NCBI RefSeq assembly: GCF_000013565.1
Contig: NC_007802.1
Coordinates: 2,046,001-2,110,000, forward strand
Length of the DNA stretch: 64,000 nucleotides
Direction: 5' to 3'
Source: Jannaschia sp. CCS1
GTDB taxonomy: Bacteria > Pseudomonadota > Alphaproteobacteria > Rhodobacterales > Rhodobacteraceae
A model generated the notes under the pieces. It was not told the origin of the DNA and did not search any database. It saw nothing but the letters and a program-made list of their open reading frames with translations. Shown here piece after piece: positions 1 to 64,000 of this stretch; the first letter of the stretch is position 1, and each line of letters begins with the position of its first letter. Both the position numbers and the translations under genes were made by a program.

Positions 1-117
1 CGATACGTTCATTGACGCGTGATCGTTCGCGGTGGGTTTGGGGTGCGTTGACGATGGCGTGCACTCGGACATCAGACGACCAAGTGGGGTCTGATCCATC
101 GCATCCGGGCAATTCAT

Positions 118-138
118 CCGGCCCTCAATAGGGCCCGG
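118..138 (-). terminator. Possible terminator of the leftmost minus-strand operon
   Basis: Arms CCGGCCCT (118-125) and AGGGCCCGG (130-138) can pair around a CAAT loop with one bulged base. The stem lies 50 nt beyond the stop codon of the GAF gene. It lacks a good T run on the minus strand, so it is only a weak candidate. I see no gene in bases 1-188; a frame open from the left edge to about base 130 has no recognisable content. Confidence 0.35.
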
Positions 139-188
139 AGTATCAAAGATGGCAGCCGAACAACAGACATCGGATGAGATGCTGGCCA

Positions 189-695
189 TCACGTGACATG
201 AGCCAAGTCCCGGGCCGTGCGCATGGCCCGTGAGGCAGGACTTGCGAGGGTGTCGCAATAGGTGGCGACGCGGTCAGCCGTGAAATGACCCTCCGCGTCC
301 AGAAGGTTCACGGTTGCCAGCAATGTGCCCTCCTCGAAAATCGGCAAGTTCATCACCGATGCACAGCCAAGCGATCCGATCAACGCGTGATCCGGGAACA
401 CCGCCGCGATGTCGGCCAGAGTGTTCGCCACAAAACATTCCTTTTGCGCGTGGACGATATCGAACCAGTCGTTGTGAACGATCGGTTTCGTGCCGGATGT
501 GGGATAAGCCTTTGGCATGTTGGAATAGGCGCGCCGCGCGATGCCTGCGTCCAGGTCGACGGTCATGACGGTCCACAGGCGCACGGGCATCAGCGTATGG
601 CTCAGCTGGTAGAGGGCCTCAAGCGCCTCGGCCTCCGATGTTACATTGGACAGGTCCTGGGCGAATGTCGCCTGCGCCGTATCTCGTTGCGTCAT
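189..695 (-). CDS. GAF domain protein
   Basis: 168 aa consisting of little more than one GAF domain, a small-molecule or cofactor sensing fold. There is no signal peptide, membrane segment, kinase or DNA-binding part. The ATG at 695 is preceded by AGGAG six bases upstream; a TTG at 713 would overlap the preceding gene but lacks a good ribosome binding site. It is the last gene of a five-gene minus-strand operon and starts 14 nt after the ATPase stop codon, so it is probably co-translated with a peptide-type ABC importer. The ligand is unknown. Conserved-looking stretches such as SVMNLPIFEEGTLLATVNLL are typical of GAF domains in free-standing sensor proteins. Function in transport or in sensing of the imported compound is inference. 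Confidence 0.75.
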   Translation of the reverse strand: MTQRDTAQATFAQDLSNVTSEAEALEALYQLSHTLMPVRLWTVMTVDLDAGIARRAYSNMPKAYPTSGTKPIVHNDWFDIVHAQKECFVANTLADIAAVFPDHALIGSLGCASVMNLPIFEEGTLLATVNLLDAEGHFTADRVATYCDTLASPASRAMRTARDLAHVT

Positions 696-709
696 GGATG
701 TCTCCTGTC

Positions 710-1459
710 TCAACCGGGACCGCCGCTGGCGGCGTAGAGCGTCTGGGAATACGGATCTTCGAAGCTGCCGTCATGGAGCGCGGTGGACGGCGCGATCTCG
801 ACAATCCGGCCCTTGTTCATCACCGCCATGCGGTCGCACATGAAGCTGACCACGGGCAGATTATGCGTGACCATCAGGTAGGTCAGCCCGCGCTCCGCCC
901 GCAGGCGTTTGAGCAGGTTCAGGATTTCGGCCTGCACGCTGACATCAAGCGCGCTGGTGGGCTCGTCCAGCAGCATCACCTCCGGCTCCAGCATCAGCGC
1001 GCGGGCAATGGCGACGCGCTGACGTTGGCCGCCTGACATCTGGTGCGGGTAGCGAAACCGGAAGCGCCCATCAAGGCCGACATCCGAGAGCACCTGTTTG
1101 ACCCGGGTATCCTGATCCTTGACGCCATGGATTGCCAGCGGCTCGGACAGGACCGCATCCACGGTCTTGCGGGGATGGAGAGAGCCGAACGGGTCCTGGA
1201 ACACCATCTGGCATCGCCTGGCCAGTGCGCGGTTGGGCCGATGTGGACCAGGCTGGCCAAGGATCTCCATCGTTCCGGTCCATTCCGGCGCTAGGCCACA
1301 CAGCGCCTTGAGAACAGTGGATTTCCCCGATCCGCTTTCGCCCACCAGCGCGAAACTCTCTCCGCGTGCGACGTCAATCGTGACGCCTTGCACGACTCGC
1401 AGACCGTCGTAGGCGATGTCGAGATCTGCCATCGAAATGGCCGGGCCGGGGACCGTCAT
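710..1459 (-). CDS. Peptide-type ABC transporter ATP-binding protein (DppF-like)
   Basis: 249 aa cytoplasmic ATPase. Walker A GESGSGKST, signature MSGGQRQRVAIARAL and Walker [15 protein letters not shown] are all intact. The conserved FQDPFGSLHPR Q-loop region is characteristic of the dipeptide/oligopeptide (Opp/Dpp) subfamily. The start overlaps the preceding ATPase gene by 4 nt (ATGA). Together with the next gene it forms the paired ATPase module that drives import through the two permeases. At 249 aa it is shorter than typical DppF (about 330 aa) because it lacks most of the C-terminal oligopeptide-transporter extension. Confidence 0.93.
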   Translation of the reverse strand: MTVPGPAISMADLDIAYDGLRVVQGVTIDVARGESFALVGESGSGKSTVLKALCGLAPEWTGTMEILGQPGPHRPNRALARRCQMVFQDPFGSLHPRKTVDAVLSEPLAIHGVKDQDTRVKQVLSDVGLDGRFRFRYPHQMSGGQRQRVAIARALMLEPEVMLLDEPTSALDVSVQAEILNLLKRLRAERGLTYLMVTHNLPVVSFMCDRMAVMNKGRIVEIAPSTALHDGSFEDPYSQTLYAASGGPG

Positions 1460-2286
1460 GTCGTGCGCTCCATCACCGGCAATTCGGCGCGCGTCTCATG
1501 CATCTTGGGTACGGCGGCCAGCAGGCCACGGGTGTAGGGATGCGTGGCCTTATGCAGGTCCTTCGCCGCGCAGGTCTCTACCACACGGCCCGAATTCATC
1601 ACCAGAATCCGGTCGCAATAGCGCGCCACCAGCGGCAGATCATGGCTGATCAGGATCAGTCCCATGCCGTCGCTGTTGATGGTATCGCCGCCCACCAGAT
1701 CATTGATCAGCGCCAGAACATCGCCCTGTACGCTGACATCCAGCGCGCTCGTCGGTTCATCCGCGATCAGCAGGCGCGGACGCGGGATCAGCATCATCGC
1801 AATCATCACGCGCTGGCCCATGCCGCCCGACAGCTCATGGGCATACATGCGCGCCACGCGGTCGGGGTCGTTTATGCGCACGGCCTCCAGCATGTCGTGC
1901 ACGCGGGCCTTCAGGTCCTGGCGGGGCAGGCGTTCGTGGGTGCGCAGCGCCTCGGCGATCTGTGCACCGACAGTCATCACCGGGTTCAGGGAATAGCGCG
2001 GGTCCTGCATGATCATGGAGATCTTGGCGCCCCGCATCTGCCGCATCTGACGCTCGGACAGGGCGCCCAGATCCTGCCCTTCAAACGTCATCCGCCCCGC
2101 GACCTGCCCCGGCGGGCGGATCAGCCGCAGGATCGCGCGACCGGTCATGCTTTTGCCGGACCCACTTTCGCCGACAATCCCCAGACGTTCCTGTCCCAAG
2201 GTGAATGACACGCCGTCGACCACATTCATGCGGCCCTTTGGCGTGGGGAAGCTGACCGAGAGGTTGTCGACCGACAGAAGGCTCAT
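1456..2286 (-). CDS. Peptide-type ABC transporter ATP-binding protein (DppD-like)
   Basis: 276 aa ATPase with Walker A GESGSGKSM, signature ELSGGMGQRVMIAMML and Walker [15 protein letters not shown]. The GGMGQR form of the signature and the sequence MIMQDPRYSLNPV mark the DppD/OppD half of the pair. I chose the ATG at 2286, which overlaps the stop of the permease gene (ATGA); a longer reading frame to 2397 has a non-family N-terminus. The C-terminus carries the HPYTRGLLAAVP motif usual in this family. It works with the neighbouring 249-aa ATPase. Confidence 0.93.
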   Translation of the reverse strand: MSLLSVDNLSVSFPTPKGRMNVVDGVSFTLGQERLGIVGESGSGKSMTGRAILRLIRPPGQVAGRMTFEGQDLGALSERQMRQMRGAKISMIMQDPRYSLNPVMTVGAQIAEALRTHERLPRQDLKARVHDMLEAVRINDPDRVARMYAHELSGGMGQRVMIAMMLIPRPRLLIADEPTSALDVSVQGDVLALINDLVGGDTINSDGMGLILISHDLPLVARYCDRILVMNSGRVVETCAAKDLHKATHPYTRGLLAAVPKMHETRAELPVMERTT

Positions 2287-3179
2287 CCCTTGCGCTCCGA
2301 TTTCGGGTCCAGCACATCGCGCACCCCGTCGCCGAGAAAACAGAACCCCAGCGACACGAGGATGATGGCAAAACCGGGGAAGGTGGAGACCCACCATTGG
2401 TCATAGATGAATGACCGCCCGCCCGAGATCATCGCGCCCCATTCCGGTTCGGGCGGTTGTGCGCCAAGGCCCAGAAAGCCAAGCCCGGCGGCCGTCAGGA
2501 TGATCCCCGCCATGTCCAGCGTGACGCGGATGATCATCGACGATGTGCAGAGTGGCAGGATGTGGCGGGTGATGACGCGCGTATGCGACGCCCCCAAGAG
2601 CCGCGCGGCAGCGACGAATTCGGACCTGCGCAGCGTCAGCGTTTCGGCCCGTGCGATGCGGGCATAGGCGGGCCATGTGGTGATGGCAATGGCGATGATC
2701 GCATTGTCGATCCCCGGTCCAAGAGCGGCGGCGAAGGCCAGCGCCAGGACCAGCTTCGGCATCGACAGGAACACATCCGTCACCCCCATCAGCGTCCGGT
2801 CGATCCAGCCGCCAAAGTAGCCGGAGATCGCCCCGATCAACAGGCCGAGGGGGGCGGATATGACGGCCACCAAAGCCACGATCTGCAACGTGATCTGTGC
2901 GCCGTGGACCACACGGGAAAAGATATCGCGGCCCAATTGATCGGTGCCGAACCAGAATTCAGACGATGGCGGTTGCAGGCGGCGCTCCAGGAACTGGCCG
3001 CCCGGTCCGCCCGGCGCGATGGCATCCGCGAAGATCGCCGTCAGGATCAATGCGGCGATGATCAGCGCACCCGCCACGGTCAGGGGGTTGCGCAGCAGGT
3101 CCAGCGTGATGCGATACGCCCGCCCCGATGCGGCTTGGGTGCGCGACGACGGGCTGTCGTCCAGAAGCCAGTCGCGCAT
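2283..3179 (-). CDS. Peptide-type ABC transporter permease (DppC-like)
   Basis: 298 aa inner-membrane protein of the binding-protein-dependent transport family. It has an N-terminal hydrophobic helix (VAGALIIAALILTAIFADAI), the FGTDQLGRDIFSRVVHGA segment typical of DppC, and a cytoplasmic EAA-type loop around EFVAAARLLGASHTRVITRH that contacts the ATPase. The ATG at 3179 has GGGAG eight bases upstream and follows the preceding stop by one base; an ATG at 3194 is also possible. It forms a heterodimeric channel with the next gene upstream in the operon. Confidence 0.92.
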   Translation of the reverse strand: MRDWLLDDSPSSRTQAASGRAYRITLDLLRNPLTVAGALIIAALILTAIFADAIAPGGPGGQFLERRLQPPSSEFWFGTDQLGRDIFSRVVHGAQITLQIVALVAVISAPLGLLIGAISGYFGGWIDRTLMGVTDVFLSMPKLVLALAFAAALGPGIDNAIIAIAITTWPAYARIARAETLTLRRSEFVAAARLLGASHTRVITRHILPLCTSSMIIRVTLDMAGIILTAAGLGFLGLGAQPPEPEWGAMISGGRSFIYDQWWVSTFPGFAIILVSLGFCFLGDGVRDVLDPKSERKG

Positions 3180-3180
3180 G

Positions 3181-4209
3181 TCAGCGGCTCCCATCGCGTG
3201 AGCGGGGGTCGAGAATGCGGTAAAGCAGGTCAGACACTTTGTTGATCAGGATGAACACCGCGCCAATGACCAGCGTCGCGCCGAGGACCGCGTTCATATC
3301 GGCGTTGAACAAGGCGGTTGTCAGATAGTTGCCGATGCCGGGCCACGAGAAGACCGTCTCGATCATCACGGACCCTTCCAGCAGGCCCGCATAGGATAGC
3401 CCGATGACGGTGATCAGCGGCACCCGGATGGAGCCGAACGCATGGACCCAGATCACCCGCCACTCCGCCACACCTTTGACGCGCGCGGTGGTGATGTATT
3501 CCTGGCTGAGTTGATCCAGCATGAAAGACCGCGTCATTCGCGCGATATAGGCCAAGGAGAAGACCCCAAGGATCGCAGCGGGCAGGATGATATGCGACCA
3601 CGCGCTTCTGAAGACGGTCCAGTCGCCATCAAGCAGCGCATCCACGGTCAAAAGGCCCGTCACCACAGGTGTGATCCCGTCGTAGAAGATGCTGACGCGG
3701 CCCGGCCCCTCCACCCAGCCGAGCCAAGCGTAGAAGACGGCGAGGCCCACGAGGCCGAGCCAGAAGGCAGGCACCGAATAGCCCATAAGGGCGAAGACGC
3801 GAATGATCTGATCCACCCAGCTGCCCTGCCATGCGGCGGCCAGAACGCCGGCAGGCACACCAAGGCCCACGCCGATGAGGATGCCAAGCGTTGCCATCTC
3901 CAACGTGGCCGGAAACACCCGCGCGAGGTCTTCGGCCACGGGCCGGTTGGTGGAGGTCGACAGGCCCAGATCAAAGCGCAGCACGTCGCCCACGTAGCTG
4001 ATGAATTGAACGACAAGCGGACGGTCCAGGCCCATGGCAACGCGCGCGACCTCGTACTGCTCCGGCGTGGCACGGTCGCCCACCACGGCCAGGACCGGGT
4101 CAATCGGCACCACGCGCCCGATGAAAAATGTCAGCGCCAGAAGGCCCAGAAACGTCAGGGCCACGACGATCACAAACCGCAAGAGCCCAAGGGCTGTGCT
4201 GCTGATCAT
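3181..4209 (-). CDS. Peptide-type ABC transporter permease (DppB-like)
   Basis: 342 aa inner-membrane permease and first gene of the minus-strand operon. It begins with a long hydrophobic helix (LRFVIVVALTFLGLLALTFF) followed by VPIDPVLAVVGDRATPEQ, matching the DppB pattern of a large first periplasmic loop. The EAA loop lies near TTARVKGVAEWRVIWVH, and GLLEGSVMIETVFSWPGIG is the usual C-terminal signature. The start at 4209 fits family length; ATGs at 4236 and 4314 are alternatives without better ribosome binding sites. It is divergent from the XRE-cupin regulator gene across a short promoter region. Confidence 0.9.
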   Translation of the reverse strand: MISSTALGLLRFVIVVALTFLGLLALTFFIGRVVPIDPVLAVVGDRATPEQYEVARVAMGLDRPLVVQFISYVGDVLRFDLGLSTSTNRPVAEDLARVFPATLEMATLGILIGVGLGVPAGVLAAAWQGSWVDQIIRVFALMGYSVPAFWLGLVGLAVFYAWLGWVEGPGRVSIFYDGITPVVTGLLTVDALLDGDWTVFRSAWSHIILPAAILGVFSLAYIARMTRSFMLDQLSQEYITTARVKGVAEWRVIWVHAFGSIRVPLITVIGLSYAGLLEGSVMIETVFSWPGIGNYLTTALFNADMNAVLGATLVIGAVFILINKVSDLLYRILDPRSRDGSR

Positions 4210-4310
4210 GGTGGGTCTGATGTCTTGGAAGGTCATCGGTTTCGGCGGCCCTTTCGGCGGCGGCGACGGGCCGGCCACGCCCCGACGGTGCAACATTTCG
4301 CTTGGTTTTG

Positions 4311-4324
4311 GCAAATAGTTTTGC
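4311..4324. promoter_or_regulatory. Inverted repeat in the divergent regulator/ABC promoter region
   Basis: GCAAA-TAGT-TTTGC, a perfect 5-bp inverted repeat in the AT-rich stretch between the permease gene and the XRE-cupin regulator. XRE regulators usually bind short palindromes in their own divergent promoter, so this is a candidate operator. The assignment is inference. Confidence 0.4.
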
Positions 4325-4370
4325 TTAGATCAAAAAAATTATGACGATTGATGGCGCGAAAAGGGGAAAA

Positions 4371-4988
4371 ATGGCACGACCCAAGTCGAACAACGATCCC
4401 GCCCTTGGTGCGCTGATCCGCAAGCGGCGCAAGCAGTTGGATCTGACGTTGCAGGCGCTGTGCGATGATGCCGGATTGTCCGTCGGCTACCTGTCCCAGG
4501 TCGAACGTGGGCAGGCGACCCCATCGCTTGGCACGCTGGCGCAGATCGCCCAGGGCCTCTCGGTCGAGCTGGAGTATTTCATTGCCACCCCCAAGCCCGC
4601 CGACAGCCTGTCGCGCGGTGGGGCGCGTCCCCAGTTTTCCATCGATGGGTCGTCTATCCTGTACGAATCCGTCGGCGCGGATTTCCCGGGGGCCGAATTG
4701 TCGTGCTACATTTTGCATGTGCCGCCCGGCTATGCGTCCGAAGTGGTGCACCATGAGGGGGAGGAAATCATCTTCCTGCTGAGCGGTGAAATCACCCAGA
4801 CCTTGGGCGGGCAAAGCTTCATTCTGCAACAGGGGGACAGCCTGCATTATTCCGGCTCAACCCCCCATTCCTGGTCCAACGAGACCCAGGCCACCACGCG
4901 TATCCTGTGGACCGGCACGCTGTCGGTTCTGCAACGCAAGGGCGCTGTGAAACTGCCTGAAATGAACCCGGCCAACACCAATGGCTGA
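4371..4988 (+). CDS. XRE-family regulator with cupin sensor domain
   Basis: 205 aa. An N-terminal helix-turn-helix (about residues 10-65, with LSVGYLSQVERGQATPSLGT as recognition region) is followed by a C-terminal cupin barrel containing EVVHHEGEEIIFLLSGEI and GDSLHYSGSTPHSW. This architecture is common in regulators of amino-acid, polyamine and peptide catabolism, where the cupin binds a small effector. I chose the ATG at 4371 because AAGGGG sits five bases before it; an ATG at 4341 is less well supported. It lies between the two halves of the importer locus and is the likely local regulator. Whether it represses or activates cannot be seen. Confidence 0.88.
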   Translation: MARPKSNNDPALGALIRKRRKQLDLTLQALCDDAGLSVGYLSQVERGQATPSLGTLAQIAQGLSVELEYFIATPKPADSLSRGGARPQFSIDGSSILYESVGADFPGAELSCYILHVPPGYASEVVHHEGEEIIFLLSGEITQTLGGQSFILQQGDSLHYSGSTPHSWSNETQATTRILWTGTLSVLQRKGAVKLPEMNPANTNG

Positions 4989-5066
4989 AAGCGCAGGCCG
5001 AAACGTGGATATCTGTTTTCGGGCAAACTTGCGCGCAATACCTGACCCAACACGGAGGTTTTTCCA

Positions 5067-6656
5067 ATGAAACTGTTCAAACCGGCCCTGCTGTCGGCGA
5101 TGCTGGCGCTGCCGCTGGCAGCCCCCGCGGCCCTTGCGGAAACGCCGCCCGAGATCCTGGTGGTCGCGCAGAATATCGACGACATCGTCGCGATTGACCC
5201 GGCTCAGGCCTATGAGTTCACCTCTGGCGAGTTGGTGACGAACACCTATGACCGTCTTGTGCAATACGATGCCGAAGACACGACCGTGCTGGCCCCCGGT
5301 CTTGCCACGGAGTGGGAGATTGACGCCGAGGCCAAGACCATCGTCTTCACCATGCGCGAGGGTGTGACGTTCCATTCCGGCAATGCGTTCACGGCGGATG
5401 ACGTGGTTGGCTCCTTCGCCCGCGTGGTGCAGTTGAACCTGACGCCTGCGTTCATCCTGACGCAGCTTGGCTGGACGCCCGAAAACGTCGAGGAGATGGT
5501 GACAGCGGACGGCAACACTGTGACCGTGCGCTATGATGGCGACTTTTCCCCGGCCTTCGTGATGAACGTGCTGGCGTCGCGGCCTGCCTCCATCGTGGAT
5601 ATGGAAACGGTCATGGCCAACGCGGTTGACGGCGATATGGGCAATGCGTGGCTCAACGCCAACACGGCGGGCACGGGGCCGTTTTCGCTCAACACCTTCC
5701 GCGCGGCAGAGCTGATCCGCATGGATGCCAACCCTGACTATTTCAACGGTGCCCCCGCCATCGAGGGTGTAATCATCCGCCATGTCGCGGAATCGGCGAC
5801 ACAGCAATTGTTGCTGGAAGCGGGTGATGTTGATATTGCGCGCAACTTGACGCCGGACCAGATCGCGTCACTTGGCGGGGACGAGTTGCAGGTGGAGACG
5901 TTCCCACAAGCAGCCGTCCACTTCCTGTCGTTCAACCAGGCGGTCGAAAGCCTAACGCCCCCCGCCGTATGGGAAGCCGCGCGCTATCTGGTGGATTACG
6001 AGGGGATGACCAACTCGATCATCGCAGGCCAGATGGAAATCCATCAGGCGTTCTGGCCAGAAGGGTTCCCCGGCGCGTTGACCGACACGCCCTACACCTA
6101 TGATCCGGAGCGCGCCGCGCAGATCCTGGAAGATGCAGGGATTGAGCTGCCGATCACCGTCACGCTCGATGTGATCAACGCAGCACCCTTCACCGATATG
6201 GCGCAATCGTTGCAGGCGTCTTTCGCCGAAGCGGGCATCGAGTTCGAAATCCTGCCCGGCACCGGATCACAGGTGATCACCCGCTACCGCGACCGCAGCC
6301 ATGAGGCGATGTTGCTCTACTGGGGCCCGGACTTCATGGATCCCCATTCCAACGCCAAAGCCTTCGCCTACAATTCCGACAATCGGCAGGAAACCTACAC
6401 CGCCACGACGACATGGCGGAACTCCTGGGCGGTGCCGGAAGAGATGAACGCGATGACGACGGCGGCCCTGACGGAATCCGATCCGGCTGTGCGTGAAGAG
6501 ATGTATCTGGAGCTTCAGCGGCAGGTGCAGGCGAACTCGCCCATCGTGATCATGTTCCAGGCCTCCTATCAGGTGGGTATGGCCGAGAATGTGTCAGGCT
6601 ACGTGAATGGTGCGACGTCTGACTTCGTGTTCTACCGGCTTGTCGACAAAAGCTGA
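5067..6656 (+). CDS. ABC transporter substrate-binding protein, family 5 (peptide type)
   Basis: 529 aa periplasmic binding protein. A clear signal peptide ends at about AALAE (residue 25). The sequence TYDRLVQYDAEDTTVLAPGL and the TFHSGNAFTADDVVGSFARV segment are signatures of the DppA/OppA family. CGGAGG precedes the ATG. It is transcribed away from its permease and ATPase genes, which lie on the other side of the regulator, and is followed by an M24 peptidase gene. The partner enzyme suggests that proline-containing or otherwise peptidase-resistant short peptides could be the cargo, but the ligand is not readable from sequence. Confidence 0.92.
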   Translation: MKLFKPALLSAMLALPLAAPAALAETPPEILVVAQNIDDIVAIDPAQAYEFTSGELVTNTYDRLVQYDAEDTTVLAPGLATEWEIDAEAKTIVFTMREGVTFHSGNAFTADDVVGSFARVVQLNLTPAFILTQLGWTPENVEEMVTADGNTVTVRYDGDFSPAFVMNVLASRPASIVDMETVMANAVDGDMGNAWLNANTAGTGPFSLNTFRAAELIRMDANPDYFNGAPAIEGVIIRHVAESATQQLLLEAGDVDIARNLTPDQIASLGGDELQVETFPQAAVHFLSFNQAVESLTPPAVWEAARYLVDYEGMTNSIIAGQMEIHQAFWPEGFPGALTDTPYTYDPERAAQILEDAGIELPITVTLDVINAAPFTDMAQSLQASFAEAGIEFEILPGTGSQVITRYRDRSHEAMLLYWGPDFMDPHSNAKAFAYNSDNRQETYTATTTWRNSWAVPEEMNAMTTAALTESDPAVREEMYLELQRQVQANSPIVIMFQASYQVGMAENVSGYVNGATSDFVFYRLVDKS

Positions 6657-6671
6657 TCGCACGTGATCTTG

Positions 6672-6697
6672 TCGCCGGCCCCACAGCGGGCCGGCGA
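6672..6697 (+). repeat. Intercistronic stem-loop after the binding-protein gene
   Basis: TCGCCGGCCC and GGGCCGGCGA form a perfect 10-bp stem around CACAGC, 15 nt after the binding-protein stop and 25 nt before the peptidase start. There is no T run. Such hairpins commonly stabilise the binding-protein transcript or reduce downstream expression; that role is inference. Confidence 0.7.
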
Positions 6698-6722
6698 TGT
6701 TCGGTTTCCAGAAGGGCCTGCC

Positions 6723-7838
6723 ATGGACATCTACAAAACCCGCCTCGCGCGCTTGCGGACCCGCATGGCCGAGACCGGCACCGACCTTGTGGTCCTTGGC
6801 CCCACCAGCCACATGGCGTGGCTATCGGGCGCGGATCCCCATGGCGATGAACGTCCCGTGATGCTGCTGGTCAGCCAAAGCCATGCCGGGTTTCTGATGC
6901 CCGCGCTCAATGCCAATTCCGTGCGGCAGGCCACCGATCTACCGTTCGAACCCTGGACCGATGAAGCCGGTCCGACCGACGCCCTGGGCCGGTTACTGGA
7001 GGTCTGCAACATCTCTGGCCCCGGCAAGACCGTGGCGCTGGACGAGGCGATGCGCGCCGATTTCGCGCTGCTTCTGCTGGACGCGATGGAGGCCCCTGTG
7101 CGGCGGTTCTCCGGCGATACTCTGGGCCATTTGCGCGCGATGAAAGACACCGCTGAGGTCGAGGCTTTGCGCACCTGCGCGCATCTCAACGATGCGGCCG
7201 CCTCCGCCGGGTTTGCGTCACTGCGCGCTGGCATGACCGAGCGGGACGTGGCCACGATTATCCGCGACCATTACGTGGCCCATGGCGCGAAGCCGGAATT
7301 CACTATCGTGGCCTTCGGCGCAAACGGCGCGTTCCCCCATCACCATACCGGCGACACGGTTCTGCACGACGATATGGCCGTGCTGATTGATACAGGCTGC
7401 CGGATCGGCGGCTATCCCAGCGATATGACCCGGTGCGGTTGGTTCGGCTCCGCACCCTCAGCCGAGTTCCTTCGTGTGGCGGATGTGGTCGAGCGGGCGG
7501 TGCAGGCCGCCATCGCGGTCGTGTGTCCCGGTGTCCTTGCCCGAGAGATAGACGCGGCGGCACGGGGCGTGATTGAGGATGCGGGTTATGGCGACTTCTT
7601 CGTGCACCGCACCGGTCATGGCCTTGGGCTGGATATCCATGAGCCACCATACATCACGGCCACATCCGACACCCTGATGCAGGCGGGCCATGTCTTCTCC
7701 ATCGAGCCGGGGATTTACCTGCCGGGACAGTTTGGCCTGCGGCTGGAGGACATCGTCATCGCGACCGACACCGGCGCGGATGTCCTGTCGGCCCTTCCGC
7801 GCACGATCGTGACATCTGTGGATGGCCCGGCCAGCTAA
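6723..7838 (+). CDS. M24 family metallopeptidase (Xaa-Pro aminopeptidase/prolidase-like)
   Basis: 371 aa cytoplasmic pita-bread peptidase. An N-terminal creatinase-like domain is followed by the catalytic domain, where the five dinuclear-metal ligands are visible: Asp in VLIDTG, Asp in PSDMTR, His in HRTGHGLGLDIHEPP, Glu in FSIEPGIY and Glu in LRLEDIV. The ATG at 6723 has AAGGG eight bases upstream. It probably cleaves the imported peptide or an amide resembling it. The ectoine hydrolase DoeA is also an M24 relative, but the HRTGHGLGL motif here fits prolidase/aminopeptidase P members better. Confidence 0.9.
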   Translation: MDIYKTRLARLRTRMAETGTDLVVLGPTSHMAWLSGADPHGDERPVMLLVSQSHAGFLMPALNANSVRQATDLPFEPWTDEAGPTDALGRLLEVCNISGPGKTVALDEAMRADFALLLLDAMEAPVRRFSGDTLGHLRAMKDTAEVEALRTCAHLNDAAASAGFASLRAGMTERDVATIIRDHYVAHGAKPEFTIVAFGANGAFPHHHTGDTVLHDDMAVLIDTGCRIGGYPSDMTRCGWFGSAPSAEFLRVADVVERAVQAAIAVVCPGVLAREIDAAARGVIEDAGYGDFFVHRTGHGLGLDIHEPPYITATSDTLMQAGHVFSIEPGIYLPGQFGLRLEDIVIATDTGADVLSALPRTIVTSVDGPAS

Positions 7839-8052
7839 ATATGGGCGAGTTGGTCAACGCCGGAGCGCGGTATTGTCAATCCACACCTTTGGCCCCCCGC
7901 GATAACACACCGGCCCGCGGGCTGGTTTGACATGGGCGGCGGGCATAGCTATCAAGCGGTCACCCAGAGGAGTGCCCTGACAATGAACACGTAATTCCAC
8001 GCAGATAACGAGCCAACTGGCTTGCCTGGACTTACATTCATTGGAGCACATA

Positions 8053-8580
8053 ATGCATCCCATCATATATGACGTCGCCGTCTCCTTGGACGGCTATATC
8101 TCTGGTCCATCCGGAGACATCTCAAAATTCGCGCACGATGGCCCGGTTGTGGACGACTACGCCGCGCGCCTGGGCGGCTATAAGACCGCAATCATGGGCC
8201 GAAAGACCTATGAGTTTGGCTATGATTACGGCCTTGAACCGGGTCAGAACCCGTATCCCAACATGAACACAATCGTTTTTTCCCAGACGCTTGAATGTCC
8301 TGAGAGGAGCGATATCCAGGTCGTGAAGTCTGCCAGCAAATCCGACGTCCTCAGCCTGAAAAAAACGGCCGATGGGCCAATCTACCTGTGCGGTGGTGGC
8401 GCGTTTGCGGGCTGGTTGCTGGGGGAGGGTTTGATAGACCGTCTTGTTCTCAAGAGGGCACCCTGTGTCTTGGGGGGCGGCGTGTCCTTGTTTGGAGGGG
8501 GGAGCGCTGCCGCGCCGTTCTCGAAGGTGACGGCAAAAACCTATGAGAACGGCTACGTTCTGGAGGAATACGACCTCTGA
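8053..8580 (+). CDS. RibD C-terminal/dihydrofolate-reductase-fold protein
   Basis: 175 aa, one RibD_C/DHFR-fold domain: VAVSLDGYISGPSGD at the N-terminus, IMGRKTYEFGYDYG, and the glycine-rich IYLCGGGAFAGWLL nucleotide-binding region. Members are annotated as dihydrofolate reductase family but most have no proven substrate. The ATG at 8053 has GGAG six bases upstream; a TTG at 8041 is possible. The gene stands alone, and the 200 bp before it are less GC-rich than the surroundings. No operon partner is evident. Confidence 0.85.
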   Translation: MHPIIYDVAVSLDGYISGPSGDISKFAHDGPVVDDYAARLGGYKTAIMGRKTYEFGYDYGLEPGQNPYPNMNTIVFSQTLECPERSDIQVVKSASKSDVLSLKKTADGPIYLCGGGAFAGWLLGEGLIDRLVLKRAPCVLGGGVSLFGGGSAAAPFSKVTAKTYENGYVLEEYDL

Positions 8581-8778
8581 GGCGACCCGGTGCGACCCTG
8601 CCGTCTTCTCCCCAATGGGACAGGGCGGCAGGACCAGCCCGCTGGCCGCGCCGGTGCTGTGCGGAGAACCCGTGCCCAGACGGCCCGGTCGCCAAGCCAT
8701 TGGGGAGTCATGGGCATAGACCGGCTCGATGCAGGTCACGCGATCCCAAGCGCGCAAGCCAAGGTCACAGGCCTCCGC

Positions 8779-9633
8779 CTAAAGCGGTGCGATCGGACGC
8801 ACATGACGGTGGCGGTAGCCGCGGGGCGTTGTGCCATATTGCTCGCGAAACAGACGGTGAAAGTAGCTCAGGTTTTCAAACCCACAATCGGCAGCGATGT
8901 CCGGCAGGCCACGTTCCGTTCCCGCCAAGAGCATGGCCGCGTGCTGGATGCGGATGCGATTGACATATTGCGTTGGCGACAGGCCGAGGTATCGGCGCGC
9001 TTGTCGGCACACATGGGCTTGCGAGCGGCCGGCGGCGTGCAAGAACCCATCCGCGCCCTGGCGAAACACGCGCGGCTCACGGGCCGCGTGGCACGCCTGC
9101 AACAACCAGCCCGGGGCGCGACCATCGACGATCTCGCCGGTATCCAGCACATGGGTCATGACCGACAGCAGGAACAGCTCGATCCGCGCCAGGTTTCGGA
9201 AGCTGGTGTCGAGCGTCAACATGGAGTTGATCGCGCGTTCCCGCTGCGGGCCGTGGAGGCGCAACGTCACGGGCAGGGGCCCCGGTTGCCAGAAGAACCG
9301 CCCCCCGAACACATCCGCGTACCGCGTCACCAGATGCGCCGCGGTCTGGGTTCGGAACATCACGTTCAGGATTTTCGCGCCGGTGCCCGGTGCCCCTTGC
9401 AGGGCGTGACGGTCGGACGGGCGAACAAACACCATGTGGCCGGGCTCCAACATCTCTTCTAGCCCGTTGATCCAATGATAGACCTGACCCTGCTGGATCA
9501 GGAACAGCTCATAGTAATCGTGGTCATGCTCCAACACGGGTGAGGCTTCCGATAGCTCCTTGCGCACAAAATGAAACGCCTCGCCGGGGCTGAGGTAGGT
9601 ATCAATTTTGAACATCTTCTGGGGTAAGCGCAT
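8779..9633 (-). CDS. AraC-family regulator with N-terminal cupin
   Basis: 284 aa. The N-terminal cupin (EHDHDYYELFLIQQGQVYHW) is followed by a C-terminal pair of helix-turn-helix motifs, ending with ADCGFENLSYFHRLFREQYG and TPRGYR, the AraC signature. The overall shape resembles ChbR-type sugar regulators. It is divergent from the dioxygenase-ABC-mannosidase operon that starts 126 bp away and is the obvious candidate regulator of it. The start is uncertain: ATGs at 9633 and 9615 both lack a clear ribosome binding site. Confidence 0.88.
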   Translation of the reverse strand: MRLPQKMFKIDTYLSPGEAFHFVRKELSEASPVLEHDHDYYELFLIQQGQVYHWINGLEEMLEPGHMVFVRPSDRHALQGAPGTGAKILNVMFRTQTAAHLVTRYADVFGGRFFWQPGPLPVTLRLHGPQRERAINSMLTLDTSFRNLARIELFLLSVMTHVLDTGEIVDGRAPGWLLQACHAAREPRVFRQGADGFLHAAGRSQAHVCRQARRYLGLSPTQYVNRIRIQHAAMLLAGTERGLPDIAADCGFENLSYFHRLFREQYGTTPRGYRHRHVRPIAPL

Positions 9634-9661
9634 ATGGAACAGCTATTTTGCAGTTGCAGCA

Positions 9662-9679
9662 TGATCTATCAAAAGATCA
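9662..9679. promoter_or_regulatory. Inverted repeat in the AraC/dioxygenase divergent promoter
   Basis: TGATC-N8-GATCA lies between the divergent AraC gene and the dioxygenase gene, in a locally AT-rich stretch. It is a candidate regulatory site. AraC proteins usually bind direct repeats, so the true protein could be a different one. Confidence 0.3.
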
Positions 9680-9758
9680 ATCCTGTGCATGTTTTTGTCA
9701 AGCTTGGGTCTGCGCGCAGACCATGAACCGCGATAGCGTGGCGGCGGGAGGACTGATT

Positions 9759-10595
9759 ATGGCTGACACTGCGTCTGCGCTCGATCTGAGTTTTGCGCCC
9801 GCGCGCCCTGATAAGCCACTGCGGCTGAGCCCGGATCAGATCGCGCAGTACAACGCCAATGGCTTCGTGCAACCGTTCGACGTTTTCTCCACGCCCGAAA
9901 TCACCCATAATCGCGCCTATTTTGACAAGCTCATGGCGGATCTGGGTGAAGGGGGCGCCTATGGCATCAACTGTTTCCAGGCCCGCATGGCAGGCATCTG
10001 GGATATCGCGACAGACGCTCGTATTCTGGATCATGTACAAGATATCATTGGTCCCGACATCGTCTGTTGGGCCAGCGCGATCCTGTCCAAAGCGCCCCGC
10101 GACCCCAAGCAGGTGCCGTGGCATCAGGATGCCAGTTTCTGGAAGCTGAGCCCCGCACGCACCGTCACCGTCTGGCTGGCGATTGATGATGCGGATGAGG
10201 GCAATTCCGCGATGCAGTTCATCCCCGGCAGCCATGATCGCGGAGAGATCGCGACCTCCGTCCCGCAGGGCGACAGCGTCTTCCACAAAGGCATCACGGA
10301 GGCCGAGGCGATGGGCGCGCCCTTCACCAATGCCTTGCGGGCGGGGCAGATCTCGCTCCATGCTGACATGCTGGTCCATGGCTCACAGGCCAACACGTCG
10401 GACCGCCGCCGCTGTGGCCTGACCTTGCGGTATTGCCCCACCGACGTGCGGATCACCGACGCCGCATGGGCGAAAGGCGTGGAGGGGATTATCTGCCGGG
10501 GTGATGACCCGACCGGGCACTGGCATCACCACCCACGACCTGAAAACGACGATATCCTGGCGACAAACAGCCCGCATGTTGTGGGCAACAACTAG
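9759..10595 (+). CDS. Phytanoyl-CoA dioxygenase (PhyH) family protein
   Basis: 278 aa Fe(II)/2-oxoglutarate-type oxygenase. The metal triad is visible: His and Asp in WHQDASFW, distal His in MLVHGSQAN, and the 2-oxoglutarate-binding Arg is likely in RRCGLTLRYCP. The family includes ectoine hydroxylase and many small-molecule hydroxylases. The ATG at 9759 is preceded by GGGAGGA; longer starts lack support. It heads an operon that continues with a metallo-beta-lactamase-fold protein, an ABC importer and an alpha-mannosidase, so its substrate is probably the imported compound or its aglycone. That substrate is unknown. Confidence 0.88.
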   Translation: MADTASALDLSFAPARPDKPLRLSPDQIAQYNANGFVQPFDVFSTPEITHNRAYFDKLMADLGEGGAYGINCFQARMAGIWDIATDARILDHVQDIIGPDIVCWASAILSKAPRDPKQVPWHQDASFWKLSPARTVTVWLAIDDADEGNSAMQFIPGSHDRGEIATSVPQGDSVFHKGITEAEAMGAPFTNALRAGQISLHADMLVHGSQANTSDRRRCGLTLRYCPTDVRITDAAWAKGVEGIICRGDDPTGHWHHHPRPENDDILATNSPHVVGNN

Positions 10596-10670
10596 CCCGC
10601 TAGCCAACACGCTGGGTGCGATACCGAAGCCATCAGCCCACACGTTGGGGCGACAAAGAAGGACGACACG

Positions 10671-11351
10671 TTGGAGATCACCTGGTTCGGCCATGCTGCG
10701 TTCAAATTGACGGACGCCGAGGGGGTCTCGGTCATCACCGACCCCTATACGCCCGACGGCGTGGGCTATCCGCCGATCCGTGAGACAGCGGATGCGGTCA
10801 TTATCTCGTCCGACGATGACAGCGCCCATTGCCGCCACGATCTGATCCCCGGCGCGCCGCCGTTCGTCAACGCGCTGGAGATTGCAAAGAACGGCGGTAA
10901 GGGCGAGGTCGCGGGGCTGGCGGTTGCGGCCATTGAGGCCGCTGAATGGGACCACCACCCCGAACACGCCGTGCCGGGGCAGAACGGCATGTATCGGTTT
11001 GAGATGGACGGCTTGAAAATCGCCCATATGGGCGATGTCGGCAATCCGCTGACACAGGCGCAACAGGACTTCTTCGCTGACACGGACGTGCTTCTGGCGC
11101 TGGCGGGCGGCTATCTGACGATCGAGTTGCCGGACCTGATGGAGATGATCCACCGGGTGCAGCCGAGGCTGATTATCCCGATGCATTTCCGCACGCTCAC
11201 CTACAAGCCGCGCAACACCATGTGGATTGAGAGTTTTCTGGCAAATTTCCGCGATGACGCGGTGGACTTTGTCTGCGACCACACCGCTCAGATCACCAAA
11301 GACGATTTGCCGGACACGACCCGTGTCATGGTGCTCGACTACCTACGATAG
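10671..11351 (+). CDS. Metallo-beta-lactamase-fold protein with altered metal motif
   Basis: 226 aa starting at TTG (10671), with GAAGGA ten bases upstream; no ATG in this frame gives the conserved N-terminus ITWFGHAAF. The fold is that of the UPF0173/Lactamase_B_3 group: ITWFGHAAFKL, VITDPY, KIAHMGDVG and IIPMHFRT are in place. The usual HxHxDH metal motif is replaced by SSDDDSAHCRH, so at least two metal-binding histidines are missing. It may bind one metal, bind it differently, or have lost hydrolase activity. It sits second in the dioxygenase-ABC-mannosidase operon. Confidence 0.82.
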   Translation: MEITWFGHAAFKLTDAEGVSVITDPYTPDGVGYPPIRETADAVIISSDDDSAHCRHDLIPGAPPFVNALEIAKNGGKGEVAGLAVAAIEAAEWDHHPEHAVPGQNGMYRFEMDGLKIAHMGDVGNPLTQAQQDFFADTDVLLALAGGYLTIELPDLMEMIHRVQPRLIIPMHFRTLTYKPRNTMWIESFLANFRDDAVDFVCDHTAQITKDDLPDTTRVMVLDYLR

Positions 11352-11402
11352 TGTCCGCACAACCGGACCAGGATGGATAAGACTTTTAAGGGAGGACTAC
11401 GA

Positions 11403-13142
11403 ATGAAAAAGACAACTCAGCTGCTTTTGGGTACGGTCGCGATGACGCTGGCCCTGACCGGCGGCGCGGTGGCGCAGGATGTGGCGCGCGAGGATACGGT
11501 GATCTTCGATCTCGACCGCACGATCCGGGACCCTGAAAACTTCAACTGGATGACCGACGGCACCGGCATTCGCCGCATGCACGGTGCGCATCAGGCAGTG
11601 TGGGAGCCTCTGTTCATCCTCAACTATAACACCGGTGAGCTGGACCCGTGGCTTGCGACCGGCTTTGATGCCAACGACGACAGCACCGAGTTCACCATCA
11701 CCCTGCGCGAGGGCGTGGAATGGTCGGATGGAGAGGTATTCAACGCCGAAGATGTCGTCTTCACCGTGGAGATGGCGCTTGGCAACGAAGAGTTGAACGC
11801 ACGCGAAGTCGCAACCCTGCGGGGGCAGGTGGCCTCTGTCGCGATGGTGGATGACCTGACCGTCACCTTCACGCTCAACGCGCCGAACCCGCGCTTCGTG
11901 TTGGAAAACTTCGGCGTGCGCACGTTCGGCTCGTTCCTGATCATGCCGGAGCATATCTGGTCGGCGGCAGAAAACCCCGCAACCTTCACGTTCAACCCGC
12001 CCGTGGGCACCGGACCCTATACCTTCACGTCCGCCGCCACGAACCGCGCGATCTGGGACCGCGACGATGACTGGTGGGGCGTTGACGCGGGCTTCATGGA
12101 TCTGCCAGAGCCGCTGCGCGTTGTGTTCCTGGAATCGGGCGGCGAAGAAAGCCGCGCACAATTGCTGGCTACAAATGGGTTGGACGCAGCGCAGAACATG
12201 TCCGTCGGCACGTTCGAGGCGGTGGGCTTCCAGAACGAAAACGTCATGGCGTGGTACGCGGATTATCCTTTCGCCGTGGCTGATCCCTGCGCGCGGCAGT
12301 TGGAGATCAACACCACGGTCGCACCCTGGGATAACGCCAACATGCGCCGGGCGGTGAACCTGATCATTGATCGGGAGCAGATCGTGAACATCGCCGCTGA
12401 AGGTGCGACGACGGCCTCTACGACGATGTTCGCGCAGTTCGGCTCCATGTCGCCGTTCATTGATGCGGTGGTAGAGGCCGGTCATGGCCTCTCTGCCTCC
12501 GCCGATGTGGAGGCCGCGCAGGCTTTGCTGGAAGGCGAAGGCTGGATGCGTGACGGCGATTACTACGCCAGGGATGGTGAGACGCTGAGCGTGTCGATCC
12601 ACGTCAACTCCGCCTCTACTGAATACACACGCACCATTGACGTGATCGTGGAGCAGTTGCAGCGGGCAGGGATCGACGCGCGGTCGGTCCCGGTTGAAAA
12701 CTCCGTCTTCTGGGGTGAAGTGCTGCCCTTTGGCGGGTTCGAGATGTCCTACAGCTGGCTGTCATGCGGCTCGGTCAATGAGCCATGGGCCTCCATGGGG
12801 CGCTACACGACGGCAGATGTGGTGCCGGTGGGCGAACGCTCCCCCGGCTTCAACAACACGCCCCGTTGGGATACGGCGGCCGCCGAAAGCTACACCGCGA
12901 TCGTGAACGACATGGCCGCACTGCCCCTGGGCGATCCTGCGGTGCCGGGCATGGTGGCGGAGGCATACCAGTATCTGGACGCCGAAATGCCATTCATCCC
13001 ACTGGTGCAGGCCTACAAGCTGATGCCCTTCAGCACGACCTATTGGGAGGGCTGGCCGTCTGCGGACAATTACTACAACCACCCGTTCTTCCACTGGAAT
13101 TCGGGCCATCAGATCATCCACAACCTGACGCGCGTGGAATGA
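11403..13142 (+). CDS. ABC transporter substrate-binding protein, family 5
   Basis: 579 aa periplasmic protein with a signal peptide (MKKTTQLLLGTVAMTLALTG, cleavage after GAVAQ). EWSDGEVFNAEDVVFTVEMA is the family-5 signature. The ATG at 11403 follows a strong GGGAGGA. Family-5 proteins bind peptides, but a branch binds oligosaccharides such as mannobiose and cellobiose. Because the operon ends with an alpha-mannosidase, a mannose-containing glycoside is a reasonable guess for the ligand. Confidence 0.91.
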   Translation: MKKTTQLLLGTVAMTLALTGGAVAQDVAREDTVIFDLDRTIRDPENFNWMTDGTGIRRMHGAHQAVWEPLFILNYNTGELDPWLATGFDANDDSTEFTITLREGVEWSDGEVFNAEDVVFTVEMALGNEELNAREVATLRGQVASVAMVDDLTVTFTLNAPNPRFVLENFGVRTFGSFLIMPEHIWSAAENPATFTFNPPVGTGPYTFTSAATNRAIWDRDDDWWGVDAGFMDLPEPLRVVFLESGGEESRAQLLATNGLDAAQNMSVGTFEAVGFQNENVMAWYADYPFAVADPCARQLEINTTVAPWDNANMRRAVNLIIDREQIVNIAAEGATTASTTMFAQFGSMSPFIDAVVEAGHGLSASADVEAAQALLEGEGWMRDGDYYARDGETLSVSIHVNSASTEYTRTIDVIVEQLQRAGIDARSVPVENSVFWGEVLPFGGFEMSYSWLSCGSVNEPWASMGRYTTADVVPVGERSPGFNNTPRWDTAAAESYTAIVNDMAALPLGDPAVPGMVAEAYQYLDAEMPFIPLVQAYKLMPFSTTYWEGWPSADNYYNHPFFHWNSGHQIIHNLTRVE

Positions 13143-13162
13143 TCTGACGCAAGCAATGCGGG

Positions 13163-13184
13163 CCGGGGCGGCGCAACGCCCCGG
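13163..13184 (+). repeat. Intercistronic stem-loop after the second binding-protein gene
   Basis: CCGGGGCG and CGCCCCGG form a perfect 8-bp stem around GCGCAA, 20 nt after the binding-protein stop codon and 30 nt before the permease start. No T run follows. This matches the position of similar stems after the other binding-protein genes in the window. Confidence 0.7.
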
Positions 13185-13213
13185 TCATTTCAAAGGGGGG
13201 AGGGAGCCCGATC

Positions 13214-14224
13214 ATGGGACGCATACCGCTGTCATACCTGGGCAACCGCCTGTTCACGTTCGTTCTGACCGTGTTCATCGCGGCCACGCTGATCTGGATC
13301 ATCCCGCGCCTGTCGCCCGTGGACCCTGTGGATGTCATGCTCGGACGCATGGCGGCGGGGGGCGGTTCGGTGGAGAACTCCTCCGCGATCCTCGATCAAC
13401 TCCGCTCCAGCTTCGGGCTCGATCAGCCGCTGATCGTGCAGTACCTGCTGTATATCAAGAACACGCTGACCTTCGATTTTGGCCTCTCGACGGCGTCCTT
13501 CCCCACGCCTGTGTCGTCAATGATCGCCAACGCGCTGCCGTGGACGCTTGGCCTGATGGTCATCTCGCTCATCATCACCTTCGTTGTCGGCAACCTTCTG
13601 GGGGCCTTGATGGTGTGGGAAGAAAGCCCGAACCTTGTGAAAGTCGCGATCCCGGCGGCCATGGTCTTCACCTCGATCCCGCCGATCCTGTCGGGGCTTT
13701 TGCTGATGTATGTCTTCTCCACCCAACTGCGGTGGTTCCCGTTGAATGGCGCCTACGGTCTGAATGTAGAGCCCGGCTGGAGCATGGATTTCGCGCTGTC
13801 GGTCGCCTATCACGGGTTCCTGCCTGCGCTGTCCATCGTGGTCGTCACCTTCGGGTTCTGGGCGCTTGGGATGCGCGGTCTGATGATCACCGTGCAGGGC
13901 GAGGACTATACAACGCTGGCCAAGGCCAAGGGCCTGAAACCGCGCTATATCCTGTACCGTTACATGATCCGCAACGCGATCCTGCCGCAGATCACGGCGT
14001 TTGCGCTCAAGATCGGGATGTTGGTCGCGGGGCAGGTGCTGGTGGAGCGCATCTTCGCCTATAACGGCATGGGCAAGCTGCTTTATGATGCGATCCTTGA
14101 TCAGGACTTTCCGGTGATCCAGGGGGTCAGTTTCGTGATCATCCTGATGACCGCGCTGGCCGTTTTCTTCGTTGATCTGATCTATCCGCTGATCGATCCC
14201 CGTATTCGTCATGAGGGGACCTGA
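13214..14224 (+). CDS. Peptide/oligosaccharide-type ABC permease (DppB family)
   Basis: 336 aa inner-membrane protein. An N-terminal helix (LFTFVLTVFIAATLIWIIPR) precedes a long periplasmic loop with FGLDQPLIVQYLLYI, as in DppB relatives. The cytoplasmic coupling loop is near YTTLAKAKGLKPRYILYRYM, and the end carries VLVERIFAYNGMGKLLYDAI. A strong GGGGGGAGGGAG precedes the ATG. It pairs with the next gene to form the channel of the system that starts with the 579-aa binding protein. Confidence 0.9.
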   Translation: MGRIPLSYLGNRLFTFVLTVFIAATLIWIIPRLSPVDPVDVMLGRMAAGGGSVENSSAILDQLRSSFGLDQPLIVQYLLYIKNTLTFDFGLSTASFPTPVSSMIANALPWTLGLMVISLIITFVVGNLLGALMVWEESPNLVKVAIPAAMVFTSIPPILSGLLLMYVFSTQLRWFPLNGAYGLNVEPGWSMDFALSVAYHGFLPALSIVVVTFGFWALGMRGLMITVQGEDYTTLAKAKGLKPRYILYRYMIRNAILPQITAFALKIGMLVAGQVLVERIFAYNGMGKLLYDAILDQDFPVIQGVSFVIILMTALAVFFVDLIYPLIDPRIRHEGT

Positions 14225-14227
14225 GCC

Positions 14228-15157
14228 ATGACACATGTTCCCGAGGTTCAAACCAACCTGACCCGCCGCCAGAAGCGCCGGATGAAGCGGTTCGACAATC
14301 CATGGCGCAACCCCAAGCTGATCTGGGGCGCGGCGCTTTTGCTTGGCGTCGTCGCGCTTGGCATCCTGGGGCGCTTGTTTTGGGATACGGATCTGGTCTT
14401 CACCGGATCGTCGCCTGCACGGCTTCCTCCGCCGGGGTTTGAAAACCTGCGCGGGCAGGCGGGGCAGATCGCCCACCCGCTTGGCACCGATGTGGCGGGC
14501 AAGGATATGCTGGCGCTGCTGATCGTGGGCGCGCCGAATTCACTGTTCGTGGGGTTGTTAGCTTCTCTGATCGGGATGAGCATTGGCATCTTTCTCGGCT
14601 TCTCCGCAGGCTTCATGCGCGGGCGCATCGACGACGTGATCCGTGTGGGATCGGACGTGATGATCACCATTCCGCCGCTGTTGATCCTGGTGGTCTTTCA
14701 GGCCGCCTATGGGGACATATCGCTGACCATGATGGCGGTGTTGATCGCGGCCTTCGTCTGGCAATCGCCCACCCGCCTGATCCGCGCGCAGGTCCTGTCC
14801 ATGCGCGAGAGCGGTTACGTCCAGATGGCCCGCCTCTCGGGTGCATCGACCATGCACATTATGTTCCGCGAGATGTTGCCGAACCTGGTGCCGTACCTGT
14901 TCGGGTCGTTCATCGCCAATGTAACCACGGCTATTGTCACGGCCGTGGGGCTGGAGGTTCTGGGCCTTGGTCCCCAGCGCATCCCAACCCTTGGCCGTGT
15001 GATCTACGACGCCATCAACTCCGGTGCCTTGATCCAGAACCTCTGGTGGTGGTGGGGCATCCCAACGCTGCTGCTGGCGGTGATGTTCATCGGGCTCTTG
15101 CTGGTGAACCTCGGCCTTGATGAAGTCTCCAACCCCCGCCTGCGGAGGCTGTCATGA
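14228..15157 (+). CDS. Peptide/oligosaccharide-type ABC permease (DppC family)
   Basis: 309 aa inner-membrane protein starting three bases after the previous stop. An N-terminal helix (LIWGAALLLGVVALGILGRL) and the HPLGTDVAGKDMLALLIVGA segment identify the DppC partner. The EAA loop is around SGYVQMARLSGASTMHIMFR. The last four bases overlap the start of the ATPase gene, indicating translational coupling. Confidence 0.9.
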   Translation: MTHVPEVQTNLTRRQKRRMKRFDNPWRNPKLIWGAALLLGVVALGILGRLFWDTDLVFTGSSPARLPPPGFENLRGQAGQIAHPLGTDVAGKDMLALLIVGAPNSLFVGLLASLIGMSIGIFLGFSAGFMRGRIDDVIRVGSDVMITIPPLLILVVFQAAYGDISLTMMAVLIAAFVWQSPTRLIRAQVLSMRESGYVQMARLSGASTMHIMFREMLPNLVPYLFGSFIANVTTAIVTAVGLEVLGLGPQRIPTLGRVIYDAINSGALIQNLWWWWGIPTLLLAVMFIGLLLVNLGLDEVSNPRLRRLS

Positions 15158-16896
15158 GTATTCTCGACATCAACAACGTCTCCATTGATTTCCCGACATC
15201 CAAGGGGATTGTCCACGCTGTCACCAATATCTCCATGACGGTGGAGAAAGGGCGGCGGATCGGGTTCATCGGCGAGTCCGGATCGGGCAAGACCACGACT
15301 GCGCTGGCCGCCATGCGCATGCTGGCCAGCCCGGGGTTTGTGGCCGCGGGGGAGATCCTGCTGAACTCTCTCGACAAACCCAATGTGCTGGACCTCGATG
15401 ATGAGGACATGCGCCGCGTCCGTCTTGCCAAGATCAGCTATATCCCGCAGGGCGCGATGAACTCTCTCAACCCGGTGATGCGGGTGGAGGAACAGCTCTG
15501 GGATGGCATCACGGCCCATGAGGGGACGACGGACCGCGCCGAATTGCGGCAACGGTCCAATGCGGCGTTGGAGGGGGTCGGGCTGGAGCCCGCCATTGTC
15601 GCGCGTCTCTATCCCCATGAGCTGTCGGGTGGCATGAAACAGCGGGTCTGCATTGCCATCGGCACCTGCCTGAACCCCGATCTGATGATTGCCGATGAAC
15701 CGACCTCCGCGCTGGACGTCATCACCCAGCGTCACGTCATGCAGACGCTGCGCGATGTGCAGGAGAAGATCGGCGCAGGCTTGATCCTGATTGGTCACGA
15801 TATGGGGCTGATGGCGCAATCGGTGGACGAACTGGCGGTCCTGAAACTGGGGGAACTGGTCGAATTCGGCCCGGTCCGCCAGATCATCGAGGACCCGCAA
15901 CACCCCTACACGAAAGAACTGATCTCCTCTGTCCCATTGGTGGGCGGGGACAGTTTCCTTGATCCCACACCGGCGCAACCCGCGAAGGGCTTCAAGACCG
16001 AGGACGGGACGCCGTTGCTGGAACTCGACGCCGTCTCCAAGACATACGGCGCGGTCACCGCCCTGCACCCGATGAGCTTCAAACTGGATGGAGAGGTGCC
16101 CAAGATCATCTCCATCGTCGGGCAATCAGGCTCCGGCAAATCCACCATGGGCAGCCTGATGTTGGGCTTCAACGCGCCCACGACGGGCAAGGTGTTGTTC
16201 AAAGGCGACGACATCAATGCGCAGACGGCAGCGGAGACGCTGTCGTTCCGCAAGCAGGTGCAGGCCGTGTTTCAGGACCCTTACGCCTGTTTCAATCCGT
16301 TCTACCGGGTCAATCACGCGCTGAAATTCCCGTTTGAGCAATTCGGGCTCAGCGACGGCAGGGATCACACTGAAACCGCGATGCGCGATGCCTGCAAGGC
16401 CGTGGGCCTTGATCCGGATCTGGTCCTGGGACGCTATCCCCACCAGCTATCGGGCGGGCAACGACAACGCCTGATCGTCGCGCGCGCCCTGATGCTGTCG
16501 CCCAAGCTGTTGATCGCGGATGAGCCGGTGTCGATGGTGGATGCCTCCCTGCGGGCCACGATCCTCAAGAACATCCATGACCTCAAGGATCAGCACGGCA
16601 TTTCCATCGTCTACATCACCCATGATCTGGCCACCGCCTACCACGTCAGTGACTATGTGATGGTCCTCTACAAAGGACATGTGGTGGAGGCGGGGCCGCC
16701 CAAAGATGTCATCGGCGATCCGCAGCACGCCTATACGCGCCTGCTGATTGACAGCATCCCGTGGCCTGATCTGGATCGGGACTGGGGCAGCTATCAGGAT
16801 GCGCGTGTGGCGCTGGACAAGCTGGCCGAAATTGATGCCCGTCCCGATACCGTCTACCGTGGGTCAATCCCCGGCTTCACCCTGACGCAAGGCTAA
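15154..16896 (+). CDS. ABC transporter ATP-binding protein with two fused nucleotide-binding domains
   Basis: 580 aa, a fusion of DppD-like and DppF-like ATPases. The first domain has [24 protein letters not shown] and [12 protein letters not shown]. The second has [28 protein letters not shown] and [14 protein letters not shown]. Both halves look catalytically complete. The first domain ends with the family [12 protein letters not shown] motif; the second ends with [12 protein letters not shown]. One polypeptide therefore supplies both ATPase subunits for the permease pair. It overlaps the preceding permease gene by 4 nt and precedes the mannosidase by three bases. Confidence 0.93.
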
Positions 16897-16899
16897 CCC

Positions 16900-19800
16900 A
16901 TGTCGCACCGCATGCGGCTGACGGCCGAGAAGATCGCACAACGCGTGCGCCTGATCGCGCCCAAGGTCGCGCGGCAGAAGGTGCCGATTGAACGGTTCGT
17001 GCTGGAGCATTTGCCGGACGCGGTCACATCCCCTGATCTGGACGTTCTGTCCTGTGACGGGCGCGGCGATGTCCTGGATTGGCACAGCTATTGGGGCGGG
17101 CAGGATCAGCATTTCGTGCTGCGGTCTCGGTTCACTATGCCCCGTGGCTGGCAAAACCCGGCCCTGTTCCTGCCGCTGGGGGCCGCGGGCGATATTTTCA
17201 CCCATCCCGAAGGGCTGCTTTACATCGACGGTGCGGCCATTGCCTCCGCCGACCGCTATCACCACACCATTGATTTGTGGCAGGACATTGCGGATGGCAA
17301 ACCCCATGATCTGTTGATCCATGGCTGGACGGGCCTGACGGGCTGGCCGCCTGACCCCACAAACCGCTCTCAGTTGTTCCTGAAGGAATGCTTCGCCGTT
17401 GATATCGACCGGGAATTGCAGGATTTTGTGGCCCTGGCCGACGTGGCGCTCGACCTGTCAATCGAACTCAACGACAACCGACCCGAGAAACATGCGATCC
17501 TGTCCGCGCTGGATGCCGCCTTCCTGACCCTCGATACCCGCGACCCGATGGCCCATGAGTTCCGTGCCTCCGTCGGGCCTGCGATGGAAAAACTGACGGA
17601 TGGGTTGGATAGGGCGGGACCGCCCCTGGACATCACACTGCACGCGGCGGGCCATGCCCATATGGACGTGGCCTATCTGTGGCCGATCGACCAGATCCGC
17701 CAGAAGAACGCGCGCACGTACTCCAATGCCCTAAGGTTGATGGAGCGGCATCCCGAATTCCATTTCTCCCACTCGCAACCGCAGCTCTACGCCTGGACGC
17801 AGCAGGATTTCCCCAAGATATTCGACGGCATCAAGGAGCGTGTTGCCGAGGATCGTTGGGAAATCCTTGGCGGTATGTGGGTGGAACCGGACGCCAACAT
17901 GCCGGGGCCGGAGTCACTCGTGCGGCAGATCATGCTCGCACGCACTTATGTCGAGGATACCTTCGGTAAGGGCAAGGAAACGCCCGTCCTCTGGCTGCCC
18001 GACACGTTTGGTTTCCCGGCTTGTTTGCCGCAGCTGATGCAGCAGGCGGGCCTGAAATGGTTCGTGACCAACAAGGTGAACTGGAACCAATATAACCAGA
18101 TGCCCGCGTCGACGACGTGGTGGGAAGGCCTTGATGGCAGCCGGGTGCTGGCGCAATTTCTGACTACGCCGCGCGGGGTGCAGCATCTGCCGTTCCCGAC
18201 CAACTACAAGTCCGATCTGACGGCCGCCGAAGTGGTCGGTACTTGGACCCGCAATACCGTCAAGAACAGGGTGCAGGACATGTTGATCTGCTACGGCTAC
18301 GGCGATGGCGGGGGCGGCCCGACCGATGAGCTGATCCGCAAGGCCAAAGCCTACCAATCCATGCCGGGCGCGCCCAAAGTCACGCCCTCAACCGTAAAGC
18401 GCTTCTTCGGGACATTGGAGGACAAGGCCGTTGATCTGCCGGTCTGGCGGGGGGAGTTTTATCTGGAGGGGCACCGGGGCGTTTTGACCGGCAATGGCTG
18501 GATCAAGCGCGCCAATCGCAAGGCGGAAGTGCTGTTGCACGATACGGAACTGGCCATGAGCCTCGCGATGCTGACGGGGCAGGGGCCCGATGATTTGACA
18601 GAGGTCTGGCGCAGGCTGTGCACGATGCAATTCCACGACATTCTGACGGGCACCTCCGTGCCTGAGGTGTTCGAGGACGCCCGCGAGGATTTCGCATGGA
18701 TCACGGCGCAGGCAGACGCGGCATTGGACCGGGCCGCCCGGGCGCTGATGCCCGCAGACGCCGCGTTCCTGCTGCTGGACGGTGCGCAGGTGCCGGGGCC
18801 ACGATACGCGATGCTGCCCGCCGGATGCGGCCCGGTCACCCAAGGCGGGACGGCCTTGCCGTTGCAGCGCACCGAGGACGGGACGTTGGTGGAGCTGCCC
18901 GATGGCCCGCCGCTCACGACACGGACGCTAAACCTGACTGACACTCTGGCACCAGCGCCGGAAGGGGCCGTCGCCGCCGCAACCGAAGACGGCGGCGCCC
19001 TGTTGGAGAATGACGTTCTTCGCCTGACCATCGCGCCCAATGGCATGCTGACCTCTGTCTTCGACAAGCGCGTGGATCGCGAGGTTCTGGCTGACGGCGC
19101 GTGGGGCAACAAGTTGGAGCTGTTCGAGGACCGTCCCGTGTCGTGGGACGCGTGGGACATTGATATCTTCTTTGAGGATCGGGGAGAGGTTGTCACAGCG
19201 CTCAACAGCCTGCGGGTGGTGGAAAGTGGCCCGTTGCGGGCCATGGTTGAAATCACCCGGGCTTTCCGCAATTCCCACCTGACGCAACGGATCATTCTGC
19301 ACCGGACCTCGGCCCGGATTGATTTCGACACGCATGTCGACTGGCACGAAACCCACCTTCTCCTGAAGGCGGCCTTTCCGGTCTCCGTCCGGGCGGGGCG
19401 GGCAGAGTTTGATATCCAGTGGGGGCAGATCGACCGTCCCACCCACCGCAACACCACCTGGGACGCGGCGCAGTTCGAGGTCCCGGCCCAGAAATGGGCG
19501 GACCTGTCAGAAGGCGATTACGGCGTCGCCCTGCTCAATGACTGCAAATACGGCTATGATGTGCGGGGCGATGTGCTGCGTTTGTCGTTGATAAAGTCCG
19601 CGACGATGCCGGATACGACCGCCGATCAGGGCGCACACCACTTCACCTATTCCCTCCTTCCTCACCTCGGGGACACGCGCGTTGATGTGCGGGCGGAAGC
19701 GGCGGCGTTGAATGTCCCGGTGCGGGTATTTGAGGGGACGGGCAAGGGGCAAAGCCTTACCGATCCCCTGATTGTCTGCCTCAGCAACCGCGCGGTGATC

Positions 19801-20028
19801 GAGACGATCAAACCTGCCGAGGACGGTCACGGCATCATCGTGCGCCTTTATGAGGCCCATGCCACCCGTGGGCCGGTCTCCTTCACGCTGCATCCGTCGG
19901 TTGCTGCCGTCGAAATCTGCGGCCTGCTGGAGAGTGAGGCGGAAAGGGTGCCGATGACCGATGGCGCATTCAGCCTGCCGCTGAGCCCCTATCAGATCGT
20001 GTCGCTGCGGCTGCGCCTGTCCGCGTGA
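16900..20028 (+). CDS. Alpha-mannosidase, glycoside hydrolase family 38
   Basis: 1042 aa, the length of class II (Ams1/MAN2C1-like) alpha-mannosidases. The zinc-binding HAHMDVAYLWP motif lies near residue 250, the catalytic nucleophile is Asp368 in WLPDTFGF, and MQFHDILTGTS carries another expected zinc histidine. No signal peptide is visible, so it should act in the cytoplasm after import. It starts three bases after the ATPase stop and ends the operon. It probably removes mannose from the imported glycoside; linkage and aglycone are unknown. The C-terminal half is a beta-sandwich typical of the family. Confidence 0.93.
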   Translation: MSHRMRLTAEKIAQRVRLIAPKVARQKVPIERFVLEHLPDAVTSPDLDVLSCDGRGDVLDWHSYWGGQDQHFVLRSRFTMPRGWQNPALFLPLGAAGDIFTHPEGLLYIDGAAIASADRYHHTIDLWQDIADGKPHDLLIHGWTGLTGWPPDPTNRSQLFLKECFAVDIDRELQDFVALADVALDLSIELNDNRPEKHAILSALDAAFLTLDTRDPMAHEFRASVGPAMEKLTDGLDRAGPPLDITLHAAGHAHMDVAYLWPIDQIRQKNARTYSNALRLMERHPEFHFSHSQPQLYAWTQQDFPKIFDGIKERVAEDRWEILGGMWVEPDANMPGPESLVRQIMLARTYVEDTFGKGKETPVLWLPDTFGFPACLPQLMQQAGLKWFVTNKVNWNQYNQMPASTTWWEGLDGSRVLAQFLTTPRGVQHLPFPTNYKSDLTAAEVVGTWTRNTVKNRVQDMLICYGYGDGGGGPTDELIRKAKAYQSMPGAPKVTPSTVKRFFGTLEDKAVDLPVWRGEFYLEGHRGVLTGNGWIKRANRKAEVLLHDTELAMSLAMLTGQGPDDLTEVWRRLCTMQFHDILTGTSVPEVFEDAREDFAWITAQADAALDRAARALMPADAAFLLLDGAQVPGPRYAMLPAGCGPVTQGGTALPLQRTEDGTLVELPDGPPLTTRTLNLTDTLAPAPEGAVAAATEDGGALLENDVLRLTIAPNGMLTSVFDKRVDREVLADGAWGNKLELFEDRPVSWDAWDIDIFFEDRGEVVTALNSLRVVESGPLRAMVEITRAFRNSHLTQRIILHRTSARIDFDTHVDWHETHLLLKAAFPVSVRAGRAEFDIQWGQIDRPTHRNTTWDAAQFEVPAQKWADLSEGDYGVALLNDCKYGYDVRGDVLRLSLIKSATMPDTTADQGAHHFTYSLLPHLGDTRVDVRAEAAALNVPVRVFEGTGKGQSLTDPLIVCLSNRAVIETIKPAEDGHGIIVRLYEAHATRGPVSFTLHPSVAAVEICGLLESEAERVPMTDGAFSLPLSPYQIVSLRLRLSA

Positions 20029-20151
20029 CGGGCATCGTACCAGACCGCTCCAAATATCTCATCGGTGGGCGTTCTTCGCGCTGAGTGGCCTTTTGCACGG
20101 TCTCACCCTACATGTCGTGGCGAAGGCGTCGTCGATTTAAGGAGAATGCGT

Positions 20152-21756
20152 GTGGAAAGTCTTGCCGGAAATCTGAGAGAGATGTCGCGCACGCCCCTGC
20201 ATGACAGCCACGTCGAGGAGTTGCGCCAGCAAGGCGACGTCGTGCGCTTTTCCAAGGGCCATATCATCGCCGAGGTGGGCGACCCGATGGACGCGTTCAT
20301 CTACATCCTTGAAGGTGGCGTTGAGGTGATTGACCCCTACACCCGCGAAGCCTACATGCCGGCCTCGCTGGGGCCGACCCAGTTCATGGGCGAAATCGCA
20401 TTCCTGAACGGCGGTGCCTATTCGCTGCCGATGCGCGCGAAGGAGGATACGACCGCCATCGTTGTCCCGCGCCAGAAGATGCTCGATGCGATGGCGCGGA
20501 TCCCTGAGATGTCGGACATTGTCATCACCGTATTTGCAGCCCGCAGGCGGCGGCAGATTGAAGACGGGGACAGTTCCCTGAAACTTGTGGGGATGGACAT
20601 CAGCCGCGATATCCGGGCCGTCGCTGATTTCGCGTCCCGCAACAAGATCCCGTTCCAAATTCTGGAACCCGGATCGGTTGATGTGCAGGAGACGTCTGAG
20701 ACCTGTGGCATTTCCCTCACTGAGCCTGCGGTGATCTTCGGGCATAACCGGGTGGTCGAAGATCCGACCCCGGCCAAGGTGGCGCAACTTCTCGGGCTTG
20801 ATCTGGAAATCGCGGAAGATGAGGTTGTGGATGTCCTGATCGTGGGCGGTGGTCCGGCCGGTGTGGCCGCTGCGGTTTATGCGGGGGCGGAGGGGCTGTC
20901 GGCGATTGTGGTGGAGGATGTTGCCGTTGGCGGGCAGGCGGGCACTTCGAGCCGGATCGAGAACTACCTGGGGTTTCCCACCGGCATTTCCGGGGCAGAT
21001 CTTGTGTGGCGTGGTGAGATTCAGGCGATGAAGTTCGGCACGCGGTTTGCGGTGCCGCGCCGCGTGCACTCCCTGGACATTAGGGAGGACGGCGTTTTTT
21101 GTGCGACCCTCGATAATGACCAGATCCTTTGCGCCCGCGCCATCATCGTTGCGACGGGCGTCCAGTATCGCAGGTTGCCGCTCGATGGCCTGGAGGAGCT
21201 GGAAGGCAGCGGCATCTTTTATGCCGCCACCGAGATGGAGGCGCGCTACTGCAAGGGGGCAGAGGTCGTCGTCGTGGGCGGCGGGAACTCTGCGGGACAG
21301 GCGGCGATGTATCTGTCGCGGTCGGCAAAGCACGTGCACGTTTTGGTGCGCGGCGACAGTCTTGCCTCATCCATGTCCGACTATTTGTCATCAAGGCTTG
21401 AAAATAATCCAACTATTACAATTCACTACAAGTCGCAGCTCAAGTCGTTGCATGGCGACGAGGTGATGGAGCGTGTCGTCATTGACCGTGATGGCACGGA
21501 TTGGGACCTGGTCAGTCCCGCCGCTTTTATCATGGTGGGTGCGGCCCCCAACACGAAGTGGCTCGCCGATCATTGTGAGCTGAGTGAACGGGGCTTTGTG
21601 ACCACCGGTGCGGATGCCGCCTCGCCCTATGCGACATCCTGCCCGGGCGTGTTTGCCGTGGGCGATGTTAGGGCCAACTCCGTGAAACGGGTCGCGTCGG
21701 CGGTTGGGGAGGGCTCCGTCGTCGTGTCGCAGGTATGGCAGCACGTCAACAGCTGA
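20152..21756 (+). CDS. Cyclic-nucleotide-binding domain fused to a thioredoxin-reductase-like FAD oxidoreductase
   Basis: 534 aa from the GTG at 20152, seven bases after AAGGAG; the ATG at 20146 is too close to that site. Residues 25-130 are a cyclic-nucleotide-binding (CAP/EAL) fold, followed by a glutaredoxin-like linker domain (IRAVADFASRNKIPFQILEP) without a cysteine pair. Residues 225-534 form the FAD/NADPH oxidoreductase, with VLIVGGGPAGVAAAVYA, VVVVGGGNSAGQAAMYLSRS and FAVGDVRANSVKR. The CATC redox centre of thioredoxin reductase is replaced by AATE (residues 358-361). It therefore should not reduce thioredoxin by the usual route. In the cNMP domain the phosphate-binding Arg of the family is not evident. 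Electron acceptor and ligand are unknown. Confidence 0.88.
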   Translation: MESLAGNLREMSRTPLHDSHVEELRQQGDVVRFSKGHIIAEVGDPMDAFIYILEGGVEVIDPYTREAYMPASLGPTQFMGEIAFLNGGAYSLPMRAKEDTTAIVVPRQKMLDAMARIPEMSDIVITVFAARRRRQIEDGDSSLKLVGMDISRDIRAVADFASRNKIPFQILEPGSVDVQETSETCGISLTEPAVIFGHNRVVEDPTPAKVAQLLGLDLEIAEDEVVDVLIVGGGPAGVAAAVYAGAEGLSAIVVEDVAVGGQAGTSSRIENYLGFPTGISGADLVWRGEIQAMKFGTRFAVPRRVHSLDIREDGVFCATLDNDQILCARAIIVATGVQYRRLPLDGLEELEGSGIFYAATEMEARYCKGAEVVVVGGGNSAGQAAMYLSRSAKHVHVLVRGDSLASSMSDYLSSRLENNPTITIHYKSQLKSLHGDEVMERVVIDRDGTDWDLVSPAAFIMVGAAPNTKWLADHCELSERGFVTTGADAASPYATSCPGVFAVGDVRANSVKRVASAVGEGSVVVSQVWQHVNS

Positions 21757-21855
21757 ACGCGACGGGCGACGCGGCGCGCCGATGTGAAGTCTGCTCGGTT
21801 CAGGTCCGGGTCACGCGCGTCTCTGATCCGTAGTGGATCGCAGCCATCGAGCCCG

Positions 21856-23004
21856 TTAACGGGCCTCCGCATTGTCCACCGCGTCCGGATCATCATCTGC
21901 GGCCCCCAGGAAACGACCCAGGGTGCGCAACGAGTCCGTCTCGTCGCACGCAATCTTGATGACGATCAGGATGGGCAGGGCCACGACCATCCCCATGACT
22001 GACCAGATCCAGGCGAAAAATGCGACGGTCAGAAACACCACCGTCGTGTTCAGCCGCATGCGGCGCGATATCAGCATGGGCGTCACGAATTGCCCCTCAA
22101 TCGAGGTCAGGATGATGTAGGTCGCGAATACCCCCGCCGCGACCCAGGTGCCGTCGAGGCTGACGAAGGCCACCGCCGCCGCAATGCTTGCGCCCAACAG
22201 ACCGCCAAGGAAGGGCACGAAATTCAGGCAGAACGCCATGAACCCGAAAACCAACGCGCCCGGCAGGCCCCACAGCGCCATGGCGATGCTGATCGCGATG
22301 CCTAGGCCGAAGTTGATGACGGTAATGCCGCCGAGGTAATAGCCAAGACGGTCTTCGATGGCATGCATGACCTCCACCGCGCGGCGCTTGTCACGAAACC
22401 GATCAAAGCTCTGTACGGTTTTGATGAAGAACATGTCGCCGGACGCGACCAGAAAGAACAACAGCAGCAACGCGAACATGATCCGGCTGAGGAAGCCAGG
22501 TGCCATGCTGAAGAGCGTGGCGGCAAAGCCGGTGTCTGACACGACTTCCACGGACACCGTTTCCTGATCCTGATCTGCGACGATTTCCTCTGCGGCGACA
22601 GACGCATCATTGATTGCTTCCAGCGTTCCGCCCGCGTCCTGGAGCTTGTCCTGGATCTGCTCGATTAGGGATGGCAGATCTTCAATAAACTGGGCGGCGG
22701 GTGCGCTGAGCTGGACCAGAAGAAGACCAATAAACAGCGTTAGAATTGCGACAAACAAGAGGGCCGACACGAAGGGCGGGATGCCGATCCTTGCCAACCA
22801 GCGGCGGGGGCGGTTGAGGACGAAATACCCCAGGCAAGCCGCCGTCACCGGAATAAGAAAGTCGCTCGCCCATACCAGGGCTTGCAGCAGCAGGATCAGG
22901 AAGATGCCGATGATCGGGATCGAAAGACGACGCAATGCGCGTGGTGTCTGATCCATCGACATATCTGGGTCAGGTGCTGGGGGTCTGGCGACGGGGTCGG
23001 TCAT
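21856..23004 (-). CDS. AI-2E family transporter (membrane protein)
   Basis: 382 aa multi-pass inner-membrane protein of the AI-2E/PerM/TqsA family. Hydrophobic stretches such as IGIFLILLLQALVWASDFLI, LLFVAILTLFIGLLLVQLSA and FFLVASGDMFFIKTV are followed by the conserved C-terminal GLPGALVFGFMAFCLNFVPF region. A soluble loop of about 100 residues sits after the third helix. Family members export small molecules or act as ion antiporters; the substrate here is unknown. It lies 69 bp downstream of the YihY gene on the same strand and may share its transcript. Confidence 0.88.
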   Translation of the reverse strand: MTDPVARPPAPDPDMSMDQTPRALRRLSIPIIGIFLILLLQALVWASDFLIPVTAACLGYFVLNRPRRWLARIGIPPFVSALLFVAILTLFIGLLLVQLSAPAAQFIEDLPSLIEQIQDKLQDAGGTLEAINDASVAAEEIVADQDQETVSVEVVSDTGFAATLFSMAPGFLSRIMFALLLLFFLVASGDMFFIKTVQSFDRFRDKRRAVEVMHAIEDRLGYYLGGITVINFGLGIAISIAMALWGLPGALVFGFMAFCLNFVPFLGGLLGASIAAAVAFVSLDGTWVAAGVFATYIILTSIEGQFVTPMLISRRMRLNTTVVFLTVAFFAWIWSVMGMVVALPILIVIKIACDETDSLRTLGRFLGAADDDPDAVDNAEAR

Positions 23005-23073
23005 GAAATACTTCCGGGTGGGACAAAAAAGGCGCGCGGAAAAAGGGGCAGAGGCAGGATCGGACCAATGAAG

Positions 23074-24030
23074 TCAGGCTTCGCCGGCCGCCGTTGATGC
23101 CCCCAACCTATCGGCTTTCACGGCGTCACGCGATCCCATTGGCTGATCGGGGCCTGTTGTTGTGTCACGCCTGGTCTGCGCCTCCAGCTCGGCGTTAAGT
23201 TCTGCCCCCAGCAAGATGATGAACGCGGAGATCCAGAACCACATCAACAAAACGACCACGCCCCCCAGCGTCCCGAAGCTTTCGTTGTAGGAGCCGAAAT
23301 TCGCCACGTAGAACGCAAATCCCGCCGATGCGACGATCCAGACGACGCATCCCACCACGGCCCCGAGTGAGACCCATTTCCATTCAGCATTCTCGCGCGA
23401 CGGCGCGTAGCGATAGAGCACCGACAGACCGAAAATCGTCAACGCGATCAAACCCACCCAAAGAGCCGCTGTCAGCAGGGCCTCCACCATTGGGCCAAGG
23501 TCGATGAACGCCAGCACCGCCGGAAGCGCCAGCATCGCCCCGAGAGAGACCAGAAGACCCACGATCAGCAGGAGCGTCAGGCCGAAAGTCACGAGCTTCA
23601 GCCTGATGAACCCACGCTCTTCATCTTCGTCATAGGCGACGTTCACACCCTGCATCAGGCTCGCCATCCCCTTTGACGCGGAGTAAAATGCAACCAGCAC
23701 GCCGAAGATTGCAGCAAGGCCAAGCCCGCCTTCGCGCGATCCGGCCACGGCCGTCGCCTGATCCGTTACGATGGCAATCACCTCCTGCGGGAGCAGGCCG
23801 CCCAACCGGCTGAGTTGGTCGACAATCGCGTTGGGCTCGATCAGCAAACCACTGATGGCCATCACGGCGGTGATCGCCGGGAAAAGCGCCAGCAACCCGT
23901 AGAAGGCCACGCCCGCGGCGATCAATCCGACCCGGTCGTTGGCGACCTCGTCTTTCAGGCGAAAGGCGACGTCCTTCCATCCAGATGCCGGGACTTCTGT
24001 CGGAGTTTCTGCTTTGCGTCCGCGCGCCAT
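23074..24030 (-). CDS. YihY/BrkB family inner-membrane protein
   Basis: 318 aa. The conserved YihY core is clear: LIAAGVAFYGLLALFPAITA, STRLGGLLPQ-like loop, FYSASKGMASLMQGVNVAYDE, and WKWVSLGAVVGCVVWIVASA. Six membrane segments are expected. The ATG at 24030 has AAAGG seven bases upstream; longer starts to 24159 have no family similarity. The molecular function of the family is not established. Hydrophilic tails at both ends look disordered. A promoter of the EcfG type reads toward it from 24264-24289. Confidence 0.88.
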   Translation of the reverse strand: MARGRKAETPTEVPASGWKDVAFRLKDEVANDRVGLIAAGVAFYGLLALFPAITAVMAISGLLIEPNAIVDQLSRLGGLLPQEVIAIVTDQATAVAGSREGGLGLAAIFGVLVAFYSASKGMASLMQGVNVAYDEDEERGFIRLKLVTFGLTLLLIVGLLVSLGAMLALPAVLAFIDLGPMVEALLTAALWVGLIALTIFGLSVLYRYAPSRENAEWKWVSLGAVVGCVVWIVASAGFAFYVANFGSYNESFGTLGGVVVLLMWFWISAFIILLGAELNAELEAQTRRDTTTGPDQPMGSRDAVKADRLGASTAAGEA

Positions 24031-24263
24031 GGGAAACCTTTCAGGTTGGATTGTGGCAGGCCAGATGGCCCTGATTGTCGTCCAACTCATCAGCTGAACT
24101 TGCCAAAATATTATTTCCGCCTCGGCGGCGTGGGGTCGGCGCCCACCCACTTTGTCCACCGTCCGACCACCGGCTCAATCGGGGTCGTATCGGCAGTGAA
24201 GGCCGGGGTCTCATTCGGCTGGGATTGGTGAATGTTGGCCAAGATATGTCTCATGACATGTTT

Positions 24264-24289
24264 AACGCGCGGTCCGGTCCCGCGGTTCC
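24264..24289 (-). promoter_or_regulatory. EcfG-type promoter reading toward yihY
   Basis: On the minus strand GGAAC (24289-24285) is followed after 17 bases by CGTT (24267-24264), an exact match to the published alphaproteobacterial general-stress sigma factor pattern GGAAC-N16/17-CGTT. The leader to the yihY start would be about 225 nt. Confidence 0.55.
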
Positions 24290-24390
24290 ATGGGTGATGC
24301 GGAAGATGCGACATGGACCCTGGATCGACCTCTGCTATTTTGTCCTGTCATGGGATTGATCTGCACCGGTCGCCTCCCGTCTGCGGGATC

Positions 24391-24415
24391 GGAACCATCC
24401 TCAACGCTGCACGTT
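24391..24415 (+). promoter_or_regulatory. EcfG-type promoter reading toward otsBA
   Basis: GGAAC (24391-24395), 16 bases, CGTT (24412-24415): an exact match to the EcfG pattern. The leader to otsB would be about 320 nt. Trehalose genes are a frequent target of the general stress response in alphaproteobacteria. Confidence 0.6.
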
Positions 24416-24740
24416 ACTCTGTCACATACCGCCTTTGCCGATGGTCACATCTGAAAATAGACCGTCACGCGCTGTGCCGCATCGAACTGTGGTCGCATTT
24501 GGGGGGCTGGCAGGTGCCCAAACGGGTGTTCAGAAACAGGGTCGTGTCGGGCTATATCGATGGCGAACCCGCCGGTGATCGTAAGCGGATCCTTGATCGA
24601 GGATGACAATCATGGCGCTATGTCGTGCGTACTGGTGGGGCACGTCGATATGAGGTCGTCCGAGCGAGGGATCGGATGGATGCTGCTTGGATGCGACAGA
24701 AATGCGGCGGCCTGGACCGCCGGGACAAGAGGGTTCGACC

Positions 24741-25478
24741 ATGCCTGATACCCCATCGTCAAACCTGCCTGCGCCGGCGCGGGCGTCCCTGTTTCTTGAT
24801 TTCGACGGAACGCTCGTTGACATCGCGCCGACGCCCGATGGCATTACCGTGCCGGATGATCTGGCGGACCTGTTGGCCATGCTGGACACGGCCCTCGGCG
24901 GGCGTCTGGCGCTGGTGTCGGGGCGGGCCATCGCCAGTCTTGAGCAGCACCTGCCGACGTTTCAGGGGATCATCGTCGGCGGTCATGGCGCAGAGATGCG
25001 GGGGCGCGATGGGCGCATAGAGCGTCTTGCAGGGGCCGATAGCGGTATCGCGGATCTGCATTTCTGGGCGACCGGGATTGAAGGCGATTTGGCGGGTGTC
25101 CGGGCGGAGTTGAAACGCACCGGCGCGGCGCTGCATTTCCGTCAGGCGCCGCAGCACGAGGATGCGTTGCACGCAGCCGCGCAGACGTATCTGGCGACGC
25201 ACCCGGATTTGGCGTTGCAGATGGCGCACATGACCGTCGAGCTACGGCCAAAGGATGCCAACAAGGCCAGCGCGGTGGCGACGCTGATGCACTCGCCCCC
25301 CTTTGTGGGCCATCCTCCGATCTTCGCAGGCGATGACGCGACGGATATTCCGGCCATGGACCATTGCCAAACCGCAGGTGGCCAAGCGATCAGCGTCGGT
25401 GGTATCCATGCCGCAGCCGATATTCACCTGGCCGCACCCCAGGACGTGCGCCGCCTTCTCAAAGATTGGATCGTCTGA
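24741..25478 (+). CDS. otsB: Trehalose-6-phosphate phosphatase
   Basis: 245 aa HAD-superfamily phosphatase that removes phosphate from trehalose-6-phosphate. Catalytic motif I is LFLDFDGTLVDIAP with the nucleophile in DFDGT; motif II is LVSGRAI; motif III/IV is the GDDATDIPAM sequence near the C-terminus. The ATG at 24741 has AGAGGG nine bases upstream; upstream ATG starts lack it. The stop codon overlaps the start of otsA (TGATG), so the two enzymes are made together. The product is the compatible solute and stress protectant trehalose. Confidence 0.93.
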   Translation: MPDTPSSNLPAPARASLFLDFDGTLVDIAPTPDGITVPDDLADLLAMLDTALGGRLALVSGRAIASLEQHLPTFQGIIVGGHGAEMRGRDGRIERLAGADSGIADLHFWATGIEGDLAGVRAELKRTGAALHFRQAPQHEDALHAAAQTYLATHPDLALQMAHMTVELRPKDANKASAVATLMHSPPFVGHPPIFAGDDATDIPAMDHCQTAGGQAISVGGIHAAADIHLAAPQDVRRLLKDWIV

Positions 25479-26836
25479 TGTCTCGTTTGGTCGTCGTCTC
25501 GAACCGGCTGCCCAAAGACCAGACCCCTGCGGGCGGGCTCGTCTTCGCGCTGCACGAACTCTTGTCCCGGCAAGGGGGCATCTGGATCGGGGCCGATGAT
25601 CCGGGGGAGACGGGCGACGGCCCGCTGAAACAGATCGGATCGGGTGTTTACGACCGCTTTGTGTTTCCGCTGAGCCAGTCGGAGAATGACAAATATTATC
25701 TTGGCTACGCGAACTCAGCGCTCTGGCCCACTTTCCATTCCCGCCGTGATCTGATGCGCCATCGCGGCGAGTGGTTTGCGGCCTATTATGACGTCAACCA
25801 GCGGCTCGCACGCCTATTGGCCGAGATGTTGCAGCCCGACGACCTGGTCTGGATCCATGATTACCATTTCCTGCCGCTCGCCTCAAAACTGCGGGAGCTG
25901 AAAGTCACCAACAAGATCGGCTTCTTCCTTCATATTCCATTCCCCTCCACCACCGACATCACCGCCTTGCCCGAGCATACGATGATGCCTGACTGGCTGT
26001 CGGCCTACGACCTGCTGGGGCTGCAAACCCAACGGGATGTGTCGGCCTGTCGCGAGTATCTGCGCCAATCCGGTGAGGTGGAGCTTTTGATGTCGGGCGG
26101 GCTCTTGCAGCGAAATCACCGCACGTTCACCGTCAACAGCTTCCCGATCGGCGTGGATGCGGCGGCCATCGCGGCAGATGCAAAGGCCGCCCATGCCGAT
26201 GTGGCGGCCCGGGTCAAAACGGCGGGGCCGCTGATCTTGGGGGTCGACCGGCTTGATTATTCCAAGGGTCTGATCCAGCGGGTTGAAGGGTTCGGGCGGT
26301 ACCTGGACCTCTATAATTCCGGCGACCTGCGCCCCACATATCTGCAAATCGCGCCGGTCAGCCGGGGTGATGTGACGGCCTACAGGACGCTCCGGCAGCA
26401 ACTGGACGAGATTGCGGGATCGGTCAACGGCACCCACGCCGATCTGGACTGGACGCCCATCCGATACGTGCGGCGCAATGTGTCGCGTGACGTGATCTCG
26501 GCCCTCTACCGTCATGCGGACATTTGCCTGGTGACGCCGCTGGCGGACGGCATGAACCTTGTGGCGAAGGAGTTTATTGCAGCCCAGGACCCCGAGGATC
26601 CCGGCGTGCTGATCCTGTCGCAATTTGCTGGCGCGGCCGAACAGTTGCAGGATGCGCTCTCCATCAATCCCTTCGACACCGACAGTATCGCGGCGACCAT
26701 TTCGCGGGCCATCTCAATGCCTCTGGAGGAGCGTCAGGCGCGTCATGCGACCCAGGCCGACAGCGTGTTCTCCCAGGATATCGCCTGGTGGGGCAGGACC
26801 TATCTTGATCGGCTGACCAATCTCGCGACGGACTAG
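25478..26836 (+). CDS. otsA: Trehalose-6-phosphate synthase
   Basis: 452 aa GT20 glycosyltransferase that joins UDP-glucose and glucose-6-phosphate. N-terminal VVVSNRLPKDQTPAGGL, the WIHDYHFLPL motif, FFLHIPFPS, GVDRLDYSKGLIQRVEGF and the nucleotide-sugar-binding LADGMNLVAKEFIA are all typical. The start at 25478 overlaps the otsB stop by one base. The usual LRDGMNLV has Ala for Arg here (LADGMNLV), a small departure of unknown effect. The enzyme is of normal length. Confidence 0.94.
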   Translation: MSRLVVVSNRLPKDQTPAGGLVFALHELLSRQGGIWIGADDPGETGDGPLKQIGSGVYDRFVFPLSQSENDKYYLGYANSALWPTFHSRRDLMRHRGEWFAAYYDVNQRLARLLAEMLQPDDLVWIHDYHFLPLASKLRELKVTNKIGFFLHIPFPSTTDITALPEHTMMPDWLSAYDLLGLQTQRDVSACREYLRQSGEVELLMSGGLLQRNHRTFTVNSFPIGVDAAAIAADAKAAHADVAARVKTAGPLILGVDRLDYSKGLIQRVEGFGRYLDLYNSGDLRPTYLQIAPVSRGDVTAYRTLRQQLDEIAGSVNGTHADLDWTPIRYVRRNVSRDVISALYRHADICLVTPLADGMNLVAKEFIAAQDPEDPGVLILSQFAGAAEQLQDALSINPFDTDSIAATISRAISMPLEERQARHATQADSVFSQDIAWWGRTYLDRLTNLATD

Positions 26837-26883
26837 TCGGCGGCGTTCGCAAGGGACCATCAGGGTATTCTTGCGCGTCGAAG

Positions 26884-26909
26884 GGAACCTGCTTGAGGTC
26901 CGGGAAGTT
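26884..26909 (+). promoter_or_regulatory. EcfG-like promoter upstream of the disulfide reductase gene
   Basis: GGAAC (26884-26888), 17 bases, AGTT (26906-26909). The GTT of the -10 element is kept but the first base differs from the CGTT consensus. The leader would be about 43 nt. Confidence 0.45.
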
Positions 26910-26958
26910 GGTCCCGGGAAGCGCCAGATGCGCGCCCTTCCAGCCAGTGAGATCTTCC

Positions 26959-28275
26959 ATGTCAGACACGTCTTTCGATGCCATCGTTATCGGTGCGGGA
27001 TCAGGGGGGCTGTCGTTCGGCCAGACCGCCGCCAAACTCGGCGCCCGGGTGGCAGTGATCGAGAAAGATCGGTTGGGCGGCACTTGCGTGAACCGCGGAT
27101 GTGTTCCCAAAAAGCTGATGTGGACCCTGGCGCACGCGGTGAAGCAAAGCCGTGAACTGGCGACCCAAGGTATTCTGGAGGCCGCGCCAGCGATCAATAT
27201 GGCGACGTTTCGCACCAAGAGCGATGCCCACGTGAATGGGATCGTCGACAGCTTCAACGAGACGCTGGATGACGCGGGTGTTGCCGTGTTTCGGGGCAGT
27301 GGTCTCATCTCCGCACCGGGTGAGATCACCCTGGGGGAGCAAATTCTTCGCGCGGACAAGATCGTTGTGGCCACCGGCGGCCGACCCGCGCGGCCCGACA
27401 TTGACGGCGCGGAGCTGTGCAAGGTGTCCGACGATATCCTTGCCATGACAGATCTGCCGGACAGTATCGTGGTTGTCGGGGGCGGCTATATCGGGTGTGA
27501 GTTTGCCTCGATCCTTGCGGGGCTTGGGGTGGACGTGACGCTGGTGTCCGATGGGGATGCGGTGCTGACGGAATTTTCCGCCCCTTTGCAGATTCTGGCG
27601 GAGGCCAACCTGAAGGCGCAGGGATGCTCCGTCGTGCTGAACGCCCGTCCGCAGCGCGTGGAAAGGTCCGGCGACACCTTGCGCGTCACGCTGGAGGATG
27701 GCTCAACGCTTGATGTCGCAGATGTCTTGCTGGCCACGGGCCGCGCCCCGAACCTGGATGTGCTGGGCGCACTGGCGGAGGACGTAAACTTGTCTGACAG
27801 CGGGCAAATCGACATCGACGACGGGTTTGCCACGTCTGTGCCGAACCTGTTTGCCATCGGCGATTGCACAACCCGGCTGCCGTTGACGCCGGTCGCCACC
27901 GATGATGGGCGGGTGTTGGCGCTCAACCTGTTTGGCGGCGGGGCTGATCCTGTCGCGACATCGCACATCGCCACGACCGCGTTCCTGATGCCGCCCCTGG
28001 CGGAGGTCGGCGCAACGGATGATCTTGCAAAGGGCACCGATTTTCAATCGCTCAGCGAAGGGGTCCTGTCATCCGGGCAGAAGCATGCCTGGCACGTCGC
28101 CCTTGACGGCGATCAGATCACCGGTCTCGCCTTCGCAGCCGACGGCGCGGGGGAGGCGGCAGGCTTCATGGCGCAGATTGTGGCGGCTGAGATGCCGCGC
28201 AAGACCGCCACGCAGGCTTTGCCCGTCCATCCTTCCTCCTCGGAAGAGATTTTCGACGCCCTCAAGACCGACTGA
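26959..28275 (+). CDS. gor: Glutathione-reductase-like FAD/NAD(P) disulfide oxidoreductase
   Basis: 438 aa flavoenzyme of the pyridine nucleotide-disulfide oxidoreductase class I. FAD-binding AIVIGAGSGGLSFGQTAA, redox-active cysteines in GGTCVNRGCVPKK, NADPH-binding IVVVGGGYIGCEFASIL, second FAD motif LFAIGDCTTRLPLTPVA and the C-terminal catalytic His in LPVHPSSSEE are all present. This is the pattern of glutathione reductase, so NADPH-dependent reduction of glutathione disulfide is the best guess; a related low-molecular-weight disulfide is possible. The ATG at 26959 is chosen because the family N-terminus begins there. It lies 122 bp after otsA and has its own candidate stress promoter. Confidence 0.85.
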   Translation: MSDTSFDAIVIGAGSGGLSFGQTAAKLGARVAVIEKDRLGGTCVNRGCVPKKLMWTLAHAVKQSRELATQGILEAAPAINMATFRTKSDAHVNGIVDSFNETLDDAGVAVFRGSGLISAPGEITLGEQILRADKIVVATGGRPARPDIDGAELCKVSDDILAMTDLPDSIVVVGGGYIGCEFASILAGLGVDVTLVSDGDAVLTEFSAPLQILAEANLKAQGCSVVLNARPQRVERSGDTLRVTLEDGSTLDVADVLLATGRAPNLDVLGALAEDVNLSDSGQIDIDDGFATSVPNLFAIGDCTTRLPLTPVATDDGRVLALNLFGGGADPVATSHIATTAFLMPPLAEVGATDDLAKGTDFQSLSEGVLSSGQKHAWHVALDGDQITGLAFAADGAGEAAGFMAQIVAAEMPRKTATQALPVHPSSSEEIFDALKTD

Positions 28276-28463
28276 TCCGCGCCGAAAGGGTATATCGGAG
28301 ATCACACAGGTGACGGGGGGAGATCCCGTCCGCCCCGATTGTGACCGGTGGCGCGGCAGATCTACGGCATGGGCTGCCCCCGTCCGCGGCAACAGAAAAA
28401 CCTGCGCCTCGAAGCATAGGGTGTTCTCTCTCGGTTAACGGCGTAATTGCACCATCGTCGCAT

Positions 28464-28495
28464 GAAAAAAGCGCCAGCCGTTCGGCTGACGCTTT
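28464..28495 (-). terminator. Terminator of the PRC-barrel gene
   Basis: AGCGCCAGCC and GGCTGACGCT (28470-28479, 28484-28493) form a stem with one mismatch and a GTTC loop. On the minus strand it is followed by six T residues (28469-28464). It may also stop plus-strand transcription from the disulfide reductase gene, though with a weaker tail. Confidence 0.75.
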
Positions 28496-28518
28496 CTGTG
28501 CACATCGTGGCAGCGTTG

Positions 28519-29319
28519 TTACCCTTCGTATTCGGGCTGCGCTTCCAACGTTTCTTGCGTGCTGTCGACATAGACGCGCACGTCGCCATCTGCATCGCGC
28601 ACGATCTGCAACTCATCGAACGACACGGCAATCGAATGCTCGCCAAGGCCGATGAAGCCACCGATATCAAGCACGGCACGATCCATGGACCCGTCGTCGT
28701 TCAGCAGCAACTCGCTGACTTCGCCGATATCCTCATCTTCCGGACCGTAAACGCGGGTGCCTGTCAGCTCTTCAGCTGTCAGATCATCGGGCGTGACCGT
28801 CTCGTATCCCTCACGCTCCACCATGGGTGCGGTCAGCATGGGGCGGTCCATTGCCGTCTCGGTCTCCATGTCCGCGTCCATCGCCATGTCGTGGCGCTCA
28901 TAAGCCGGTGCGTTCTCCACATCGGCGGCGGCGGCATTCACGACGAGGAAGAAGTCATCAGTTTCGCCTTCTTCGGTCACAAACTGGATCTGTGACATGT
29001 CGAGCGCCACATCGCGTTCGCCGATACCGATGAAGCCACCAACGCCGACGATCACGGCCTGCACGTTGCCGTCGCGGGTCAGGACGACTTCGTTGATCTC
29101 ACCGATATCGTCCCACTCCTGCTCACCATCGGCCGCGACGCTGGTCATGGAAGAGGTGTCATTTTCCGTCACATAGACGCGCATACCGATGAAATCTGAC
29201 GCGTTGATGTTGGTCTCGGCGTCAAACGTCAACTCAGAGAATGCCGTTGACTGGTCCTGCGCGTAGGCAGACGTTCCAAGGATCATGGCGGTGGCGGTAG
29301 TCATCAAAAAGCGTTTCAT
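28519..29319 (-). CDS. Exported PRC-barrel domain protein, two repeats
   Basis: 266 aa with a signal peptide (MKRFLMTTATAMILGTSAYA, cleavage before QDQST). Two PRC-barrel units follow, each with the core pattern: DDIGEINEVVL...VIVGVGGFIGIGERDVAL and EDIGEVSELLL...AVLDIGGFIGLGEHSIAV. An acidic, methionine-rich linker joins them. PRC-barrel proteins of this periplasmic kind are common in stress regulons but have no defined biochemical role. The ATG at 29319 follows GAGGAAC. A candidate EcfG promoter lies about 50 bp upstream and a terminator follows. Confidence 0.88.
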   Translation of the reverse strand: MKRFLMTTATAMILGTSAYAQDQSTAFSELTFDAETNINASDFIGMRVYVTENDTSSMTSVAADGEQEWDDIGEINEVVLTRDGNVQAVIVGVGGFIGIGERDVALDMSQIQFVTEEGETDDFFLVVNAAAADVENAPAYERHDMAMDADMETETAMDRPMLTAPMVEREGYETVTPDDLTAEELTGTRVYGPEDEDIGEVSELLLNDDGSMDRAVLDIGGFIGLGEHSIAVSFDELQIVRDADGDVRVYVDSTQETLEAQPEYEG

Positions 29320-29366
29320 AAGTTCCTCCAGATAAGCGACGCATTTGTCTGCGCCATCACTTACCC

Positions 29367-29391
29367 AACACCTCAATTCTGCGTTAGTTCC
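29367..29391 (-). promoter_or_regulatory. EcfG-like promoter of the PRC-barrel gene
   Basis: On the minus strand GGAAC (29391-29387), 16 bases, TGTT (29370-29367). The first -10 base differs from CGTT. The predicted leader is about 40 nt, a normal length. Confidence 0.5.
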
Positions 29392-29443
29392 CTGTTATCG
29401 TTACGTAAACTTGAGGTATTTTGACATCATGAGATCAAACAAT

Positions 29444-29475
29444 AGCCCCCGTGCCGTGGGAACGGCGCGGGGGCT
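29444..29475 (-). terminator. Terminator of the SpoIIAA-like gene
   Basis: AGCCCCCGTGCCG and CGGCGCGGGGGCT form a 13-bp stem with one G-T wobble. It lies 35 nt after the stop codon of the SpoIIAA-like gene and is followed on the minus strand by a short T-rich stretch. Confidence 0.7.
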
Positions 29476-29510
29476 GTGATAAAAGATATAGACGCGTTTG
29501 ACGGGCGCGG

Positions 29511-29918
29511 TCAGACGCTAACAGACGCCTCGGACGCACCGACGAAGGCCCAGGCTGCATCCTTCTGGTTTGCGTCGAACGCTTTCGCCTCGACCGGGAT
29601 GATCTTGTCCATGAACTCGATCATCTTCGCGGCGCGGTCAGGGGCACCAATCACGGCGTAGCGGCGCACTTCCGACAGCGACCGGAAGCGGGACTTGATA
29701 ACGTCGCCATCCAGCATGCTGTCCCAATCGCTGCCCGTGAACGCCGTCAGGTCAAGCAGCATGTCGACCTTTTCCTCATGGCGGTCAAACGCGGCCAGCA
29801 TGAACTTTGCCAGCGCCTCCGACGCATCGTCGTCGATATGGCCAGTCACGCGGAACGCGTAGACATTTGGTGCAGTCGTCGGGATTTGTTCAATGGTCTC
29901 GTAAATCTGCGTGGACAT
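29511..29918 (-). CDS. SpoIIAA-like STAS/SEC14 domain protein
   Basis: 135 aa cytoplasmic protein. The pattern VYAFRVTGHIDDDASEAL, VDMLLDLTAFTGSDW and RRYAVIGAPDRAAKMIEFMD is that of the SpoIIAA-like (DUF3478) family, a STAS-related fold found singly in many proteobacteria. Its role is not established; unlike anti-sigma antagonists it has no obvious serine phosphorylation site that I can identify. A candidate EcfG promoter lies just upstream and a terminator just downstream, so it is a single-gene unit. Stress-related expression is inference. Confidence 0.85.
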   Translation of the reverse strand: MSTQIYETIEQIPTTAPNVYAFRVTGHIDDDASEALAKFMLAAFDRHEEKVDMLLDLTAFTGSDWDSMLDGDVIKSRFRSLSEVRRYAVIGAPDRAAKMIEFMDKIIPVEAKAFDANQKDAAWAFVGASEASVSV

Positions 29919-29949
29919 TTTGATCTCCGATTAAGATTGCTGATGTCTT

Positions 29950-29975
29950 AACTCGCGATTTGCCCCGATGGTTCC
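29950..29975 (-). promoter_or_regulatory. EcfG-like promoter of the SpoIIAA-like gene
   Basis: On the minus strand GGAAC (29975-29971), 17 bases, AGTT (29953-29950). The -10 element keeps GTT. The predicted leader is about 25 nt. Confidence 0.45.
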
Positions 29976-30043
29976 ACGTGCCTGCGCCGTGATCTGCATT
30001 TTTCACCCCCGATTAACCTATCTTGTTGTCGGAGCGCGCAGAA

Positions 30044-30058
30044 GAACATAATAAGAAC
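30044..30058 (+). promoter_or_regulatory. LexA (SOS) box
   Basis: GAAC-ATAATAA-GAAC, the reverse complement of GTTC-N7-GTTC, the LexA site described in Rhodobacter and other alphaproteobacteria. It ends two bases before the ATG at 30061, where LexA binding would block transcription or initiation of the repair operon. Confidence 0.75.
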
Positions 30059-30060
30059 AT

Positions 30061-31296
30061 ATGACAAAGTTGAACATGACTGAAAAACTCGCGATCCTCA
30101 GCGATGCCGCGAAATATGACGCGTCGTGTGCGTCCTCGGGATCGACCCGGCGGGACTCGCGCGATGGCAAAAGCCTGGGCTCGAATGAGGGCAGCGGTAT
30201 TTGCCACGCCTACGCGCCAGACGGGCGCTGCATCAGCCTGCTGAAGATCCTGATGACGAATTTCTGCATTTATGACTGCGCCTATTGCATCAACCGCGTG
30301 TCCTCCAACGTCGCCCGCGCGCGGTTTTCGGTGGATGAGGTGGTGAAACTGACGATCGAGTTCTACCGCCGCAACTACATCGAAGGTCTGTTTCTGTCGT
30401 CCGGCGTCATCAAGTCGCCCGACGCGACGATGGAAGCGATGGTGCAGATTGCCCGCCGCCTGCGTCATGAAGAGAATTTTCGAGGGTATATTCACCTGAA
30501 GACCATACCGGATGCGGCCCCTGACCTGATCGCGGAGGCGGGGCTGCTGGCCGACCGCCTCTCCATCAATGTGGAGCTGCCCACCGATGCCGCCGTCACC
30601 CAATACGCGCCCGAAAAGAAGCCGGAACAGATCCGCAAAGCCATGGCGGATGTGCGTCTGCGCAAGCAGGGGGCGGCGGACAAATCGCACACCGGCAAGC
30701 GGCCCCCGCGTTTCGCGCCTGCGGGGCAATCGACGCAAATGATCATCGGCGCGGACGGGTCGAACGACGCGACGGTTCTGGGCCAATCCACACGGCTCTA
30801 CTCCAGCTACAAGCTGAAGCGCGTGTATTATTCTGCGTTCTCACCCATTCCTGACAGCTCTGCCAAACTGCCATTGGTGCGCCCGCCGTTGCAGCGCGAA
30901 CACCGGCTCTATCAGGCGGATTGGTTGCTTCGATTCTACGGGTTTGATCTGGATGAGATCACGGCGGTGACGCCGGACGGCAATCTGGATCTACAGATTG
31001 ACCCGAAAATGGCATGGGCTCTGGCCCATCGCGGGGTGTTTCCCCTGGACGTCAACACGGCCCCGCAGGAGATGTTGCTGCGGGTTCCGGGCTTCGGCGT
31101 GAAGACCGTCAAGCGCATCCTGTCCACTCGCCGCCATCGCACGCTGCGATACGATGATATCACGCGGATGGGGGCCTCGATGAAAAAGGCGCGGGCGTTT
31201 GTGACAGCGGGTGGGTGGAGCCCCGGCGCGCTGACCGACAGCGTGAATCTGCGGGCACGGTTCGCGCCCCCGCCCGAGCAGTTGACGCTTCTATGA
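30061..31296 (+). CDS. Putative DNA modification/repair radical SAM protein
   Basis: 411 aa. The radical SAM [4Fe-4S] motif is CIYDCAYC (CxxxCxxC), with a TIM-barrel region after it. The C-terminal PQEMLLRVPGFGVKTVKRIL is a helix-hairpin-helix DNA-binding motif. This family is found next to UdgX/DUF4130 proteins, as here, and is predicted to act on DNA; its reaction is unknown. Start ATG 30061 or 30076; neither has a clear ribosome binding site. The stop is eight bases before the next gene, so the two form an operon behind the LexA box. Confidence 0.9.
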   Translation: MTKLNMTEKLAILSDAAKYDASCASSGSTRRDSRDGKSLGSNEGSGICHAYAPDGRCISLLKILMTNFCIYDCAYCINRVSSNVARARFSVDEVVKLTIEFYRRNYIEGLFLSSGVIKSPDATMEAMVQIARRLRHEENFRGYIHLKTIPDAAPDLIAEAGLLADRLSINVELPTDAAVTQYAPEKKPEQIRKAMADVRLRKQGAADKSHTGKRPPRFAPAGQSTQMIIGADGSNDATVLGQSTRLYSSYKLKRVYYSAFSPIPDSSAKLPLVRPPLQREHRLYQADWLLRFYGFDLDEITAVTPDGNLDLQIDPKMAWALAHRGVFPLDVNTAPQEMLLRVPGFGVKTVKRILSTRRHRTLRYDDITRMGASMKKARAFVTAGGWSPGALTDSVNLRARFAPPPEQLTLL

Positions 31297-31304
31297 CGTA
31301 GCAT

Positions 31305-32759
31305 GTGGTCTTGCCGCGGATCGGGACGGCGAAGGCTTGGCGCGATGCGGCACGGGGGCTGTTGGCCAGAGGCGTCGCGCCCGCCGAGGTGACCTGGGGC
31401 GGCACTGATACGCCGCGCGGGCTGTTTGATGAGCCGTCATCCGTGGCGCAAAGCGGCGACACGAGCGTTCCGCGCAGCTTCATTTCCATGGCCGACAGTG
31501 TCGTCTGGCACAGCGATCCGTCCCGCTTCGCGTGGCTCTATGCGTTTTTGTGGCGGCTGCGCGACGCCCCGCATCTGATGACAGATCGCGGTGACGCCGA
31601 CCTTGCCCGTCTGCGCGCGATGGAGAAGAACGTGCACCGCTGCCAGCACAAGATGAAGGCTTTCGTGCGTTTCCGCGACATCGGTGAGGCGGAGACCCCC
31701 CGCCGGTCCTTTGCCGCCTGGTTCGAGCCGACCCATCACACGGTGGAGCCCACGGCGGGCTTTTTCCAACGACGTTTCGCCGATATGGACTGGCGCATCA
31801 TCACGCCCGACATTTCAGCCATTTTCGAAGGTGGCACGCTGCGGTTCATTGAGGATCAGCCCAAACCGGGCCTGCCCGATGACGCGAGCGAGGCGCTGTG
31901 GATCACGTATTATCGCAACATCTTCAATCCGGCGCGCTTGAAGGTGCAGGCGATGCAGTCCGAGATGCCAAAAAAGTACTGGAAGAACCTGCCGGAGGCC
32001 GCTGCGATCCCGGATCTGATCGCCACCGCGCCCGCCCGTGCCCGCGCGATGGCCGAGGCCGCGCCGACCTTGCCGCCAACCCGCATGGCCTCCGCGCAGG
32101 AGCAGCAGCGCGCGTTTGCATCGTCTTGGGAGGGCTCGGATGATGCGTTTCTGGCAGCGGTGAAGGGCTGCACGCGCTGTCCGCTCCATCGACACGCCAC
32201 GCAGACCGTGCCCGGGGAAGGGCCGGCCAAGGCCGCGCTGATGATCGTGGGGGAGCAGCCGGGCGATCAGGAGGATTTGCAGGGTCGCCCCTTCGTGGGG
32301 CCCGCGGGTCACGTGTTCGATCAGGTCGCGGCGGAGGTGGGGTTGGACCGCGCAACCGCCTACATCACCAACGCCGTGAAGCATTTCAAGTTCGTGCCAC
32401 GGGGCAAGCGGCGTTTGCATCAGCGGCCCAATGCGGGGGAGGTCGCCTATTGCAAATGGTGGCTGGAGGCAGAGATTGCGCGCGTGACCCCCAAGCTGAT
32501 CCTGGCCATGGGGTCCACCGCGGCGCTTGCATTGACCGGGTCGGGCAACAACCTGCTGAAACGGTGCGGGACAATTGAAGCCGTCGCCGGGCGACCACCT
32601 GTCCTGATCTCTTTGCACCCCTCATACATCTTGCGGATCAAGGATGCCGATCAGCGGGCGGAGGCCCGGCAGATGTACCAGCGTGATCTCGGGCGCGCCA
32701 CACAGATGGTGCAGGAGCGGGCCGGGCCGATCGGTCTCGCAGAAAACGGGCCGGAGTGA
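31305..32759 (+). CDS. udgX: DUF4130-UdgX fusion, uracil-DNA-binding/glycosylase protein
   Basis: 484 aa from GTG 31305; an in-frame TAG six bases upstream rules out an earlier start. Residues 1-250 are the DUF4130 domain of unknown function. Residues 285-475 are a family-4-like uracil-DNA glycosylase fold with CTRCPLHRHATQTVPGEGP (iron-sulfur cysteines), GEQPGDQEDLQGRPFVGPAG (316-335) and SLHPSYILR. The loop KRRLH (368-372) corresponds to the KRRIH loop of UdgX, whose His becomes covalently joined to the deoxyribose after uracil excision; His372 is kept. It should therefore form a suicide complex at uracil in DNA. Confidence 0.92.
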   Translation: MVLPRIGTAKAWRDAARGLLARGVAPAEVTWGGTDTPRGLFDEPSSVAQSGDTSVPRSFISMADSVVWHSDPSRFAWLYAFLWRLRDAPHLMTDRGDADLARLRAMEKNVHRCQHKMKAFVRFRDIGEAETPRRSFAAWFEPTHHTVEPTAGFFQRRFADMDWRIITPDISAIFEGGTLRFIEDQPKPGLPDDASEALWITYYRNIFNPARLKVQAMQSEMPKKYWKNLPEAAAIPDLIATAPARARAMAEAAPTLPPTRMASAQEQQRAFASSWEGSDDAFLAAVKGCTRCPLHRHATQTVPGEGPAKAALMIVGEQPGDQEDLQGRPFVGPAGHVFDQVAAEVGLDRATAYITNAVKHFKFVPRGKRRLHQRPNAGEVAYCKWWLEAEIARVTPKLILAMGSTAALALTGSGNNLLKRCGTIEAVAGRPPVLISLHPSYILRIKDADQRAEARQMYQRDLGRATQMVQERAGPIGLAENGPE

Positions 32760-32765
32760 GACGCT

Positions 32766-33137
32766 TCAGGTCCCGGTGCCAGCCCACACATTGCGCAAAA
32801 CGGTGAGCAATTCGGGGGAGGAGACCGGCTTCTTCACCACCTTGTCGGTCGGCTCCATGAAACTGATATGTTCCGCATCATAGGCGGTGATGAACGCAAA
32901 CGGGATACTACGTTCCCGCAGGATCTTGGCCACCGGGGCCGAGGTTTTGCCGCGCCCCAGGTTCACGTCCAGAAATGCGACGTCGATATTGGCCGTTTCT
33001 GCCTTCTTTTCGGCATCCGACAGGTGAACGCTGGGTCCGACCACCTCAAAGCCCAGATCTTCCAGCGTATCGGTCATTTCAAACGCCACGACGACTTCGT
33101 CTTCCACGATGAATACGCGTTTGGGCAGGTCGGTCAT
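32766..33137 (-). CDS. Single-domain response regulator
   Basis: 123 aa receiver domain only. The acidic pocket is in FIVEDE, the phosphoacceptor Asp in AFLDVNLG, the conserved Thr in FITAYD and the Lys in VKKPVSS. There is no output domain, so it must act by protein contact or as a phosphate shuttle. It starts six bases after the stop of the HWE kinase gene, which is its likely partner. Its 3-prime end is only seven bases from the convergent udgX stop. Confidence 0.9.
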   Translation of the reverse strand: MTDLPKRVFIVEDEVVVAFEMTDTLEDLGFEVVGPSVHLSDAEKKAETANIDVAFLDVNLGRGKTSAPVAKILRERSIPFAFITAYDAEHISFMEPTDKVVKKPVSSPELLTVLRNVWAGTGT

Positions 33138-33143
33138 GTCGCT

Positions 33144-34220
33144 CTATCCTCTCTGTTCAATGGGCATATCCAGATGCCATTCTAATCCCTCGTCCCCGAA
33201 GACAAGGTTAACGATACCGTCGGTTTCCATCGCTATGGCGCGGTCGATAATGAAGGAACCAAATCCCGTCTCATCTGGTTCCGCGGCAATTGGTCCCCCA
33301 CGCTCGATCCAGCGGATTGAAAGCTGCTGGCCGTCATCCGTTTCTGCCACGGACCAGTGAAGATGGATGCGGCCATCCAGGTTGGACAGGGCGCCGTGTT
33401 TCAACGCGTTCGTCGACAATTCATAAAACGCCATCGACAGCGCCAGCGCCTGCCGGGTCGGAAGTGTCACGTCCGGCCCCTCGATCCGAGCCCGGCCGTC
33501 TGCAATCGGCAGGACGACATCATGGGCGATCGTGGTGATGGCGGCGTGTTCCCAATCGGAACTCGTCAGCTTTGAATGCGCGCTGGCATAGGCGTTGAGC
33601 CGTTGATCAATGGTCTGCCTCAGGCCCGCCTCAACGCTGCCCTTTCGCAGGGACTGGTTGACGATGGACTTCACGACGGTAAAGGCGTTTTTCACGCGGT
33701 GGTTCAACTCTGCGATCAGCGTCTCTTGCTGCGCCATCAGCTTTCGCTGCTCGTCGATATCGATCAGGGCCACCGCCGCACCAATGCGATTGCCGTCGGC
33801 GTCTTTCACCGGTTTGCCGACAACGCGCATCCAGAGTGTGTCGCCATCCCCGCGCGTGTAATTCAGGTCGATTTCGGCGTCCTCCTCGCCATCGCGCAAG
33901 ATACGCGACAGGGGGTATTCGTGGCTTTCCAGTCGCCGTCCGTCGGCATGATACCCGTTCCATTCGGTATAGGAGTCCACATCCTCGGAATGCAGGACAG
34001 GGTGGCCCACAAGCCGCTCCACGCTGCTGTTGCCCATCGTGATCTTTCCATTGGCATCCGCCAGAACAACCCCCACGGGGACGATGTCGAGCATCGCTTC
34101 CAAAAGGTGCAGCCGCTCATTGGCGGCGCGAATGGCCCGCGCATCGCGCGCGTGAAGGGACGCGGCCGCCTCCAGTTGGGACTGCAAGTCGGCGATCTGT
34201 GCCAAAAGGGTCTCGGGCAT
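33144..34220 (-). CDS. PAS domain HWE-family histidine kinase
   Basis: 358 aa soluble kinase. An N-terminal coiled segment (residues 1-35) leads into a PAS domain (LDIVPVGVVLADANGKITMG) with a PAC tail (GDTLWMRVVGKPVKDADGN). The phosphoacceptor region is AELNHRVKNAFTVVKSIVNQ. The ATPase domain has AFYELSTNALKHGALS and the WxE motif in IRWIERGG, both HWE-family marks. There are no membrane helices, so the signal is internal. HWE/HisKA2 kinases often feed the alphaproteobacterial general stress response or light sensing; the PAS lacks the NCRFLQ LOV cysteine motif. Confidence 0.9.
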   Translation of the reverse strand: MPETLLAQIADLQSQLEAAASLHARDARAIRAANERLHLLEAMLDIVPVGVVLADANGKITMGNSSVERLVGHPVLHSEDVDSYTEWNGYHADGRRLESHEYPLSRILRDGEEDAEIDLNYTRGDGDTLWMRVVGKPVKDADGNRIGAAVALIDIDEQRKLMAQQETLIAELNHRVKNAFTVVKSIVNQSLRKGSVEAGLRQTIDQRLNAYASAHSKLTSSDWEHAAITTIAHDVVLPIADGRARIEGPDVTLPTRQALALSMAFYELSTNALKHGALSNLDGRIHLHWSVAETDDGQQLSIRWIERGGPIAAEPDETGFGSFIIDRAIAMETDGIVNLVFGDEGLEWHLDMPIEQRG

Positions 34221-34484
34221 CGGGTATTCCTCCAGGGGCCAGGCGGCCCAGAAGCCATGTTCGGGCGTATCTATCGCCGCTGATCAAATTGGACCAGCCT
34301 TGGATGAAATCAATTGGCTGTGTGTGCGGCGCCAGCGTTGCGGGCCGGTAAATATCGCGCCCAAGCAGGGCAGACCAGCGCCACCGCCAAAAACCGATGA
34401 CGCGGCCAAGGCCTTGGCGGTTTGCCATGCCGGGCGTCCGGCGTGTAGAGAGATGCGGGGCCAATCAATCGGGGCGGAGGTGCT

Positions 34485-35249
34485 GTGCCACAGGGATTCA
34501 GGCAGGCCGAGATACTGGAGATCGCCGCGCGCGACGGCAAAGTCACCGTCGAGGGGCTGGCGGCGCATTTTTCCGTCACGCTGCAAACCATTCGCCGGGA
34601 TCTTTCGGAACTGGATCAGGCGGGGCTCCTCAACCGGGTCCACGGCGGCGCAATGCCCGCATCCGGCACCAGCAATTTCGCCTATGAAGACCGGCGCGCC
34701 CTGCAGACGGAGGCCAAGGATCAGATCGCACGGGCCTGTGCGGCGGCCATCCCCGACGATTGCTCGGTGTTCCTGAATATCGGCACCAGCACCGAGGCCG
34801 TGGCAGGTCGGCTGACCCGGCATCAGAACCTGCTGGTGATCACCAACAACCTCAACGTGGCCAATATCCTGTCGCGCGCGCCGGGTGTGGAGATCTACGT
34901 GACCGGCGGCACCCTGCGCCGCGCCGATGGCGGGCTGATCGGGCCATTGGCTATTGATGCGATCAACAACTTCAAGTTCGATTATGCGGTGATCGGCTGT
35001 TCCGCGCTGGATCTGGACGGGGATGTGCTGGATTTCGATGTGCAGGAGGTGGGCGTCAGCCAGGCCATCGTGGCCCGCGCACGCAAGACCTATCTGGTGG
35101 CGGATCATTCAAAGTTTGAACGCACGGCGCCCGCACGGATCTGCTCGCTGGCGCAGATCGACGGGTTCTTTACTGACCGCGCCCTTGATCCCGACCTCGC
35201 CGCGCGGTGTGAGGCCTGGCAGGTCACTGTCAGCGTTTCCGATGGCTGA
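34485..35249 (+). CDS. DeoR-family transcriptional regulator (GlpR-like)
   Basis: 254 aa from GTG 34485, four bases after GGAGG. The N-terminal winged helix-turn-helix is ILEIAARDGKVTVEGLAAHF and VTLQTIRRDLSELDQAG. The C-terminal sugar-phosphate-sensing domain has FLNIGTSTEAVAGRL, VYVTGGTLRR-like EIYVTGGTLRRADGGLIG and TYLVADHSKFER. The family includes GlpR, the glycerol-3-phosphate repressor. Because methylglyoxal synthase and the ugp importer follow, glycerol-3-phosphate or a related triose phosphate is the likely effector. Confidence 0.88.
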   Translation: MPQGFRQAEILEIAARDGKVTVEGLAAHFSVTLQTIRRDLSELDQAGLLNRVHGGAMPASGTSNFAYEDRRALQTEAKDQIARACAAAIPDDCSVFLNIGTSTEAVAGRLTRHQNLLVITNNLNVANILSRAPGVEIYVTGGTLRRADGGLIGPLAIDAINNFKFDYAVIGCSALDLDGDVLDFDVQEVGVSQAIVARARKTYLVADHSKFERTAPARICSLAQIDGFFTDRALDPDLAARCEAWQVTVSVSDG

Positions 35250-35328
35250 GACGCGCCCGGATGCGGGGACCCCGTGACCTTTCGCGTGCCCTGCGCTATG
35301 GCAGCCGCACCCAATGCGGAGAGACCCC

Positions 35329-35709
35329 ATGACCACCATCGCCCTTGTCGCCCATGACCAGAAGAAAGACGCGCTTGTGGCCTGGGCCAAGGCCCATGAG
35401 GCGGACTTGCAGGGCCACACGCTATTCGCCACCGGCACAACGGGCGGGCGGCTGCAGGCAGAGACGGCGCTCAGTGTCACACCGCTGAAATCCGGGCCTC
35501 TTGGGGGCGACGCGCAGCTTGGTGCGATGATCGCCGAGGGCAAGCTGCCCGTCCTCGTCTTCTTCATCGACCCGCTGTCGGCCATGCCCCACGACGTCGA
35601 TGTGAAATCCCTGATCCGTCTGGCGACGCTTTACGACACCCTTCTGGCGCTGAACGAGGCGACAGCGACGGGCCTCATTCGTGGTTTGCCTGCGCCGTCT
35701 CCGACATAG
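35329..35709 (+). CDS. mgsA: Methylglyoxal synthase
   Basis: 126 aa. MgsA converts dihydroxyacetone phosphate to methylglyoxal and phosphate, a bypass that relieves sugar-phosphate stress. Family motifs are complete: [26 protein letters not shown], the phosphate-binding [14 protein letters not shown] with the catalytic Asp, and [19 protein letters not shown]. The ATG at 35329 has GGAGAG upstream; one at 35314 is less well placed. It is shorter than the E. coli enzyme (152 aa) mainly at the C-terminus. Its place between a GlpR-like regulator and ugp genes fits control of triose-phosphate levels. Confidence 0.93.
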
Positions 35710-35770
35710 CCCCGGCAGGGAGTCAGCGGACAGCGTTTAACCGGTCACCTGTCCAAAAGAGCGGGTTTAC

Positions 35771-35789
35771 AAAACGTTAATATCGTTTT
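35771..35789. promoter_or_regulatory. AT-rich inverted repeat upstream of the VPLPA-CTERM gene
   Basis: AAAACG-TTAATAT-CGTTTT, a perfect 6-bp repeat with 7-nt spacer, lies in an unusually AT-rich stretch (35765-35835) 60 bp before the next gene. It could be an operator or a weak terminator for mgsA. Confidence 0.4.
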
Positions 35790-35848
35790 TACTTGAAAAG
35801 CCTAATTTTTTGGTTTTTTGGAATTTGCTTTGTTTGGGGAGTGTTGAA

Positions 35849-36538
35849 ATGAAGCGTTTAGTATTGGCCGCAGTAATGAGTATTGGGGCGGCGGCAGCGG
35901 CGCAGGCAGCGCCTGTTTTGGGCCTTAGCGATGTAACGAACAATGGTGGCGGCTCTTATACCTTCACCTTCGACAGCGTCGGCGGCGACATTGTCGGCAC
36001 CGGCGACGGCTTGTCTTTCAGTGGCGGCGGCATTTCGTTTCTGGCCTCCGCCAATGGCGGCCGAGTGATCCAGGATGCGCCTGCAAATGGCGGCCTTGGT
36101 ATTCTTGGCAACAATGGCGGGTCAGATAACCTGGAAATTTCCCTCGGTGAAATACTCACCCTGACATTCGGCCAATCGGTCAATATCCTGAACTTCACGC
36201 TCAACGGCCTGCGGAATGGAAACGGTCACCAGGATGCTGCGGACGGTTCTTTGGGAGTGTCGGCCGACGGTCAACAATTCATTGGAAACGCCGAAAATTT
36301 TGATGGCGTGGCTCCGGACACCGTCCCAGTGGGCGTCGCAAGCATTTGTTCCGTAAATCCCGCGTTCTGTTCGGTGTCTAGTCTGGCATTCCTTGCGGAC
36401 CCCGCCGGCGATGACTTCAAAGGCTATCTGGAGTCGATCACGGTCGAGCTTGCTCCAGTGCCGCTTCCCGCGTCGCTTGGCTTCCTCGCGCTTGGCCTTG
36501 GAGGGCTGGCAGCGGTCCGTCGCCGCGCCCGTGCGTAA
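35849..36538 (+). CDS. VPLPA-CTERM sorting domain protein
   Basis: 229 aa exported protein. The signal peptide is MKRLVLAAVMSIGAAAAAQA. The C-terminus VPLPASLGFLALGLGGLAAV followed by RRRARA is the VPLPA-CTERM sorting signal: short motif, membrane helix and basic tail, recognised by an exosortase/archaeosortase-type enzyme in many Rhodobacterales. The middle is glycine- and asparagine-rich with a beta-sandwich feel (SDNLEISLGEILTLTFGQSV), as in other extracellular CTERM proteins. Two cysteines occur near residues 169 and 176. The start at 35849 has GGGGAG before it. The exosortase is not in this window. A strong terminator follows. Confidence 0.9.
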   Translation: MKRLVLAAVMSIGAAAAAQAAPVLGLSDVTNNGGGSYTFTFDSVGGDIVGTGDGLSFSGGGISFLASANGGRVIQDAPANGGLGILGNNGGSDNLEISLGEILTLTFGQSVNILNFTLNGLRNGNGHQDAADGSLGVSADGQQFIGNAENFDGVAPDTVPVGVASICSVNPAFCSVSSLAFLADPAGDDFKGYLESITVELAPVPLPASLGFLALGLGGLAAVRRRARA

Positions 36539-36567
36539 CGCACATCGACATGTCAGGTGACAGGACG

Positions 36568-36592
36568 ACGCCCCCGGTTCGGGGGCGTTTTT
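36568..36592 (+). terminator. Rho-independent terminator after the VPLPA-CTERM gene
   Basis: ACGCCCCCG and CGGGGGCGT form a 9-bp stem with a GTT loop followed directly by five T residues, a textbook intrinsic terminator 30 nt after the stop codon. Confidence 0.9.
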
Positions 36593-36777
36593 CGTTGTGT
36601 GGCAGACCGGGACGCCTGCCTCCCGCGATGGTGCAAACCATGTGCGGCTGTCTCTGACGCGGGCATAAGCGCCGGGATGAGGTGCCATTTTTTTAGCGGT
36701 TCCGCGACGACGCGTCATTTGGCTGTCACCAAGCGGGCCTATGACATGTCGGGCACGCGCGGGATCGCAGCGGGATA

Positions 36778-36794
36778 TTTCGATTGCGTCGAAA
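36778..36794. promoter_or_regulatory. Candidate DeoR/GlpR-type operator upstream of ugpB
   Basis: TTTCGA-TTGCG-TCGAAA, a perfect 6-bp inverted repeat 156 bp before ugpB. TTCG/CGAA half-sites are characteristic of GlpR and other DeoR-family operators, and a DeoR gene lies 1.5 kb upstream. The link is inference. Confidence 0.45.
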
Positions 36795-36949
36795 GTATCC
36801 CCATGTAGGCTAGGCCTCGCGCGGTGATCCGGGGGGACGCGTCTTTTCGTGACCCCGGCAATGAGATCAGGCCGCCCCCGCGAGAGCCGGGGCGGAGATA
36901 TGCGCATCCTGCGGTCCGAAAAGGGGCCGCGTCACGATGGGAGAGACTA

Positions 36950-38251
36950 ATGAACCTTAAGAACACAATCGGCGCAGGCCTTGCATTCGGCCTTTTGGCC
37001 GGAGCGGCTCAGGCGCAGACCGAAATCGAATGGTGGCACGCGATGGGCGGCCAGCTGGGTGAGACCGTCAACCAGATGGCGGAAAACTTCAACGCGAGCC
37101 AGGGTGACTATGTCATCACGCCCGTCTTCAAAGGCACCTATGAAGAGACGCTGACCGCTGCCATCGCCGCCTTCCGCGCGGGCGAGCAGCCCAACATCGT
37201 GCAGGTCTTCGATGCGGGTGCCGCGACGGTCATCGGCGCACAGGGCGCGACCATCCCGGTGGAGCAGCTTTTGTCCGAGAACGGCGTTGATTTCGACCGT
37301 GAGGATTACATCTCGGGCGTGCGCAACTTCTATGCCGACGCCGATGGCCAGATGATCGGCATGCCGTTCAACTCCTCCACGCCGATCATGTACTACAACG
37401 CCGATGCCCTGGAGGCCGCGGGTGTTGAGCCGCCCGCCACCTGGGAAGAATTTGCCGAAGTCACAGCGCCCGCGCTGGCGGAAGCGGGCTATGTGCCGCT
37501 GGCCCAGTCGCACCTGCCGTGGATCTTTACCGAGAATTTCTTCTCGCGCCACAACCTGCAGTTCGCGTCCAACGACAATGGCTACACCGGCACCGATACC
37601 GAGATCATGGTCAACCACCCCGCCATCCGCGCGCATTTCACCGCGCTGACCGAATGGCAGGAGGCGGGCTATTTTGAATGGTACGGCACCGGTTGGGCCG
37701 ACAACCAGGACCCCTTTGAAGCGGGCGAAGTGGCCATGTGGCTCGGGTCTTCGGGCTCGTTCGGTGGCATCGCCGACCGCGTTGACTTCAACTTCTCCGC
37801 CGCCATGCTGCCTTATTGGGAAGCCGTGACGACCGAGCCCACGCAGACCTTCATCGGGGGCGCGGCTCTGTTCGCGATGTCCGGCTTTGATGCGGAGCAG
37901 AATGAAGCCACAGCGGCCTTCTTCGACTTCCTCGACAGCGTCGATGCGCAGGTCATGTGGCACACGGAAACGGGCTATGTTCCGATCACGACCGCCGCTT
38001 ATGAAGCGACGGCTGAGACCGGTCACTACGACACGTTCCCGGCAGCCGAAGTGGGTGTCCAGCAGCTGCAGCTGCCCGCTGGTGAGTTCACCCGCGGCTA
38101 CCGCATGGGCTTCTACGTCCAGATCCGTGACGTGATGAACCGTGAGTATGGCCGCATCCTGACCGGTGAAACCTCCGTCGATGACGCGTTCGAGACGATC
38201 GAAGCGGAGGCCAACGAGCTTCTGTCGCGCTTCGCCCAGACGCAGGGCTGA
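36950..38251 (+). CDS. ugpB: sn-Glycerol-3-phosphate ABC transporter substrate-binding protein
   Basis: 433 aa periplasmic family-1 binding protein. The signal peptide ends at GAAQAQ. EIEWWHAMGGQLGETVNQMA, VFKGTYEETLTAAIAAFRAG, FNSSTPIMYYNADAL and GGAALFAMSG match UgpB closely, including the tryptophan-rich ligand site. The ATG at 36950 follows GGGAGAG. It captures glycerol-3-phosphate or glycerophosphodiesters for the UgpAE channel powered by UgpC. Preceded by a 357-bp leader after the upstream terminator, it heads the operon ugpBAEC. Confidence 0.93.
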   Translation: MNLKNTIGAGLAFGLLAGAAQAQTEIEWWHAMGGQLGETVNQMAENFNASQGDYVITPVFKGTYEETLTAAIAAFRAGEQPNIVQVFDAGAATVIGAQGATIPVEQLLSENGVDFDREDYISGVRNFYADADGQMIGMPFNSSTPIMYYNADALEAAGVEPPATWEEFAEVTAPALAEAGYVPLAQSHLPWIFTENFFSRHNLQFASNDNGYTGTDTEIMVNHPAIRAHFTALTEWQEAGYFEWYGTGWADNQDPFEAGEVAMWLGSSGSFGGIADRVDFNFSAAMLPYWEAVTTEPTQTFIGGAALFAMSGFDAEQNEATAAFFDFLDSVDAQVMWHTETGYVPITTAAYEATAETGHYDTFPAAEVGVQQLQLPAGEFTRGYRMGFYVQIRDVMNREYGRILTGETSVDDAFETIEAEANELLSRFAQTQG

Positions 38252-38261
38252 AACTGCCATA

Positions 38262-38315
38262 GGTTAACGCCGTTAACCCAACGACTGCGCTGGCCGGGAC
38301 CCAATGCCCGGCCAG
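38262..38315 (+). repeat. Two intercistronic inverted repeats after ugpB
   Basis: GGTTAAC-GCC-GTTAACC (38262-38278) and CTGGCCGGG-N8-CCCGGCCAG (38290-38315) are both perfect. The second is a strong 9-bp stem. They lie between ugpB and ugpA, the position where the other two binding-protein genes here also carry a stem-loop. Confidence 0.7.
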
Positions 38316-38363
38316 TCGCCAATCAATCAAAAACACGAATAACCTCAGGGGGAGGCTCTACCC

Positions 38364-39245
38364 GTGAAACGCGCCGCATTCGGGCATATCGGATTTCCGC
38401 TTCTGTTGCTGATCCCGCAACTCGCCATCATCGCGATCTTCTTCTATTGGCCGGCCGGCTACGCGATCCAATCCTCCTTCTATCTGGAAGATCCCTTTGG
38501 CTTCGGCTCCACCTTTGTGGGGATGGAAAACTACACGCGGCTGACGCGCTCCTCCAGCTACATGTCGAGCGCCTGGTTCACCCTGATCTTCACCGCACTG
38601 GTCACATTTTTCGCGCTGGCCATAGCGCTTCTGCTGGCGGTCAAGGCCGATAAGGTGATCCGGGGCGCCAAGACCTATCGCACGCTGCTGATGTGGGTCT
38701 ATGCCATCGCGCCGCCCGTCGCGGGCCTGATCGGGGTCATGCTGTTTGACCAGTCGCGCGGCAACCTCACACAGCTATTCGCCATGATGGGCTTCGATTT
38801 CCGCCTTGGCGTGAACTACTGGGATACGGCCAGCGCGATGATCACCGTGTCGATCTGGAAACAGATCCCCGTCAACTTCATCTTCTTCCTCTCGGGCTTG
38901 CAGGCGATCCCACGCTCGGTCCGCGAAGCCGCGATGATCGACAACAACTCCGGCACAAGGCGGTTCTGGGACATCACCTTCCCGCTACTCGCCCCCACCG
39001 GTTTCTTCCTGCTGATCATCAACATCACCTATTCGCTGTTCGAGACCTTCGGCATCATCGACACGCTGGTCAAAGGGGAGCCGGGCAACAACCCGATGAC
39101 GCTGGTCTACCGCGTCTTCGTGGATGGCTTCCGGGGCCAGGATCTGGGCGGATCCTCGGCGCAATCGGTGGTCCTGATGGTCCTCGTCCTGATCCTCACA
39201 ATCGTGCAGTTCCGCTTCCTGGAACGCCGCATTCACTACACATAG
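38364..39245 (+). CDS. ugpA: Glycerol-3-phosphate ABC transporter permease UgpA
   Basis: 293 aa inner-membrane permease starting at GTG 38364 behind GGGGGAGG. The first helix is LLLIPQLAIIAIFFYWPAGY; the sequence ALQSSF-like YAIQSSFYLEDPFGFGSTFV, and the coupling loop SVREAAMIDNNSGTRRFWDI are family typical. It pairs with UgpE. Six membrane segments are expected. Confidence 0.92.
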   Translation: MKRAAFGHIGFPLLLLIPQLAIIAIFFYWPAGYAIQSSFYLEDPFGFGSTFVGMENYTRLTRSSSYMSSAWFTLIFTALVTFFALAIALLLAVKADKVIRGAKTYRTLLMWVYAIAPPVAGLIGVMLFDQSRGNLTQLFAMMGFDFRLGVNYWDTASAMITVSIWKQIPVNFIFFLSGLQAIPRSVREAAMIDNNSGTRRFWDITFPLLAPTGFFLLIINITYSLFETFGIIDTLVKGEPGNNPMTLVYRVFVDGFRGQDLGGSSAQSVVLMVLVLILTIVQFRFLERRIHYT

Positions 39246-39258
39246 GGGGGCTTGGGAC

Positions 39259-40176
39259 ATGGCTGACATATCTGAAACCCACGCCGACGCCCGCGGCCAA
39301 ACCGGGGCCGCGACCCGCCCCGCGAAACGCTTCAAGTGGGAGACCATCGGCGACCACGCGATCCTGATTGCGGGCGCGCTTCTGATGCTGGTGCCGGTCT
39401 ACATGGTCTTCGCGACGTCGTCGTGGGACCCGATCACGATCCACCGGCAGGGTATGCAGTTCGGCTTTGGCGACCAGTTCGGCGTGAACTACAACGCCGC
39501 CCTGTTCGAATATGGCGGCTTCACCGACAGCGTGAACGGCATGACGATGCTGGCCAATTCCATGATCCTGGGTCTGGGCTTTGCCATCGGCAAGATCATC
39601 GTCGGCATGATGGCGGCCTATGCGATTGTGTATTTCCGCCTGCGCTTCGCCACGCTGGCCTTCTGGATGATCTTCACCACGCTGCTTTTGCCGTTGGAGG
39701 TGCGTATTCTGCCGTCATACGAAGTCATCTCGGCGATGAACCTGGGAAACACCTATACCGGGTTGATCGTGCCGCTGATTGCATCGGCGACGGCGACCTT
39801 CTTCTTCCGACAATACTTCCGCTCGGTGCCCGAAGAACTCATTGAGGCCGCGCGCATCGACGGGGCAGGGCCGGTGAAATTCTTCATCGACATCCTCGTG
39901 CCGTTGTCCAAGACCATGATCGCGGCAATGTTCATCATCATGTTCGTCTTCGGCTGGAACCAGTACCTCTGGCCCACGCTGATCACCACGGATGAGAGCC
40001 TGTTCACGCTGGTGCGCGGCATCCGGCAGATCGTCCAATCCTATGCCGACGGCGGTGAGACGCCCGATTACGGCCAGGCCGCGGCCCTTGCGATCATCGC
40101 GATGACGCCGCCGGTGCTGATCGTCGTCTTCTTCCAGAACTGGTTCGTCAAGGGCCTCACCGAGTCTGACAAGTAA
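39259..40176 (+). CDS. ugpE: Glycerol-3-phosphate ABC transporter permease UgpE
   Basis: 305 aa inner-membrane permease of the MalG-like subfamily. After a 35-residue hydrophilic tail comes the first helix (ILIAGALLMLVPVYMVFATS). LLPLEVRILPSYEVISAMNL and the EAA loop ELIEAARIDGAGPVKFFIDI are typical, as is FGWNQYLWPTLITTDESLFT. It starts 13 bases after the ugpA stop. With UgpA it forms the transport channel for glycerol-3-phosphate. Confidence 0.92.
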   Translation: MADISETHADARGQTGAATRPAKRFKWETIGDHAILIAGALLMLVPVYMVFATSSWDPITIHRQGMQFGFGDQFGVNYNAALFEYGGFTDSVNGMTMLANSMILGLGFAIGKIIVGMMAAYAIVYFRLRFATLAFWMIFTTLLLPLEVRILPSYEVISAMNLGNTYTGLIVPLIASATATFFFRQYFRSVPEELIEAARIDGAGPVKFFIDILVPLSKTMIAAMFIIMFVFGWNQYLWPTLITTDESLFTLVRGIRQIVQSYADGGETPDYGQAAALAIIAMTPPVLIVVFFQNWFVKGLTESDK

Positions 40177-40195
40177 ACAAGAGAGAACCATTCAA

Positions 40196-41245
40196 ATGGC
40201 ACAAGTTACCCTGACCGCCGTCCGCAAGGTCTACCCCAATGGCGCCGAAGCGCTGGAGCCGTCCTCCTTCACCATTCCCGATGGGGAGCTGACCGTATTG
40301 GTCGGCCCATCCGGCTGCGGCAAGTCCACGCTGTTGCGCATGGTTGCAGGGCTGGAAGAGATCACCGAAGGGGAGCTGTCCATCGGCGACCGGATCGTCA
40401 ATGATATCGACCCGGCGGATCGCAACATCGCGATGGTGTTCCAGAACTACGCGCTTTATCCGCATATGTCCGTGGCGCAAAACATGGGGTACGGGCTGAA
40501 GAACCGCGGTATGGACAAGGCGGCGATCTCGGAGAAGGTCCGCGAAGCGGCGGACATGCTGAACCTCAACGAATTCCTAGATCGGCGTCCGTCGCAACTG
40601 TCCGGCGGTCAGCGCCAGCGCGTCGCCATGGGCCGTGCCATCGTGCGCGAGCCGGACCTGTTCCTGTTTGATGAGCCGCTGTCCAATCTGGACGCCAAAC
40701 TGCGCAACCAGATGCGGATCGAGATCCGGGCACTGCAGCGCCGCCTTGGCACCACGGCCATGTATGTGACCCACGATCAGGTCGAAGCCATGACCATGGC
40801 CGACCGTATCATCGTGCTGAACTCCGGCATGATTGAGCAGATCGGCACTCCGAATGAGATCTATGAACACCCCGCCTCCACCTTCGTGGCCTCCTTCATG
40901 GGCGCACCGCCGATGAACCTGCTGCGCGGTGAGGCGTCCGGGGGGGCGGTGACCCTGGGCGGCGGCCAGGACGTGCCGTTCGCGCGCGCCGACGGCCATG
41001 ACGGGCCCATCCAGGTCGGTATCCGGCCGGAAGATACCTGGCCCGACCCCGCCGGTGATCTGGCATTCGATGTGGATATTATCGAGGAATTGGGCGCGCA
41101 GCGCCTTCTGCACGGCCATGTGGCGGGGCAGGCGTTTTCGGTGGCCGTTCCCAAGGACAAGAGCGCTGAGACGGGCGCCATGAAGCTGTCCGTCAAGCCC
41201 GGCGCAGTGCATCTGTTCGACGCCGACAAGGGCCGCCGTCTCTAA
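40196..41245 (+). CDS. ugpC: Glycerol-3-phosphate ABC transporter ATP-binding protein UgpC
   Basis: 349 aa ATPase of the MalK/UgpC group. Walker A GPSGCGKSTLLRMVAG, MVFQNYALYPHMSVAQNM, signature [19 protein letters not shown] and Walker B LFLFDEPLSNLDAKLR are complete. The C-terminal TOBE/OB region (PIQVGIRPEDTWPDPAGD) is the regulatory domain by which MalK-type ATPases respond to other proteins. It closes the core ugp operon; an SHMT-like gene follows after 97 bp. Confidence 0.93.
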   Translation: MAQVTLTAVRKVYPNGAEALEPSSFTIPDGELTVLVGPSGCGKSTLLRMVAGLEEITEGELSIGDRIVNDIDPADRNIAMVFQNYALYPHMSVAQNMGYGLKNRGMDKAAISEKVREAADMLNLNEFLDRRPSQLSGGQRQRVAMGRAIVREPDLFLFDEPLSNLDAKLRNQMRIEIRALQRRLGTTAMYVTHDQVEAMTMADRIIVLNSGMIEQIGTPNEIYEHPASTFVASFMGAPPMNLLRGEASGGAVTLGGGQDVPFARADGHDGPIQVGIRPEDTWPDPAGDLAFDVDIIEELGAQRLLHGHVAGQAFSVAVPKDKSAETGAMKLSVKPGAVHLFDADKGRRL

Positions 41246-41310
41246 CCGCCGTCTCTGACATCCTCACGGCGACCTTTAGATTTCCGTTGCGCCCGCAGGC
41301 CTGCCGCTGT

Positions 41311-41336
41311 CTCCTTCCGTAAAAGATCGGAAGGGG
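41311..41336 (+). promoter_or_regulatory. Hairpin that can mask the ribosome binding site of the SHMT-like gene
   Basis: CCTTCCG (41313-41319) and CGGAAGG (41328-41334) pair perfectly around TAAAAGAT, and the stem extends by a G-T and a C-G pair. The right arm contains the Shine-Dalgarno GGAAGGGG that ends six bases before the ATG at 41343. The folded form would hide it. Regulation by this fold is inference. Confidence 0.55.
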
Positions 41337-41342
41337 ACGGAT

Positions 41343-42680
41343 ATGGTATTGGCAAAACGCGACTGGGTGCCCGCAGACAGTGACGCCCTGGTTCAATCCA
41401 TCGCCGCACGCACGTCGGCGTCGGACGGCGCCACCATCGCCGCGCGGCTTACGGCTTTGGGGGCCGAGAACCGCCGCATTCATGAGGACGCCTGCTTCAA
41501 CCTCAACCCCGCCACCAATGTGATGAACCCGGCGGCGGAGGCGCTTTTGTCCAACGGCATGGGCACGCGCCCGTCCCTTGGCTACCCCGGCGACAAATAT
41601 GAGATGGGGCTGGAGGCGGTGGAGGAGGCGGAGGTCATCGCCGCAGAACTGGCCGCTGAGGTCTTCCGCGCGCGCTTTGCTGAGATTCGCGTGGCCTCCG
41701 GCGCGATGGCCAACCTCTACGCCTTTATGGCGACCTGCCAACCCGGCGACACAATCATCGTGCCGCCCGCATCCATCGGCGGCCATGTCACCCACCACGG
41801 GGCTGGATGCGCGGGCCTTTTCGGATTGCGGATCGTGGAGGCCCCCGTTTATCCAAATTGTTATACCATTGATATACCCGGCCTCGCGGATCTGGCGGCA
41901 AAAGAGCGCCCGGCGCTGATCACTTTGGGTGGGTCCCTGAACCTGTTGCCCCATCCTGTGGCGGAGGTGCGGGCTATTGCCGACGACGTCGGGGCCTATC
42001 TGCTGATGGATGCCGCGCATCAATGCGGCCTCTTTGCTGGGCAGGCCTGGCCTGATCCACTGGCCTCTGAAAATGGGGCAGAGGGCGCGCATCTGATGAC
42101 GATGAGCACCTATAAATCCCTCGGCGGACCTGCGGGCGGGTTAATCGTGACCAACGACGCCGAGATCGCCAAGCGTCTGGATTCCATTGCTTTTCCCGGC
42201 ATGACGGCCAATTTCGATGCCTCCAAATCCGCCGCCCTCGCGCGCAGCCTGTTGGATTGGCGCGACCATGGCCGGGCCTACGCCGCCAAGATGGTGGAGG
42301 TGGCGAAGGCGCTGTCCGATGCGCTGAAGGCACAGGGCATTCCGCTGTTTGAAACGGCACGCGGTGCCACGCAAAGCCACCAATTTGCCGTGCCAGCCTA
42401 TGAGCTCGGGGGCGGGCAGGCGGCCTCCAAACACCTTTACCGCGCGGGGATCATCGCCTGTGGGATCGGCATCCCGGGCCCAGAAGTTCCCAATGATATG
42501 AATGCGATACGTTTTGGGACACCCGAAATTGTCCGCTTTGGCGTGGGGCAGGGGTCGGATGATGTCACCACCCTGGCAGGCCTCATTGCGCGGGCTCTGC
42601 GCAGTGATCGACCAGAGGATCTTGCCGGGGAAACAGCCGCCTTTCGGAGCAATTTCAAAGCCTTGCACTATGTATCTTAA
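41343..42680 (+). CDS. Serine hydroxymethyltransferase-like PLP enzyme
   Basis: 445 aa fold-type I PLP enzyme. The SHMT layout is recognisable: LGYPGDKYEMGLEAVEEAEV (for YPGxRYYGG), ASGAMANLYAFMATCQPGDT, GGHVTHHGAG, LMDAAHQCGLFAGQAWPDPL and the PLP lysine in MSTYKSLGGPAGG. It is far from canonical GlyA, lacking the usual NKYAEGYP and THKTLRGPRGG forms, so it may act on a substituted serine or another beta-hydroxy amino acid. It lies after ugpC and could be the last gene of that operon, but it has its own leader hairpin. The normal housekeeping GlyA must be elsewhere. Confidence 0.8.
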   Translation: MVLAKRDWVPADSDALVQSIAARTSASDGATIAARLTALGAENRRIHEDACFNLNPATNVMNPAAEALLSNGMGTRPSLGYPGDKYEMGLEAVEEAEVIAAELAAEVFRARFAEIRVASGAMANLYAFMATCQPGDTIIVPPASIGGHVTHHGAGCAGLFGLRIVEAPVYPNCYTIDIPGLADLAAKERPALITLGGSLNLLPHPVAEVRAIADDVGAYLLMDAAHQCGLFAGQAWPDPLASENGAEGAHLMTMSTYKSLGGPAGGLIVTNDAEIAKRLDSIAFPGMTANFDASKSAALARSLLDWRDHGRAYAAKMVEVAKALSDALKAQGIPLFETARGATQSHQFAVPAYELGGGQAASKHLYRAGIIACGIGIPGPEVPNDMNAIRFGTPEIVRFGVGQGSDDVTTLAGLIARALRSDRPEDLAGETAAFRSNFKALHYVS

Positions 42681-42694
42681 TCTGTTTTTGCAAC

Positions 42695-42708
42695 TCACTC
42701 GCAAGTGA
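42695..42708. promoter_or_regulatory. Inverted repeat 1 upstream of the metal-ion ABC operon
   Basis: TCACT-CGCA-AGTGA, a perfect 5-bp repeat 67 bp before the binding-protein gene and directly after the SHMT-like stop. It could be one of two operator sites for a Fur-family metal regulator. Confidence 0.4.
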
Positions 42709-42718
42709 CTTGCTTTCT

Positions 42719-42733
42719 TGCGAATAAGTCGCA
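42719..42733. promoter_or_regulatory. Inverted repeat 2 upstream of the metal-ion ABC operon
   Basis: TGCGA-ATAAG-TCGCA, a perfect 5-bp repeat 41 bp before the start codon, where a -10 region (CATATACA) follows. Its TGC(G/A)A ends resemble sites of the manganese regulator Mur in Rhodobacterales; a Zur site is the alternative. Confidence 0.5.
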
Positions 42734-42774
42734 TATACACTTCTGACGGCACCGCCATCAGGAGTTCCCCAGAT

Positions 42775-43725
42775 ATGAACCGCACGCTTTCCACCCTTGT
42801 TCCGGCCCTCGCCGTGACGACGACCCTCGCCCTGCCGCTGCACGCTCAGGAGCCGCTGAGTATCGTCGCGACTACGGGCATGATTGCCGACGCCGCCACC
42901 CAAGTGGGCGGAGATCTCGTTGAGGTTCAGGCACTTATGGGGCCGGGTGTTGATCCGCACGCCTACCGTCAGACCCGGTCCGACATCGTGGCGACGGCGC
43001 GGGCGGACATGGTGTTGTGGCATGGCCTCTATCTGGAAGCGCAGATGGAGGAGTTTCTGCTCGACCTCGCCGCGACCAATACCGTCATCCCGGTTGCGGA
43101 ATCTCTGGCGGAAGACCGCCTGCTTGGCTCCGAGGATTACGAAGGCCGGTTTGACCCCCACGTCTGGATGGACCCCACACTTTGGGCCGATGTAGTCACG
43201 CATATTGCGGTGGCGCTCGGGGAGGCGCAGCCGGATTCCATCGACGAGATTACCGAACGCCTGTCCAGCTATGTCGGTGATATCTCTGTCTTGGCAGCCT
43301 ATTCGGAAGAGGTGCTGGCGTCTGTCCCCGAAGCCTCCCGCGTGCTGCTCACGGCCCATGACGCATTTAACTATTTTGGCGCAGCCTATGGCTTTGAAGT
43401 CATTGGCATCCAAGGAATTTCTACGGAATCGGAAGCTGGATTGCAACGGATCGGAGAGCTGGTGGACATGCTGGTCACCCGCGATATCGGCGCGGTTTTC
43501 GTGGAAAGCTCGGTCTCGGATCGCAACATTCGCGCGCTCATCGAAGGGGCCGCCGCGCGGGGTCATGAGGTGAGCATCGGCGGAGAGTTATTCTCTGACG
43601 CCATGGGCGAAGATGGCACCTATGAGGGGACCTGGATCGGCATGATCGACCATAACGTGACCACCATCGCCCGCGCTCTGGGCGGCGACGCGCCCGAGGG
43701 CGGCATGCAGGGTCTGCTGGAATGA
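42775..43725 (+). CDS. Mn/Zn ABC transporter substrate-binding protein (cluster A-I)
   Basis: 316 aa. A signal peptide (to LPLHAQ) precedes a TroA/ZnuA-type binding protein. The metal ligands are visible: His in GVDPHAYR, His in FDPHVWMDP, Glu/His region in LLTAHDAFNYFGAAYGFEV, and Asp in the late SSVSDRNI segment. It lacks the long histidine-rich loop found in many zinc-specific ZnuA proteins, so manganese is the more likely metal. ATG 42775 is ten bases after GGAG. The next gene overlaps its stop by 4 nt. Confidence 0.9.
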   Translation: MNRTLSTLVPALAVTTTLALPLHAQEPLSIVATTGMIADAATQVGGDLVEVQALMGPGVDPHAYRQTRSDIVATARADMVLWHGLYLEAQMEEFLLDLAATNTVIPVAESLAEDRLLGSEDYEGRFDPHVWMDPTLWADVVTHIAVALGEAQPDSIDEITERLSSYVGDISVLAAYSEEVLASVPEASRVLLTAHDAFNYFGAAYGFEVIGIQGISTESEAGLQRIGELVDMLVTRDIGAVFVESSVSDRNIRALIEGAAARGHEVSIGGELFSDAMGEDGTYEGTWIGMIDHNVTTIARALGGDAPEGGMQGLLE

Positions 43726-44519
43726 TGGACCTGCACGTCGTTCCGCACCCGGCAATGCTCGATCCCGCAAGCCCCCTGGCTGTGCGGGGTTTGACAGTCT
43801 CCTACGGCGAAAAACCGGCGCTTTTCTCGCTTGACGCCAGCTTCCCGGCGGGCGCGATGTCGGCGATCGTCGGACCCAATGGCGCGGGGAAATCCACCTT
43901 CCTCAAGGCCGCATTGGGCCTGATCCCACGGGTGTCCGGCGAGGTGACTGTATTTGGCCGCGACGTCGCCCGGGCGCGGGATCGCATCGCCTACGTGCCT
44001 CAGCGCGCCAGCGTGGACTGGGACTTTCCCACCACGGCCATCGATGTCGTGCTGATGGGGCTCTACGGGCAAGTGGGCCTGTGGCGGCGGATCAGCGGTG
44101 CGCACAAGGCGCGCGCGCGGGCGTGTCTGGACCGGGTTGGCATGGCCGATTTTGCGGATCGCCAGATTGGCCAGCTGTCCGGTGGCCAGCAACAGCGGGT
44201 GTTTCTGGCCCGTGCTTTGGCGCAGGACGCGGACCTGTTCCTGCTGGATGAGCCGTTCGCGGGCGTCGACGCCGCCACCGAGGCTGCGATCATCGACGTG
44301 TTGAAATCCCTCAAGGCCGAGGGGCGCAGCGTTGTCGCGGTCCACCATGACCTCTCGACCGTCACCACCTATTTCGACCATGTATTGCTGATCAACCTAC
44401 GCCAGATCGCGGAAGGCCCCGTGGACAAAGCCTTCACGGCCGAGACGTTGACCGAGACCTATGGCGGTCGCCTTGGCACGGTCCAGATCGACGGGCTGGC
44501 CCTGACGGCTGCGACCTAG
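43722..44519 (+). CDS. Mn/Zn ABC transporter ATP-binding protein
   Basis: 265 aa cytoplasmic ATPase. Walker A GPNGAGKSTFLKAALG, IAYVPQRASVDWDFP (the characteristic VPQR-x-xVDWDFP stretch of manganese/iron/zinc importers), signature LSGGQQQRVFLARAL and Walker B LFLLDEPFAGVDAATE are complete. ATGA overlap with the binding-protein gene. It powers the two permeases that follow. Confidence 0.93.
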   Translation: MMDLHVVPHPAMLDPASPLAVRGLTVSYGEKPALFSLDASFPAGAMSAIVGPNGAGKSTFLKAALGLIPRVSGEVTVFGRDVARARDRIAYVPQRASVDWDFPTTAIDVVLMGLYGQVGLWRRISGAHKARARACLDRVGMADFADRQIGQLSGGQQQRVFLARALAQDADLFLLDEPFAGVDAATEAAIIDVLKSLKAEGRSVVAVHHDLSTVTTYFDHVLLINLRQIAEGPVDKAFTAETLTETYGGRLGTVQIDGLALTAAT

Positions 44520-44525
44520 ACCGGC

Positions 44526-45725
44526 ATGTCGGACTTTTTCAGCGCACTCCTGTTGCAGGCGGGCTACAACGCCGCCCTCGTGGCCGTCGGCGCTGCGCTT
44601 CTGGGCTTTGCGGCAGGGGCCGGCGGCAGCTTCCTGTTCCTGCGCAAACGCGCGTTGGTGTCAGATGCGGTGGCCCATGCGACGCTGCCCGGCGTGGGTC
44701 TTGCCTTCATCGTCATGGTGGCTTTCGGCGGCGACGGGCGGAGCCTGCCGGGCCTGCTGATTGGGTCTGCCATCTCCGCTTGGCTTGGCCTTCTGGCCGT
44801 GGAGTGGATGGTGCGCCGCACCCGCCTGTCGGAGGACGCGGCCATCGGCGCGGTTCTGTCGGTGTTCTTCGGCTTGGGCGTTGTGTTACTGACCGTGATC
44901 CAGAGCATGAGCCAGGGACGACAGGCGGGTCTTGAAGGGTTTCTTCTGGGCTCCACCGCTGGAATGCTGTTTCAGGATGCGGTGCTGATCGCGGGCGGTG
45001 GGGCCATCGTTGTGCTGCTGATCTGGCTGTTACGCCGCCCCATGACGCTGGTGGCGTTTGATCCCGGTTTCGCGGCGGCGCGCGGTGTGGATGTGCGCCG
45101 GGTGGACCTGGCGATGATGGGGCTTGTGCTGGCGGTCACCGTGATTGGCCTGAAACTCGTCGGTCTGATCCTGATCGTGGCGCTGTTGATCATCCCGCCC
45201 GTCACTGCGCGGTTCTGGTCTGAGCGGGCCGAGGCCGTTGTCTGGGCCGCAGGCGTCATTGGGGCCGTGTCGGGCTACGTCGGTGCGGCGCTGTCGGCCT
45301 CGGCCCCTGCATTGCCCACGGGGCCGATCATTGTGCTGATCTCTGCCACCTTGTTTGCAATCTCTCTGCTCTTCGCACCCGCACGCGGCGTGCTCGCCTC
45401 CATCCTCGCCCGCCGCGCATTTCAGGCCCGCGTGCACCGACGGCAGGGTCTTCTGGCGTTGTCGCGATCCGAGCCGATCCATGATCCGCTGACCGTGAAA
45501 ATCCTGCGCCGGGAGGGACTTATGCGCGCCGATGGTGTGGCGACGGACGCAGGGCAAGCGGCGGGCGCGAAGGTCGCGCGGGATGAGCGGCGCTGGTCCA
45601 TCGCCCGCAAACAGCACCACGATACGGCGCTGACGGGGCGCTATGACGGGCTGACCCCCATAGAGGACGTCTTCACCGCCGATGAGATCGCCCATTTCGA
45701 TACAGCCATGATGAGGGGCGCTTAG
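44526..45725 (+). CDS. Mn/Zn ABC transporter permease with C-terminal extension
   Basis: 399 aa. The first 290 residues are an ABC-3 family permease with about eight hydrophobic segments (LVAVGAALLGFAAGAGGSFL, VDLAMMGLVLAVTVIGLKLV, LILIVALLIIPPVTARF). The last 105 residues (from about LARRAFQARVHRRQGLLALS) are soluble and helical, and resemble the winged-helix DtxR-like tail found on some TroC/MntC permeases. That tail has no obvious metal site. It starts six bases after the ATPase stop, and the next permease gene starts one base after its own stop. Confidence 0.9.
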   Translation: MSDFFSALLLQAGYNAALVAVGAALLGFAAGAGGSFLFLRKRALVSDAVAHATLPGVGLAFIVMVAFGGDGRSLPGLLIGSAISAWLGLLAVEWMVRRTRLSEDAAIGAVLSVFFGLGVVLLTVIQSMSQGRQAGLEGFLLGSTAGMLFQDAVLIAGGGAIVVLLIWLLRRPMTLVAFDPGFAAARGVDVRRVDLAMMGLVLAVTVIGLKLVGLILIVALLIIPPVTARFWSERAEAVVWAAGVIGAVSGYVGAALSASAPALPTGPIIVLISATLFAISLLFAPARGVLASILARRAFQARVHRRQGLLALSRSEPIHDPLTVKILRREGLMRADGVATDAGQAAGAKVARDERRWSIARKQHHDTALTGRYDGLTPIEDVFTADEIAHFDTAMMRGA

Positions 45726-45726
45726 C

Positions 45727-46653
45727 ATGGGGTCCGAGTTCGTCCAGTTTTCCCTGACGCCGATCCTGATCGGGATGTTCGCGGCCATGGCGTGTGCGCT
45801 GCCGGGCAATTTCCTGATCCTGCGCCGCCAAGCGCTGATTGGTGACGCGATCAGCCATGTGGTGCTGCCGGGTATCGTGGTGGCGTTCCTGATCACCGGC
45901 GTGGTCAGCACTTGGCCAATGCTTCTGGGGGCTGCCGGGGCTGCACTTGTCGCCGTGATCCTGATCGAGGCGGTGCGCCGTCTGGGCAATATCGAGCCCG
46001 GTGCCGCCATGGGCGTCGTCTTCACCTCGCTCTTCGCTGGCGGCGTGTTGTTGCTGGAGCAATCGGACACATCCTCCGTGCATCTGGACGTCGAACACGC
46101 GCTGATGGGCAATCTGGAGCAATTGATCTGGCTGCGGGCTGAGGGTTGGGGATCTGTGCTGGACCCGGTGGCGCTGTCGCATCTGCCGCCCGAATTGCCC
46201 CGGATGGCGGTGGTCTTCGCGCTCATCGCGGTGCTTACGGCGGTCTTCTGGCGGCCCCTGAAGCTCGCCTCCTTCGATGAGGGGTTCGCCCGGGCCCTTG
46301 GCCTGCCAGTGTCACTGATCGGATTGGGCCTTGTGACATCTGCGGCTGCCGCAGCGGTCGCGGCCTTCGATGCGGTCGGCTCCATCATCGTGATCGCCAT
46401 GTTCATCTGTCCCCCCGCCGCCGCACGCCTGATGACGAACCGGTTGGGTCTGCAAGTGGCGTGGAGCCTTGCGTTCGCCTGTCTTTCGGCCATTCTGGGC
46501 TACGTGCTGGCAGGCTACGGCCCACTTTGGATCGGGGCGTCGGGGTCTGTATCGGCGGCGGGCATGGTCGCGGTGGTATCGGGCGTGATCCTTGCGCTGG
46601 CGTGCCTCTTTGGTCCGGCCCGGGGCCGGGTGGGCGTGGCGGCCGGAGGGTGA
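45727..46653 (+). CDS. Mn/Zn ABC transporter permease
   Basis: 308 aa ABC-3 family permease without the C-terminal extension of its partner. It contains [36 protein letters not shown], and the long [20 protein letters not shown] helix with ICPPAAARL. Two related permeases plus one ATPase and one binding protein match the four-gene sitABCD/mntABCD layout. The reading frame of the next gene begins upstream within this one, but its start is at 46752. Confidence 0.9.
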
Positions 46654-46751
46654 TTGAGCCGCCGATTGTGGCGTGTGATGCGAGTCCTGGACCGAGTTGT
46701 ATTGGCCCAGATGAAACAGGGGAGAGTGCCAAATGGCGGGGAGAGCGCGCG

Positions 46752-47573
46752 GTGACTGAGAACCCGGAAGACGACGGCGCGCGGATGTCCTTCAAGGATG
46801 CGATGAGTTACGGCGATTATCTGTCGCTCGATCCCATCCTGGGGGCCGCGAAACCGCTGTCGAATGCCCATGATGAGATGTTGTTTATCATCCAGCACCA
46901 GACGTCTGAGTTGTGGATGCGGCTGGCGCTGCACGAATTGGACGCAGCGCGCAGCGCCCTGGCACGGGGAGAGACCGCGCCGGTCTTCAAGATGCTGGCC
47001 CGCGTGGCGCGGATTTTTGAGCAGTTGAACAACGCCTGGGACGTGCTGCGCACCATGACGCCCTCCGATTACACCGCTTTTCGCGAAGATCTGGGACAGT
47101 CGAGCGGGTTTCAGTCACACCAATATCGGCTCATCGAATACATCCTTGGCAATCGCAACACGGCGCTGATGCGGGTGCATGAGCATCGCGTGGATCTGCA
47201 CCGGATGCTGGCGCAGGAGCTGACGCAGCCCTCGCTTTACGACGTGGCTGTGGCGCGTCTGGGGGCGGATCTGGGTCTGGACTTGCCGAGCGGTGCGCTT
47301 GATACGCCGCACAAGGCCGTCGCGACCATCGAGGATGCCTGGGCGCAGGTTTATCGTGATCCGGATGCCCATTGGAGCCTCTATGAATTGGCCGAAAAGC
47401 TGGTGGACCTGGAAGATTATTTCCGCCGCTGGCGCTTCAACCACGTCACAACGGTCGAACGCATCATCGGGTTCAAGCGCGGCACCGGCGGGACATCGGG
47501 CGTGTCGTATTTACGCCGGATGCTGGACGTGGAACTGTTCCCGGAACTTTGGAATGTAAGGGGGCAGCTATGA
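46752..47573 (+). CDS. kynA: Tryptophan 2,3-dioxygenase
   Basis: 273 aa haem enzyme that opens the indole ring of tryptophan to N-formylkynurenine. [34 protein letters not shown] (with the substrate-contacting His), [18 protein letters not shown] and the haem-ligand His in [20 protein letters not shown] are all present, followed by [11 protein letters not shown] take the GTG at 46752 behind GGGGAGAG; an ATG at 46785 is an alternative and the frame extends much further upstream without similarity. The stop overlaps kynU (ATGA). Confidence 0.94.
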
Positions 47574-48757
47574 GCCTGACGGTAAAAGAGAAATTCGTGC
47601 TGCCCGAGGGGATGATTTACTTGGACGGGAACTCGCTTGGGCCGCTGCCGGTGGGCGTGGAGGACGCGGTGGCGTCTATGATGCGGGAGCAATGGGGCGC
47701 GCATCTGATCAAGGGGTGGAACGTGGATGGTTGGATGGCGCAACCCTCGCGGGTCGGGGACAGGGTAGGGCGGCTGATCGGGGCCGCTCCCGGATCTGTC
47801 GTCATGGGGGATACGCTGTCGCTGAAGGTCTATCAGGCGCTGTCGGCTGCGTTGCAGATGCGACCGGACCGCAAGGTGGTACTGTCTGACAGCGGCAATT
47901 TCCCGACGGATCTGTATATGGCAGAAGGGTTGATCCGGCAGCTATCCCAGGGCCATGAGCTGCGCATCGTCGCGCCGGACGAGGTGGCGGAGGCTATCGA
48001 CGAGACCGTCGCCGCCGTCATGATCACGCAAGTGGATTACCGCACCGGCCGTGTCCACGAAATGGATGCGATCACGGCGCGGGCCCATGCCTCCGGCGCT
48101 GTGATGATCTGGGATCTGGCCCATTCCGCGGGGGCCATGCCGGTCAATATGGCGGCCAGCGGGGCGGAGTTTGCCGTGGGCTGCACGTACAAATACCTCA
48201 ACGGTGGCCCCGGCGCGCCCGCGTTCATCTATGTCCGCCCCGATATCGTGAACGACGTTAACCCCGCGCTGGCGGGCTGGTTGGGGCATGAAGCACCCTT
48301 CGCGTTTGACTTGGATTATCGCCCCGGAGAGGGGATCGAGCGGATGCGTGTGGGCACCCCGCCCGCGATCCAGCTGGCCGCGCTGGAGCGTGCGTTGGAG
48401 GTTTGGGACGGCGTCGATATGCAGGACTTGCGCGCCGCCTCCATTGCGCTGTCGGAGCAATTCATCGCTGAGGTGGAGGCCAAATGTCCGCAACTGACCC
48501 TCGCAAGCCCCCGCGACGCCACCCACCGTGGCAGCCAGGTGTCGTTCCATTTCGAGCATGGCTACGCCGCTATGCAGGCGCTGATCGCGCGCGGTGTCAT
48601 CGGCGATTTTCGGGCGCCTGACATCATGCGCTTTGGGTTCACGCCGCTCTATCTGGACCTGAACGACGTCAGCCAAGCGGTTGATATTCTGGCAGAGATC
48701 CTGCGGGACCGACTATGGGATGCACCGGAATATACCACGCGTCAGCGGGTTACTTAA
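47570..48757 (+). CDS. kynU: Kynureninase
   Basis: 395 aa PLP enzyme that splits kynurenine to anthranilate and alanine. [54 protein letters not shown] and the PLP lysine in [20 protein letters not shown] are typical. Start ATG 47570 overlaps the kynA stop. The formamidase KynB needed between the two steps is not in this window, so it must be encoded elsewhere. Together the genes degrade tryptophan for carbon, nitrogen or alanine. Confidence 0.94.
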
Positions 48758-48762
48758 AATGC

Positions 48763-48790
48763 TCGGCGGCAGGTTTCTACCCGCTGCCGA
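48763..48790 (+). terminator. Possible terminator after kynU
   Basis: TCGGCGGCAGG and CCCGCTGCCGA can pair with two wobble positions around TTTCTA, beginning five bases after the kynU stop. The following sequence is AT-rich but not a pure T run. Confidence 0.5.
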
Positions 48791-48880
48791 ATGTATGTAA
48801 TACAATGTTAATGTTATTACTTAAGATCTGCCTACAAGCTGCTTAAAATTAATAATTAATTTATCGTTAATGTATTCGCG
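48790..48880. other. AT-rich block upstream of the copper operon
   Basis: About 90 bp with strongly reduced GC, including TTAATGTTATTACTTAAG and AATTAATAATTAATTT, in otherwise GC-rich DNA. It separates kynU from the copper promoter. No gene is present. It may be a site for an architectural protein such as IHF or MucR. Confidence 0.5.
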
Positions 48881-48951
48881 CTTGTACGTCTCTGGGCGGG
48901 ACAATCCCCAACCATTATCTCACTTGATCCTCAAGAACCCTCAAAGAAGGG

Positions 48952-48982
48952 TTGAGCTTCCAGTCACTGGAAGGTGTATAGA
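48952..48982 (+). promoter_or_regulatory. CueR/HmrR-type copper promoter
   Basis: -35 TTGAGC (48952-48957) and -10 TATAGA (48977-48982) are 19 bp apart, the over-long spacing of MerR-family promoters. The spacer holds the perfect operator CTTCCAG-TCA-CTGGAAG (48957-48973), the CueR consensus. The transcript would begin about 20 nt before copA. Confidence 0.88.
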
Positions 48983-49008
48983 GGCGCCTCCAGTGAAGGA
49001 GCGGTCCT

Positions 49009-51243
49009 ATGTCCACAGCCTCAGCCCGCCTGTCCGTTCAAGGTCTGAACTGCGCGTCATGCGTGGGTCGGGTGGAGCGTGCATTGGCCGCTGTGCCGGG
49101 CGTGGGCGAGGTGGCAGTGAACCTGGCGACGGAGACGGCGCAGGTGGGCTTCGACGCTGATCAGGTCAGTGCGGCGGCGTTGGCCAGCGCCTCGTCTGAG
49201 GCTGGATATCCGGCCGAGGTGATCACCAGCGTCACCGCTCAGGCCTCGGACAAGACGGAGGAGATGCGGGGTGCCTTCACCCGCATGTGGATCGCCCTGG
49301 CGCTCACACTGCCAGTGTTCGTTCTGGAAATGGGGGCGCATCTCGTGCCCGCGATCCACCACGCGATTGGCGCGTCGATCGGGATGCAAGGGTCCTGGCT
49401 TGTGCAATTCGCCTTGACCGGGGCCGTGCTGGCGGGGCCGGGGCGCGTGTTTTTCCGCCTTGGGGTGCCAGCACTGGTCAAGCGCGCGCCGGACATGAAC
49501 AGCCTTGTGGCTTTGGGCACGGGCGCGGCGTTCGGTTACTCGGCCCTGGCCACGTTCGCCCCAGACCTGTTGCCCGCCGCCTCCCGGGCCGTCTATTTCG
49601 AGGCAGCCGCCGTGATCGTCACGCTGATCCTTCTGGGCCGCGCGTTGGAGGCCCGCGCCAAGGGGCGCACGGGAGCCGCGATCCGCGCGCTGATCGGTCT
49701 TCAGGCCCGTGAGGCGCGGGTGATGCGCGCGGGCGGGATAGAGGATGTGTCGATCGACGCGCTGGCCGTGGGCGATATCATCGTCCTGCGCCCCGGAGAG
49801 CGGGTGCCGATGGATGGAGCGGTCACGCAGGGTACATCCTTCGTGGACGAGGCGATGATCACCGGAGAGCCGGTTCCTGTCGAGAAAACAACGGGATGTG
49901 CCGTCACGGGCGGAACAGTGAACGGGGCAGGGTCTCTGCATCTGCGCGCCACCCGTGTGGGTGCGGACACGACCCTGGCGCAGATCATCCGTATGGTGCA
50001 GGAGGCCCAGGGCGCCAAACTGCCGATCCAGGCGCTGGTGGACCGGGTGACACTGTATTTCGTGCCTGCTGTCATGGTCGTCGCCGCGGTGACGGTGCTG
50101 GCCTGGCTGATCTTTGGTCCCGAGCCTGTGGTGACTTATGCGCTGGTCGCCGGTGTCTCTGTCCTGATCATCGCCTGCCCCTGTGCGATGGGGTTGGCGA
50201 CGCCGACCTCGATCATGGTGGGGACGGGACGGGCGGCGGAACTGGGCGTGTTGTTCCGAAAAGGTGATGCGCTACAAGGCCTCGCGGGCGTTCGGGTGGT
50301 GGCACTGGACAAGACGGGCACCGTGACGGAGGGGCGGCCAGAGGTCGTCGATGTGGCGCTGGCCGACGGCTTTACGCGTGACGACGTGATGACCTTGGCA
50401 GGTGCCGCCGAAGCGGCGTCGGAGCACCCGATTGCCAGCGCCATCGTGCGGGCGGCGAGAAGCGAGGCCGTCGCCAGCGATATCGAGGTCGCGCTGGGGC
50501 GTGGTCTGCGCGCGAATGTGGAAGGACGCGCCGTCGCCATTGGCTCTGCGCGGTTCCTGCGTGATGAGGGGATCGACTGCACCGGGTTCAATGAGGCAGT
50601 GCACACTGCGCGGGGCGAAACGGTCGTCTTCGTTGCCGTTGACGGTGCGCTTGCGGCGATGATCGCCGTGGCCGACACCGTGAAACCGTCAAGCGCTGCG
50701 GCGATCCAGGCGCTCAAGCAGAAGGGCCTGCGCGTGGCCATGATCACGGGCGATACCAGGGCGACCGCGCGGGCGATTGCGGACCGGCTTGGCATCGACG
50801 AGGTGGTGGCAGAGGTTCTGCCGGACGGGAAGGTGGACGCGCTGGCCACACTGCGCGCCCATGGCCCCGTCGCATTCGTGGGCGACGGCATCAACGACGC
50901 ACCAGCGCTGGCCCATGCCGACGTGGGAATTGCCATCGGGACCGGCACGGATGTGGCGATTGAAAGTGCCGATGTGGTGCTGATGTCCGGGGATCTGGCG
51001 GGCGTCGCCACGGCGATCGAGGTGTCAACAACCACAATGGCGAACATCCGGCAGAACCTTGGATGGGCCTTCGCCTATAATACGGGGCTTATCCCACTGG
51101 CGGCGGGGGCTCTCTATCCGGTCACCGGCCTGCTTCTGTCGCCCGCTTTTGCGGCGGGAGCGATGGCGTTGTCGAGTGTCTCCGTTCTGGGCAACGCGCT
51201 GCGGCTCAGGCGGATGGGCCGCCGGCAGGGACAGGTATCATGA
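49009..51243 (+). CDS. copA: Copper-exporting P1B-type ATPase
   Basis: 744 aa membrane ATPase that pumps Cu(I) out of the cytoplasm. One N-terminal heavy-metal domain with GLNCASCVGRVERAL, eight expected membrane helices, TGEPVPVEK, the transmembrane metal motif CPC in IIACPCAMGLATPTS, the phosphorylation motif DKTGTVTEG, SEHPIASAIV and GDGINDAPALAHADVGIAIG are all visible. CPC with a MerR-type CueR regulator marks it as Cu(I)-specific. Its start has GAAGGAGCGGTCCT upstream. The stop overlaps cueR. Confidence 0.95.
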   Translation: MSTASARLSVQGLNCASCVGRVERALAAVPGVGEVAVNLATETAQVGFDADQVSAAALASASSEAGYPAEVITSVTAQASDKTEEMRGAFTRMWIALALTLPVFVLEMGAHLVPAIHHAIGASIGMQGSWLVQFALTGAVLAGPGRVFFRLGVPALVKRAPDMNSLVALGTGAAFGYSALATFAPDLLPAASRAVYFEAAAVIVTLILLGRALEARAKGRTGAAIRALIGLQAREARVMRAGGIEDVSIDALAVGDIIVLRPGERVPMDGAVTQGTSFVDEAMITGEPVPVEKTTGCAVTGGTVNGAGSLHLRATRVGADTTLAQIIRMVQEAQGAKLPIQALVDRVTLYFVPAVMVVAAVTVLAWLIFGPEPVVTYALVAGVSVLIIACPCAMGLATPTSIMVGTGRAAELGVLFRKGDALQGLAGVRVVALDKTGTVTEGRPEVVDVALADGFTRDDVMTLAGAAEAASEHPIASAIVRAARSEAVASDIEVALGRGLRANVEGRAVAIGSARFLRDEGIDCTGFNEAVHTARGETVVFVAVDGALAAMIAVADTVKPSSAAAIQALKQKGLRVAMITGDTRATARAIADRLGIDEVVAEVLPDGKVDALATLRAHGPVAFVGDGINDAPALAHADVGIAIGTGTDVAIESADVVLMSGDLAGVATAIEVSTTTMANIRQNLGWAFAYNTGLIPLAAGALYPVTGLLLSPAFAAGAMALSSVSVLGNALRLRRMGRRQGQVS

Positions 51244-51626
51244 ACATTAAATACGTGGCGCAAGCCACTAATATTCCAGCAAAAACGATCCGATACTATG
51301 AAGAAATTGGCCTGATCCGGCCTGCGCGCGGGGCCAACGGATACCGCTCGTTCAGCGCGCAGGATCTGCACAAGCTGGCGTTTGTGGGGCGGGCGCGGGC
51401 GTTGGGCTTCTCCATCGCCGATTGCCGCGTGTTACTGGCGCTGTATGAGGATGCCGGGCGATCGTCTGCGGAGGTGAAAGCGGTGGCGCAGGCCCATCTG
51501 GCGGAGATCGACGCCAAGATTGCGGCCCTGACGGATATGCGCGCGACGTTGTCCCATCTGGTGGAGACCTGTGCGGGCGACGCCCGGCCCGATTGCCCGA
51601 TCCTCGCGTCACTTGCCAAAGATTAA
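51240..51626 (+). CDS. cueR: MerR-family copper regulator CueR/HmrR
   Basis: 128 aa. The N-terminal winged helix-turn-helix is VAQATNIPAKTIRYYEEIGL, followed by the long dimerisation helix and the C-terminal metal-binding loop C-AGDARPD-C (C-X7-C), typical of CueR Cu(I) sites. ATGA overlap with copA makes it co-expressed with, and the activator of, its own operon through the promoter at 48952-48982. Its stop codon overlaps that of the convergent AbrB gene. Confidence 0.94.
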   Translation: MNIKYVAQATNIPAKTIRYYEEIGLIRPARGANGYRSFSAQDLHKLAFVGRARALGFSIADCRVLLALYEDAGRSSAEVKAVAQAHLAEIDAKIAALTDMRATLSHLVETCAGDARPDCPILASLAKD

Positions 51627-52639
51627 CGCCCGAATAGCCGGGACGCGATGGGCGCGCCGATGATGACCGTGACGATCCGCAACAGATGGTGGGCGACAAC
51701 GAAGGCCACATCAGCGCCCGCGATCAGCGCCAGCACCGTCATCTCGGCCTGACCGCCGGGGGCGAACGCCAGCAGCGCCTCCAGATGCGGCGCGAGGCCG
51801 AGGGCCACGGCAAATTCCGCAAACGCGCCGCCGATGATCAGCAGGATCACGCAGAACCCCAGGGCGGCGACGACATCGCGGCGTACTTCCGCCCCCGTCA
51901 CGCCTGCGTATTTGGTCCCCACCGTCATGCCGATGAAGAACTGCGCCGCGAAAATCGCCTCCGCCGGGGGGCGGTGGTTGAGGATGCCCGTGACCGCCAG
52001 AAGCGCTGCGGCGATCAGCGGCCCCAGGATCGACGCCCCAAAAAGCCCGACGGCCTTGGCCACACGCCAGCCGACCAGACCCGCCGCGACCATCCACGCC
52101 AGTTGGTCCCAGGTGATGGAGGCGGCTGGCGCACCGGGCGGCGCGCTGAAATCCACGTCCCACGCCGTGACCATCACGACCGGCAAGGCCATCACGATGA
52201 CCATAACCCGGGTCGCGTGGATCAAGGACAGCGCGCGAACGTCGCCGCCAGCCTCTTCACCAAACAGCAGCATATCCTGTAACCCACCGGGCATGGCGGC
52301 GTAATAGCTGGTGATTGGGTCAAAGCCCCATAGCCGTTGAAAATAGGGTACACCAATGACGCCGATGAGCGTGATCATCACCGGGATCATCAACAGCGTC
52401 GGCCACATCGCCCCCATCGACAGGACGACGGTGAGCGTCAGAGTGGCCCCAACGGCGACGCCCAGAATGGCGCGCATCGCCTCGTTTATCGTGGGCTGGC
52501 CCCGCATCTCGACGCCCGCAAGTCCGGCGACCAGGCACGAAAGGATCGGGCCGAGAAGGAAGGGCAGGGGCAGATGGGCGATCAGGAAGACGCCGACGCC
52601 AATTGCTGCGATGGCGTAGGTGCGCAGCAAGATCAGCAC
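51623..52639 (-). CDS. AbrB family membrane protein
   Basis: 338 aa with about ten hydrophobic segments arranged as two repeats, each ending with a conserved G-rich stretch (RTYAIAAIGVGVFLIAHLPL, FLLGPILSCLVAGLAGVEM and AAGLVGWRVAKAVGLFGASI). This is the Pfam AbrB family (formerly ammonia monooxygenase-like), not the AbrB DNA-binding protein. MPGGLQDMLLFGEEAGGDVR and GGQAEMTVLALIAGADVAFV are the conserved motifs. Function unknown. I take the GTG at 52639, which overlaps the stop of the hydrolase gene by seven bases. Confidence 0.85.
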   Translation of the reverse strand: MLILLRTYAIAAIGVGVFLIAHLPLPFLLGPILSCLVAGLAGVEMRGQPTINEAMRAILGVAVGATLTLTVVLSMGAMWPTLLMIPVMITLIGVIGVPYFQRLWGFDPITSYYAAMPGGLQDMLLFGEEAGGDVRALSLIHATRVMVIVMALPVVMVTAWDVDFSAPPGAPAASITWDQLAWMVAAGLVGWRVAKAVGLFGASILGPLIAAALLAVTGILNHRPPAEAIFAAQFFIGMTVGTKYAGVTGAEVRRDVVAALGFCVILLIIGGAFAEFAVALGLAPHLEALLAFAPGGQAEMTVLALIAGADVAFVVAHHLLRIVTVIIGAPIASRLFGR

Positions 52640-53343
52640 GGACGCTCCAACCAGCCTTGCAGCGCCTGAGTTGTCCGCTCGGGCTGCTCCAGCGTTGGTA
52701 AATGGCCTGCGCCCTGGATGACCTGTAGCTCCGCGCCGGGAATGAGATCGCGCATCAGCTCGTGATATCCTGGCGGGCAAAGCGTATCGTCGGTCCCACA
52801 CAGGATCAGGGTCGGTACGTTTACGCGCCTCAAGGCCTCTTGTTGATCAGGACGCGTGGCAAGCGCTTGGGACTGCTGGACAAAGACCTCTGGCCCCAAC
52901 GTCTCCGCCATCGCCATGCAGAGGTCCAGGACCTCACCCGTGCGTGGCCCATCGGTCAGATAATTTGGCTTCATCTCATCGCGCATCACACGGCGCAGAT
53001 GGCCAGCGCGCACGGCCTCGATCTGGGGGGCACGGGCGCGGGCCCGCGCGGGCGGCTCGGCCTTCGGATTGGTGTCGAGCAGGGCAAGGTGGGTCACACG
53101 GTCCGGCGCGCGGGCGATGATCTCCATCGCGACCATCCCCCCCATCGAGAGGCCCGCAAGCGCGAATTGCTGAGGGGCTTGGCCCAAGACATCCTGGGCC
53201 AGAGCGCCGATGGTATCGCGCCCGGTCAAAGGGGCGACCATCACGGCCCTCCTGGCCGACAGCGCCGCGATCTGTGGCGCAAAAAGCCGCGCATCGCACA
53301 TCATACCGGGCAACAGGAGGAGAGGGGGAGGCCGCAAATTCAT
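52633..53343 (-). CDS. Alpha/beta hydrolase
   Basis: 236 aa hydrolase. The catalytic triad is readable: Ser in the nucleophile elbow GLSMGG, Asp in ILCGTDDTLCPP, His in IQGAGHLPTLEQP. An oxyanion-hole-like LLLPGMMCDARLF begins the protein. It has no signal peptide. Substrate unknown. It lies after coxG on the same strand with a 116-bp gap and overlaps the AbrB-family gene, so it may be a co-transcribed tail of the cox operon. Confidence 0.88.
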   Translation of the reverse strand: MNLRPPPLLLLPGMMCDARLFAPQIAALSARRAVMVAPLTGRDTIGALAQDVLGQAPQQFALAGLSMGGMVAMEIIARAPDRVTHLALLDTNPKAEPPARARARAPQIEAVRAGHLRRVMRDEMKPNYLTDGPRTGEVLDLCMAMAETLGPEVFVQQSQALATRPDQQEALRRVNVPTLILCGTDDTLCPPGYHELMRDLIPGAELQVIQGAGHLPTLEQPERTTQALQGWLERPC

Positions 53344-53459
53344 GGCGTGTTGGTGCGCCCATAACCGGCTGTCGTCAAGACTGCGGGCCTCGTGCCCGCC
53401 CGGCGCTGATTACCCCGCACGGGATGCGGTCTGATCCATATGCGACACAGATGAGGTTG

Positions 53460-53915
53460 CTACACGGCGGCGTCCTCATTCACCACATCTGCAAAGGATT
53501 TGAAGAACTTGGCCGCCAGTTTCTCGGCGGTGCTTTGGATCAAACGGCTGCCCAGTTGCGCGAGCTTGCCGCCGATATCGGCCTTCGCCGTGTAGCGCAG
53601 GATCGTCGTCTCCGGCCCGTCGGCGGTCAGCGTCACATCCGCGCCGCCCTTGGCGTGTCCGGCAGCCCCACCGTTGCCCTGGCCGGTCAGCGAAAACGCA
53701 TCCGGCGCGCCTGCAGTATCCAGTTGCACGTCGCCGTTGAACCTGGCTTTCACCGGCCCGACCTTCAGCACGACCTTGGCCTCCAGCTCAGTGTCCGAGT
53801 GTTTGATCAACTCCTCGCAGCCGGGGATGCACTGTCTCAGGATTTCAGGATCGTTGAGCGCGGCGTAGACGCGGTCTTTGGGCGCGTTGATGATGATTTC
53901 ATCTGCCAGTTCCAT
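53460..53915 (-). CDS. coxG: CoxG-like SRPBCC domain protein
   Basis: 151 aa, one START/SRPBCC domain with a large ligand cavity: ELADEIIINAPKDRVYAALN, ILRQCIPGCEELIKHSDTEL, FSLTGQGNGGAAGHAKGGAD and the helix KLAQLGSRLIQSTAEKLAAK. CoxG proteins link CO dehydrogenase to the membrane and quinone pool. Typical CoxG has about 50 further residues with a C-terminal hydrophobic anchor; this one stops after the domain. GAAGGACATTCCC precedes the ATG, directly after the stop of the 33-codon gene. Confidence 0.88.
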   Translation of the reverse strand: MELADEIIINAPKDRVYAALNDPEILRQCIPGCEELIKHSDTELEAKVVLKVGPVKARFNGDVQLDTAGAPDAFSLTGQGNGGAAGHAKGGADVTLTADGPETTILRYTAKADIGGKLAQLGSRLIQSTAEKLAAKFFKSFADVVNEDAAV

Positions 53916-53928
53916 GGGAATGTCCTTC

Positions 53929-54030
53929 TTAGCAGCAAGGGAATTTGATCGTCGCCAATTGCTCGGCCTGCTCAGGCGTCAAAGCAAGTTTGCGGCGCAG
54001 GCGGGCGGCGGCGTGGCGCAGGGTTTTCAT
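53929..54030 (-). CDS. 33-residue small protein ending in Cys-Cys, cox operon
   Basis: A small gene. ATG at 54030 overlaps the stop of the nucleotidyltransferase gene (ATGA) and GGAAG lies seven bases upstream; its stop is followed 13 nt later by the coxG start. The product is basic at the N-terminus (MKTLRHAAARLRRKLAL), then TPEQAEQLATIK and the terminal FPCC. The tight coupling on both sides argues that it is translated. Two terminal cysteines in an operon that builds a Mo-Cu centre suggest metal or sulfur handling; this is inference. Confidence 0.6.
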   Translation of the reverse strand: MKTLRHAAARLRRKLALTPEQAEQLATIKFPCC

Positions 54031-54635
54031 GGGATGTCTTCCAGATTGCCAGCGGTGAGCGCGTCGTAGGCCGCTGGTGTGTCCACATCGGCGTAGAAAC
54101 CTGAGGACGGCAGGACGTGAAACTGAACGTGTTCGGGATGGGTGCGGGTGAACGTTTTGCAGCCCGGTGATCTGGGGTCTGCAAGGAGGGGCGCGCGCAG
54201 GGGTGAGGGCACCACGATGGGATTGCCCCGCTGGTCCCCAAGCGCCGGAATGGAGATGCGTGACGGGTCCGCGGCGGCGTGGGCTGCCAGCAAGGCGTGC
54301 AGGTCATCAGCGGTCAATAGGGGCTGGTCGCCAAGGCCGATGAACAGGGCCCGGGCCTCGGGCGCATTGCGCAATCCGCAGGCGACTGATGTTGGCTGAC
54401 CCTGCGCAAAATCGGGGTTGAAGACTGTTGTGGCACCGCTGCCGTCAAGGGCCGCCGCAACGTCTGATGCCTCATGGCCCGTCACCACCAGAACCGATCC
54501 GGATGTGGCCGCATTGTAGACATCGACCACATGGCGGATCATCGGCACGCCACCCACGGGCAACAGCAATTTGTTCCGCTCCCCCATGCGGCGCGACAGC
54601 CCTGCCGCGAGAAGGATCGCGGTGACATCACGCAT
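54027..54635 (-). CDS. MobA-like molybdopterin nucleotidyltransferase
   Basis: 202 aa Rossmann-type nucleotidyltransferase with the MobA/MocA signature ILLAAGLSRRMGERNKLLLP, then VVTGHEASDV, FNPDFAQGQPTSVACGL and LGDQPLL. It probably attaches CMP (as in MCD, molybdopterin cytosine dinucleotide) or acts in cofactor tailoring for CO dehydrogenase, which uses MCD. It overlaps coxF by eight bases. In Oligotropha the equivalent position is held by coxI and relatives of mobA. The real substrate is not shown by sequence. Confidence 0.85.
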   Translation of the reverse strand: MRDVTAILLAAGLSRRMGERNKLLLPVGGVPMIRHVVDVYNAATSGSVLVVTGHEASDVAAALDGSGATTVFNPDFAQGQPTSVACGLRNAPEARALFIGLGDQPLLTADDLHALLAAHAAADPSRISIPALGDQRGNPIVVPSPLRAPLLADPRSPGCKTFTRTHPEHVQFHVLPSSGFYADVDTPAAYDALTAGNLEDIP

Positions 54636-55398
54636 CGGTTTGCTTCACCGCGACACGCCGGTCTTGCACCAGCTGTGCCAGGATCGACAGGGCGATTTCT
54701 TCGGGGGTGACGGCCCCCAGATCGAGGCCCGCGGGCGCTTGAACGCGGTCGATAGCGGATTGATCGATGCCCACGGCGGCGAGCTTGTCGGCCAGAGAGG
54801 CGTATTTCCTGCGACTTCCGACAAAGGCGATGGAGTTGGTTTGCGCGGATAGCGCGGCCTTCAAAGCCTCCAGATCCCCTTGTCCCTGCGTGGCAATGAC
54901 AACACAACACGGCTTGTTTGGCGGTAAGGTTCCGGTCACAGACCAATGGAATTGTGGGGCCAGGGCATTGAGGGCCTCGGCCACGGGGGATGCGCCGATG
55001 ACCACCAGTTGCGGCGATGGCAGGCAGGGTTCGATGAAGATATCGACCGTGCCACGTGACGGGCAGCCATTGCGCGCAAACCGCATGCCGTCCACTTCGT
55101 CCCCGGCGCTCACGCCTTTCTCGGCCAATAACTCCTCCGGCGCGACGGAGACCAATTGTGGCGTGCCGTCGCGCAAGGCCTGAAGCGCCGCGCGTTTGAC
55201 CGCGCCGTGCGTGCAGCCGCCGCCCAACCAGCCTTGCAGGATCGTTCCATCGGCACTGAGCAGGGCCTTTGCCCCCGGCTTGGCCGCCGTGGACCCGGCC
55301 GTGCGCACGATGGTGGCAAAGGCAAAGGGTTCCGCGCGGTCTCGGAGGTCCTGGGCGGCTTCCGCCAGATCGGAAGAGAGGATTTCGGCCGGGGTCAT
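54628..55398 (-). CDS. coxF: XdhC/CoxF family Mo-enzyme maturation protein
   Basis: 256 aa. The XdhC pattern is clear: AFATIVRTAGSTAAKPGAKA, ILQGWLGGGCTHGAVKRAA near the N-terminus and a Rossmann domain at the C-terminus with IAFVGSRRKYASLADKL and LDLGAVTPEEIALSILAQLV. XdhC-type proteins bind the molybdenum cofactor and insert it into xanthine-oxidase-fold enzymes; CoxF has been implicated in maturing the CO dehydrogenase copper site. ATGA overlap with coxE. Confidence 0.9.
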   Translation of the reverse strand: MTPAEILSSDLAEAAQDLRDRAEPFAFATIVRTAGSTAAKPGAKALLSADGTILQGWLGGGCTHGAVKRAALQALRDGTPQLVSVAPEELLAEKGVSAGDEVDGMRFARNGCPSRGTVDIFIEPCLPSPQLVVIGASPVAEALNALAPQFHWSVTGTLPPNKPCCVVIATQGQGDLEALKAALSAQTNSIAFVGSRRKYASLADKLAAVGIDQSAIDRVQAPAGLDLGAVTPEEIALSILAQLVQDRRVAVKQTDA

Positions 55399-56576
55399 AC
55401 GCGCGCCAGCTCCTGTTCCAAGGCCGCAAGGTCAGCCAGCGTATTGGCCGCCTTGAAGGCATCCAGATAGGGGAGGGCAGCGGCCATGCCCTCGGCCACC
55501 GGTGCGTAATCTGACCAGCCTTTCAGAGGATTGAGCCAGATCACCTTGCAGCCCCGCTTGCGCAGCTTGGCCAGCGCCCCGGCAATCATATCGGGCGCTT
55601 GCGTGTCATAGCCGTCCGACAGGATCAGCACGACGCTGCGGCCATTGACGAAGCGTTTTGCATAGGTGTCGGCAAAGCGCATCAGCGACGGGCCGATCTT
55701 GGAGCCGCCGCCAAAGCCGTCGGCCATCAGGGACATCCGCCCAATCGCGCGCATCGCATCTTTATCGCGCAACGCCTCGGTGATCCGCACAAGGCGGGTG
55801 TGGAAAAGGTAGGCGTCGGCGGCGGTGTCGGCCCGCATCAGTCCGGCGAGGAAGGCGAGAAACACCTTGGCGTAGACGGACATGGAGCCTGAGACATCGC
55901 ACAGCGCCACGATGTTGCGGGTCCGGTCCGGGCGCTTCTTGCGTAGCAGGCGCAGGGGCTCGCCCCCGGTGGCAAGGCTGTGGCGGATGGTCTTGCGGAA
56001 GTGCAGCCTGTCGCCCTTACGGGCAGCGATGCGGCGACGGGAGCGGGCATCGCGGAGGGCCGCTCCCAGGCGGCGGGCGACATCCTCGGCCTCGGCGATT
56101 TCTTCTGGCCGCACCAGATCACGTAAGTCACGCCGGCTCAGGTTGCGTTGCTCGGTCGCGATCAGCTTGCCTGTACCATCACTGTCTGCCGCACCATCCT
56201 GGTCGTCGGGGGCCGTGGCCGAGCCGGAGGCGCTCGCGTCCTCACCTTTGGCATCACGAGATGAATGGACATCGTCGCTGATGGTGCTGGATGGCGTCGG
56301 GATCACCTTGGATTTAACCCGGCCCATGTCCATCCAATAGCTGTCAAAGAGGTCGTCGAACCGCTCCGCCTCCTCTTTACAGCCGGTGCACACGGCGCGT
56401 AGCGCGCGGCGGCTGTCGTCGGGCTGTATGGCGTTTACATGGGTGAGGGCGGCCATGGCCAGATCAGCCTCCGCCACGCCCAGACGCAGCCCGTTTTCAC
56501 GCAGATGCGCGATGAAACCCGCCACCCGCGCCGCAGGACCGGGATCGCGCCCGGCGAATTTCGTCACCCGGCTCAT
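55395..56576 (-). CDS. coxE: CoxE, von Willebrand A domain protein
   Basis: 393 aa. The C-terminal half is a vWA domain with the MIDAS motif DVSGSMSVYAKVFLAFLAGL and a later VVLILSDGYDTQAPDMIAG. The N-terminal half is helical with a Ser/Asp-rich insertion around residues 105-150. CoxE is the vWA partner of the CoxD AAA+ ATPase and helps insert copper in the active site of CO dehydrogenase in Oligotropha. ATGA overlaps on both sides couple it to coxD and coxF. Confidence 0.92.
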   Translation of the reverse strand: MSRVTKFAGRDPGPAARVAGFIAHLRENGLRLGVAEADLAMAALTHVNAIQPDDSRRALRAVCTGCKEEAERFDDLFDSYWMDMGRVKSKVIPTPSSTISDDVHSSRDAKGEDASASGSATAPDDQDGAADSDGTGKLIATEQRNLSRRDLRDLVRPEEIAEAEDVARRLGAALRDARSRRRIAARKGDRLHFRKTIRHSLATGGEPLRLLRKKRPDRTRNIVALCDVSGSMSVYAKVFLAFLAGLMRADTAADAYLFHTRLVRITEALRDKDAMRAIGRMSLMADGFGGGSKIGPSLMRFADTYAKRFVNGRSVVLILSDGYDTQAPDMIAGALAKLRKRGCKVIWLNPLKGWSDYAPVAEGMAAALPYLDAFKAANTLADLAALEQELARV

Positions 56577-57448
56577 GCGGCTTTGACAGCGATGCGGCCT
56601 GCCACTTCGCGGGTGATCTGGGCCTGGTCGCTTTGGGTTTTCAGCAGGGTCGTCAGGGTGGATTGCAAGACGGCGGGGTTGTCGGTGAGGTCCGCGATGC
56701 CAAGGCCCATAAGGGCGGCGGCGAAGTCCAGCATTTCGGCCACGCCGGGGGTCTTCTCCAATTCTTCCTCCCGCAGTCTTTGGACGAAGCCGATGATCTG
56801 TTCGGCCAAACGCGCTTCAACGTCAGGGCAGCGCGCCTTGAGGATGGCCAGCTCCGCCGTGCGGTCGGGGTATTCCACGTAGGTATAGAGGCACCGTCGG
56901 CGCAGGGCGTCCGACAGATCGCGTGTGCCGTTTGAAGTTAGGACGACCATTGGCCGTGTTACAGCCGTGATCGTGCCAAGTTCGGGGATGGAGACCTGAA
57001 AGTCCGAGAGGATTTCCAGCAGGTAGGCCTCGAATTCCTCATCGGCGCGGTCAATCTCGTCGATCAACAGAACCGGGGCCATCTCTTGCGTGATCGCCGC
57101 CAACAGGGGACGTTCCAGCAGGAAGTCGCGGGAAAAGATGCGGTCTTCAACGGCTTTTCCGGTCTCTCCGGCTTCGGATGCGGCGCGTATCGTCAGGAGT
57201 TGCCGCTGGTAGTTCCACTCATAGATCGCTTGCGCGGCGTCCAGCCCTTCATAGCACTGCAGCCGGATCAGACGGGTGTCGCGCACCGCAGACAACGTGC
57301 GCGCAATCTCGGTTTTGCCAACGCCTGCCGCGCCTTCCAGCAGCAGCGGACGGCCCAAAGACAGCGCCAGTTGCAAGGCAACGGCCAGGTCGTCCGAGGC
57401 CACATAGCCCTCAGCCGCCAGCGAAGATTTCAGGTCAGTCCATGTCAT
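56573..57448 (-). CDS. coxD: CoxD, MoxR-type AAA+ ATPase
   Basis: 291 aa. Walker A LLLEGAAGVGKTEIART, Walker B VLLIDEIDRADEEFE, sensor region VVLTSNGTRDLSDALRRRCL and arginine finger are present. MoxR AAA+ proteins work with vWA partners as chaperone-like machines; CoxD is known to be required for sulfuration/activation of the Mo site of CO dehydrogenase. It starts 45 bp after the coxL stop and overlaps coxE. Confidence 0.94.
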   Translation of the reverse strand: MTWTDLKSSLAAEGYVASDDLAVALQLALSLGRPLLLEGAAGVGKTEIARTLSAVRDTRLIRLQCYEGLDAAQAIYEWNYQRQLLTIRAASEAGETGKAVEDRIFSRDFLLERPLLAAITQEMAPVLLIDEIDRADEEFEAYLLEILSDFQVSIPELGTITAVTRPMVVLTSNGTRDLSDALRRRCLYTYVEYPDRTAELAILKARCPDVEARLAEQIIGFVQRLREEELEKTPGVAEMLDFAAALMGLGIADLTDNPAVLQSTLTTLLKTQSDQAQITREVAGRIAVKAA

Positions 57449-57493
57449 GTGAAAACCGGTCCGGCGAGGGCGCGCGCCGCCGGACCTTGTCCC

Positions 57494-59920
57494 TTATCCG
57501 TGCAGGCCAAGATCATTCGCGGTCTTCCAGATCCGCCAATGGTCATGGGGCATGTTGGTGTGCCGATTGCCGAAGGGGCGGAATGCGTCCTGCACCGCGT
57601 TGGAGAAGCACGGCACCCCGCCCACATGGGGGCTTTCGCCCACCCCCTTCGCCCCGATGGGATGGTGCGGAGAGGGCGTGACGGTGAAGTCGGTCTCATA
57701 ATTCGGGACCTCCCAAGCCGTGGGCAGGAAGAAGTCCATCAACGTGCCGGTCTTGCAGTTGCCCATGTCGTCATAGGCGATCTCCTGCCCCAGGGCGACG
57801 GCCAGCGCTTCGGTCAAACCGCCGTGGACCTGTCCTTCGATGATCATCGGGTTGATCCGCGTGCCGCAATCGTCCAGCGCGTAGAAGCGGCGGATCTCTG
57901 GCACACCGGTGTCGACGTCGATATCCATGACGCAGACGTAAGCCCCGAAGGGATAGGTCATGTTGGGCGGATCATAGTAGCTGACCGCCTCTAGGCCCGG
58001 CTCCAACCCCGGAATGGCCTGATTATAGGCGGCAAAGGCCACTTCCTTCATGGTTTTGAACTGCTCCGGCGCGCCTTTTACGACGAAGCGATCCACGTCG
58101 AACTCCACGTCATTGTCGTGGACCTCCAGCAGATAGGCCGCGATCATCTGCGCTTTGGCGCGGATCTTGCGACCGGCCATGGCGGTGGCCGCCCCTGCAA
58201 CGGGGGTGGAGCGGGAGCCGTAGGTGCCAAGCCCGTAGGGGGCCGTGTCGGTGTCGCCTTCTTCAATCGTTATACTGTCGGCGGGCAGGCCGATTTCCGA
58301 GGCCAGGATTTGCGCAAACGTCGTCGCGTGACCCTGGCCCTGGCTGATCGTCCCGAGGCGCGCAATCGCAGACCCCGTGGGGTGGATGCGGATCTCACAG
58401 CTGTCGAACATGCCGAGGCCGAGGATATCGCAGTTCTTCACCGGGCCCGCACCGACGATCTCGGTGAAGAACGACAGGCCGATCCCCATCAGTTTGCGTG
58501 TCTTTCCAGCCTTGAAATCTTCGACACGCTGCGCTTGTTCCGCACGCAGCCCATCGTAGTCCACGGCCTTGAGCGCCTTGTCCCAGGCCGTGTGGTAGTC
58601 GCCGCTGTCGTATTCCCAGCCAAGGGCGGCGGTGTAGGGAAATTGCTCCTTCTTGATGAAGTTGATCCGCCGCAGCTCTGCCGCGTCCATGTTCAGCTCG
58701 ATGGCGAGGACTTCGATCATCCGTTCGATGAAGTAAACGGCCTCCGTCACCCGGAAGGAACAGCGATAGGATACGCCGCCCGGGGCCTTGTTAGTGTAGA
58801 CACCATCGACCTCCAGATATGCCGTGGGGATGTCGTAGGACCCGGTGCAGATATTCATGAAGCCCGCCGGGAATTTGGTCGGGTCGGCGCAGGCGTCAAA
58901 ACCGCCGTGATCCGCTGTCACGTGGCATTTCAGGCCGGTGATCTTGCCCTCCTTGGTGGCGCTGATCTGGCCCGTCATGTGGTAATCCCGCGCGAAGGCG
59001 GTGGTCATCAGATTGTCCATCCGGTCTTCGATCCACTTGACCGGTTTGCCCGTGACGATGGAGGCCACGACAGAGCAGACATAGCCCGGGTAAGCCCCCA
59101 CCTTGTTGCCGAACCCACCGCCGATGTCGGGGCTGATCACACGGATGTTGTGCTCCTCAATGCCGGAAATCAGGGAAACCACAGTACGGATCGCGTGGGG
59201 GGCCTGGAACGTGCCCCAAAGGGTCAGCTTGCCGTTGACCTTGTCCATGCTCGCCACACAGCCGCATGTCTCCAGCGGGCAGGGGTGGGTGCGGTGGTAG
59301 TACATGCTCTCCTCGGCCACGACCTCCGCGTCCGCGATGACCTGATCCGTGGGCTCCTTGTCGCCCGCTTCCCACGTGAAGATGTGGTTGGGATGCTTGC
59401 GCGGCCCGTGGGCGCCGGCGGGGATCGTGCCGTCTTCTGCCACCAGATCCTCGCGCAGGACGACATCTGATTGCAGCGCCTCAAACGGGTTTACCAGAAC
59501 GGGCAGCTCTTCGTAGTCGACCTCCACCAACTCAATCCCGTCGGCGGCGGCGTAGCGGTCCTCGGCCACCACAAAGGCGACTTCCTGGCCCTGAAAAAGG
59601 ACCTTGCCGTCGGCCAGCACCATCTGCTTGTCGCCCGCCAGCGTCGGCATCCAGTGCAGGCCAAGCGGCTCCAGATCCGCCGCCGTTAGAACGGCGAGGA
59701 CACCGGGGACGTCCATGGCGGCGGAAATGTCGATGCTCTTGACCCGAGCGTGGGCATAGGGGGAGCGGACGAAATCGCCAAACAGCATACCATCCATCTT
59801 GATGTCATCGACGTAATTGCCCTTGCCTTGGGTGAACCGTGCATCCTCCACCCGCTTGCGCGAGCAGCCCATGCCTTTGAGGTTATCAATGCGTTCCTCA
59901 CGCGAAACTTCGTCTTTCAT
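57494..59920 (-). CDS. coxL: Aerobic carbon monoxide dehydrogenase large subunit, form I
   Basis: 808 aa molybdo-copper subunit, matching Oligotropha CoxL (809 aa) along its whole length. The active-site loop reads GGVSYRCSFR with the copper-binding Cys387; the CSFR form is the diagnostic mark of form I (true CO oxidising) enzymes, whereas form II has AGAGR-like loops. The preceding residue is Ser384 instead of the usual Ala. The catalytic Glu is in KGVGESPHVGG near the C-terminus, and IGGGFGNKVG and GQGHATTFAQILASE line the cofactor site. It oxidises CO to CO2, passing electrons to CoxS and CoxM. Confidence 0.97.
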   Translation of the reverse strand: MKDEVSREERIDNLKGMGCSRKRVEDARFTQGKGNYVDDIKMDGMLFGDFVRSPYAHARVKSIDISAAMDVPGVLAVLTAADLEPLGLHWMPTLAGDKQMVLADGKVLFQGQEVAFVVAEDRYAAADGIELVEVDYEELPVLVNPFEALQSDVVLREDLVAEDGTIPAGAHGPRKHPNHIFTWEAGDKEPTDQVIADAEVVAEESMYYHRTHPCPLETCGCVASMDKVNGKLTLWGTFQAPHAIRTVVSLISGIEEHNIRVISPDIGGGFGNKVGAYPGYVCSVVASIVTGKPVKWIEDRMDNLMTTAFARDYHMTGQISATKEGKITGLKCHVTADHGGFDACADPTKFPAGFMNICTGSYDIPTAYLEVDGVYTNKAPGGVSYRCSFRVTEAVYFIERMIEVLAIELNMDAAELRRINFIKKEQFPYTAALGWEYDSGDYHTAWDKALKAVDYDGLRAEQAQRVEDFKAGKTRKLMGIGLSFFTEIVGAGPVKNCDILGLGMFDSCEIRIHPTGSAIARLGTISQGQGHATTFAQILASEIGLPADSITIEEGDTDTAPYGLGTYGSRSTPVAGAATAMAGRKIRAKAQMIAAYLLEVHDNDVEFDVDRFVVKGAPEQFKTMKEVAFAAYNQAIPGLEPGLEAVSYYDPPNMTYPFGAYVCVMDIDVDTGVPEIRRFYALDDCGTRINPMIIEGQVHGGLTEALAVALGQEIAYDDMGNCKTGTLMDFFLPTAWEVPNYETDFTVTPSPHHPIGAKGVGESPHVGGVPCFSNAVQDAFRPFGNRHTNMPHDHWRIWKTANDLGLHG

Positions 59921-60029
59921 TCCGCCGCCCCTCTTTCGTCTTGGCCTACCACTTCGTTACTTGAGGCCATTACTCGATGGCCTACGGCTGTCCCACATGG
60001 TGCCGGGATGCGGCCCTGCTTCGCGATAC

Positions 60030-60524
60030 TCATTCCGCTGCCTCCTTGGCCGCATTCATCTCAGCCGCAGCCGCCTGAATGCTCTTCACAATGTTCTGGT
60101 AGCCCGTGCAGCGGCAGATGTTGCCCGCCATGCCGAAGCGGATGTCTTCCTCTGTCGGGTTCGGGTTTTCTTCGAGCAGCTTTTGGGCGCGGGTGATCAT
60201 GCCCGGCGTGCAATAGCCGCACTGAAGCCCGTGATGTTCCTTGAACGCGGTCTGCAACGGGTGCAGGGCGTCCGGCCCGCCGATGCCTTCGATGGTCGTG
60301 ACCTCGGCTCCGTCAGCCTGGGCCACGAACATGGTGCAGGATTTGACCGATTTGCCGTTGATCGTGACGGTGCAGGCCCCGCAATGGGACGTCTCGCACC
60401 CGATATGCGGCCCGGTGATGTTGAGCCGCTCGCGCAGCGTATAGATCAGCAATTCGCGCGGCTCGGCCAGGAATTCCTCTTCCTTGCCGTTCACGTTGAG
60501 CGTGATGTGCATTTTCTTAGGCAT
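60030..60524 (-). CDS. coxS: Aerobic CO dehydrogenase small [2Fe-2S] subunit
   Basis: 164 aa. The plant-type [2Fe-2S] cluster is bound by CETSHCGAC followed by SC, and the second cluster by CGYCTPGM and CRCTGYQNI. It relays electrons from the Mo-Cu site to the flavin of CoxM. The ATG at 60524 follows GGGAGAAACACACT; a longer frame to 60563 overlaps coxM. A 109-bp gap, longer than elsewhere in the operon, separates it from coxL and holds no gene. Confidence 0.96.
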
Positions 60525-60547
60525 AGTGTGTTTCTCCCTGACGCTGC

Positions 60548-61402
60548 TTAGGCGCGTGACCAAGCGCGTTCGATCGCGCGGCGCAGGATGACGCCTGCCA
60601 CGTGGTTCTTGAAGGCGACGGGGCCGCGGTTGTCCTCGGTCGGGTCGATGTCGCCCAACATGGCGGCGACAGCAGCGTCCAAGGCGGTCGCGTCCACAAC
60701 CGTGCCCACAAGCGCCGCACCTGCGGCCTTGGAAAAGATCGGTGTGTCGCTGAGGTTCGTCATCGCGATAGACGCGCTGGTGCAGGTATCGCCGTCTTTG
60801 GTCATCTGCACGGCGGCGGCGGCGGTCGCATAATCGCCAATCTTGCGCTTCTGCTTCTCGTAGGAATAGCCGCCCCGGGGCATGGGGATCGTCACTGTGG
60901 TCAGCACTTCGTCATCCTCGCGCTCGGTCATATAGGCCGCCTCGTAGAACGCCCGCGCCGGGATCTCACGCTCGCCCTTGGGCCCCACGACGGTGAAGGA
61001 GGCATCCAGACATTGCATCAGGCCCGGCATGTCGTTGCCCGGATCACCGTTGGCAACATTGCCGCCGACGGTCCCCATGTACCGCACCTGAGGATCGGCG
61101 ATCTGCAAGGCCGCCTCGCGCAGGATCGGAGCCGCCTCTGTGAGGCCCGCATGGTCGATGATGTCGGCCTGCGTGACCATCGCGCCGATGCGGATGCTGT
61201 CACCGCCCACCTCAATCTCTGACATGCCTGACAGACCCTGAAGGTCGATCAGATGCGGAATATCGGCCATGCGCAGTTTCATCATGGGGATCAGGCTGTG
61301 GCCGCCCGCCATGACGCGGGCATCGTCGCCGTGTTCTTGCAGAATGGACAGGACGCCGGCCATGTCCTTGGGGCGATAATATTCAAACGCCGCTGGAATC
61401 AT
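60548..61402 (-). CDS. coxM: Aerobic CO dehydrogenase medium (FAD) subunit
   Basis: 284 aa. FAD-binding motifs [13 protein letters not shown] and [15 protein letters not shown] are characteristic of the CoxM/CutM flavoprotein family. It takes electrons from the iron-sulfur subunit and delivers them to the respiratory chain. The start has GGGAGGAGAAAGCCG upstream. It is the first structural gene, 116 bp downstream of the regulator gene. Confidence 0.96.
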
Positions 61403-61452
61403 CGGCTTTCTCCTCCCTTAAAGCGAATGTTCTGGCTAAGAGAGAGACTGCA

Positions 61453-61472
61453 TGCCCTGGCATGTCAGGGCA
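61453..61472 (-). promoter_or_regulatory. Inverted repeat between the MHYT-LytTR gene and coxM
   Basis: TGCCCTG-N6-CAGGGCA, a perfect 7-bp repeat 50 bp before the coxM start. It may be a promoter operator for coxMSLDEFG or a weak terminator of the regulator gene. LytTR proteins usually bind direct repeats, so a different factor may be involved. Confidence 0.45.
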
Positions 61473-61518
61473 CGGGAAAACTCATGAAACACGGGGTCCT
61501 TGCACGAAATGCGCGCCC

Positions 61519-62634
61519 TCACGCACCAAGTGCGCCGACTTGCGGTGCAAGTGCGTCCTGGATCGCCTTCAGTTTGGACCGGCTCACCGGGGCGGGCGGC
61601 AGATCGTCGCCGTCAAACAGACAGCGGCCTTTGTCTTTGGTCCGCTCGAACCGGGTGACACGGTCGGGATTGACCAGATAGCTGCGATGGGTCTGGAGGA
61701 AGCCTGCGGGCAACAGCCGTTTGGATGCCACTGTGATCGGCCAAACGCAAAACAGCCGGTCATCCTCGGTATAGATCTGGGTGTAGTGCCCATCGGCGCG
61801 CACAAACAACACGTCGCGGGACCGGACAAACACCTTGCTGCCATCGCTTTCACACGGGATTTGCAGGTCCGAGATCGGCTCAGGCACGGGCAGGGGATCC
61901 TCGCTTTCGGCCTTGGCAGCGGGGGCGACCAGATAGGTGACGCTCACCCAGAGGCAAGCCCCGAAAATGACGAAGCTGAAGAAGATCACCCCCAGCGCGA
62001 GGGTCTCATTGCTCATGGACGGGCCGAATTCAGCCAGGGTAGGCTCTGGCACGAAATTGGTCCCCGCAATCGCCAGAAAATGGACGGAGCAGACCGCTAT
62101 CGCAAAACAGATCGTCCCCAGAACGATGTTGCGGTTGGTCCGCTGTCCATAGGCGATCCAGAACGCAAGGACGCACAGGCCGATGGCCACGATGGACGAA
62201 AACACAACGCCGCCGGTCGAGTAGACGGCCCTGCACAGCTCCAGCCCCGCCATGCCAATATAATGCATGACCAGAATGCCGACGCCCACGATAGCTCCCG
62301 CCAGCGAAATGATGAGCGGCGTCCGCTCCGCAAAATGCAACAGGATCAGGGCCGCGCCAACCAGCAGGATCGCGGATAGGGCCGATACCAGCGTGATCGC
62401 CGCGTCATAGTAGAACAGGATTGGCAGCTTCAGCCCCAGCATGGCAACGAAATGCATGGCCCAGATGCCACCGCCGAGGGCCACCGCCGCCAGCGCTATG
62501 GAGGCTTTCTTCTGGAACATCGGCTTTTCAGACAGATCGCGGGTCAGCGACAGACCTGTGAACCCTGCGACCAGCGCCACGATGCAGGACATTAGGATCA
62601 GGACGCCGCTGTGGTTGACGCTTAGGAACTCCAT
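61519..62634 (-). CDS. coxC: MHYT-LytTR membrane-bound regulator, CoxC-like
   Basis: 371 aa. The N-terminal half has seven expected membrane segments with three MHYT-type motifs (AMHFVAMLG, VMHYIGMAG, SVHFLAIAG), proposed to bind copper or a haem-type ligand and sense O2, CO or NO. The C-terminal half is a LytTR DNA-binding domain (VLFVRADGHYTQIYTEDDRL, THRSYLVNPDRVTRFERTKD). CoxC and CoxH of Oligotropha have the same architecture and are linked to the cox operon, which supports a role in CO-dependent regulation of coxMSLDEFG. The ATG at 62634 is chosen as the family start. Confidence 0.88.
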   Translation of the reverse strand: MEFLSVNHSGVLILMSCIVALVAGFTGLSLTRDLSEKPMFQKKASIALAAVALGGGIWAMHFVAMLGLKLPILFYYDAAITLVSALSAILLVGAALILLHFAERTPLIISLAGAIVGVGILVMHYIGMAGLELCRAVYSTGGVVFSSIVAIGLCVLAFWIAYGQRTNRNIVLGTICFAIAVCSVHFLAIAGTNFVPEPTLAEFGPSMSNETLALGVIFFSFVIFGACLWVSVTYLVAPAAKAESEDPLPVPEPISDLQIPCESDGSKVFVRSRDVLFVRADGHYTQIYTEDDRLFCVWPITVASKRLLPAGFLQTHRSYLVNPDRVTRFERTKDKGRCLFDGDDLPPAPVSRSKLKAIQDALAPQVGALGA

Positions 62635-62809
62635 ATCCCTGAGGATGACCAAAATAGCAGCGCTTTGCAAATGATGCGGTGGGCGGTGCGCCTTCATTTT
62701 GCCGTGAGATGTGATGATGCCGTACAAAGGCTCATCGCTGACCGGAGGTTGTGTCCAAACGTGTCCCGAAAACCTGCTGTGAGCGTGTGCGGCCGAGGCC
62801 TGCGCGCTG

Positions 62810-63142
62810 TCAGGCCTCCCTATCCAGCAAGGTCAGGATATCGCGGCAGTTTTGGACCCGGCCTCCGCAGCAATCCGACAGCAGAAAGGCAACCAGCGTG
62901 TTGATCGCGGACAAATTGGCCGCGTAGCGGATCTCCCGCTGATGTCTGCTGCTGGTCAACAATCCCGCACGCTTCAGGATCGCGAGATGTCCCGAGAGGG
63001 TTGAGGGTTTGGCATCGAGGCGTTCTGCCACCTGTAGGGCTGGCACCCCCTCCGGCGCCTCGCGCACCAGCAGTTGGAACACCGCCAACCGGGTCGGATG
63101 CGCAAGGGCTGCGAAGGCGTCGATGGCGGTATCCTGGTTCAT
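62810..63142 (-). CDS. ArsR-family transcriptional repressor
   Basis: 110 aa winged helix-turn-helix repressor. ALAHPTRLAVFQLLVREAPE, the recognition helix KPSTLSGHLAILKRAGLLTS and REIRYAANLSAI are typical. Three C-terminal cysteines in SDCCGGRVQNC (CC-X6-C) resemble the metalloid-binding site of arsenite-responsive ArsR proteins. The neighbour is a deacylase, not an arsenic gene, so the ligand remains open. Start ATG 63142 overlaps an inverted repeat; no ribosome binding site is evident, suggesting leaderless translation. Confidence 0.85.
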   Translation of the reverse strand: MNQDTAIDAFAALAHPTRLAVFQLLVREAPEGVPALQVAERLDAKPSTLSGHLAILKRAGLLTSSRHQREIRYAANLSAINTLVAFLLSDCCGGRVQNCRDILTLLDREA

Positions 63143-63164
63143 ATTTCGATAATGCCCGAAATAT
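63141..63164. promoter_or_regulatory. ArsR operator candidate
   Basis: ATATTTCG-ATAATGCC-CGAAATAT, a perfect 8-bp inverted repeat overlapping the arsR-family start codon and lying 73 bp before the divergent deacylase gene. ArsR proteins bind such repeats over their own promoter. Confidence 0.6.
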
Positions 63165-63236
63165 CGACGCTTGACCAGAGGTCGTGGATGCCGTAACCAA
63201 ACGTCAATTCGGCAATAGTCGAAATGAAGGGAGCCC

Positions 63237-64000
63237 ATGTCCGGCACGCTGATCACATCTGACGTCGATGTCGACGCGCACGGCAAACAGCAGGCCTACC
63301 TGCGGGTACCGCATTCGGTCCATCGCTCGGCCTATGGCTGGATCCCGGTTCCGATTGCGGTGATCCGAAACGGCGACGGCCCGACGCTGGTGATCTCGGC
63401 CGGGGTGCATGGCGATGAGTATGAGGGTCAGATCGCGGTGGCGACCCTGATCCGCACCCTTGATGCCACCGATATTCGTGGGCGGCTGATCCTGTTGCCG
63501 ATGGTGAACGTCCCGGCGGCAGAGGCGGGTTGCCGGACGTCTCCCATCGACGCCGGTAACCTCAACCGGCTTTATCCGGGTGATCCAAAGGGCATGCCGT
63601 CCCAGATGATCGCGCATTTCCATGAAGAGGTGATCCTGCCGCTGGCCGATTATGCCGTTGATCTGCATTCGGGCGGGTCGTCCCTGATCTATCCGGCGAC
63701 GGTGATGCGCGGGCCGTCCCATTCGCCGCAGGAAGAGGATGGCCTTGCCACGTTGGTCGACGCGTTCGATCTTCCCTATACATGGGTCTTCCAGGGCGGC
63801 GGCGGGCGCGACAGCACGGCGCGAACAGCCATGGGGGCGGCCAATCGAAAAGGTGTGATCAATGTGATGGCCGAATTGGGCGGGGCAGGGTGCGTGACGC
63901 CCGATGTCCTGCATCGCACAGAGCGCGGGCTGCGACGGATCCTGCACGCGGTGGGCATGCTGCCGGGCTATGTCCCGGATGGCGCCCAGGGAACACGGGC
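63237..64000 (+). CDS. Succinylglutamate desuccinylase/aspartoacylase family protein, partial
   Basis: At least 254 residues, cut by the right edge of the window. The M14-type zinc site is visible: HGDEYEGQIAVATLIRTL, DLHSGGSSLIYPA and NLNRLYPGD. HRSAYGWIPVPIAVIRNG at the N-terminus is found in a subgroup that includes DoeB, the N-acetyl-diaminobutyrate deacetylase of ectoine breakdown, but this cannot be settled without neighbours. GAAGGGAG precedes the ATG. It is divergent from the ArsR gene and probably controlled by it. Confidence 0.85.
   Translation, partial: MSGTLITSDVDVDAHGKQQAYLRVPHSVHRSAYGWIPVPIAVIRNGDGPTLVISAGVHGDEYEGQIAVATLIRTLDATDIRGRLILLPMVNVPAAEAGCRTSPIDAGNLNRLYPGDPKGMPSQMIAHFHEEVILPLADYAVDLHSGGSSLIYPATVMRGPSHSPQEEDGLATLVDAFDLPYTWVFQGGGGRDSTARTAMGAANRKGVINVMAELGGAGCVTPDVLHRTERGLRRILHAVGMLPGYVPDGAQGTR

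Follow-up and report, generated by a model that had tools for sequence, protein, structure and literature searches.

The cox operon of Jannaschia sp. CCS1 holds, directly upstream of coxG, a frame of 33 codons that ends in two cysteine codons. It raises two questions: whether the frame is a gene, and what so small a protein could do for an enzyme that carries a Mo-S-Cu center. The microprotein is a small, testable candidate for a factor in the supply of copper and sulfur to this center of aerobic CO dehydrogenase (CODH). The window analyzed here is the whole 64,000-nt stretch of contig NC_007802.1 (positions 2,046,001 to 2,110,000), and coordinates are window positions unless another locus is named. 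Genomes and loci are cited by our own handles (G and L numbers) where they must be told apart.

The frame and its operon

The cox genes lie on the minus strand in the order coxM-coxS-coxL-coxD-coxE-xdhC-(MobA-like)-microprotein-coxG. coxM (60548..61402) and coxS (60030..60524) were each recognized by a frame and a match adjoining coxL, as in all 49 form I loci including that of the window. The large subunit gene coxL (57494..59920) is of form I, scoring 1405 bits with TIGR02416 against a cut-off of 991, and it is followed by coxD (56573..57448), an AAA ATPase gene by its Pfam match, coxE (55395..56576; VWA_CoxE) and a maturation gene of the xdhC/coxF type (54628..55398; Pfam XdhC_CoxI and XdhC_C). 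The MobA-like nucleotidyltransferase gene (54027..54635) matches NTP_transf_3, while its best NCBIfam model, TIGR03310, stays below the cut-off. At the end of the series, coxG (53460..53915) encodes 151 aa with a Pfam COXG match and lacks the hydrophobic C-terminal extension that Afipia CoxG has. The genome has a second CoxG homolog at a distance from the operon (contig C2, 3430865-3431272, plus strand).

The microprotein gene (53929..54030, minus strand) encodes MKTLRHAAARLRRKLALTPEQAEQLATIKFPCC. Its ATG (54030-54028) overlaps the MobA-like stop codon by 4 nt (ATGA), and a Shine-Dalgarno-like GGAAG (54038..54042) lies 7 nt 5' of the ATG. The terminal cysteine codons TGC TGC (53932..53937) are directly followed by the stop TAA (53929-53931), and the 13 nt between this stop and the coxG start at 53915 contain GAAGGA (53923..53928), a Shine-Dalgarno-like site for coxG. 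The sequence-only reading had described this overlap, the GGAAG site and a stop just 5' of the coxG ribosome binding site, and all three are confirmed from the letters themselves. The same holds for the product, which had been called basic and then helical with an FPCC end: it is 33 aa long, net basic and ends in FPCC, and two helices are predicted by AlphaFold2.

The frame had also been described as unannotated. Three plasmid records from Rhodobacterales carry a Cys-Cys-ended frame 5' of coxG, and in their gene tables, which are incomplete PLSDB ones, the description stands for two of the three, while the third lists a hypothetical protein of 40 aa (WP_301547026.1). A part of the cox operon can thus be missed by gene tables.

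Downstream of coxG, the window encodes an alpha/beta hydrolase and an AbrB-type protein (52633-53343 and 51623-52801, both minus strand), and no alpha/beta hydrolase was found downstream of coxG in the 48 other fetched loci. The opposite strand carries, close to where the cox region ends on its 3' side, a copA-like gene for a copper-translocating P-type ATPase and a cueR regulator gene (49009-51626, plus strand). As copA and cueR adjoin the cox operon in one of 49 loci, that of the window, and in 0 of the 48 others, this copper neighborhood is not conserved and was dropped as evidence.

Distribution among form I operons

When 101 genomes, comprising relatives and the window's own, were searched with the single window peptide, four further genomes had strong matches (E 3.9e-9 or better) and five had weaker matches with an FPCC or FSCC end (G025, G047, G043, G019 and G059); a coxG-like start follows the peptide in every case except G047. 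A profile made from nine peptides (A1) then matched in 45 of the 199 genomes searched from the window's family, Rhodobacteraceae. In 12 of these the match stops at position 26-28, short of the cysteine end, and these were left uncounted. The remaining 33 genomes have a match that reaches the Cys-Cys end (E 0.0025 or better), and eight of them, the window's own included, supplied rows of the profile and match by construction. The 49 genomes with a form I coxL above the TIGR02416 cut-off include all 33, and no such match was found in the other 150, two of which hold coxL fragments below the cut-off (G150, 948 bits; G158, 935 bits). Every end-reaching match lies less than 4 kb from the form I coxL and on the same strand (33/33). 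Within the window's genus, form I coxL occurs in two of 13 genomes, and exactly those two carry the peptide. In the genomes searched, the microprotein is restricted to form I coxL operons.

Reading the 49 form I operons one by one gave 37 with a Cys-Cys-ended peptide. A coxG homolog is found downstream in 41, and in 35 of these a Cys-Cys-ended frame stops 11-24 nt 5' of coxG; 31 of the frames match the profile, and four are divergent, with FPKCC, YPRCC or HPRCC ends. The frame in front of coxG in G055 ends in FPRSC, and no Cys-Cys-ended frame was found upstream of coxG in G186, G017, G048, G253 and G139. Two of the eight operons without an adjoining coxG match retain the peptide, one of them intact (G152, L088) and the other as a frame after xdhC that lacks a usual start codon (G047, L081). 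No Cys-Cys-ended frame was seen within 1.2 kb after xdhC in G255, G133, G170, G119 and G157. With G029 left out as non-assessable at a contig end, 48 operons can be judged, and the Cys-Cys end is absent from 11 of them. Each of the seven genomes judged here that have no adjoining coxG has at least one CoxG homolog elsewhere. Short (F)PCC-ended frames 5' of coxG, which the sequence-only reading had proposed to look for in other Rhodobacterales, are therefore found, and they belong to most form I operons of the family rather than to every one.

The stretch 5' of coxG in G139 and G253 may be a decayed copy, as judged by eye and without statistical support. On 18 loci, a DNA profile meant to detect decayed copies found those of the window, G047 and G152, and the remainder gave weak values (E 0.37-0.83). 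Since it missed the four divergent copies, this profile is not sensitive. Two cysteine codons followed by a stop occur about 0.006 times per 60-nt stretch on the operon strand of the 49 loci, with the real copies included, and in none of the 27 stretches of up to 60 nt upstream of other CoxG homologs, for which the form of coxL is not established in each case. Against this low background, the 35 of 41 form I loci with such a frame just 5' of coxG are more than chance would give.

Public genome contigs were scanned with a pattern that requires KFPCC directly before a stop and, 10-18 nt further on, ATGGA; it gave at least 120 loci. The pattern fixes these positions, so their conservation cannot be measured in this set. 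A CoxG homolog lies directly downstream in 95 of the 120 loci listed, and these 95 come from Rhodobacterales or alphaproteobacterial MAGs. Most of the 25 loci without one look like chance, and one (L243) is a genuine copy truncated where the locus ends. The pattern set overlaps with the 49 operons, as at least 11 of the 95 loci are on the same contigs. Among the 95 loci listed, the nearest recognized upstream gene is xdhC in 55, mobA in 37 and none in three with short upstream DNA, which means that the MobA-like gene is optional. The coupling to MobA was consequently rejected as a key feature. In the location first proposed, between a MobA-like gene and coxG, the MobA-like neighbor is incidental.

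Outside the family sample, 17 further form I loci gave a mixed outcome. One genome of the window's family (G626) has an FPCC-ended peptide. Two from other families of the class have a frame ending in TTPVCC after xdhC with no coxG match (G314, L119) and a frame ending in RRFCCM 5' of coxG (G683, L130). A further member of the window's family (G706, L124; about 6390-6440 in coxL orientation) has an FPCC stretch whose frame continues into coxG without a stop, possibly a natural fusion or a lost stop codon. The other 13 loci, including one of the window's family (G434), have no convincing peptide. Two form I loci were left out of the class and phylum samples, one with a partial coxL (G281) and one of two G276 copies at a contig end.

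A CoxL tree, built by a quick method from 69 of 70 loci (G029 was left out) and with 28 of 66 inner branches starred, places the window's family and some neighboring families in one clade of 56 rows. Of these rows, 34 have the peptide, eight are divergent or odd and 14 are without it; the divergent class on the tree includes G055 with its SC end, G683 (FCCM), G314 (TTPVCC) and the in-frame case G706. The peptide label changes at least seven times on the tree, and five changes are forced by starred branches. The simplest reading is a single early origin followed by several losses, of which the tree is no proof.

Selection, predicted structure and translation

Only in this reading frame are substitutions predominantly synonymous. 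Over codons -22 to -6, counted from the end, the in-frame pN/pS was 0.40 and 0.30 in the pattern set (803 and 194 pairs) and 0.42 and 0.33 in the family set (73 and 15 pairs), the sequence pairs not being independent, against 1.15-1.85 in the two shifted frames. Among the 94 of 95 pattern loci long enough to be counted, Q is found at -13 in 90 (two codons), L at -9 in 82 (five codons), and A at -12 in 82 and at -8 in 83 (each with at least two codons). In the family set, where Cys-Cys alone was required, F precedes the cysteines in 29 of 35 frames, P in 30 and K in 25, and the terminal Cys-Cys is among the most conserved features of the microprotein.

These values bear on the possibility that the frame is spurious or the residue of an older gene, conserved merely by its location in the operon. 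The frame is very short and its Cys-Cys end is absent from some assessable loci (11/48), which would suit such an origin. However, the restriction to form I operons, the residues that stay constant while their codons change, and the purifying selection found in frame (0.30-0.42 against 1.15-1.85) contradict it and make it exceedingly improbable. The short frame is a real, conserved protein-coding gene of form I CODH operons in Rhodobacterales.

In 84 of the 95 pattern loci an ATG start lies 26-60 codons from the end, and the peptides encoded there have a median length of 33 and a median net charge of +5 (range 0 to 8). AlphaFold2 was run on an alignment (A2) of 67 members, the window peptide and 66 of 82 other distinct peptides, and predicted two helices (2-14 and 19-29), with the terminal FPCC as coil. 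The mean pLDDT was 88 for the best model and 69-88 over five models. For the first 16 residues, 11% of shuffles reach the same amphipathicity, which is thus not beyond chance, so membrane binding is at most suggested. Hydropathy, taken as the highest 19-residue mean of each of the 84 peptides, has a median of 0.26 and a maximum of 1.03, which is below that of a membrane segment.

A frame in this position could also act in cis, in that its translation rather than its product would tune the translation of coxG, through, for example, slow decoding of the cysteine codons or a stalling terminus. The stop is tightly placed 11-24 nt 5' of coxG and conservation is concentrated at the end of the frame, both of which fit a leader. 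Excerpts of work on Bordetella CruR and Rhodobacter CutF describe copper-sensing nascent peptides (PMC9426467; PMC9973294). However, folding of the region that begins 60 nt before the frame ends and reaches 25 nt into coxG gave no structure that hides the coxG start (mean z +0.49; 0/94 loci below -2), and the alifold consensus over the same region in the 94 loci was empty; an RNA element was rejected on these grounds. The second helix is conserved as well, G152 keeps the peptide without coxG after it, and the window peptide has no match to DUF2946 at E up to 1. According to the excerpts on CruR, its Cys motif lies well 5' of the stalling motif, whereas the microprotein cysteines are the last two residues and would presumably still be inside the ribosome. 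Such regulation is a highly doubtful explanation of the frame.

CoxG tails, copper and sulfur

A Cys-Cys pair appears in another form in other cox operons. The CoxG proteins of Afipia, two Bradyrhizobium plasmids, Rhizobium SL42, G442 and G724 have a hydrophobic C-terminal segment followed by Cys-Cys (loci L107, 7977-8594; L113, 6001-6630; L282, 6001-6645; L263; L264). A further 19-23 residues, including another cysteine (ICS or ICT), come after the pair. The coxL of these operons is above the form I cut-off or named as form I, except in G724, which is form I-like with its coxL unseen. In O. carboxidovorans there is no Cys-Cys frame between coxF and coxG, and the CoxG tail is basic and hydrophobic and then carries Cys-Cys. 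Likewise, no peptide was found between xdhC and coxG in the operons of Afipia, Bradyrhizobium, Rhizobium SL42 and Shinella. In the window's family, the form I CoxG is tailless with 147-153 aa in 41 of 41 loci, and of 10 CoxG homologs elsewhere in eight family genomes, seven have 169-188 aa and a basic or KKGWFK-like end. Both tail and microprotein combine a basic segment with Cys-Cys, but the tail is fused to CoxG and contains a hydrophobic segment that is absent from the separate microprotein. As queries, the Hyphomicrobiales CoxG tails had no plasmid match and matched their own genome alone among 192, and the literature passages on CoxG contained no description of a Cys-Cys tail.

The microprotein might be a detached piece of CoxG, an adaptor that docks a tailless CoxG to the membrane or CODH and aids delivery of quinone to CODH. 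CoxG is a menaquinone-binding protein according to an excerpt of one report (PMC13240472), and the contrast between tailless form I CoxG in 41 family loci and tailed homologs elsewhere, the Cys-Cys tails just described, the in-frame FPCC of G706 and the position of the peptide directly 5' of coxG in the 95 pattern loci listed would all agree with an adaptor. On the other hand, the peptide is kept without an adjoining coxG in G152 and G047, both of which hold another CoxG homolog, and tailless form I CoxG occurs without the peptide in Shinella, G558, G664 and five family loci. The peptide is also less hydrophobic than a membrane segment, as its hydropathy values indicate. Further, 17 other CoxG homologs in G442's order, which need not be of form I, carry a hydrophobic tail that lacks Cys-Cys; the extended form I CoxG of G445 and G500 is likewise without the pair. 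We regard an adaptor role as unlikely. Because G152 and G047 keep the peptide without an adjoining coxG, a link to maturation is favored over a role purely as partner of CoxG.

The sequence-only reading had named the microprotein a candidate carrier of copper or sulfur, which is supported in part: the conserved protein is tied to form I operons, but the computed results do not tell copper, sulfur, adaptor and regulatory roles apart. Our preferred explanation, which we favor tentatively and at somewhat less than an even chance, is that the microprotein is an accessory of form I CODH whose terminal cysteine pair serves as a transient Cu(I) site. According to excerpts of the study on O. carboxidovorans, CODH from a coxG insertion mutant had its full cyanolyzable sulfur, low copper, high zinc and an activity of 51% of the wild type (PMC4240915). 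In COX17, one Cu(I) is bound between the adjacent Cys22 and Cys23, as given in part of a report on that protein (PMC7582641). The link to form I, the Cys-Cys tails of CoxG, the copper-poor CODH of the coxG mutant and the adjacent cysteines of COX17 together favor Cu(I) hand-over. The authors of the mutant study, in the same excerpts, concluded that CoxG has no part in cluster assembly; they assigned CoxG to membrane recruitment and saw CoxF as the supplier of copper, and they named the finding of missing CODH maturation factors as a future challenge (PMC4240915).

In copper hand-over, synthesis of the microprotein would be translationally coupled to the maturation genes (xdhC and sometimes the MobA-like gene) on one side and to coxG on the other. 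Its basic N-terminal helix and short second helix (LTPEQAExLAxI) would dock on the surface of a maturation protein, of CODH or of the membrane, and the docked microprotein would present its flexible K-F-P-C-C terminus. The vicinal cysteine pair could then hold Cu(I) transiently and hand it to the sulfurated Mo center. Translation in the cell, a cytoplasmic location, docking, and the binding and transfer of copper are all presumed here. The strongest point against an essential role is the missing Cys-Cys end in 11 of 48 operons; given these operons and those of Afipia, Bradyrhizobium, Rhizobium SL42 and Shinella, the Cys-Cys end of the peptide is not generally required for copper loading.

Two adjacent terminal cysteines would equally suit persulfide or redox chemistry. 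As a sulfur carrier or thiol redox partner, the microprotein would take persulfide from a cysteine desulfurase and pass it towards Mo via XdhC/CoxD, or it would reduce or protect thiols during maturation. A flexible terminal cysteine arm would suit sulfur relay in the manner of TusE/DsrC-type arms, and in 55 of the 95 pattern loci listed xdhC is the first gene recognized upstream. Other molybdenum hydroxylases served by XdhC likewise need sulfuration, yet in the genomes searched the peptide is found with form I alone. This confinement points to a form I speciality, copper, rather than to sulfur. For CODH itself, the excerpts of the mutant study state that the source of sulfur is unknown (PMC4240915), which favors a carrier, and we still consider this role improbable on the whole. 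We would place Cu(I) hand-over above sulfur or redox chemistry, the CoxG adaptor and the leader, and the order of the first three is one that we infer.

A broader form of the preferred explanation, which is possible but more doubtful, takes the microproteins as an undescribed family that serves the Mo-Cu CODH of Rhodobacterales as its own donor of Cu(I), or as a factor that hands over Cu/S, and has the same Cys-Cys module as the hydrophobic form I CoxG tail of Hyphomicrobiales. If true, the shared module would explain the copper-poor CODH of the O. carboxidovorans coxG mutant.

The microprotein matches no known family that would settle its function. None of the 67 members of A2 match an NCBIfam model at E 0.01, and no copper family of Pfam or NCBIfam is among their matches at E up to 0.01. 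Matches to Pfam HA (3/67, best E 0.00012) and L27_1 (1/67) were judged to be chance, as was DUF5955 for the window peptide (E 0.018, below its cut-off). A PDB profile search gave 33 sequences at E up to 1, with no COX17 chain among them. Most of them, the best included (E 1.7e-7), were TAL-effector repeat proteins, a likeness taken to be chance that covers positions 14-26 or 6-26 with the LTPEQ-type helix and is without the cysteine end. Literature on CoxG, cox maturation, small ORFs and copper uORFs, in which subscription papers are thinly covered, yielded no description of the microprotein, and the terms 'hypothetical protein' and 'mobA' are absent from the excerpts of a 2026 marine CODH survey that treats the context of coxG.

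CoxD, CoxE and CoxF share the operon and likely the same process, but they are large proteins of known families, none of which the microprotein matches. YbdD/YjiX proteins (PF04328) are short and have two cysteines at the end. They differ from the microprotein in their gene surroundings, and PF04328 was matched neither by the window peptide (E up to 1) nor by the 67 members (E up to 0.01). YbdD is needed for the pyruvate transporter CstA, according to an excerpt (PMC5847655). The CutF and CruR frames (DUF2946) resemble the microprotein gene as small cysteine-containing frames 5' of an operon gene in Proteobacteria. However, the excerpts give CutF a CxxxC and CruR a CxxC motif with a proline-rich or RAPP stalling-type end, whereas the microprotein cysteines are adjacent and terminal. 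CutF is further described there with a signal sequence and a stem-loop that hides the Shine-Dalgarno site, and the microprotein locus is without such a structure. COX17 has no CHCH fold or further cysteine pairs in common with the microprotein, whose cysteines stand at the extreme C-terminus of 33 aa, but both are small and helical, and the microprotein resembles COX17, as described in part of the source, in having two adjacent cysteines and in belonging with a copper enzyme (PMC7582641).
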